This document shows, one piece after another, positions 1 to 29,613 of a stretch of 29,613 bases of DNA. Numbering within the stretch: the stretch's first letter is position 1; every line of letters starts with the position of its first letter. The notes under the pieces were generated by a model that did not search any database, was not told where the DNA came from, and saw nothing but the letters and a program-made list of their open reading frames with translations. Made by a program: the position numbers and the translations under genes. The stretch comes from a virus. The DNA is taken from IMG/VR virus record IMGVR_UViG_3300022221_000018, positions 1 through 29,613 of that record, one strand, 5' to 3'.

Positions 1-200
1 CCGGTGTCGATCTATACGATGCTGATCTACACATTGCTAATTTACGCGATGCTAATTTACGCGATGCTAATTTACGCGATGCCAATCTAACCGGTGCCAA
101 TCTAACCGGTGTCGATCTATTCGGTGCCAATCTCACCGGTGCTAATCTATTCGGTGCCAATCTAACCGGTGCCAATCTAACCGGTGCTGATCTATTCGAT
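1..200 (+). repeat. 15-bp tandem repeat array encoding pentapeptides
   Basis: Consecutive 15-base units follow the pattern GGTGCCAATCTAACC or GATGCTAATTTACGC. Three near-identical GATGCTAATTTACGC units stand in a row at about 51-95, and the GGTGCCAATCTAACC form recurs several times. This degree of DNA identity suggests recent unit duplication rather than only protein-level constraint. It is coding, not a CRISPR array. Confidence 0.85.
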
Positions 201-428
201 ACCATTGGTAACATGGAACAAGTAAAGTCACTACAGCTTGAGACCTGGATGATCACATACACTGACACAATGCTTCAAATCGGTTGTCAGCGACACACCA
301 TTGAAGAGTGGTTCGCGTTTGACGATGACACCATTGCCGACATGGATAGCGGTGCACTTGAGTTCTGGACCAAGTGGAAAGACACTTTGAAGCAGATTAT
401 TACTATGTCACCAGGAGAAGCATCATGA
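1..428 (+). CDS. Pentapeptide-repeat protein, 5' end outside the window
   Basis: The reading frame is open from base 3 to the TGA at 426-428, so the start lies upstream; the ATG at 213 is internal. About 13 tandem A(D/N)LXX pentapeptides are visible before residue 70 (units such as GANLT, DANLR, GADLF), which should fold as a right-handed quadrilateral beta helix. A non-repeat tail of about 70 residues follows, with the motif [14 protein letters not shown] and ending near FWTKWKD. Similar tails occur after pentapeptide arrays in other phage proteins of unknown role. Some family members (Qnr, MfpA) mimic DNA and protect gyrase, but nothing here shows that activity. The gene overlaps the next by four bases (ATGA), so translation is probably coupled. 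Family assignment is very sure, function unknown. Confidence 0.9.
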
Positions 429-649
429 AAATATCTGAAGCAGCACTATCCCAACTAAAGTACATTGCAGAAGAAGCCGAGCAAGACCCGTTCACCGTAT
501 TGGAAGAGATGTCAGGTCAGGGTATCTGCCTGGTATGTGGTGAGTTACAGTCTGGTGTCGAACCGGATGCTGAAGGGCATCAGTGCCACAGTTGTGATGA
601 ACACGCTGTCGCTGGTGTTGAACAAACACTAATCACTCTCTACTGTTAG
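425..649 (+). CDS. Small protein with two CxxC pairs (zinc-ribbon-like)
   Basis: The start at 425 is chosen over an in-frame ATG at 374 because AGGAGAAG lies at 412-419 and the ATG overlaps the upstream stop as ATGA. The product is 74 residues. It has an acidic helical first half and then CLVC and CHSC about 19 residues apart, which could bind one zinc ion. Such small zinc-ribbon proteins are common in phage early and accessory regions and often bind host factors or nucleic acid. I do not recognise a named family. It sits in the plus-strand accessory operon at 1-1807. Confidence 0.75.
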
Positions 650-659
650 GAGAAGCATC

Positions 660-995
660 ATGAAAGACTCAACAGCAATGATTCAAGTAATGGAAGAAAC
701 TATCCGAACGCAGGATGCACTTATCATCTCACAGGAAAAAACCATCGATCGTAAAGAGAAAGCTATCAATCGTATACTCCTTGAGAAAGCAGCGTTGCAG
801 CACGATCTGGCACAATGGAGATTAACCGCTCAAGGTTGGGAGTTAGTTCAAACTGATGAGGGTTACCAGGCAACACGAGATAATCAAACATTCGTCACTA
901 CTGAATCATGGTGGCACTTAGAGAAACGTATCACTACGTTTTTACACCGTACGGAAGAAGAAGCGGAAATAAAACTTAATGGAGAACTAAAATGA
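660..995 (+). CDS. Hypothetical coiled-coil protein
   Basis: The product is 111 residues. The Shine-Dalgarno AGGAGAAG at 648-655 overlaps the TAG of the previous gene, and the stop overlaps the next start as ATGA (992-995). Residues about 5-55 are a charged amphipathic helix rich in E, K, Q and I, likely a coiled coil. A W-containing segment follows (WELVQ, SWWHLEKR). No family is recognised. Position and spacing make it a real member of the accessory operon. Confidence 0.7.
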   Translation: MKDSTAMIQVMEETIRTQDALIISQEKTIDRKEKAINRILLEKAALQHDLAQWRLTAQGWELVQTDEGYQATRDNQTFVTTESWWHLEKRITTFLHRTEEEAEIKLNGELK

Positions 996-1342
996 CCCAA
1001 CTACAAAGGTACGATATAGAGTATGGAATGATTAAGGGCTCTGAAACGGGTCACTTGGTTGAGTATTCTGATGTCATAGACTTGATAGTAAAGAGTAAGA
1101 GTAACGAAAAATTACTTGCTGACCTTGAGTATGATCATGACGTATTGGTAAAAAAGTACACTGAGCTCAAGCTGATGCTTGATCTTATGACTGCCGAAGA
1201 ACATAAAACGTCTGCTGCATACGTCCGTATCCGTGAACTTGTGGGTACAATGAACATACCAATGTCGCCTGATAGGGATTTTGTACATTTAATCTATGAG
1301 GCAACTGAGGAAAAAATACGAAAGCTACTCAGCCAAAAATAA
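992..1342 (+). CDS. Hypothetical protein
   Basis: The product is 116 residues. Its start overlaps the stop of the coiled-coil gene by four bases, with GGAGAA just upstream at 980-985. The sequence is mostly helical and charged, with a heptad-like stretch around residues 35-70. No signal peptide, membrane segment or catalytic motif is visible, and I do not recognise it. Gene reality rests on length, ribosome binding site and tight packing. Confidence 0.65.
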   Translation: MTQLQRYDIEYGMIKGSETGHLVEYSDVIDLIVKSKSNEKLLADLEYDHDVLVKKYTELKLMLDLMTAEEHKTSAAYVRIRELVGTMNIPMSPDRDFVHLIYEATEEKIRKLLSQK

Positions 1343-1376
1343 CAGCAGATTTAAAAACAATGTGGGGTATAGTCTA

Positions 1377-1484
1377 ATGAAAATTGACTGGGACGAAGTG
1401 AACGATCATCCAGCTATACAATGTTTCGTATTTGGAATGATCGTTTCCCCCACCCTTATCTTCCTCATGAGCCTAATGGAGTAA
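1377..1484 (+). CDS. Short single-pass membrane peptide
   Basis: A 35-residue product starts at the ATG at 1377, within a longer open frame. It has a polar acidic start (MKIDWDEVNDH) and then about 18 hydrophobic residues (CFVFGMIVSPTLIFLMSLM), predicted to cross the membrane once. The ribosome binding site is weak (GGGG at 1363-1366). The next gene starts five bases after its stop. Very short phage membrane peptides are common and usually uncharacterised. It could be a non-functional frame, hence moderate confidence. Confidence 0.45.
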   Translation: MKIDWDEVNDHPAIQCFVFGMIVSPTLIFLMSLME

Positions 1485-1489
1485 AGTTA

Positions 1490-1807
1490 ATGGTATATCA
1501 ACGAAGAACGAAACCACCACACTTCACAACCGAACAGAGACAGTTTGTCTTAGATAATTTTGTTGAATTGAAGGAGGCAATGCCATCAAAGAACGGTTGG
1601 ATTGTGTACAATCTCATCAAGCGATACGATACATTGTCGATTGTTGAACTAATGAAGCGAACGAACATGAGTAAGCGAACACTTTGGTCACATATCTGGT
1701 TCTTACTAGATCACGGGTGGATTGTATCAACAGTCGTGAGTCGATTCGTTAGTACAGAATCCCGCAGCTTAACTTGTAAAGTACACGTTTATAAAGTTAA
1801 TAAATGA
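1490..1807 (+). CDS. Putative winged-helix DNA-binding protein
   Basis: The product is 105 residues from the ATG at 1490, preceded by GGAG at 1478-1481; an in-frame ATG at 1421 lies inside the previous gene and has no better ribosome site. The middle holds a helix-turn-helix-like stretch (LSIVELMKRTNMSKRTLW, about residues 48-65). WFLLDHGWI follows and fits recognition helix plus wing of a MarR/replication-initiator-like winged helix. A role as a small regulator is inference. The gene ends with five consecutive in-frame TGA codons (1805-1819) and is followed by a strong terminator. Confidence 0.6.
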   Translation: MVYQRRTKPPHFTTEQRQFVLDNFVELKEAMPSKNGWIVYNLIKRYDTLSIVELMKRTNMSKRTLWSHIWFLLDHGWIVSTVVSRFVSTESRSLTCKVHVYKVNK

Positions 1808-1838
1808 TGATGATGATGATTAAATTGTAGACAAAATA

Positions 1839-1867
1839 AAACCCGCCAATGAGCGGGTTTCCTTTTT
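1839..1867. terminator. Bidirectional intrinsic terminator between convergent blocks
   Basis: A perfect 8-bp stem, AAACCCGC (1839-1846) and GCGGGTTT (1853-1860), encloses a 6-base loop. The plus strand continues with CCTTTTT, and the minus strand reads TTTTATTTTG after the hairpin. It can therefore stop the plus block (1-1807) and the minus block (6159-1867) that meet here. Confidence 0.9.
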
Positions 1868-1905
1868 CAGTGAGGTTTCTGCTCTGTTACTATTGAATCG
1901 TTCAT
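1867..1905 (-). CDS. Very short ORF (12 codons) before the terminator
   Basis: ATG at 1903-1905 is preceded on the minus strand by GAGGAG (1915-1920), one of the best ribosome sites in the region. It encodes MNDSIVTEQKPH and stops at 1867-1869, directly against the terminator. It could be a real micropeptide, the remnant of a longer gene, or a chance frame beside a functional ribosome site. No homology can be claimed at this size. Confidence 0.3.
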   Translation of the reverse strand: MNDSIVTEQKPH

Positions 1906-1929
1906 AATGTATTACTCCTCTATGCTGAA

Positions 1930-2100
1930 TTATGTGGACTGAAATCCGATATTTCTTGCATTAGCAAGCGTCATCCTGGGGGTTTCATCATCTTTAATGC
2001 TTCGATAAAACTCTTCTATTCGCCACGCCATTTCTTCGGGATAGCTGTCTTTTTCAAGCATAAATTTAACAAGTTCTATCAACGCCTCGCCTTGACCCAT
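1930..2100 (-). CDS. Small hypothetical protein
   Basis: A 56-residue product starts at ATG 2098-2100 with AGGGG at 2110-2114 upstream. The sequence is amphipathic and helical, with many acidic residues and W/Y (DSYPEEMAWRIEEFYRSIKD). It ends with TLANARNIGFQST. No family is recognised. It lies between MazG and the terminator in the minus block, in the same orientation and with a good ribosome site, which supports its being real. Confidence 0.55.
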   Translation of the reverse strand: MGQGEALIELVKFMLEKDSYPEEMAWRIEEFYRSIKDDETPRMTLANARNIGFQST

Positions 2101-2124
2101 AGCATATTACCCCTCTAAATAAAA

Positions 2125-2487
2125 TTATCGTTTCCTGACAAATTGACCATTCTTCATATCACCAGACCGACCATTGATCTTCACGTAGGCTTTATTCAGA
2201 CAACGGTCAATGTTCAATCCGAGAAGGTGGCACTCAATAATCAAAGTGGTTAGAGTATCTCCAATTTCCATTTCAACATCACCCAGGAGCTGTTCATACT
2301 GTTCACCTGTATCGGCGTGTTCTAATGCAGCAACCGCTTCCAGAACTTCACCGGCTTCTTCGACCACTTTACGAGCCTGAGCTATTGGCGTACCTTTGGT
2401 TAGAATACCTCGATCACGCGCCCACTCGATAACATTATTGTGATCAGATAGAGCTACACCGTTGATACTCGCTATTTCGTTATTCAT
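2125..2487 (-). CDS. MazG-like nucleotide pyrophosphohydrolase
   Basis: The product is 120 residues. The metal-binding helices typical of the all-alpha NTP pyrophosphatase superfamily are visible: EEAGEVLEA (E44, E47) and EMEIGDTL (E74, D77), matching the ExxE...ExxD signature. Such enzymes hydrolyse NTPs or dNTPs to monophosphates plus pyrophosphate. Phage versions are thought to clean or adjust nucleotide pools, or lower alarmone levels, during infection. Its length fits a single-domain phage MazG. The start overlaps the upstream stop as ATGA (2484-2487). Substrate cannot be told from sequence. Confidence 0.85.
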   Translation of the reverse strand: MNNEIASINGVALSDHNNVIEWARDRGILTKGTPIAQARKVVEEAGEVLEAVAALEHADTGEQYEQLLGDVEMEIGDTLTTLIIECHLLGLNIDRCLNKAYVKINGRSGDMKNGQFVRKR

Positions 2488-2840
2488 TGAACTTTCATCC
2501 CTTTTTTCTTTGCGGATTGTATTTGAAAGTCAGCAACAACTTCAGGAGATATATTGAAAGTAATTTCCATACCGTTGCTCACCTTATGCTTCACCTCAGT
2601 CTGACCTTGAGCCAGCATGAACGGTGCAAGCGTTCGAGTCACCAGTTCGTTTAACATACGCATCGTGTCACTCAACCCGTTGGTCTCCATGTGATCACTC
2701 ACACTCTCAATCAGGATGTCATTATTGGCATCCCGGAAGCTAGGGTCCTGCTGAGTTCCAGAGAATACTTGTTCGACTTTTTCCTTTTTCTCATACGCTT
2801 CATTGTGCTTTTCAACTTCATTCTTTTTTACTGATTTCAT
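2484..2840 (-). CDS. Hypothetical protein upstream of mazG-like gene
   Basis: The start at 2840 (MKSVKKNEVEKHN) is chosen over an in-frame ATG at 2873 because GAGGAA lies just upstream and the longer form would run deep into the previous gene. The product is 118 residues. It has a very charged N-terminus, a central helical region (DTMRMLNELVTRTLAPFML), and a C-terminal beta-like part with NGMEITFNISPEVV. No family is recognised. It overlaps both neighbours by about four bases, so it is translated with the DUF3310-like and MazG-like genes. Confidence 0.65.
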   Translation of the reverse strand: MKSVKKNEVEKHNEAYEKKEKVEQVFSGTQQDPSFRDANNDILIESVSDHMETNGLSDTMRMLNELVTRTLAPFMLAQGQTEVKHKVSNGMEITFNISPEVVADFQIQSAKKKGMKVQ

Positions 2841-3442
2841 TTTGATTCCTCGATAGTTAGCCAGCGACCACAATAATCGCGCATTTTCTCAATCTCTTTC
2901 ACAACATCGTCTTTCTTACCCATGCGACGATTGTACTTACCGATGGTGAACCGCATTGCACCGCGAAATTCTTCATCTGTACTGGTGCGAGCGAACTCAT
3001 CAATCCAGTCTTCACCTTGGCTATCCTGGTATCGAGATTGTTTACCTTTATCCGGACTAACGAAGTCCGACATAACATCTCGAATGTGCTTAGAGTGTTC
3101 TTCACACTTATCCTGAACATCTGTCGCTGTAGGTGCTTTGACCCCAGCAGGTTTAAATGGAATATCTTGGAATATAGGGTTTCCACGGATAAGATTCTCA
3201 TCGGGTTCAAGAGACTCTTCAACAACATTCACAGATTCAATTTTAGCAATAATGACCGTTTTAAGTTGACCATGCTCATTTTTAAACAGGAGCCTGAATT
3301 CATCAATGTCGATAATTTTATAGACCAACATTGATTTCACGACATCATCTTCATGAAATGCAATCTCAAAAGCAGTATCGGATTGCTGCAATTCTATAAG
3401 TTGAATCACATGAGCTTCTTTTGTTTTTCCTACAATAGTCAT
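2837..3442 (-). CDS. DUF3310-like protein (putative nucleotide kinase family)
   Basis: The product is 201 residues. The last 60 residues (SRYQDSQGEDWIDEF, then FRGAMRFTIGKYNRR, GKKDD, ending near LTIEE) resemble the DUF3310 domain, which phages often attach to other modules and which is annotated by relation to T7 gp1.7 as nucleotide kinase. The first 90 residues look like a separate beta-rich domain. CTGAGGAATAACTG precedes the start, and a near-consensus promoter lies at 3473-3501, so this is the first gene of its own transcript with the 2484 and 2125 genes. The DUF3310 call is from residue pattern only and the catalytic role is uncertain. Confidence 0.6.
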   Translation of the reverse strand: MTIVGKTKEAHVIQLIELQQSDTAFEIAFHEDDVVKSMLVYKIIDIDEFRLLFKNEHGQLKTVIIAKIESVNVVEESLEPDENLIRGNPIFQDIPFKPAGVKAPTATDVQDKCEEHSKHIRDVMSDFVSPDKGKQSRYQDSQGEDWIDEFARTSTDEEFRGAMRFTIGKYNRRMGKKDDVVKEIEKMRDYCGRWLTIEESK

Positions 3443-3472
3443 CAGTTATTCCTCAGTTATTTGTTCCAATTT

Positions 3473-3501
3473 AGAATAGTCTTTTGTGACCACATTGTCA
3501 A
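3473..3501 (-). promoter_or_regulatory. Sigma70-type promoter with TGTGGTCACA operator-like palindrome
   Basis: On the minus strand a perfect -35 TTGACA (3501-3496) is followed after 17 bases by TATTCT (3478-3473). Inside the spacer, one base after the -35 box, lies TGTG-GT-CACA (3494-3485), a palindrome with a 2-base centre. It stands about 30 bp upstream of the DUF3310-like gene. The same arrangement recurs at 11807-11835. Promoter assignment is strong by consensus; the operator is inference. Confidence 0.8.
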
Positions 3502-3511
3502 CGCAGTTGTG

Positions 3512-6127
3512 TCACGCTTCCTTCAACCCGCCTTCGATAATCTGTAGCTCACCTGAATTACGGATCTGTTCCATTGAGAGTAAATACTTTTTCACAATCT
3601 CATTACCAGGCATCTTTTCGTACTTCTCACGATCACGCAGGATCCAAAGTCGATACTCCTTTTTACCTGCAGTGCATCGACGCAATACTGCCAACTTCTC
3701 CTGTCTCAGAATCTTACCCAATGTTGCTGCTGACGGGATCCGATTCACAGTGTTAGATAAGTTCATCATCTGTGCTGAGATCTTCAACGCATGATAGACA
3801 TCCTCACTGGTCATGATGTCTGACTGAAACGACCCCATCTCAAGATCCACTAGCTCGCGAATAATGTTACCTATAGGATCAGCCGAAGCATCTTGCATAT
3901 CACGAACGAAGTCGGTTACGTGTGGTGGAGCTGCTGGGTTAAAATCAGATAGATCTACCCGGGTTAATAGATAATCGGTGCAGGCTTTCCAACCCTCACA
4001 GGAAATCATCCAGTGCCACAACGCACCCCAGTATTCCCCCCAACCGGGCAACAGTTGTCGAGTAACCGGGTCACGCATAATCATGTCAGTCCACACAGCA
4101 AAGAATCGTCTAGTGTCACCACTGATCGACATAGGGAGTGCTGAGTTTGAGCAGCCAGATACATTGATCAAGTTGCGAATCTGCATACCCTTTGTACCTT
4201 TTGGATTTACAGAAAGCGTCATAGGTGGTGCTGTACAGTAAGGCTTCAATTTATTGGTGACTGCCCTAGCTTCCCGGTGATCACCCATCTCAAGTTCGTT
4301 AATGTGTAAATTCTTCACACCGATTAGGTAGTCATTAAAGCCACCGATCAGATCATGTCCATCAATGACACGATGTTCACCTGCTAGAGCCTGAAACATG
4401 GGGTACAATAGGAAATCTTTACCGACTCCCTCACCACCTGCTAATAGAATCATGTGATTGATCTTGATTTCAGGGTGTCGAATAGTGTGTGCCATCCACT
4501 TCAAAATATGGTCACGTTCCTTTTCCCAACCCAACACTTCAAAATGATTCAACCAGCGAGCGACATCACCCTTGATCGGTTGTGGATCAATACCAACGAA
4601 GCCATTGACATGACGAATACCCTTCTCAGTAAAAATATTCGGCATACCTGGGAGGTAATCGTAGCGGTCCACTTTCTCAACACGACCCTCCACCAACGCT
4701 TCAGTGTGTACATCCGAATCAATGTGACAGTACGCATTACGGAATGAATCAACACTCAAAAATTGTCGTTTGGTTGCTGAGTAGTATTGGTTTTGTTCAG
4801 CAACATAAACATAATCACGATAGAAACTGGTATCACCGCCTTCACGCTTATACCACTTTTTTCGCTGCTGCTCTATCACTGCAGTAAGGTCTGTCTTGGA
4901 CCAGTGCATAATGTCACGCAGATCATTCCAGTACATGATACGTGTACCGTGGTCCAGATCATCAATCATCTTCAGGAATTCGTATGCCTGTCCGTTCTTA
5001 ACCTGACCAATGGGTTGACGACCGATCTGTTTAATCATGTCCTCATATCCTATATCCTGGTCCGGACTCGCTTGTAGAATCGGGGGAGGTGGCGCAACTG
5101 ATGTCGGCTGTGGTTCGAGGAAGTTAGGAATCGGTGGAGGTGGTGCAACAGTAGGTGGAACCGGGATAGATGGAACACTGATCTCTTTCATATTGTGCAT
5201 GAAGTTCCAGGCTTTGAACTGCTCCTGAAAACCAGGCTTCTCTTCCTCAATATACGACATCAGGTCACGACCCGTCCGAGTCTCACAGACACCGTGATGA
5301 CATTTGAATCCAATAGATCCGTCCGAGTTGGTGAAGATCGCTGCACCGTCATCAGCTTGCCCGGTATGCTCATGTACCCACGGACATTTTACATCAAAAC
5401 GTCCTTTACTTAACGATCCTTTGACTTGGATCAACTCAGGGATGTGTAATAATGGATGATCAGGCACTTCTGCAGCACCATCGACAACCGAATCTCTACG
5501 CTCGGCATCCAGATCAATGTTAAATACTTCAGCCAGCGATTCAATACTGACACGAGAATCAGGTTCCCACTCCAACATGCGACATTTCCATGGTGTCCCG
5601 TCAGCATTCAGTTTTTTCTGTTTTGTGTTCACACCTTCGGGTAGTCGAACGTACCGGGTGACACCACGTTGACCAGGATCTTTACCTGATGGGGCAAGGT
5701 CAGATGCGATCAGACCGTCATTGAGGTTGTCAATACGATGTCGATCTATCTCAGGTGTCTCTAAAATGTAACCCCATTGTTCCGAGCCACGGCTGGTTTC
5801 CATTATCCATGTTGGTTTAGGAAGCCTCCGTGCTACAACATGTGACAGCTTTTCACGCACATCATCCAAAACTAGACAGTGTGTCTGTCGGAATAATGCC
5901 TTCCGTCTTCTGGCTTTGTCATCTTCTGACCAAAACTGGGAGATGGTGAAGTATTGATTCGTACCCTCTGTCATAACATAACGTGAATAATAATTACCGG
6001 ACCAACACCGCATTCTCCTTTCTGGGGCAATGTTTGACGGGTCATCGGGGAAGTCGGTGACATGCACCCAGTCAGCCAGGTCCCCAAAGATGGCATCTAG
6101 GAACTCTTGATTAGTTACTTTAATCAT
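3512..6127 (-). CDS. Primase-helicase (AEP-like primase plus SF3/D5-like helicase)
   Basis: The product is 871 residues. Residues about 1-200 resemble an archaeo-eukaryotic-type primase domain (LVLDD near residue 85, then TWIMETSRGSEQWGY and GVTRYVRLPEGVN). A C/H-rich module around 245-290 includes FKCHHGVC. A proline-rich hinge (PPTVAPPPPI, repeated, about 316-360) leads to a helicase of the D5/virulence-associated E type: Walker A GGEGVGKD (near 560-568), Walker B-like HINELEMG (near 611), a sensor segment NVSGCSN, and an arginine-finger-like SGDTRRFF (near 673). It would unwind duplex DNA and lay primers for the phage polymerase. The start overlaps the stop of a short upstream leader ORF as ATGA. 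It ends just before the 3496 promoter. Confidence 0.85.
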   Translation of the reverse strand: MIKVTNQEFLDAIFGDLADWVHVTDFPDDPSNIAPERRMRCWSGNYYSRYVMTEGTNQYFTISQFWSEDDKARRRKALFRQTHCLVLDDVREKLSHVVARRLPKPTWIMETSRGSEQWGYILETPEIDRHRIDNLNDGLIASDLAPSGKDPGQRGVTRYVRLPEGVNTKQKKLNADGTPWKCRMLEWEPDSRVSIESLAEVFNIDLDAERRDSVVDGAAEVPDHPLLHIPELIQVKGSLSKGRFDVKCPWVHEHTGQADDGAAIFTNSDGSIGFKCHHGVCETRTGRDLMSYIEEEKPGFQEQFKAWNFMHNMKEISVPSIPVPPTVAPPPPIPNFLEPQPTSVAPPPPILQASPDQDIGYEDMIKQIGRQPIGQVKNGQAYEFLKMIDDLDHGTRIMYWNDLRDIMHWSKTDLTAVIEQQRKKWYKREGGDTSFYRDYVYVAEQNQYYSATKRQFLSVDSFRNAYCHIDSDVHTEALVEGRVEKVDRYDYLPGMPNIFTEKGIRHVNGFVGIDPQPIKGDVARWLNHFEVLGWEKERDHILKWMAHTIRHPEIKINHMILLAGGEGVGKDFLLYPMFQALAGEHRVIDGHDLIGGFNDYLIGVKNLHINELEMGDHREARAVTNKLKPYCTAPPMTLSVNPKGTKGMQIRNLINVSGCSNSALPMSISGDTRRFFAVWTDMIMRDPVTRQLLPGWGEYWGALWHWMISCEGWKACTDYLLTRVDLSDFNPAAPPHVTDFVRDMQDASADPIGNIIRELVDLEMGSFQSDIMTSEDVYHALKISAQMMNLSNTVNRIPSAATLGKILRQEKLAVLRRCTAGKKEYRLWILRDREKYEKMPGNEIVKKYLLSMEQIRNSGELQIIEGGLKEA

Positions 6128-6159
6128 AGAGACACCTGTGATATTATCTTACTTGTCAT
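6124..6159 (-). CDS. 11-codon leader ORF coupled to the primase start
   Basis: ATG at 6157-6159 follows CTGAGGAAT (6165-6173), the strongest ribosome site type used by this phage. It encodes MTSKIISQVSL and stops at 6124-6126, overlapping the primase ATG (6125-6127). The primase itself has only a weak site upstream (AGGTG). The likely job is translational coupling or dosage control of primase; a chance frame cannot be excluded. Confidence 0.4.
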   Translation of the reverse strand: MTSKIISQVSL

Positions 6160-6191
6160 GAATGATTCCTCAGAAATTGTAATTGACCTTT

Positions 6192-6219
6192 ACCCTACTT
6201 CGGTGGGGTTTCTTTTCTT
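6192..6219 (+). terminator. Plus-oriented intrinsic terminator with UUCG loop
   Basis: A 7-bp stem ACCCTAC (6192-6198) and GTGGGGT (6203-6209) closes on a TTCG tetraloop and is followed by TTCTTTTCTT. One pair is a G-U wobble in the plus-strand RNA that becomes an A-C mismatch on the minus strand, so the plus strand is the functional one. No plus-strand gene ends upstream of it; it would stop antisense transcripts crossing the primase gene before they enter the replication operon. Confidence 0.65.
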
Positions 6220-6235
6220 CAAGACTTATTAGTCT

Positions 6236-6265
6236 ATCATAAAATACATGTTACACAACTGTTAA
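6236..6265 (-). promoter_or_regulatory. Candidate promoter for leader ORF and primase
   Basis: On the minus strand TTAACA (6265-6260) and TATGAT (6241-6236) are separated by 18 bases. The -10 box differs from TATAAT at one base; the -35 box differs from TTGACA at one base. The predicted transcript starts near 6229 and first reaches the CTGAGGAAT ribosome site of the leader ORF. Confidence 0.55.
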
Positions 6266-6285
6266 AAAAACATTTAACAAACGTG

Positions 6286-6315
6286 TTGACAACGTGTGCA
6301 ACTGTGCTCTACACT
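6286..6315 (+). promoter_or_regulatory. Candidate promoter of the plus-strand replication operon
   Basis: A perfect TTGACA (6286-6291) is followed after 18 bases by TACACT (6310-6315), about 45 bp before the regulator gene. The -35 box lies inside an imperfect palindrome (ACGTGTTGACAACGTGT, 6281-6297). This promoter would serve the operon from 6359. Confidence 0.65.
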
Positions 6316-6358
6316 TCTCATCGTTGAACAAATAAACTATAACGATTGGGGAAAAGCA

Positions 6359-6565
6359 ATGTCAGATAAACAAGAGAAGAAGGAGACTGAAACCATGCAC
6401 GTTCGCATGTCAGTTCAGCTACTTCAACAGTTCCGCGACAAGTGTCGTATGGACCTGGGCAAAGACCACAACGATATGATCCGTGAGCTTATGCAAGCCA
6501 CCATTGATGATCGTGTCACCATCCAAATTCATGATAAACAAAAGGGGATCTATAATGTCGATTGA
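6359..6565 (+). CDS. Ribbon-helix-helix (Arc/MetJ-like) regulator
   Basis: The start at 6359 is preferred over an in-frame ATG at 6296 because GGGGAAAAG lies eight bases upstream and the longer form would start inside the promoter. The product is 68 residues: a charged lead, a beta strand MHVRMS (13-18), a helix QLLQQFRDKCRMD, a turn GKDHN and a helix DMIRELMQA. This is the ribbon-helix-helix order, in which dimers insert the strand in the major groove. As first gene behind the divergent control region it is a natural autoregulator. It may also read the shared TGTG-N-T-CACA sites, but that link is a guess. Confidence 0.65.
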   Translation: MSDKQEKKETETMHVRMSVQLLQQFRDKCRMDLGKDHNDMIRELMQATIDDRVTIQIHDKQKGIYNVD

Positions 6566-7046
6566 AACATTATTGACTGAAAACACTGCAGCAGTTCTGG
6601 CGTTGACTGAGATACTAAAGGCTCAAGCTGGTGTAGTAACAACAGAGTCGGTTGTAGAAAAAGCACCTGCTAAAAAAGCACCTGCTGTTACTCCTGAGAA
6701 GGAGGCTGTATCTACTCCTGTTGAACCAGCGTACACCATGACTAAAAAAGCAGCAGGTGCATCGTTCGAGTCGTTCACTGATAAAGGTTGGACAGTGGAT
6801 ATGATGATCGATCACGGTTACTGTACAGTTGACACAGTTTCAGCTCCTGTGACATCTAATGAAAAACTGACTCCTGAACTCTTGAATGACATCATGATGA
6901 AGAAAGCTGTCGAGATGGGTGATCAGGGTGCAGCCGTGATGCAACTACTCAACGTGACCTATGCTGCCCAATCATTAACGACACTGGATCCGTCAAAATT
7001 CGCTGCACTGGCTGCTGATGTCAATGCGTTGGTCCCGGGGGCGTAA
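6555..7046 (+). CDS. Small replication-operon protein sharing a motif with the SSB
   Basis: The start at 6555 has AAAGGGGAT just upstream; a longer frame from 6483 lies inside the regulator. The product is 163 residues. A helical N-terminus is followed by an Ala/Lys/Pro/Val-rich linker (about 34-58). Then comes KAAGASFESFTDKGWT with VDMMIDHGY (about 64-90), which closely matches the C-terminal end of the DUF2815 SSB at 9079-9152. The last 70 residues are a helical domain ending in NALVPGA. The gene overlaps the regulator by 11 bases and ends three bases before the DUF2800 gene. It may bind the same partner as the SSB tail; no named family is recognised. Confidence 0.65.
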   Translation: MSIETLLTENTAAVLALTEILKAQAGVVTTESVVEKAPAKKAPAVTPEKEAVSTPVEPAYTMTKKAAGASFESFTDKGWTVDMMIDHGYCTVDTVSAPVTSNEKLTPELLNDIMMKKAVEMGDQGAAVMQLLNVTYAAQSLTTLDPSKFAALAADVNALVPGA

Positions 7047-7048
7047 CC

Positions 7049-8431
7049 ATGACGAACCTTCACGGTTTAAACATCATCCCGTTGAAAGACATTGCGTTTG
7101 AAGGTGAACACGCTCGGCTTGGTTGTTCATCACCGCGATGGAGATTCTGTCCAGGATCTGTCCAGGAAGAAGCAGGGTATACTGATGAAAGTAGTGCTGC
7201 CGCAATTGACGGGACAGGATCACATCTACTACTCGAACTGTTGTTGATTCAGTGGAAGGAGACAGAAGTTCGCCCCTACGCTGAAGAGTACATGGGTCGA
7301 ATCATCGGTGAAGATCACAATGATAAACCGGAAGGATGGATCGTCAAACAGGATCGATGTGACAGGGTTGAGATGGCTTTGTGTTATGTCGAACGCCGAT
7401 TGGGTGAGCTGGGTGTAACCATCGATCACGTAAGTGCTGAACAACGTACCTGTCCTGGCAGATTCTTTGGTCGAAAAGATTGGTGGGGAACGTGTGACAT
7501 CACGATTCGTGGTGACGGTATCCTGGAAATTGCTGACTATAAAGACGGTCGCGGCTATGTTAGTGAAAAAGACAACGACCAACTGAAAGATTACGGTCTG
7601 GGTCAGATGTTGGAAGATTTTGAAATGGTTCCTGACTGTTATCACACAGTACGAAACACCATTATTCAACCGAAAACAGGCACGCCGATTCGTTACGTTG
7701 AGTATAAGACAAGTGACATAATCGAACATGGTTATCGACAAGCTGAGTCAGCACGTAAAACTGATGACGTAAACGCGCCGTTGTATGCAGGAAAGCACTG
7801 CCAATGGTGTTTACACAAACCAAACTGTAACGCCAGAACTGCTGAAGCTCTGGAAGGAATCAATAACATGATAATGAGTACCGAAGGTGGTTCTGCCTTG
7901 CAGACACTGAGTTCCGGTCAAATTGCACCTGTGGACATGACTGATGACCAAATTGCACAAATACTGGACGCGAAAGAAATTATCACTGAAATGCTTAAAC
8001 AGGTCGGTGATGAAGCACAGTCACGATTAGAGGCGGGTAAAACAATTACGGGATATGCGATGGGTTCCAGTCGCGGGTCAAGTAAATGGTCCGATGATGA
8101 AGAAGTCATTGCAAAGAAATTGACTGGTCTGCGTGTTAAAAAGGCTGACATCTACCCCGCAAAGTTCATATCACCTGCTCAAGCACTGAAGCTGCCTGGA
8201 CTGACTGATAAACAGAAGGCGCGAATTAAATCTGAGATGATCGCTCATGTTGCCGGAAAGCCCACAGTAGTGAAGTCGAACACTAAAGTGGAGAAGTCCG
8301 CTAGTGAGATGTTTGCAGATGTACCGGTAGTACCAGTAGCACCATCCACAGCACCTGCTGCAACATCCACAGTACCGGATGTACCTGCAGCACCTGCAGC
8401 ACCTGCAGCACCACAAATTACATTTTTATAA
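7049..8431 (+). CDS. DUF2800 nuclease, RecB/Cas4-like with Fe-S cysteines
   Basis: The product is 460 residues. It has the DUF2800 pattern: CPGS near the N-terminus (C34), GTGSHLLLE, a nuclease core GTCDITI (D150) and IADYKDG (D163, K165), and a late cysteine group CQWCLHKPNC (C251, C254, C260). One early and three late cysteines around a PD-(D/E)XK core is the layout of AddB/Cas4-type 4Fe-4S nucleases. A recombination or DNA-processing exonuclease working with the SSB is therefore likely. Residues about 290-410 are helical. The C-terminus is a low-complexity Ala/Pro/Val/Thr tail ending PAAPAAPAAPQITFL. It is followed by the SSB gene after 16 bases, a common phage pairing (DUF2800 then DUF2815). 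Confidence 0.85.
   Translation: MTNLHGLNIIPLKDIAFEGEHARLGCSSPRWRFCPGSVQEEAGYTDESSAAAIDGTGSHLLLELLLIQWKETEVRPYAEEYMGRIIGEDHNDKPEGWIVKQDRCDRVEMALCYVERRLGELGVTIDHVSAEQRTCPGRFFGRKDWWGTCDITIRGDGILEIADYKDGRGYVSEKDNDQLKDYGLGQMLEDFEMVPDCYHTVRNTIIQPKTGTPIRYVEYKTSDIIEHGYRQAESARKTDDVNAPLYAGKHCQWCLHKPNCNARTAEALEGINNMIMSTEGGSALQTLSSGQIAPVDMTDDQIAQILDAKEIITEMLKQVGDEAQSRLEAGKTITGYAMGSSRGSSKWSDDEEVIAKKLTGLRVKKADIYPAKFISPAQALKLPGLTDKQKARIKSEMIAHVAGKPTVVKSNTKVEKSASEMFADVPVVPVAPSTAPAATSTVPDVPAAPAAPAAPQITFL
8374..8415 (+). repeat. Short Ala-Pro repeat at the end of the DUF2800 gene
   Basis: The unit GCACCTGCA is repeated about three times before the gene's last codons, giving PAAPAAPAAP. It uses different codons from the SSB repeat, so the two linkers arose separately or diverged long ago. 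Confidence 0.8.
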
Positions 8432-8447
8432 CTGAGGAATAAAAATC

Positions 8448-9155
8448 ATGCCAGCTATTAAAGGTATTTTAAGTTTTGCACACATCTTCACTGCTGAGAA
8501 GCCGAAGGGGTCCGATGAGCCTAAGTTTTCTGGTACGTTGTTACTACCACCAGGAGACCCGCAGATTGCTGTTATCGAAGCCGAAGTGAATACTGCAAAA
8601 CAGAACACGTTCCCATCAGGGTTCCCGGCAGCCAGTGAATCTTGTTTCGGTCCGTATGATGCGAAGTTTCAGGGTAAAGAATACTACGACCCGCGCATGA
8701 GTGGATGGTATGTTCTATCTTTCACTGCAAAAGCAGCAGATAAACCTGCCGTTGTAGATATGGTCCATCAGCCAATCATTGACCCATCAGCCGTACCATC
8801 AGGTACAATTGTCTGGGTACACCTTGGCATCTCTGGGTACACTAAAGGTAAAGGTGGTGTTGGCGGCTGGCTGAACGGTGTAATGACTACGGGTAAGATG
8901 GGTCAGTTTGGTAACCTAACAGGCAAACCATCGGTTGAAGGCATGTTCGGTAATGTTGGAACTGCTCCTGCTGCTCCTGCTGCTCCTGCTGCTCCTGCTG
9001 CTCCTGCTGCTCCTGCTGCTCCTGCTGCTCCTGCTGCTCCTGCTGCTCCTGCTGGACCACAGATGACACCGAAGGCTGCGGGTGTCACCTATGAAGCATA
9101 TCAGACTGCAGGTTGGACTGATGTACAGCTTCGTGCTGAAGGTCTGATGATCTAA
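8448..9155 (+). CDS. DUF2815 single-stranded DNA-binding protein
   Basis: The product is 235 residues with CTGAGGAATAAAAATC before the start. The N-terminal 165 residues match the phage DUF2815/SSB family (SFAHIFTAEKPKG, FSGTLLLP, later GISGYTKGKGGVGGWLNG), predicted OB-fold. Residues 173-202 are ten exact APA repeats. The end (KAAGVTYEAY, GWTDVQLRAEGLMI) is a short conserved motif shared with the 6555 gene. SSB would coat unwound DNA and use the C-terminal motif as a docking peptide, like the tail of bacterial SSB, though the motif itself is different; the docking idea is inference. A strong terminator follows. Confidence 0.85.
   Translation: MPAIKGILSFAHIFTAEKPKGSDEPKFSGTLLLPPGDPQIAVIEAEVNTAKQNTFPSGFPAASESCFGPYDAKFQGKEYYDPRMSGWYVLSFTAKAADKPAVVDMVHQPIIDPSAVPSGTIVWVHLGISGYTKGKGGVGGWLNGVMTTGKMGQFGNLTGKPSVEGMFGNVGTAPAAPAAPAAPAAPAAPAAPAAPAAPAAPAGPQMTPKAAGVTYEAYQTAGWTDVQLRAEGLMI
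8964..9053 (+). repeat. Ten exact copies of a 9-bp repeat inside the SSB gene
   Basis: The unit GCTCCTGCT is repeated ten times without a single mismatch over 90 bases, encoding Ala-Pro-Ala each time. No synonymous drift is seen, so expansion by slippage was recent or is ongoing. The tract forms a flexible linker between the DNA-binding domain and the C-terminal motif. Long open frames on the other strand here are by-products of the repeat. Confidence 0.98.
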
Positions 9156-9173
9156 AATTTTAGTCAAAGTGAT

Positions 9174-9199
9174 AGCACCTTCGGGTGCTTTTTTTTTTT
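9174..9199 (+). terminator. Strong intrinsic terminator between SSB and polymerase genes
   Basis: A perfect 6-bp stem AGCACC (9174-9179) and GGTGCT (9184-9189) closes on TTCG and runs into ten T residues (9190-9199). It should reduce read-through from the 6359-9155 unit into the polymerase gene. No convincing promoter lies between it and 9217, so polymerase expression probably depends on read-through. Confidence 0.92.
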
Positions 9200-9216
9200 G
9201 ATTCTGAGGATTTAAC

Positions 9217-10626
9217 ATGAGTGACTGGATCTACGACATTGAATCGTTCCCGAACTTTTTCAGCTTCTATGCTACCAACGCCACAGCCGATGATCAGAAG
9301 CTGTTTGAAATAAGCTGGCGTAGAAATGATGTGGATGCTTTTTTAAACTTCATGAACTGGTGTGCAGGACAAGGTGATCGACACGTTGGTTTTAATAACA
9401 TGGGTTACGATTACCCGATACTACACTGGATCATGCGTCAACCACGCGACCAGGTTAATGCGTTGACCATCTATCGGAAGTCGAAGGAGATCCTGGGTAC
9501 AGCATGGAACCAACGCTTCCAGCATCGTGTCTGGGATGATGATCATGTAGTCCCGCAGATCGATCTGTTCATGCTTCACCACTTCGACAATATGGCACGA
9601 TCAACATCATTGAAGGAGCTGCAATTCAACATGAGATCTGATTCAGTGATGGAGTCAACGGTTCCGTTTGATAAAATTGTCACCTTCACTGAGATGGATG
9701 AAATCATTGCATATAACATTCATGACACGGATGAAACACTGAGGTTTTATGACGAGTCTATTGGTGAGATTAAGTTTCGTGAAGAGTTAAGCGGAATGTG
9801 GGGAAAGAATATTCTCAACCACAATGCCACAAAAATAGGTAAAGAACACTTCATTGATGAACTGCAGAAGCGTTCACCGGGTTCATGTTACGAGCCAGGT
9901 ACACGAACTAAACGTCAGACAATTCGTGACAGTATTGCACTGAACGATGTTATTTTTGATTATGTAAAATTTGACCATCCCGAATTGAATCGAGTGCTTG
10001 CATATCTCAAGAGCCAGGTGATCGTTGAAACCAAAGGTGTGTTCAAAAACCTCACCGCCACGGTCAACGGCTTCGACTTCGACTTTGGTACGGGTGGCAT
10101 TCACGGTGCGGTAGATAATTCGATATGGCGAAGCGATGAAGATTATACTGTGGAAATGAGAGACGTTGTAAGCTATTATCCTAGTTTAGCTATTGCGAAT
10201 CGGATCCACCCGGCACACCTGGGTGAAGTTTTTTGCGATGTTTACGAAGAATTATTCAATGAGCGTAGAAGGCATGCAAAAGGAACCACTGAAAACGCTG
10301 CACTGAAGCTGGCGTTGAACGGAACCTTCGGTGACACCAACTCCAAATACTCACCACTGTTCGATCCGCAGTACGCGATGCAAATCACAATCAATGGTCA
10401 GTTGTTATTATGTATGTTATCCGAAAATCTCATGAGAGTGGACGGTTTACAGATGATTCAAGTAAATACTGATGGTGTTGCAATCTATTATCCACGAAAG
10501 CAGAAACCGCTAGTGGATATGATATGTACGCAGTGGGAAGTTTTGACCAAGCTGGAATTGGAAACGGATGAATACGTGTCTTTATTTCAACGTGACTGTA
10601 ATAATTACATCGGTGTTCAGGAATGA
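9217..10626 (+). CDS. Family B DNA polymerase, N-terminal part (exonuclease and palm)
   Basis: The product is 469 residues with CTGAGGATTTAAC upstream. The 3'-5' exonuclease motifs are visible: DIES at 7-10 (Exo I), FNNMGYDYP (Exo II-like) and YNIHDTDET (Exo III). Polymerase motif A is DVVSYYPS (near 316), motif B KLALNGTFGDT (near 364) and motif C NTDGVAI (T418, D419), so all catalytic residues lie in this fragment. It stops right after NNYIGVQE, where family relatives continue into the thumb. The missing thumb is encoded at 11359-11796, in the same frame, on the far side of a homing endonuclease gene. The stop overlaps that gene as ATGA. Confidence 0.88.
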   Translation: MSDWIYDIESFPNFFSFYATNATADDQKLFEISWRRNDVDAFLNFMNWCAGQGDRHVGFNNMGYDYPILHWIMRQPRDQVNALTIYRKSKEILGTAWNQRFQHRVWDDDHVVPQIDLFMLHHFDNMARSTSLKELQFNMRSDSVMESTVPFDKIVTFTEMDEIIAYNIHDTDETLRFYDESIGEIKFREELSGMWGKNILNHNATKIGKEHFIDELQKRSPGSCYEPGTRTKRQTIRDSIALNDVIFDYVKFDHPELNRVLAYLKSQVIVETKGVFKNLTATVNGFDFDFGTGGIHGAVDNSIWRSDEDYTVEMRDVVSYYPSLAIANRIHPAHLGEVFCDVYEELFNERRRHAKGTTENAALKLALNGTFGDTNSKYSPLFDPQYAMQITINGQLLLCMLSENLMRVDGLQMIQVNTDGVAIYYPRKQKPLVDMICTQWEVLTKLELETDEYVSLFQRDCNNYIGVQE

Positions 10627-11375
10627 CTATTGGTATTTATTTCATTGAACACTCTGTCAGTGGGAAAATGTATGTAGGTAAGTCTGTGAATATTGAACAT
10701 CGGATCAGTAGTCACAAATGTAATCTTAGAAAAAAGAACCCTTCCTTGAAATCCATTAACAGATACCTTCATGCTGCCGTTCAGAAGTATGGATGGGGTT
10801 CATTTGAAACAGGTGTTCTGGAAACATTTGATTCAGTTGATGAAAGATTAATCGGTGAACGTGAATTATATTGGATGGATCATTTTGACACCTGTAATAC
10901 TGGTTACAATTTAAGACGGGATACTTCTACAGGAATGATAGTTCATCCTGAAACAAGGAAACTAAAATCAGCTCAAGTGCGAGGTGAAAATAATCCGAAC
11001 TTCGGAAACAACTGGTCACCTGAACAAAAACAACGAATGTCTGAAATAAAAAGACAACAGCACATAGATGGTACAGACGGTATAACCGAGGATGTACGGA
11101 AAAGGAAAGGGGAAATTACTTCAAAGTTCTGGAAGGATAACCCAGACATTAAGGAAAGAATGAGTCGTAAGGTTTCAAAATCCAAACAGAAGTACAATTT
11201 TCACCAACTCAATGAGGACGGATCGCTGGTTAAAATTTGGCCATCAGTTGAAGATATTATTAAAGTAAATCCTGAATGGAAATGGCAGAACATTTATTCA
11301 GTATGTAACGGTTATAAGAAAAGAATATACGGTTTCAAATGGAAAAAGGTATTGAAAGATGAAAATAAAACGTAA
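10623..11375 (+). CDS. GIY-YIG homing endonuclease inserted in the polymerase gene
   Basis: The product is 250 residues. The GIY-YIG domain fills residues 1-100: GIYFIE (4-9), MYVGKS (16-21), a conserved R27, E81 and N96 (GYNL). DNA-binding modules follow: NUMOD3-like (RGENNPNFGNNWSPEQK, about 119-135) and NUMOD1-like (IWPSVEDIIK, then NIYSVCNGYKKRIYGFKW) at the end. It overlaps the polymerase N part by four bases and the C part by 17, leaving no room for a group I intron. It should cut uninterrupted polymerase alleles at the thumb junction and copy itself in. All domains look intact. Confidence 0.9.
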   Translation: MTIGIYFIEHSVSGKMYVGKSVNIEHRISSHKCNLRKKNPSLKSINRYLHAAVQKYGWGSFETGVLETFDSVDERLIGERELYWMDHFDTCNTGYNLRRDTSTGMIVHPETRKLKSAQVRGENNPNFGNNWSPEQKQRMSEIKRQQHIDGTDGITEDVRKRKGEITSKFWKDNPDIKERMSRKVSKSKQKYNFHQLNEDGSLVKIWPSVEDIIKVNPEWKWQNIYSVCNGYKKRIYGFKWKKVLKDENKT

Positions 11376-11796
11376 GGGTACTTACCAATATCATTTAGGC
11401 TGGCATCAAAACCACTCAGCATTGGTTGTACCAAAGGCTGCTGAAGCGGCGCTAGTTCGTGGTGAGAACATTCGTGAGTTCATTGAGGCACATGATAACA
11501 TCTTTGACTTCATGCTTCGTGCGAAGATCCCTAGAACCGGTCGATTAGAGTCTGAGGATTATTACGGTAAACGTCAGGTTGAACAGAACCTCTCACGCTA
11601 CATGATCAGTATGACAGGTGTAGATCTGTTTAAAATAATGCCACCACTCGCAGGTAAGGATGAGGAACGCCAGTTCGCCATCAACAAGGGTTACAAGACG
11701 ACTATCTGCAATGACATTAAGGATGCGAACCCGGATGACATAGAGTTTGAATGGTACATTCGTGAAGCACATAAGCTGGTCGATCCGTTAATGTGA
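11359..11796 (+). CDS. Family B DNA polymerase, C-terminal part (thumb)
   Basis: The product is 145 residues. It continues the family B sequence exactly where the first part stops: KIKRKGTYQYHLGWHQNHSA, then PKAAEAALVRGENIREFI and FKIMPPLAG. Relatives run from NNYI.V to KRKG in one chain. It starts with its own ATG inside the end of the GIY-YIG gene (17-base overlap), so re-initiation after that gene probably supplies it. Two chains of 469 and 145 residues would then have to assemble. No catalytic residue is lost, but thumb contacts with primer-template DNA depend on the association. Confidence 0.87.
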   Translation: MKIKRKGTYQYHLGWHQNHSALVVPKAAEAALVRGENIREFIEAHDNIFDFMLRAKIPRTGRLESEDYYGKRQVEQNLSRYMISMTGVDLFKIMPPLAGKDEERQFAINKGYKTTICNDIKDANPDDIEFEWYIREAHKLVDPLM

Positions 11797-11806
11797 TACA
11801 AAAGTG

Positions 11807-11835
11807 TTGACACTGTGTTCACAGTTTACTAAGAT
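11807..11835 (+). promoter_or_regulatory. Sigma70-type promoter with ACTGTG-TT-CACAGT operator
   Basis: A perfect TTGACA (11807-11812) and TAAGAT (11830-11835) are 17 bases apart. The spacer starts with a perfect 6+6 palindrome with a 2-base centre (11812-11825), whose core TGTGTTCACA matches TGTGGTCACA in the 3473-3501 promoter at the same offset. The promoter lies about 45 bp before the clamp-like gene and restarts transcription downstream of the split polymerase. Confidence 0.85.
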
Positions 11836-11879
11836 ACCAGTGTCAATTAAAAAAACAAAACAACTGAGGAATCTGAACG

Positions 11880-12446
11880 ATGAAACTAATACTACCAGCA
11901 GCAGCATTAAGGGCTGCATTCATTGTGGCAGCAAAGCAAGACGTTCGTTACTATCTTAATGGTGTGTTCATCTCAAAGGCTGGTGACATAATTGCCACAG
12001 ATGGTCACCGTTTGATAGCAATGTGTATAGGTGTTGAACTACCTGAAGACTTCCCTGAACGTGGTGTGATACTAAGCAGACCACCTAGTACCATTCCTGC
12101 AAGGTTGCCCGATGACAATATAACAGTGGATTTGAACTTGGAACAATGGACTGGAACAATGGACTGGAATATGGGGATATTTCCTATAACCGTTATTGAT
12201 GGTAATTTTCCAGACTGGAACCGCGTTATACCCCGCGAAGCTCACCCTGAAGATTGTTTCTGGGGTGTTAGTACAAAATACTTAGCAGACCTTCCTCGTA
12301 TATCTAAAGCACTAGGGACGCTCAACAATAACGTCAAGATGATGTTACCTGCTGATTCAAATTCGAGTGCCACGTTCGATTTCAAATGGGGTGGAGCGAA
12401 TGAACCTCACACTGCTATCTATGTCCAAATGGGTGTGAAACTTTAA
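11880..12446 (+). CDS. Short DnaN-like sliding clamp protein
   Basis: The product is 188 residues with CTGAGGAATCTGAACG upstream. AAKQDVRYYLNGVFI and ATDGHRLIAM (39-48) match the conserved core of bacterial beta clamps, where the ATDGHRLA segment is diagnostic, and VIDGNFPDWNRVIP (about 104-117) matches the VIDGKFPDY segment. Bacterial DnaN has about 366 residues in three similar domains, so this is about half-length. A ring would need more subunits or a host partner, or it may act as a non-ring processivity factor. Its place after the polymerase and behind its own promoter fits a replisome role. Confidence 0.72.
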   Translation: MKLILPAAALRAAFIVAAKQDVRYYLNGVFISKAGDIIATDGHRLIAMCIGVELPEDFPERGVILSRPPSTIPARLPDDNITVDLNLEQWTGTMDWNMGIFPITVIDGNFPDWNRVIPREAHPEDCFWGVSTKYLADLPRISKALGTLNNNVKMMLPADSNSSATFDFKWGGANEPHTAIYVQMGVKL

Positions 12447-12471
12447 AACCAAACAACTGAGGAAATAAATT

Positions 12472-12642
12472 ATGTCATTTTTATCTGCTTTAACTCTAAT
12501 ATTCATCATCTTGAAGCTGACAGGATACATCGATTGGAACTGGTTCTTTGTTATATTACCTCTTGTGATCTGGTTCCTGGTGACTGTAGTTATTCAGGCT
12601 CAAACTGAGTATAAAAGACGATCTAGGAGAAACTGGAAATGA
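12472..12642 (+). CDS. Small two-helix membrane protein
   Basis: The product is 56 residues with ACTGAGGAAATAAATT upstream. Two hydrophobic helices are clear: SALTLIFIILKLTGYI and WFFVILPLVIWFLVTVVI. A basic tail EYKRRSRRNWK follows, likely cytoplasmic. The pattern LTLIFIxLKLxGxIDWxW is the one seen in phage proteins annotated as transmembrane Fragile-X-F family; the role is unknown. The stop overlaps the next start as ATGA (12639-12642). Confidence 0.75.
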   Translation: MSFLSALTLIFIILKLTGYIDWNWFFVILPLVIWFLVTVVIQAQTEYKRRSRRNWK

Positions 12643-12842
12643 TAACTGGTGCAGAGTGGATGGATTTTGCGAAAAGTAAAGGCTTGGGTCCTGAAGGGCT
12701 TGAAGAAGAAGTCGTAAAAGCTATAGCGATAATCGGTGAAATGAAAATGAATGACTCGGGAAAGAGCAGCACATCTTGGGAAATAAAACTCGAAAACTCT
12801 GACATTTTAGTTATGTCAATTGTTAGAAGCAAGGAGCAATAA
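12639..12842 (+). CDS. Small hypothetical protein
   Basis: The product is 67 residues, starting four bases before the previous stop, with CTAGGAG about ten bases upstream. Helix-rich first half (GAEWMDFAKSKGLGPEGLEEEVVKA region), then a beta-like end (WEIKLENSDILVMSIV). No known family is recognised. The tight packing on both sides supports expression. Confidence 0.6.
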   Translation: MITGAEWMDFAKSKGLGPEGLEEEVVKAIAIIGEMKMNDSGKSSTSWEIKLENSDILVMSIVRSKEQ

Positions 12843-12843
12843 G

Positions 12844-13017
12844 ATGACAGCATTGAAAGAACCGAAGTATGGACGTAAGGATCGCATGATTGAAGATGTT
12901 GAGACTGGTCAGATAAAGCAGTTCGACTCGATCAATAAGGCCAAGAAGGAATCTGTGAAGTTGCAGCTATCCAACGATGGCGCATTAGGTCGTGGATCCG
13001 TTCGTCGTCATGGTTAA
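12844..13017 (+). CDS. Small basic hypothetical protein
   Basis: The start at 12844 follows AAGGAGCAATAAG and is one base after the previous stop; an in-frame ATG at 12820 lies in the previous gene. The product is 57 residues, lysine- and arginine-rich (YGRKDRM, INKAKKESVK, GRGSVRRHG), which suggests nucleic acid contact. No family is recognised. Confidence 0.55.
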   Translation: MTALKEPKYGRKDRMIEDVETGQIKQFDSINKAKKESVKLQLSNDGALGRGSVRRHG

Positions 13018-13294
13018 TGAAAACGTGGAGACAATGAGTCTATCGTTGCTGTATGCGCGATGGCTCATGTGTTCTTTCTTGTATTATGAATGTGACATGG
13101 ATCCGCCTTGGTCGGATTCTCAATTTGATTACGCCAGTAAACGATTGTTGGACAACTATTTCCTGTGGGAACATCGGCACAGATACTTGACCAGAATGTC
13201 TCACTTTTTCAGTGGGTCCGGTTTCGGTATCAAGTTCCCATCACGCATTCGTGGTGCAGCAATTCACTGGTTGGAGAATTACAATGTGGACTGA
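13010..13294 (+). CDS. Conserved-looking hypothetical phage protein
   Basis: From the ATG at 13010 the product is 94 residues; the ATG at 13034, with GGAG close upstream, is an alternative. The middle reads SFLYYECDMDPPWSDSQFDY, a pattern reminiscent of the N-terminal Ia region of NAD-dependent DNA ligases and of small phage proteins that copy it. The end (GTGF-like GSGFGIKFPSRIRGAAIHWL) is aromatic and basic. No ligase catalytic domain is present. It sits just upstream of a Holliday-junction-type nuclease gene with an 11-base overlap. Confidence 0.6.
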   Translation: MVNENVETMSLSLLYARWLMCSFLYYECDMDPPWSDSQFDYASKRLLDNYFLWEHRHRYLTRMSHFFSGSGFGIKFPSRIRGAAIHWLENYNVD

Positions 13295-13559
13295 AGCTCA
13301 AGTTGAGAAGCACCTGCACAAACTCATCACCGAAGCAGGTGGTACAACTCGCAAGTGGACATCACCTGGTCGCGTTGGTGTACCGGATCGGATCGTCTTC
13401 ATCAATGACAAAGTTTATTTTGTTGAAGTGAAGACGATGAGGGGTTCACTCACCGTTCGTCAACAGCGTGAAGCCGAGACGCTTCGATCTCATGGTGCGT
13501 TGGTGCAGTGTTTGTATGGTGAGAAGGATGTTGAACAATTTGTGGAGAGTGTTTCATGA
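13284..13559 (+). CDS. VRR-NUC domain nuclease
   Basis: The start at 13284 has TTGGAGAATT upstream; a longer frame from 13212 is rejected because it would overlap the previous gene by over 80 bases. The product is 91 residues, a stand-alone VRR-NUC domain: GVPDRIVF (D35), VYFVEVKT (E48, K50) and LTVRQQREAETL. These enzymes are PD-(D/E)XK nucleases that cut branched DNA such as Holliday junctions, useful before packaging. It overlaps the methyltransferase start as ATGA (13556-13559). Confidence 0.85.
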   Translation: MWTEAQVEKHLHKLITEAGGTTRKWTSPGRVGVPDRIVFINDKVYFVEVKTMRGSLTVRQQREAETLRSHGALVQCLYGEKDVEQFVESVS

Positions 13560-14560
13560 TTAATGTATTGAGCTTATTTGATGGTATGAGTTGCGGTCAA
13601 TTAGCGCTGCGTCAATCCGGTATCTCATACAGTAAGTATTACGCCAGTGAACTGGATAAGTACGCGATAGCTGTTACTCAAGCCAATTTCCCCGATACGC
13701 AACAAATGGGTGATGTTGCCGGGTGGAAAGATTGGAACATTGACTGGTCATCGATTGATCTTTTGATTGGTGGTTCACCCTGTCAGGGTTTTAGCTTTGC
13801 AGGGAAGCAATTGGCATTTGATGATCCACGTTCCAAACTGTTTTTTGTTTACATTGACATTCTGAATCACATTCAATCAGTCAATCCTGATGTTCAGTTT
13901 CTACTTGAGAATGTGAAGATGAAAAAGGAACACCTGGACGTTATTTCTGAATATAGTGGTGTTGAACCTGTGTTCATTAATTCCGCATTAGTATCGGCAC
14001 AGAATCGTCAACGGTATTATTGGGCAAGTTGGAATATTGAACAGCCAAAAGATAAAGGTATTTTGTTAGCCGATGTTCTCGAAGGCGAAGGAACGGGATG
14101 GATTAAAAATAAAGGTGAATGGCACTCAAGAGACGTAAAAGGAATGTGTCTCGATGCTAATTATTTTAAGGGCGTTGATAATCACGGCCAGCGAACAATG
14201 ATAAAATGCGGATCAATGATAGGAAGGCGGATTGACCCTGTCACTGGTAAACGAGCAGATGACAGGAGGGACATTAAACCGATCCAGAGGATAGAAATAA
14301 GAGAAGATGATAAAACTGGAACTATCACAACCGTTCAGAAAGATAACCTGGTCATAATGCAGACAATACGAGCATTAAAGGGTGCTCAATATAGAAAACT
14401 AACACCTATCGAATGCGAACGACTTCAAACAGTACCCGATAATTACACAAACCACGTTAGCAACTCCCAGCGTTATAAGATGCTAGGCAACGGCTGGACT
14501 GTTGATGTGATTACCCACATTCTTAATCAATCACCTTTTGAGAAGTTGAGTTTCTTATGA
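13556..14560 (+). CDS. DNA (cytosine-5) methyltransferase
   Basis: The product is 334 residues with the canonical m5C motifs in order: I (LSLFDGMSCG, residues 5-14), IV (GGSPCQGFSFAG, catalytic Cys76), VI (ENV, 118-120), VIII (QNRQR, 149-153) and X (GNGWTVDV, about 312-319). The variable region between VIII and X is long (about 155 residues) and sets target specificity. The motif I wording with FDGMSCGQ resembles the DNMT3-like branch common in phages. No matching restriction enzyme is nearby, so protection of phage DNA from host restriction is the likely role. Target sequence cannot be read from the protein. Confidence 0.92.
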   Translation: MINVLSLFDGMSCGQLALRQSGISYSKYYASELDKYAIAVTQANFPDTQQMGDVAGWKDWNIDWSSIDLLIGGSPCQGFSFAGKQLAFDDPRSKLFFVYIDILNHIQSVNPDVQFLLENVKMKKEHLDVISEYSGVEPVFINSALVSAQNRQRYYWASWNIEQPKDKGILLADVLEGEGTGWIKNKGEWHSRDVKGMCLDANYFKGVDNHGQRTMIKCGSMIGRRIDPVTGKRADDRRDIKPIQRIEIREDDKTGTITTVQKDNLVIMQTIRALKGAQYRKLTPIECERLQTVPDNYTNHVSNSQRYKMLGNGWTVDVITHILNQSPFEKLSFL

Positions 14561-14748
14561 GCGTTACATGTTGGACACCTTACCCTGATTGCGATGATTT
14601 TTATTGCAACATTCACAAAGAACACGCTGCGGATTGCGCTTATCCTAGTGTTGACGTATGGGTTGAATCTGGTTTGTGGCCCTACGAGAATGAAGTTAAT
14701 GAGGATGTACTTACTTTTGTAACAGATAACCCCTTGGTGGATGAATAA
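14557..14748 (+). CDS. Small Cys-rich acidic hypothetical protein
   Basis: The product is 63 residues, starting in an ATGA overlap with the methyltransferase stop. Four cysteines and a histidine in the first half (CWTPYPDCDDFYCNIHKEH then DC) could bind a metal. The rest is acidic. Its stop shares a base with the helicase start (TAATG). No family is recognised. Confidence 0.6.
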   Translation: MSVTCWTPYPDCDDFYCNIHKEHAADCAYPSVDVWVESGLWPYENEVNEDVLTFVTDNPLVDE

Positions 14749-17700
14749 TGCTTAAACCACAACAGTTCTTTCCGTACCAACGCAAAGCCATCATCCACCA
14801 AATCACCCATAATGAGTCGATGCTGTGGTTGGACATGGGTTTGGGTAAAGAGCAACCAAACTCCGAACCAGTATTAACACCATCAGGTTGGGTTAATATG
14901 GGTGATCTGAAACCCGGTATGTTTGTCATCGGTTCTAACGGTACACCTTCTGAAATTCTAAGTGTTCACCCTCAAGGTGTGAAGGATGTTCTCAGAATCA
15001 CATTCAATGATGGATCATGGACTCGTTGTGGATGGGATCACATCTGGATGGTTCAGACTGCGACACAGAAGAAACGTGAACAGGGTTTCCAGAAGATGAC
15101 AACCCGTGAACTGATTGACTCAGGTTTACGTTCCGGTCCTAATCGTAAATGGTCAATACCTTTGATTTCAAAACCAGTGTCATATATTGCAGTTGATCTA
15201 CCAGTCAGTCCTTATTTAATGGGTGTAATTTTAGGTGACGGCAACATCTCAGAAAAAAGTGGTGTAACTGTCTGCACTGACGTTGAGATTATCAGAAGCC
15301 ATCTTGGTTTGAATGTCACTAGGAAACACGAGACATCGGGATACACCGGATATACTTATATACCAGGTGTGAAGCAGATCATGCGCGAACTCGGACTCAT
15401 GGGTAAACTGAGTCATGAAAAGTTTGTGCCTGAGATATATCTTCGTGGATCAAAACGTCAACGACTTTTGTTGTTGAAAGGATTGTTGGACACTGACGGG
15501 TCACCAATTACCTGTGGTGGTGGGGTTGAGTTCTCATCTAGCTCTGAATCACTTGCTGACTCTGTTGTGGAATTAACCCAGTCACTAGGTGGTGTTGCTA
15601 GAAAGTCAGATTCCAGAATCACAAGGTATCAAAATGGTGAAGGTCGCTCGAGCTGGCGTGTCAATGTAAAACTTCCGTCAGAACTTGAACCGTTCAAGTT
15701 GAAACGAAAATTGGACAAGTGGATTAGACCAACGAAGTATCAACCAGTACGATACATTGAATCGATTGAACCTGAAGATTATCAGGAAGAGTCAACCTGT
15801 ATCAGTGTGGGTGCTGCTGATTCACTCTACGTGACTAGGAACCATATTGTTACTCACAACACACCGATCACGTTGACCACCATCGAGCATCGCATTCGCA
15901 TGGGTGAGATTAAGAAGTGTCTCATCGTTGGACCTGTTCGTGTCATCATCGCTGTATGGGAGCGGGAAGCTCGGAAGTGGGAGCATACAAAACATCTCAG
16001 CTTCAGTGTAATCCGTGGTACACCAGAACAGCGACTTCGCGCCATGTTCCGTGAAGCTGACATCCACTTGGTCAATTACGAGAACCTTGCTTGGTTGTCG
16101 AATCAGTTGACACACTACTACCTAAATCAGAATCAAGAGATCCCTTGGCAGATGTGTGTTTATGATGAAGTGTCAAAGATGAAGAATGCTCAGGCGCAAC
16201 GTATGAAGGGTGGTGTGCGTACTATGAACAAAGGGAAACCAAACGAAACCAAAACACAGTTCATTGGTTGGAAGAAGATCATTCCCCACTTCAAGTACAA
16301 GACTGGATTGACTGGGACACCTGCTTCCAATGGTTACCTGGATCTTCATGGACAGTATCTGGCTATCGATGGTGGCGAACGATTAGGTGAATTCATCAGT
16401 CACTTCAGGGATCGTTACTTCTCTGCAGATTACATGGGGTTCAACCATGAAGTGACTGATGTTGGTAAGGTCATGATCGAAGATCGTATTGCTGACATCA
16501 CAATTAAAATGGATGCTGAGGATTATTTGGACATTCCCCCTGTAAAGTTCAACGACATTTGGATACAGATTACAGATAAAGTTCGTAGTCAGTATGATGA
16601 CATTGAGAAAGATATGTTCACTCGACTCGATGATGGGACTGAGATTGAAGTGTTCAATCGTGCATCGGTATCCAACAAGTGTTTGCAGTTCTGCAATGGA
16701 TCCGCTTACAACGAGCCTGGACAACCTGAGTGGTCGCACGTTCATGATGAGAAGTTGGACGCGGTGGGTGACATCCTAGAGGAAGCAGCCGGATCACCTG
16801 TGTTGCTGGGTTACACTTTCAGAATGGATGCTGAACGCATCATGAAAAAGTACAAGCATTACAACCCGGTGAACTTGACCACCACACCAACTGCACAATT
16901 ACCTGCAACATTGGAGCGTTGGAACCAGGGGAAAATACGATTAATGATCGGTCATCCTGCGTGCTTACATCCATCAACTCAAGTGTTGACTGAACGGTGT
17001 GGATGGGTCAAACTCATGGATGTTAAACTAAATGATCGGGTGTTTGATGGTGTTGAGTTTGTTGAACACGATGGTTGTAGCTATTCAGGTTATAAAGAAG
17101 TCACTGATGTTTTCGGCATCACTATGACACCAGACCATAAGTTATTTATCGGGGATGAATGGGTGGAGGCTCGAAATGTTGGAGATTCTGAAGAAGTTAG
17201 AACAGAAGCATTATACCAATACGAAGGTGATGACCCTGGCGTTGGTGAGATGTTTGAGATGTCAGACCGAGTTCAAAATAATTCACCAGAATGCAGTGAA
17301 ACACAATCGACTGAATCGGACCCATTGTCAACACTGTGTTCAAGATCGGCATCACAATCTCACTGGAACGCGAATCTGGAGAATCTGGTGCGGGATGAAG
17401 CATCGATCTTTGAATCAGCAGGATCAAAACTACGCAGCTCGTGGAATAACAATATGCGACAGATGGCTGGAGTTCCCCAACTTTTACGAAGACATGTGCG
17501 AAGATTACTCGGACGACTTAACACTGGAGCGAATCGATGTGAACAAGTCATACTCAAAAGAGAATTGCACCTGGGTGACAGCATTTGCACAACAAGGCAA
17601 CAAGCGAATGAATCGACGCTTCATTTATCAGGGGGAAGACATTCATCTAGCAGAACTGTGTCGTCGTTCAGGCTTCAGCAAGATGATGTTGACTACGCGA

Positions 17701-18170
17701 TTGAACCAGGGAATGACAGTCGAAGAAGCCGTACTGGATGCTCAAAACTCACCTTACGGGAAGAGTATGAGGCAGGTGAATGTGAGGCGAAGGGAAGCCA
17801 GAAAGAACACGTCTATGACCTTGTGAACTGCGGTCCACGTCATCAGTTCCTCATTAGGAATGACGAAGGTGAAGTGTTCATCTCGCATAATTCAATGGGA
17901 CATGGTATTGACGGACTGCAGGACACAGGACACATCCTGGTGTGGTTTGGTTTACCGTGGTCGTTGGAGTTTTACTATCAGATGATTGGTCGGTTGAAAC
18001 GGACCGGACAAACGAAGCCTGTCATTGTGCATCAGTTGTTGATTGAGGGTACTCTGGATCTAGCTGTGTTGGATGCACTTCGACGAAAAGCAACAGATGA
18101 AGCAGGTCTGAAGCAATCCATCGACAGGTATCGTCAAGGTCAAGTTACAAAGGAGTTGAGCTTCCTTTAG
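14748..18170 (+). CDS. SNF2-type helicase with two inteins
   Basis: The frame codes for 1,140 residues, but removal of two inteins (35-371 and 739-1048) leaves a 493-residue helicase, a usual phage SNF2-like size. Extein motifs: N-terminal FPYQRKAI (Q-like motif), Walker A WLDMGLGK/TPITL (split by intein 1), Walker B-type VYDEVSKMKN, motif III TGLTGTPASN, motif V HPA/SMGHGIDGLQ (split by intein 2), motif VI QMIGRLKRTGQ. It likely remodels or unwinds DNA during replication or recombination. Until both inteins splice, the ATP site is broken, so activity depends on splicing. The 3' end overlaps the convergent holin-like gene by 26 bases. Confidence 0.9.
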   Translation: MLKPQQFFPYQRKAIIHQITHNESMLWLDMGLGKEQPNSEPVLTPSGWVNMGDLKPGMFVIGSNGTPSEILSVHPQGVKDVLRITFNDGSWTRCGWDHIWMVQTATQKKREQGFQKMTTRELIDSGLRSGPNRKWSIPLISKPVSYIAVDLPVSPYLMGVILGDGNISEKSGVTVCTDVEIIRSHLGLNVTRKHETSGYTGYTYIPGVKQIMRELGLMGKLSHEKFVPEIYLRGSKRQRLLLLKGLLDTDGSPITCGGGVEFSSSSESLADSVVELTQSLGGVARKSDSRITRYQNGEGRSSWRVNVKLPSELEPFKLKRKLDKWIRPTKYQPVRYIESIEPEDYQEESTCISVGAADSLYVTRNHIVTHNTPITLTTIEHRIRMGEIKKCLIVGPVRVIIAVWEREARKWEHTKHLSFSVIRGTPEQRLRAMFREADIHLVNYENLAWLSNQLTHYYLNQNQEIPWQMCVYDEVSKMKNAQAQRMKGGVRTMNKGKPNETKTQFIGWKKIIPHFKYKTGLTGTPASNGYLDLHGQYLAIDGGERLGEFISHFRDRYFSADYMGFNHEVTDVGKVMIEDRIADITIKMDAEDYLDIPPVKFNDIWIQITDKVRSQYDDIEKDMFTRLDDGTEIEVFNRASVSNKCLQFCNGSAYNEPGQPEWSHVHDEKLDAVGDILEEAAGSPVLLGYTFRMDAERIMKKYKHYNPVNLTTTPTAQLPATLERWNQGKIRLMIGHPACLHPSTQVLTERCGWVKLMDVKLNDRVFDGVEFVEHDGCSYSGYKEVTDVFGITMTPDHKLFIGDEWVEARNVGDSEEVRTEALYQYEGDDPGVGEMFEMSDRVQNNSPECSETQSTESDPLSTLCSRSASQSHWNANLENLVRDEASIFESAGSKLRSSWNNNMRQMAGVPQLLRRHVRRLLGRLNTGANRCEQVILKRELHLGDSICTTRQQANESTLHLSGGRHSSSRTVSSFRLQQDDVDYAIEPGNDSRRSRTGCSKLTLREEYEAGECEAKGSQKEHVYDLVNCGPRHQFLIRNDEGEVFISHNSMGHGIDGLQDTGHILVWFGLPWSLEFYYQMIGRLKRTGQTKPVIVHQLLIEGTLDLAVLDALRRKATDEAGLKQSIDRYRQGQVTKELSFL
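14850..15860 (+). mobile_element. Intein 1, class 3-like, with LAGLIDADG endonuclease, in the P-loop
   Basis: This 337-residue insert lies between GLGK and TPITL of Walker A. It starts with Glu-Gln (EQPNSEPVLTPSGW) and not Cys or Ser, so classical N-terminal chemistry is impossible. The class 3 'WCT' signature is present: block B GWDHIW with Trp two residues after His98, block F TCISV with Cys351, block G IVTHN with Thr369, followed by Thr as +1. The endonuclease domain has both LAGLIDADG motifs with acidic residues: YLMGVILGDG (about 154-163) and LLKGLLDTDG (about 241-250). It should therefore be mobile. The precise first residue (Glu35 or Gln36) is judged from restoration of GKT. Confidence 0.85.
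16962..17891 (+). mobile_element. Intein 2, class 1, in helicase motif V, with nested out-of-frame gene
   Basis: This 310-residue insert lies between HPA and SMGHGIDG. It has Cys739 at its start, block A wording (STQVLTERCGWVKLMD), block B TPDHKLFIG (His797), block F HVYDLV (Asp1024) and block G EVFISHN with Ser as +1, so class 1 splicing looks intact. Between blocks B and F the in-frame protein (about 800-1020) is low-complexity, rich in Ser, Arg and Glu, and has no endonuclease motif. The same bases in the +1 frame encode a homing-endonuclease-like protein (17176-17826). Confidence 0.88.
17176..17826 (+). CDS. Homing endonuclease-like gene nested in intein 2, +1 frame
   Basis: The product is 216 residues from ATG 17176, with GGAGG (17165-17169) six bases upstream; the ATG at 17155 lacks room for a ribosome site. 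It has a zinc-ribbon-like start (CLRC and CQHC), then TRIWRIWCGMKHRS, ARGITICDRW, FPNFYEDM and LERIDVNKSYSKENCTWVT. These match a widespread phage and mobile-element family read as HNH-like (typical wording GGRGI.VC..W, LDRID..G.Y...NCRW.T). The end (YQGEDIHLAELCRRSGFS, then TRLNQGMTVEEAV) is the family's helix-turn-helix. It begins just after intein block B and ends within block F, so it replaces the usual in-frame endonuclease domain. Activity is unproven. Confidence 0.8.
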   Translation: MLEILKKLEQKHYTNTKVMTLALVRCLRCQTEFKIIHQNAVKHNRLNRTHCQHCVQDRHHNLTGTRIWRIWCGMKHRSLNQQDQNYAARGITICDRWLEFPNFYEDMCEDYSDDLTLERIDVNKSYSKENCTWVTAFAQQGNKRMNRRFIYQGEDIHLAELCRRSGFSKMMLTTRLNQGMTVEEAVLDAQNSPYGKSMRQVNVRRREARKNTSMTL

Positions 18171-18657
18171 ACTTTGATCCGTGACTTGACCCAAACCAGA
18201 ATGACATGATCTGCGGTATGGAAGCAGTCATCACACCGATTAGAATGTTGCCGGTGTCACGCATACTCTCACCAATGTTCACTTCACCGAAGAACAGTAG
18301 ATACATGAGACCGAAGTAGCCAACAATGAATACCACAGAAAGTGTCATCTGAGGGACCATGTTTTGCTTCGCCATGTCACGGGCATCTTTCCGATCATCG
18401 ACTTCTAATTTATAGACATCAATGTCAAGGGCTTTCATTTGTGCCTCAAACTGCTGATCTGATTCTTTAATATCAGCCAGTTGTTCAGGTGTTGCACCGA
18501 TGATTGCAGATTCAAGTTCAGTCTGGTTTGCACCAGGCTTACCAAGAAGGTTTGCCAAATGTTGAGTTGCTTGTCCTGCAACGGGACCACCGAGTCCTGC
18601 TGCAATCGCAGGTGCGAAATTACGCACTAAATTGATTACATTCTTTCCAAGTTTCAT
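18145..18657 (-). CDS. Holin-like membrane protein (3TM phage/GTA holin type)
   Basis: The product is 170 residues with GGGAG about nine bases before the start. The N-terminal half is Ala/Gly-rich and then charged (ADIKESDQQFEAQMKALD, DDRKDARDMAKQ). Two membrane helices follow: MTLSVVFIVGYFGLMYLLFF and a weaker one NILIGVMTASIPQIMSFWF. It ends with GSSHGSKSKGS. The order R-D-ARDMA..., two helices, FWFGSS.GS..K is that of the GTA_holin_3TM family. The gene lies directly downstream of the endolysin, as expected in a lysis cassette. It would form lesions that release the endolysin; timing cannot be inferred. Confidence 0.75.
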   Translation of the reverse strand: MKLGKNVINLVRNFAPAIAAGLGGPVAGQATQHLANLLGKPGANQTELESAIIGATPEQLADIKESDQQFEAQMKALDIDVYKLEVDDRKDARDMAKQNMVPQMTLSVVFIVGYFGLMYLLFFGEVNIGESMRDTGNILIGVMTASIPQIMSFWFGSSHGSKSKGSSTPL

Positions 18658-18659
18658 TT

Positions 18660-19076
18660 TCAGTAACTCCCAATGAATTTAATATGCGGGTAATCTTTAA
18701 AGTCTGTCCATAACCCACCCCATTCGATACGATACCCTAGCTCACTGGCGGCTTGAAAAAAAGAACAAGCGACTTGAGCTAGATCACCTTCGTTCCATGT
18801 TGCCCGGCCGTTAACATAAGCGTAAAAATCAAGAGCATCAGAGAAAATCTTAACATCATCTACCTGATGATCTGATTTCTTTAATACTCCATCGGCCCTT
18901 GATGCGCCGATACTATACAGGTGTTGCTGGTCACTTATTGTACGTCCTCCGGCATATTCAGGGTGACCGAAGTCAACCTGGGTTATCTGAATAGCGCGGT
19001 TACTAATTTCTATCAATTCAGGTCTGGCACCCCTGCGCCGTTTTTTCGATGTCTCAGATAATTTAAACACACTCAT
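18660..19076 (-). CDS. Endolysin, M15-type peptidase (L-Ala-D-Glu / D-Ala-D-Ala)
   Basis: The start at 19076 is chosen over an in-frame ATG at 19103 because GGGGTGAAAAG lies upstream and the start overlaps the previous stop as TAATG. The product is 138 residues, normal for single-domain phage M15 peptidases. The zinc and catalytic residues are visible: KKSDHQ (H70), ALDFYAYVNG (D83) and EWGGLWTDFKDYPH (E118, H131), with GGRTISDQQHLYSIGAS near the N-terminus. It cleaves peptide cross-bridges of Gram-negative peptidoglycan. No signal peptide is visible, so release by the holin is likely. Confidence 0.88.
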   Translation of the reverse strand: MSVFKLSETSKKRRRGARPELIEISNRAIQITQVDFGHPEYAGGRTISDQQHLYSIGASRADGVLKKSDHQVDDVKIFSDALDFYAYVNGRATWNEGDLAQVACSFFQAASELGYRIEWGGLWTDFKDYPHIKFIGSY

Positions 19077-19459
19077 TAGCTTTTCACCCCGTTGGCAATC
19101 CAAAATTTAATTAAGAACCATCCAGCGCCTAGTAGAATACTGGTCGCCCCTAAGATTCCCGCAGTAGCTAGTTTGGATCGTTGTTCACGCCAAAAAAGTG
19201 ATGCGTCATTCTCACGATCAATCTTTGACTTGATAAAATCGTGATGTTCTGAATGTTCGTCAATACTTAGGGATTCAATGTGTGAATTGATGGACAGCAA
19301 CACTTTCATCATCGCAGCCGTACCAACTTCTTCACGTTCAATGTAAGCATTAATTCTATCATCTTGTTTCTGTATACGTTCGTCTTGTTTTTGTATACGT
19401 TCGTCTTGTTTTTGTACAGTTACAATCAGTTGATTCAACACTGGATCATCAGTCATCAT
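19076..19459 (-). CDS. Coiled-coil membrane protein of the lysis cassette
   Basis: The start is set at ATG 19459 (MMTDDPVLNQ), with AAAGGGAC upstream; the next codon is also ATG. A longer frame to 19516 would sit deep inside the previous gene. The product is 127 residues. It has three near-identical QKQDERI heptads near the N-terminus (a coiled coil), a polar helical middle, and one membrane helix near the C-terminus (LATAGILGATSILLGAGWFLI). This resembles phage spanin-like or antiholin-like tail-anchored proteins. Position beside the endolysin supports a lysis role, but the family is not certain. Confidence 0.65.
   Translation of the reverse strand: MMTDDPVLNQLIVTVQKQDERIQKQDERIQKQDDRINAYIEREEVGTAAMMKVLLSINSHIESLSIDEHSEHHDFIKSKIDRENDASLFWREQRSKLATAGILGATSILLGAGWFLIKFWIANGVKS
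19358..19420 (-). repeat. 21-bp tandem repeat encoding QKQDERI heptads
   Basis: About three copies of a 21-base unit containing CGTCTTGTTTTTGTATACGT (plus-strand wording) stand in tandem, with a few mismatches in the outer copy. Each unit is one coiled-coil heptad, so copy number changes alter coil length without breaking frame. Confidence 0.85.
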
Positions 19460-19952
19460 AGAGTCCCTTTCTGTTTTCAGATTCAAATGCTTTTTGACAA
19501 TGCGATCTAATGCCATCCGGGTAGCCGTCGATGATCCAGCTTAATCTTAACTTATTCCATCCGCCATCTACACCTGTGTCAGCTATCGACCAAATGCCAT
19601 CCCACAATCGAGATACAGGGCAGAATCCCAGGTTTGAGCCTAGAACTGCTGAAACAGACACTTTACGCGACACACCGAAGCGCCAGTTCACAGTTTTGAA
19701 TATGACATTCAAGATCGGTGAAGCCCAATACCCAATCCAGCGATCCCATCTGTCAAATAAATTGAATAGCGGCCTAATGGCAGTGTAAGAAACCCCCGCG
19801 ATCAGCAGGCTTAACCCCCAGTTTATCCAGAGTGCTTTATACCACCCTAACCCCAAATACAATAGCCAGGCATAAACAGGAAGCATCGGTGAAAGCACTG
19901 CTGCGAATAGTGCAAAGAAATGTAAGAATATTGCTAGTTTGATAAATCTCAT
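19449..19952 (-). CDS. Membrane protein, unknown role
   Basis: The product is 167 residues, starting in an ATGA overlap (19949-19952) with the upstream gene and preceded by AAGGGAC. The first 65 residues hold two or three hydrophobic helices (LAIFLHFFALFAAVLSPML, WLLYLGLGWYKALWINWGLS, LLIAGVSYTAI). The rest is soluble and W/G-rich (LWDGIWSIADTGVDGGWNKL, IIDGYPDG). No named family is recognised. It sits between fibre-assembly and lysis genes; a lysis or superinfection-exclusion role is possible but unsupported by any motif. Confidence 0.6.
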   Translation of the reverse strand: MRFIKLAIFLHFFALFAAVLSPMLPVYAWLLYLGLGWYKALWINWGLSLLIAGVSYTAIRPLFNLFDRWDRWIGYWASPILNVIFKTVNWRFGVSRKVSVSAVLGSNLGFCPVSRLWDGIWSIADTGVDGGWNKLRLSWIIDGYPDGIRSHCQKAFESENRKGLYDD

Positions 19953-20290
19953 ATAATCGCGTCCCTTGCAGCCTGCCGCGCATCGAGTATATCCTGCGGT
20001 ATCGGTTTTGCTATCTCATTAAATCTGATAACGTACCAATCTGTCGAAGCCAGGTATGCTTTCGACTCAGTGTTTATCAGCTCTTGTGCTTGCTGTGCTG
20101 CGTAATCATCTTTAACAGACTGATCTAGCAGTGTGGCAGTTGATAAATCGGCCTCGGCAATGTCTTCGTCGGACAGCGTGTATCCCCAGGCATCACCTAT
20201 CGGCATATCGTTTTCATCTAGCCCTTGTGCGTAATAATCAGCATCATAGCCTCCGACAAGGTTTTCCCGTATGTTTAATAATACTTTCAT
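19949..20290 (-). CDS. Putative tail fibre assembly protein
   Basis: The product is 113 residues with GAGGATAGCATA upstream. The end STDWYVIRFNEIAKPIPQDI followed by ARQAARDAI has the wording of the C-terminal region of many phage fibre-assembly and fibre-associated proteins. The N-terminus (MKVLLNIRENLVGGYDA) is short and beta-like. It lies directly downstream of the tail fibre gene with a one-base overlap (TAATG), the usual place for a fibre chaperone. Family assignment is by pattern and position. Confidence 0.6.
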   Translation of the reverse strand: MKVLLNIRENLVGGYDADYYAQGLDENDMPIGDAWGYTLSDEDIAEADLSTATLLDQSVKDDYAAQQAQELINTESKAYLASTDWYVIRFNEIAKPIPQDILDARQAARDAII

Positions 20291-21543
20291 TATGCTATCC
20301 TCACAAAGTAGCCAAATTCATTCGCAGCTATTGAACTCTTGCCAAGAACGGCCACCCATGTCCCAACTGGGGTACCGCCACCGCCTAGCGCCCCCACATT
20401 TGTTCCGAAAGCATAGGCTAGTGAAGCGCCACCAACAGAGGCGTTATTTGCTATCGAACCACCGCTGACGTTTTTCATGAGTCGCGGGACATTCAGCCCA
20501 GAGTCCACTGTTGGGTCTAAATTGCCAGTGTGCCAAATTTCTTTCCATGTCTCATACGCGCCAACATTATAACCGCGCTTGTATAGCTTAAAGCCTGCAC
20601 TATACGCTGCGAAGAGTTGAAAACGACGTGTTTTTGCCCGTCCGAAACAAAAGACAGACCCAGCGACCTCACCATCTGGGTATGTCCCTGGATCTGTGCC
20701 AGCGACAACATTGTAGACTCCGTTTTTTAGCGTGTCTGAGTCAAAGTCCACAAGGGGACTGGGTACTACGTCATTACCAAACCCAAAAAAACCCAACCCC
20801 GCGTCAACCACGCCGACTGTATCAGTCTGATCAGTTGTTAAGTCTGCTGTAGCGGCTGTGCCTAGTGTATCGAGGATCGTATCAATTTCATCGATGGCCG
20901 CTTGAACTGTAGTCGCTGCCATACCAGTTTCGGTGTTGTCATACTCGGTAGCAAGTGCTGTCAACACTTTCCAAATTAACTGTGTCCCAGTGGTTCCCAG
21001 ATAACTTGCTTGTTCATCTACTTGATCGGGTACGTTTGACCCCAATGATGTGGTTAGTAAAACGTCACCATTCTCATCGAAATAAAGGTATTTGGTTGCA
21101 CGGTCTACTGCACCAGGGATAGTTAAGTCAGCACCTTCTGTGTCCTGAGTGTCAGACAGTTTAATGGTACGATCCGTCTGATCAATAATCTGCTGAATCA
21201 ATCTAGTCAGCTTATCCATCGCTGACTCATGAACATCAGGAAAGAATCCACCCTGAGACTCAAAGTCAGTTTCCTGTGTTGGTAGATAATTAGCACGAGC
21301 GTATAATGTGTAACCAGTGGGTAACGCACCTGCTGTACGAATGAAGTCGCCGCCGTTCTTATCATTGATACCCGTGAGGGTGAAGTCAACATCAACAGTG
21401 AGTATGGTTTCGACACCGTTGATGTCAGTTTCTGCAACAATGATTTCAGTTTTGTCAGTGATTTTGAATGGATAGGCAAATGTAGTAGCGACATCGTTAC
21501 CACTGTACGGTCCTGCTGTAATGTTCTGACTGGTTACACTCAT
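20290..21543 (-). CDS. Tail fibre protein with T7-like N-terminal virion-binding domain
   Basis: The product is 417 residues with GAGGATTGAGC upstream. The first 150 residues have the pattern of podophage fibre and spike N-terminal domains: GPYSGNDVATTFAYPFKI, GVETILTVDVDFTLTG, LPTGYTLYARANYLPTQETD, then GFFPDVHESAMDKLTRLIQQ. A coiled region and beta-rich shaft follow (DRATKYLYFDENGDVLL, AAIDEIDTILDTLGTAA). The tip has a typical ETWKEIWHTGNL segment and a Gly-rich C-terminal domain. It should bind the host surface receptor. The neighbour at 19949 is the likely assembly factor. Confidence 0.85.
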   Translation of the reverse strand: MSVTSQNITAGPYSGNDVATTFAYPFKITDKTEIIVAETDINGVETILTVDVDFTLTGINDKNGGDFIRTAGALPTGYTLYARANYLPTQETDFESQGGFFPDVHESAMDKLTRLIQQIIDQTDRTIKLSDTQDTEGADLTIPGAVDRATKYLYFDENGDVLLTTSLGSNVPDQVDEQASYLGTTGTQLIWKVLTALATEYDNTETGMAATTVQAAIDEIDTILDTLGTAATADLTTDQTDTVGVVDAGLGFFGFGNDVVPSPLVDFDSDTLKNGVYNVVAGTDPGTYPDGEVAGSVFCFGRAKTRRFQLFAAYSAGFKLYKRGYNVGAYETWKEIWHTGNLDPTVDSGLNVPRLMKNVSGGSIANNASVGGASLAYAFGTNVGALGGGGTPVGTWVAVLGKSSIAANEFGYFVRIA

Positions 21544-21569
21544 TGCTCAATCCTCAAGTTTTCAATAGT

Positions 21570-24500
21570 TTAGTCTTTTTCAGGTCCAAATAAAAGCTCA
21601 CGCACTGTGAAGTCGTCACCTTCCTTCATGACATCGTTCAAATGTTCACCTGACGCAAATGCTTGACCCGTTCCTGGAATACCTGCCGCTGCTGCTATAA
21701 GCTTTGTCGCGTTCTTCAGTTCACTCGCTGACGGATCACCAGATGCAACCCCGACTACCCCGTCCACACCTTTACCAATCAGGCTGAATACAGGTGAAGG
21801 ATTGAAGCCGAACGGTGTCATGACAGCCGATGCGATGTCACGAAGTAACGGAACACTGGCCGCAGGATACAATACTAAGTTGGTCAAATACTGCTGCCAG
21901 TATCCATCCTCCAACTCATCATCATCTGGGAACCCGTCACGCATCATCATTTCAACGAAGACAGGAATCATGTACAACGTCAACGCCACCCAGATGACAT
22001 CCTTCGTACCCTGACGACCCTCACGGACGTTTTCCATTAGGTCACGGTTCATACCAAACAGTGAACTAAAGAAAGTGCTGAACATGGTGAGCATCTTCAC
22101 GAATTCTGTACTACTCGCCATTATTCGCGCCTGATCCTTAATTGAACCAGAACCTTGTAAATTCTCGACAGACCAGTCTGCTGCCATAACTGCACGAGAT
22201 TCAGCATCGTCCAGTGCGTCCTGTGGATAATCACCTGAATCCAACTTCTCATACTCGTTCAACGCATTCTCATGTTCTTTATAATACGCTGCATACCAGG
22301 TTGGTAGGTCACCAAACGCCAACTGGATATAACCAATATGCTTCATGGAAGCTTCCTGTAGTTTGGCAATTTTTCCACCTTTCTCTAATGTCTTAAACGC
22401 GTTCATCACTTCACGATCGAACGTCTTCAGTCGATGTGGTAACACCTTCGACTTCGCTGCTGCTTCACGATACATCTCTGGAATTTTCGCAGGATTTTTA
22501 TACAAGGTTCGCACAGCTTTCATGGAGTATTTGCGCCCAATTTTAGCGAATGGTGTGGACAGACCCAGCACCTGTACGATACCTGTCGATGCTTTGAAGC
22601 CCATGGTACCAATTGTGATACCGAAACGTAGTCGCCTCATGAACGGTTCAAATGCTGACTTGTTCGGTGCAGGATGGCCCGACTTTGCGATCCGGTTTAA
22701 CCATTCACGAAACTCAGCAACATCATGGTGACCCAACTTCCGAGTCATCACATCTACAATATCAGGATCGTTCAGAATCTTATGACTCTGGCGCACAGCA
22801 TCGAAATGAGTAATGTAGTGGATCACTTCCTGAAGGTGGTTCGGTATGACATCCAGTCCCATTGCAATAGGTGCATAGTATTCAGTACGTCCGATGTTGG
22901 CCCCGGTATGGACGTTTGGTCGCATTAGACCAATGGAATCGAACATACTATCTATCATTGCATCCTGTTTCGCCTGATATTTACTAGCCTTCGGGCTTCG
23001 CATGGTGTCGTACTTGATCGGATAATAACCACCTTTATACGTTCCATACGGTGTCACGACTTCAGTAGCATCAATCTTTGGGACACGTAGTCCCGATGTC
23101 TGATAATGCACTTCGTCCATCAACGGGAACAGACTGTCCAATCGATCCCAGATTGATTGGACCATGTCCCAATCTTCTTTACTCATATTACCCAGGATCT
23201 GTTGTAACAAGGGATGATCGAAACTCACCTCTTCTTCAGATTGGACCCAACCCTCACCCATCATCATTTTCCGCAGATTACTCTCGTTACCCGTATTCAG
23301 TGCGATGCTAAGTATTTGAGATCCTGTTAAAGATTCCTGATTCGTATTCGTATTTTTCAGACCGATGATGTTGAATCGCTTCTGCATTTTAGCTTTTTGT
23401 TTTCGCGGCATCTGTTGTATCATCTGCATGACAGGCTGCATGGTTTCTTCCCACAGCGTGATCTCATCATGTTGGGCATCCGTCATACGCTGCATGATAG
23501 TCATGTGCCACAAACCCGCATCTTTGCCGCCATCCAACCACTTAATAATAAATGGTACTTTGGTCAATTCACTGATGAACGACTTCACGGTGTTGGTGAA
23601 TTTACGGTTACGCGCATCCGCATCCGGTGTGGGCTTATCCTTCTTGTTTGCTTCCAACTCAGTGATCAACTGATCCTTGACTACATTGAAGTCCAGTTCC
23701 TCTTTAGCTAGTCGCATTTTTTCAGCGAATCGCGCAACGTGGTCGATGTTCTTCGTTGACTCGTAGATCCCCATCAACTCACCGAATGGTACTTCTCGGT
23801 AATGACGACGATATTCACCGTCGAGTACCTCAGTGGTTAGTTGAATATTGTCACCTGCCATCGCACGTTCGTTCGCCCAGGATTCAATCGACTGTCGAGA
23901 CTCCCTCGCTTTCTTCACTGATACAGACTTACGGAATTCAAACCGTGATAGTATTTCATCAATGCGTTGTAAGTATCCACTTTCAGCTTTCGCCAATGTT
24001 TCACGCACCGATGTCTTGCGGAACTTCGCCATAAATTTAGTGACACGTTCTGCATTTTTATGTGCATCCTGTGCAGCACGATACAAGTAAAAGTTCATTG
24101 CTTGTCGAGTCTTCGCTTCTTTGGCTGCGTTACGGTCACCCTTCTCCAATGCTGACCGGGCATCCTGTGCAGCTTTGATTTCAGCACGACGATACTTGTC
24201 TGGTCGAATCTCCTTCAGGGACAGCTCATCAATTTTATCGGCAGCAATCTTCTTCAGGTTCTGCTTCTCAACAGCGGGAACACGACGACCCCGATTCAAT
24301 GCTTTCAACTCAATCAGGATCAACTCACCACGGTTTTCATCATGAACCGCGTCCTGTGCGATCTCTTCAATGGTTCCGTCGTTCAAGATGTCACCATGCT
24401 TTTGAATCATTTCAGCTTCAGCTTGATCTCGTGCGGCAGTCTTCATTGTAGGTGCGGCATTCATGGCGTTCACCATCGCATCACCTGAGTCGAACCCAAA

Positions 24501-27500
24501 CAGATCGGCAGCTTCATCCAGATTCATACCTGCACCACCCGTCAACGTCATGTTGCGGAACTGTGGCGGCAATACTTCAACACCCAGTGCCTCCTTCACG
24601 CTGGCTCGATCCAGCTTTACATTCCCGCTCTTAATGGATAACGCCGCTCGTGCCACATAAACTGACTGAGTGCTTAACTGTTCTTCAATATCATCTGCTT
24701 TCGAGTTACGTTCGTCGTTCCACCACTGTGTTTCGCGGGTGCGAATCTGTTTAACCATCTTATCGAACAAAGTCTCTTCTGAACGATCAGTCGCTTCTTT
24801 CTGCTTCTTAATGTATTTTTCATATTGAGCTTCACCCATCCCTGCCATAACCGCGTCAGTAAATAATGGTGCGTATCGATTCTCAGTGTTCGCCATTGCG
24901 ACCTGTTCATCAGATGCCAACATGCGATCAAAGACTGCACGGATCTGATCATCAATGGGGACATTCAATCCTTTCACAGTGCGATAGATCTGAGTCAACC
25001 ATTCAGCGAATGCCTTGAATACACGACGAAGTTCCATCGATGGTGATTTACCTTCCATCAGATACGCTTCAAATGACCGTGCAAACTGTTCATGAGTGGT
25101 TACATAAATCTTGCGATCAATCGCTGGATCACCTGTGGTCTCATTGTCCAGGTAACTAATCACATCAGCCTCAGTGACACCCGCTTCTTCAGCAACAGAT
25201 ACTGTGTTGGTGCGATACCAGTTCTTAATTGCACCCAGGTGTACACCATCTTGAGTCTGTTCCAGATCCAGGAAGAAGTGTGCCATCTCGTGCGCGAACG
25301 TGGATAGGTCTGCATCTTTGAATAACGCAATTGACTTCTCAACCGTATTGAACTGACCACGAATAATTTGTTCTGATTCCTGTTGTTCCAGTTGTTCAGC
25401 CTGACGCACCTCATCGTTCACGGCTTCAACGGTGACTGAGTTCTCATCCCAGATAACATAATTGCTTGAATCACCATCCGTACCACGAGACGTACCATCG
25501 AGATACCTGAGTCCTGGGATACCGATTGAGTTCAGAAGTTCTGAGGCAGCTTGATCAGAACCTCCTCGTTCAATCAACCCTCGGTAAAGTTCAGCACCAT
25601 TAAACTTTTGGTACTTAATCATCTTGTTGACAAAATCTTCAACCTGTTCCGCAATAAATTCACCAGGACTTGCTTCATCCATATCAAGACCTTCTGATTT
25701 ACCGTATGCCAAAGCATCATTGTAGAGGTTTCGGTCATTATCGATCATTATTTCTATATTATCTGCTGAGTCTTGTTTCAAAGCAGCAGCGACGATTTTA
25801 CGCAGCTTAATGTCCTTTATCTCAGAAAGACTTGGTTCTATTGGGACATCAATACCCGATGATGATAGTGCAGTTTTTATGAAACTAGGTTGGTCATTAA
25901 TCAAAGCATCCCAATCCAGTAGAAGATCAGATTCAGGTATATCTACTTGATATAGGTTGCCGTCAGATGGTGGTTTTATTAAAGCAACATCAAGCTCTCT
26001 TAATTCCCCCGCACGAGTTCCCCAACCGTCACCCATATCCTCTTCAATTGAGTTGGCTATACCCTCGATATATGATCTAAACTCGACAGGGTTTTCTATC
26101 AAATATTCAATAGTATAATCAGAATCATCAACATATTCTTTCAGCGTTCTCAGTCCGTATTCAACACTAGCATCGTAATTTCCTTCATAATTATAGTCAC
26201 TACTACGAGCCAACACCTCACGATACCATTCAGCCACACTTCGCTTACTGGCGAAGTACAACCCCCAACCATAAGCTTGTGCGCCCTCACCTGACCCCAT
26301 TGCGTCCAGGCTGAACTTGTCAAACTGGTGTGGTGTTCCGTGGTATGCTGATTGATTCAGGATGTTAGGGTCAGTTCTGTCGAACGTACCTTGGTTATCT
26401 GTGGCTGATTTGATATTGGTGTTGTTCGCATCAAATACATGAACGTGACTTGTGCCGTGATCTATGTTCATGCTTTCAAACTGCTGCTCTGCGTTTTTCA
26501 GAATGATTGAATCAAATCCTAATTCCTGAATAACATCGGTGACAATTTGAGATCCCATGATGTCACCGGATTTCGGGTCTTCCACATATTGTAACGCTTC
26601 ATTACTTCTCAATGCTGCTTCAAGGTTTGAATGTTGAATCTCACCTTCTGCTGTCACATCATATAGTTGTTCAAGAATTTCAGCAGGATCAATATCGTAA
26701 CGAGATGCAACAGTGTTAACTGCCTCAATCAGAGGATGTTCCATCTCATCCATGATCTCATATCGAGCATCCATAATCTCATCGTCATGTTCGTCTCGGT
26801 TCTCAGTAACCTCTTCAACAGACAGATCGTTGTTTTCAGCAACCCGGTCAATAGACTGAGATTCAATTTCAGATTCATCGAAGAACTGAATCCAAGGTGT
26901 GTTCTCATCGTTCACAATGAATGGTTTTTCTGTACGGACAAATAGTTCTAATGTTTGATCTTGACCACCTGATAGCTCCTCTCTCACCAACTCACGAGCT
27001 ATATCCATTGCTTCATTGAACTGACCTTCGTCAACTAAACCTGACTCGAAAATAACATTTTCTATTCCATTTTCATCGATGGATTCTTGTATTTCGTATT
27101 CTAATTGTTCAGCACGTTGCTCAATTCTATTAGTCAGATCCGGACCTTCCCCCGCATAGTTGTCGTCAGCATCTGATTTTGAACTGGTGAAGTAGTTGAT
27201 CGCACCAAAGTGACCTTCTTTGTTACCTTTATCACCGCCCATGAACTCAGTAATGTTGTGAGTCGTACCATGAAACACTCTTAAAACGTAAGGCTTGTCT
27301 TCAGAGAAGTCAGTATCATTAATCTCATCTGACTCAACTATCTCAGCATTGTCACCAGCCCACTTTTGGAATGCTTCCGTTTCAGTTTGATCGGTGACTT
27401 CATATCCTTGCTCCTGTGCTTGAAACACTACAGCAGCATCAGGACTCATTTTCGATTTAATCAGTTCCGCATTCTCAGGGAGTGCGAGGTAACTTTCATC

Positions 27501-29613
27501 CAAGTTTAAATCCTGGGATGTTCCTGAGTCGAATTCTTGACCCTTAAAACTATACGACCTGCTTTCATCATTGGTGTCGATTGAATCAGTACCGTCCATG
27601 AAACGAACTCTAACCGGGACTCTACTAACTCCTGCTGCAGAAAGTGCAGCCATTCTGTGACGACCTTCATGTGCCACAATCCGACCCATACCATCGACCC
27701 AGATAAAAGGAGTCTGTTCTTCACCTTTTAATTTCTCTTCGTCGAGTATTCCTGCCTCATCTGCTATAACCTGCGGATCAGGATGAGTTGAATTTACGAA
27801 AGATGCGGGATCCACAAATGCAATTCTACTGTCGGTCCAGTCCATTGATAAGTTTTCAGATATAACTCGGTTTAATCGCTCATCAGTCCACGCAGCATCT
27901 TCACCTAAACCAGTGACTTCCAGTAAACGACCCAGCCGTTCTTCAGGTTCGGCTTCCATGATTAATGCTTTTTCTTCAGGTGTCATCTCTGAGTCAAAAC
28001 CGAGATCATCAAAATCAGCGATCAATGCTTCCAGATCTAGCTCAGATTTCAACACAGCTTCATCATCGAGTCGCTGTTGCGTTGTCTCATGTTGCCCTGT
28101 GATGCCACCGAAGCCGGACATCTTGAACGCTTCTTTAATGCTGACGTTCTTCTCTCGTGCAAACTGGGTTATACGAGCTGCGAACAACTCTGACATGATT
28201 TTCGCATTACGACGATTGACTGTCCCGGTACGCTGCAATTGAGCCTGGACACCCTCAACCAGGGTCTTGGCTTCATCATAGGACTTCTGATCTTCTTCAG
28301 CAGTAGACTCGATCTCTTTGAAAATCTGTTCCATTGCTGCACGATGATCATTGATTTCAGTAGGTGTCATCGCGCCATCAGTCATCTTCATGAACGGACG
28401 CAGTGCCTGCTCATGCTCTGTACCAATAATGTGTTGGGCAAAGTCACCCAGGCTTAATTCAACAGTACCACCTGCGATGATTGCCTCATCAATGGCTTCA
28501 TTCATTTTGACCAGCGCCGGGTTATTCTCGACATCAATAGTCTGCTTCGGTAATGCTGGACCCGTCTCACCCTCTTCAAGTTCAGTGGTGGTCTGATCGA
28601 TGTAATCACGCAGACCCTGTGCGTCCACTTTAATAGTCTGTCCCGGTGCAAGCTGGTTCAGGAACTCGTTGATCTTATCCGGTGAACGCTTCTTCAGGTT
28701 CGACTCAGTAACACCAGCGATCAACTGATCAAGTGTGGTCTGCTCTTTCTGTGTGACAGATTCCTTACGTGATTCACGAACTCGTATCAGATCCGTTGTT
28801 GTAGCTGCTGCTGATGCTGGTCCAGATATACCGAATGACAACACACTTCCCCATACGAATGTTCTAGCTGCTTCTTCAAGTGTGACATCTTCATTGGTGA
28901 AAGCTGTGGTTGATAGGTATTCGCCTGTTTCCTGAACACCTTCAGTGGCTGATTCTTTGGTTAAACCTTTACCCATTTTTTTGGCTAAAAATTTGAACAG
29001 TTCTGTACCGGACTTCGACAACATCTTCTTATCATCTATGAACATATCGGTGACACCCTTCGTACCGATCTTATCCAATAGTGTTGAGAATGCTGCACCG
29101 GGCGCTGTTTCAATTAGTTCAGCTAATCCTGCACGATCCACACCTTTGTTGACTGCACGATCTTCAGCAAGCTGACTGTTGAGTGTTGCATAGTTGGTTG
29201 CTAACCCGACACCAGTGACGCTTGCCAGCATATACCACATGGACTCAGCACCAGTGACCGCCATTAAATATGCGAGATCACCAGCGAGACCCAGACTGAT
29301 TCCGTCATTGACTAAACGCTTTTCAATTTCAGCAGTGGTTGCACCGGGTCGAACCTTGAAGTCAATCTTCTCAATTGCTTTCTCAGTCGCTTCCCTAGTA
29401 TCACCACCGGGAAGATTCCAACCTAAAATTTTACCTTCTTCATCCAGGAACTCATCAGGAATAACAGAACGGGATACCTTCTCAATGAATCCACCGATAC
29501 CGCCTTGATACTTAGCCAGACCAGATAATGATGCACGACCCAAGTCACCAAGTGTTCCACGTTCTTCAGGCTTCTCAAACTTATCGAAGTCAATTGGTTT
29601 ACTGAAATCAGTG
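21570..29613 (-). CDS. Giant polyvalent/virion protein, 5' end outside the window
   Basis: The frame is open past 29543 (TTG, internal) to the window edge, so over 2,680 residues are encoded. Residue numbers count from 29543. Modules seen: hydrophobic helical N-part (1-250); ParB-like stretch GRIVAHEGRHRMAALSAAG (near 625); ADP-ribosyltransferase-like module 1, FHGTTHNITEF (near 758) to ELGFDSIIL; module 2, AYHGTPHQFDKFS and GWGLYFAS (near 1068) to GLRYLDGTSRG (near 1350); zinc-peptidase-like FAHEMAHFFLDL (near 1418); then a long helical part and hydrophobic helices near the end. This layout matches phage polyvalent proteins, thought to be injected with DNA. Catalytic activity is inferred only. 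Confidence 0.82.
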   Translation of the reverse strand, partial: TDFSKPIDFDKFEKPEERGTLGDLGRASLSGLAKYQGGIGGFIEKVSRSVIPDEFLDEEGKILGWNLPGGDTREATEKAIEKIDFKVRPGATTAEIEKRLVNDGISLGLAGDLAYLMAVTGAESMWYMLASVTGVGLATNYATLNSQLAEDRAVNKGVDRAGLAELIETAPGAAFSTLLDKIGTKGVTDMFIDDKKMLSKSGTELFKFLAKKMGKGLTKESATEGVQETGEYLSTTAFTNEDVTLEEAARTFVWGSVLSFGISGPASAAATTTDLIRVRESRKESVTQKEQTTLDQLIAGVTESNLKKRSPDKINEFLNQLAPGQTIKVDAQGLRDYIDQTTTELEEGETGPALPKQTIDVENNPALVKMNEAIDEAIIAGGTVELSLGDFAQHIIGTEHEQALRPFMKMTDGAMTPTEINDHRAAMEQIFKEIESTAEEDQKSYDEAKTLVEGVQAQLQRTGTVNRRNAKIMSELFAARITQFAREKNVSIKEAFKMSGFGGITGQHETTQQRLDDEAVLKSELDLEALIADFDDLGFDSEMTPEEKALIMEAEPEERLGRLLEVTGLGEDAAWTDERLNRVISENLSMDWTDSRIAFVDPASFVNSTHPDPQVIADEAGILDEEKLKGEEQTPFIWVDGMGRIVAHEGRHRMAALSAAGVSRVPVRVRFMDGTDSIDTNDESRSYSFKGQEFDSGTSQDLNLDESYLALPENAELIKSKMSPDAAVVFQAQEQGYEVTDQTETEAFQKWAGDNAEIVESDEINDTDFSEDKPYVLRVFHGTTHNITEFMGGDKGNKEGHFGAINYFTSSKSDADDNYAGEGPDLTNRIEQRAEQLEYEIQESIDENGIENVIFESGLVDEGQFNEAMDIARELVREELSGGQDQTLELFVRTEKPFIVNDENTPWIQFFDESEIESQSIDRVAENNDLSVEEVTENRDEHDDEIMDARYEIMDEMEHPLIEAVNTVASRYDIDPAEILEQLYDVTAEGEIQHSNLEAALRSNEALQYVEDPKSGDIMGSQIVTDVIQELGFDSIILKNAEQQFESMNIDHGTSHVHVFDANNTNIKSATDNQGTFDRTDPNILNQSAYHGTPHQFDKFSLDAMGSGEGAQAYGWGLYFASKRSVAEWYREVLARSSDYNYEGNYDASVEYGLRTLKEYVDDSDYTIEYLIENPVEFRSYIEGIANSIEEDMGDGWGTRAGELRELDVALIKPPSDGNLYQVDIPESDLLLDWDALINDQPSFIKTALSSSGIDVPIEPSLSEIKDIKLRKIVAAALKQDSADNIEIMIDNDRNLYNDALAYGKSEGLDMDEASPGEFIAEQVEDFVNKMIKYQKFNGAELYRGLIERGGSDQAASELLNSIGIPGLRYLDGTSRGTDGDSSNYVIWDENSVTVEAVNDEVRQAEQLEQQESEQIIRGQFNTVEKSIALFKDADLSTFAHEMAHFFLDLEQTQDGVHLGAIKNWYRTNTVSVAEEAGVTEADVISYLDNETTGDPAIDRKIYVTTHEQFARSFEAYLMEGKSPSMELRRVFKAFAEWLTQIYRTVKGLNVPIDDQIRAVFDRMLASDEQVAMANTENRYAPLFTDAVMAGMGEAQYEKYIKKQKEATDRSEETLFDKMVKQIRTRETQWWNDERNSKADDIEEQLSTQSVYVARAALSIKSGNVKLDRASVKEALGVEVLPPQFRNMTLTGGAGMNLDEAADLFGFDSGDAMVNAMNAAPTMKTAARDQAEAEMIQKHGDILNDGTIEEIAQDAVHDENRGELILIELKALNRGRRVPAVEKQNLKKIAADKIDELSLKEIRPDKYRRAEIKAAQDARSALEKGDRNAAKEAKTRQAMNFYLYRAAQDAHKNAERVTKFMAKFRKTSVRETLAKAESGYLQRIDEILSRFEFRKSVSVKKARESRQSIESWANERAMAGDNIQLTTEVLDGEYRRHYREVPFGELMGIYESTKNIDHVARFAEKMRLAKEELDFNVVKDQLITELEANKKDKPTPDADARNRKFTNTVKSFISELTKVPFIIKWLDGGKDAGLWHMTIMQRMTDAQHDEITLWEETMQPVMQMIQQMPRKQKAKMQKRFNIIGLKNTNTNQESLTGSQILSIALNTGNESNLRKMMMGEGWVQSEEEVSFDHPLLQQILGNMSKEDWDMVQSIWDRLDSLFPLMDEVHYQTSGLRVPKIDATEVVTPYGTYKGGYYPIKYDTMRSPKASKYQAKQDAMIDSMFDSIGLMRPNVHTGANIGRTEYYAPIAMGLDVIPNHLQEVIHYITHFDAVRQSHKILNDPDIVDVMTRKLGHHDVAEFREWLNRIAKSGHPAPNKSAFEPFMRRLRFGITIGTMGFKASTGIVQVLGLSTPFAKIGRKYSMKAVRTLYKNPAKIPEMYREAAAKSKVLPHRLKTFDREVMNAFKTLEKGGKIAKLQEASMKHIGYIQLAFGDLPTWYAAYYKEHENALNEYEKLDSGDYPQDALDDAESRAVMAADWSVENLQGSGSIKDQARIMASSTEFVKMLTMFSTFFSSLFGMNRDLMENVREGRQGTKDVIWVALTLYMIPVFVEMMMRDGFPDDDELEDGYWQQYLTNLVLYPAASVPLLRDIASAVMTPFGFNPSPVFSLIGKGVDGVVGVASGDPSASELKNATKLIAAAAGIPGTGQAFASGEHLNDVMKEGDDFTVRELLFGPEKD

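Follow-up and report, generated by a model that had tools for sequence, protein, structure and literature searches.

A family B DNA polymerase gene interrupted by a GIY-YIG endonuclease gene at the palm-thumb hairpin: a predicted two-chain phage replicase

Splitting of an enzyme into two chains by insertion of an intronless endonuclease gene is established in phages, with NrdA of Aeh1 and the DNA polymerase gp43A/43B of Aeromonas phage 25 as examples (PMC2988022). The two gp43 chains are described there, with reference to Petrov et al. 2010, as co-purifying with activity. HNH endonucleases are likewise known more generally to accompany polymerase genes (PMC10448857). Here we analyzed a 29,613-nt stretch of viral DNA (IMG/VR record IMGVR_UViG_3300022221_000018), referred to below as the window, in which a family B DNA polymerase gene is split by a GIY-YIG gene. 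It is highly probable, in our judgement, that the GIY-YIG gene was inserted without an intron into the hairpin turn between palm and thumb, that the polymerase is predicted correctly as a working two-chain replicative enzyme, and that the element spread by homing. What appears new is the polymerase family, the palm-thumb hairpin as the site, its reuse by nucleases of unrelated kinds, the recruitment of start signals and the exchange of palm cassettes. No description of a palm-thumb hotspot was found in the open-access literature, which was the scope of our search (subscription papers lay outside it). Few phage enzymes are less expendable than a replicative polymerase, and yet here it has been cut again and again at a single position and retained as two chains.

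Organization of the locus and position of the break

The features of the locus are listed in Table 1. A preliminary description, made from the sequence of the window, had read it as a family B polymerase gene split by a GIY-YIG gene; the coordinates, the lengths and the overlaps of 4 and 17 nt were all reproduced. Part 1 ends in RDCNNYIGVQE and part 2 begins with MKIKRKGTYQY. The two parts match positions 53-508 and 512-651, respectively, of the 663 positions of phrog_1252 (DNA polymerase), leaving a gap of three profile positions, one of which is occupied by the new start Met. Both parts are in frame 1; that they share a frame had been claimed before, but it is not a general feature of split genes, since other inserts are 503, 712 and 739 nt long. 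The GIY-YIG ORF is in a different frame, and frame 1 between the polymerase parts contains many stops.

All exonuclease and polymerase motifs of part 1 are preserved in the alignment with relatives (YDIES, DVVSYYPS, KLALNGTFG and NTDG). The catalytic residues conserved in this alignment are D7 and E9 of Exo I, D316 followed by YYPS in motif A, K364 followed by NGTFG in motif B, and D419 of NTDG in motif C. The endonuclease matches PF01541 (GIY-YIG, 4.8e-11) and PF07460 (NUMOD3, 3e-6) as well as PHROG homing endonuclease families, and its candidate catalytic residues are G4-I5-Y6, Y17-V18-G19, R27, E81 and N96.

Table 1. Coordinates of the split polymerase locus and of other features in the window.
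Feature	Coordinates	Strand	Evidence
Single-strand DNA-binding protein	8448-9155		
Polymerase part 1 (469 aa), exonuclease/palm/fingers	9217-10626	+	ORF call; phrog_1252, 4.2e-148
Strand end NNYIGVQE, palm side of the beta-hairpin	10600-10623	+	AlphaFold model of continuous homologue; KOD/9N profile alignment
ATGA overlap, part 1 stop / endonuclease start	10623-10626	+	ORF calls
GIY-YIG + NUMOD3 homing endonuclease gene (250 aa)	10623-11375	+	Pfam, PHROG, motif positions
Shine-Dalgarno-like AAAAAGG, within endonuclease 3' end	11343-11349	+	9 nt before part 2 start; duplex -4.4 kcal/mol
17-nt overlap, endonuclease 3' end / part 2 start	11359-11375	+	ORF calls
Polymerase part 2 (145 aa), thumb, from second hairpin strand	11359-11796	+	phrog_1252, 3.2e-30; phrog_15833, 2.2e-39
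188-aa protein with single central beta-clamp domain	11880-12446		PF02767, 2.3e-7
SNF2-type helicase (1140 aa)	14748-18170		
First in-frame helicase insert	14850-15860		Intein-like ends; LAGLIDADG
Second in-frame helicase insert	16962-17891		Intein-like ends

Replication genes adjoin the split polymerase, encoding a PHROG exonuclease (DUF2800), a single-strand binding protein and a beta-clamp-like protein. Other replication genes in the neighbourhood encode a VRR nuclease, a methylase, an SNF2 helicase and a primase. Some of these genes have features of their own. The single-strand DNA-binding protein carries a long Pro-Ala-Ala repeat ahead of its C-terminal end. The 188-aa protein, encoded directly downstream of part 2, matches only one domain of the bacterial beta clamp, the central one, and may be a sliding clamp of the phage with an unusual size. 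The SNF2-type helicase compares with one of 468 aa in phage DSL-LC05. Its first insert (GLGK/E...VTHN/T, slashes marking the ends) interrupts the Walker A motif; because it starts with Glu and not with Cys or Ser, it may belong to the class 3-type inteins; the second insert has the ends GHPA/C...ISHN/S.

The break had been placed between NNYIGVQE and KIKRKGTYQY, where relatives run on. Continuous relatives indeed read NNYIAVYE-xG-KVKRKGAYEY without interruption, mostly with 3-15 nt at the junction. In an AlphaFold model of a continuous homologue, locus L016 (pLDDT 90, pTM 0.83), the break corresponds to the turn of residues 468-472 between strands 462-467 and 473-476. This model matches the PolB fold, with Z scores of 16.2 for KOD, 15.1 for E. 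coli Pol II and 13.9 for RB69. By profile alignment, the junction aligns with KKKYAVIDEE/GKITTRG of KOD-type polymerases, and the palm-side strand NNYIGVQE is the equivalent of the KKRY strand in archaeal PolB. Part 2 of the window was also modelled alone (pLDDT 89). Its residues 1-18 were mostly unordered, with block means of 45 and 61, as would be expected if the first strand needs its palm strand partner.

Recurrence of the junction and traces of homing

Relatives were collected from three viral-contig scans and from named phages, giving 204 non-redundant loci (L numbers) with palm and thumb. They were retrieved with alignment queries; back-translated patterns from a single protein were too specific and gave no matches. 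The same junction is split in 17 of the 204 loci (the window and 16 others), a proportion that is not a frequency, because split sequences guided two of the three successful scans. Chance is excluded because those 16 other non-redundant loci are interrupted at the same junction. The inserts are 501-879 nt long, each with an ORF touching or overlapping part 2.

Sequence comparison sorts the inserted proteins into three groups that are unrelated to one another. GIY-YIG inserts are found in the window, L096, L097 and L098 (with NUMOD3) and in L012, L105 and L223. Zinc-finger T5orf172/MUG113 inserts are found in KLPPOU148, JustaPhage and JD001/L164. HNH_3 inserts are found in PVN06, BUCT_49532, L102, L145, L169, L171, L175, L178 and L207. 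The palm-thumb hairpin is a recurrent break site for unrelated nucleases, which refines the earlier reading. By parsimony, the split or continuous state changed 11 times on the palm and thumb tree, 10 times on the palm tree and 11 times on the thumb tree, with at least 7, 5 and 4 of these changes, respectively, forced by well-supported branches. Close empty sites are available for L105 (L107) and L223 (L020), with mostly 80-95% DNA identity on both sides. Among cultured Jedunavirus isolates, the polymerase is continuous in KpV52 and 1611E-K2-1, split by T5orf172 genes in KLPPOU148, JustaPhage, JD001 and others, and split by HNH in BUCT_49532 and RCIP0045.

Two loci of the set stand somewhat apart. 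L174, a Jedunavirus-like contig of 48,447 bp, has a continuous polymerase with a palm that groups among those of split genes, which implies either a precise loss of the insert or a palm lineage that predates it. In Acinetobacter phage phiAB441 (L012 1111-2864), an extra break in the N-terminal half of the polymerase separates the ORFs 1111-2190 and 2313-2864, so that the gene is in three pieces, in contrast to phage BS46, in which it is whole.

Traces of replacement were found in the flanks of some inserts. PVN06 and PEi21 share 94-98% identity until about 600 bp upstream of the insert and 47-75% from there to the insert; identity of 94-100% resumes where part 2 begins. Between JustaPhage and KpV52, identity is 99-100% once about 200 bp past the junction and 43-71% across the whole of part 1. 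Such one-sided replacement is the trace expected of double-strand-break repair from an endonuclease-bearing donor. Presence and absence of the insert together with co-conversion of its flanks were seen in this way for split relatives with other inserts than that of the window; among the relatives scanned, no near-identical empty-site phage of the window's own polymerase was found. The palm of the window is nearest to split-gene palms (L096, L097), while continuous genes (L183, L192) provide the closest relatives of its thumb.

As a refinement of the earlier reading, these comparisons suggest that the palm co-travels with the endonuclease through gene conversion. In PVN06 the foreign palm would work, or at least it persists, beside the native thumb. 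A selfish gene could thus replace most of a polymerase gene in homing, which affects phylogenies built on that gene. We give about even chances to a broader proposal, in which the hairpin turn is a general permissive break point, split repeatedly by at least three unrelated kinds of homing endonuclease, two-chain replicases are persistent, and palm-endonuclease cassettes cross genera and pair with the thumb of the recipient. If this is true, hybrid two-chain polymerases arise through homing.

Expression, selection and alternative explanations

We propose the following mechanism. A free-standing GIY-YIG gene would have inserted, without an intron, into the beta-hairpin turn joining palm and thumb. 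Part 1 would then terminate at the first hairpin strand, the endonuclease would be translated, likely via coupling at ATGA, and the 3' end of the endonuclease gene would supply the ribosome-binding site and the start codon for part 2. The two chains are predicted to reassemble, with the hairpin strands pairing and the thumb docking, into a working replicative polymerase. The element itself would cut uninterrupted polymerase genes at the conserved hairpin and be copied in along with flanking, mostly upstream (palm), sequence. The comparative evidence favours a working two-chain enzyme, with activity inferred from start signals, purifying selection and the presence of the split gene as sole polymerase in complete cultured phages. 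The proposal of the preliminary description that the phage probably makes its polymerase as two chains gains support from the same three lines.

Part 2 starts with ATG or GTG in all split genes. The mean pairing energy of the 16S tail with the preceding 20 nt was -6.9 kcal/mol for 19 split genes, compared with -2.5 kcal/mol for internal ATG/GTG codons (p 1.2e-10) and -2.1 kcal/mol for the equivalent position of continuous genes (p 2.9e-11). The ribosome-binding signal of the window's own part 2 is only moderate (-4.4 kcal/mol). A consensus scan for a promoter within the insert that could drive part 2 scored equal to or worse than shuffles.

In split pairs, part 1 had a dN/dS of 0.03-0.12 and part 2 one of 0.09-0.24, with a value of about 0.05 in the endonuclease; it was 0.05-0.06 in continuous genes. 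These values show strong purifying selection on both polymerase parts, and they apply to the split relatives and not to the window alone, because synonymous sites between the window and its relatives are saturated. In the pair L171/L175, the endonuclease and the polymerase parts are similarly diverged at synonymous sites (dS about 1.5-2.2). Since dS is similarly large in both, the split is old and was inherited vertically there, and yet it is intact.

A second polymerase was searched for in the window and five complete relatives using PF00476, PF00136, PF07733 and phrog_1252. No family A, B or C polymerase besides the split one was found in the complete genomes of the cultured phages JD001 (a Klebsiella phage), KLPPOU148, JustaPhage, BUCT_49532 and PVN06; PF00136 gave only a sub-threshold match, on the split gene of PVN06 itself. 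No second intact polymerase was found within the 29.6-kb window, which is a fragment of an incomplete genome. Edwardsiella phage PVN06, which forms clear, 1-mm plaques, was published as lacking a DNA polymerase gene, and use of the host machinery was suggested (PMC8465730). PVN06 does carry a split PolB (L005 2378-5080), annotated as hypothetical proteins. The split explains how genome papers can miss the polymerase.

It is quite improbable that the polymerase is inactivated and decaying while the phage relies on host enzymes or on another polymerase. Such a reading could draw on the PVN06 report and on the fragmentary state of the window, but part 1 retains all catalytic residues, both parts are under purifying selection in split relatives, the L171/L175 split has remained intact at dS of about 2, and the five complete split phages have no other polymerase. 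The earlier view that the three frames are intact and belong to a working enzyme, not to decay, is consistent with this evidence.

We consider it very unlikely that an unrecognised group I intron or intein is present and that the parts are spliced into one chain. The insert length of 735 nt is divisible by 3, and a junction near 11356 would yield a product as long as the relatives. In addition, among named isolates the endonuclease is most closely related to that of Flavobacterium phage Fpv1, which interrupts a polymerase gene of the same family at motif A and has group-I-like flanks. Rfam gave nothing credible at the gathering threshold on the window and 18 loci, nor at E up to 10 on the insert; this negative result carries little weight because Rfam misses the apparent Fpv1 intron as well. 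However, the endonuclease ORF overlaps both polymerase parts, leaving no non-coding flanks, which had been the earlier ground for stating that no group I intron fits. The P7-like core motifs, exact in Fpv1, occur in the insert of the window only with 4 and 3 mismatches, a level also reached by shuffles, and almost all other inserts lack them too; the motifs were chosen after Fpv1 had been seen, so Fpv1 is not an independent control for them. Other insert lengths (503, 712 and 739 nt) are not multiples of 3, and in every split gene part 2 begins with a start codon, where ribosome-binding signals are enriched. An intein is ruled out by the endonuclease ORF in the other frame and the stops in frame 1.

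Production of one chain by programmed frameshifting or ribosome hopping across the insert is scarcely credible. The overlaps and the frame changes at both ends of the insert might suggest it, but frame 1 is closed over all 735 nt, so that a double shift would leave the polymerase with about 245 residues of nuclease in its chain, and part 2 has its own initiation signals. To our knowledge, a hop of 500-880 nt would be far beyond known bypass lengths. An assembly or frameshift artefact, conceivable for a metagenomic contig, is already refuted by the same architecture in independent isolates and contigs.

The two-chain reading is directly testable, since split polymerases are present in cultured phages. 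The palm-thumb hairpin would also offer natural designs for split polymerases.

Comparison with known split enzymes

In Aeromonas phage 25, too, a family B polymerase consists of two chains, gp43A and gp43B, and a free-standing GIY-YIG gene separates their coding sequences. However, the phage 25 polymerase is T4-type, while that of the window belongs to phrog_1252 and is split at a site recurring in unrelated phages. The 43A protein (498 aa) ends in ILASRGIKTDH and 43B carries KILINSLYG; the phage 25 site differs from that of the window because its break lies in the fingers before motif B and not in the palm-thumb hairpin. The phage 25 locus also has a group I intron, whereas the insert of the window very probably has none.

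The comparison drawn earlier with NrdA/mobE of Aeh1 holds in one respect, that an intronless homing endonuclease gene splits an essential enzyme, which remains functional as two chains (PMC2988022). It differs in that the endonuclease is HNH and the enzyme is a ribonucleotide reductase, and phage 25 gp43 replaces it as the closest precedent. Flavobacterium phage Fpv1 (L262 1168-4235) has the same polymerase family and a homologous endonuclease, 38.6% identical to that of the window. Its insert differs in its location at motif A, in its non-coding flanks of about 224 and 56 nt and in its group-I-like core motifs. The Fpv1 endonuclease is apparently intron-borne, and it seems that members of a single endonuclease lineage can be either intron-borne or free-standing.

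The split PolB of Methanothermobacter thermautotrophicus is also a family B polymerase made as two polypeptides (PMC7776575), but it is an archaeal cellular enzyme, and the likeness drawn here concerns its encoding by two polypeptides. The polymerases of the Jedunavirus and Yokohamavirus phages JD001, KLPPOU148, JustaPhage, BUCT_49532 and PVN06 share with the window the family, the junction and the three-gene architecture; they differ in the insert, which is T5orf172/zinc-finger or HNH_3 instead of GIY-YIG with NUMOD3.
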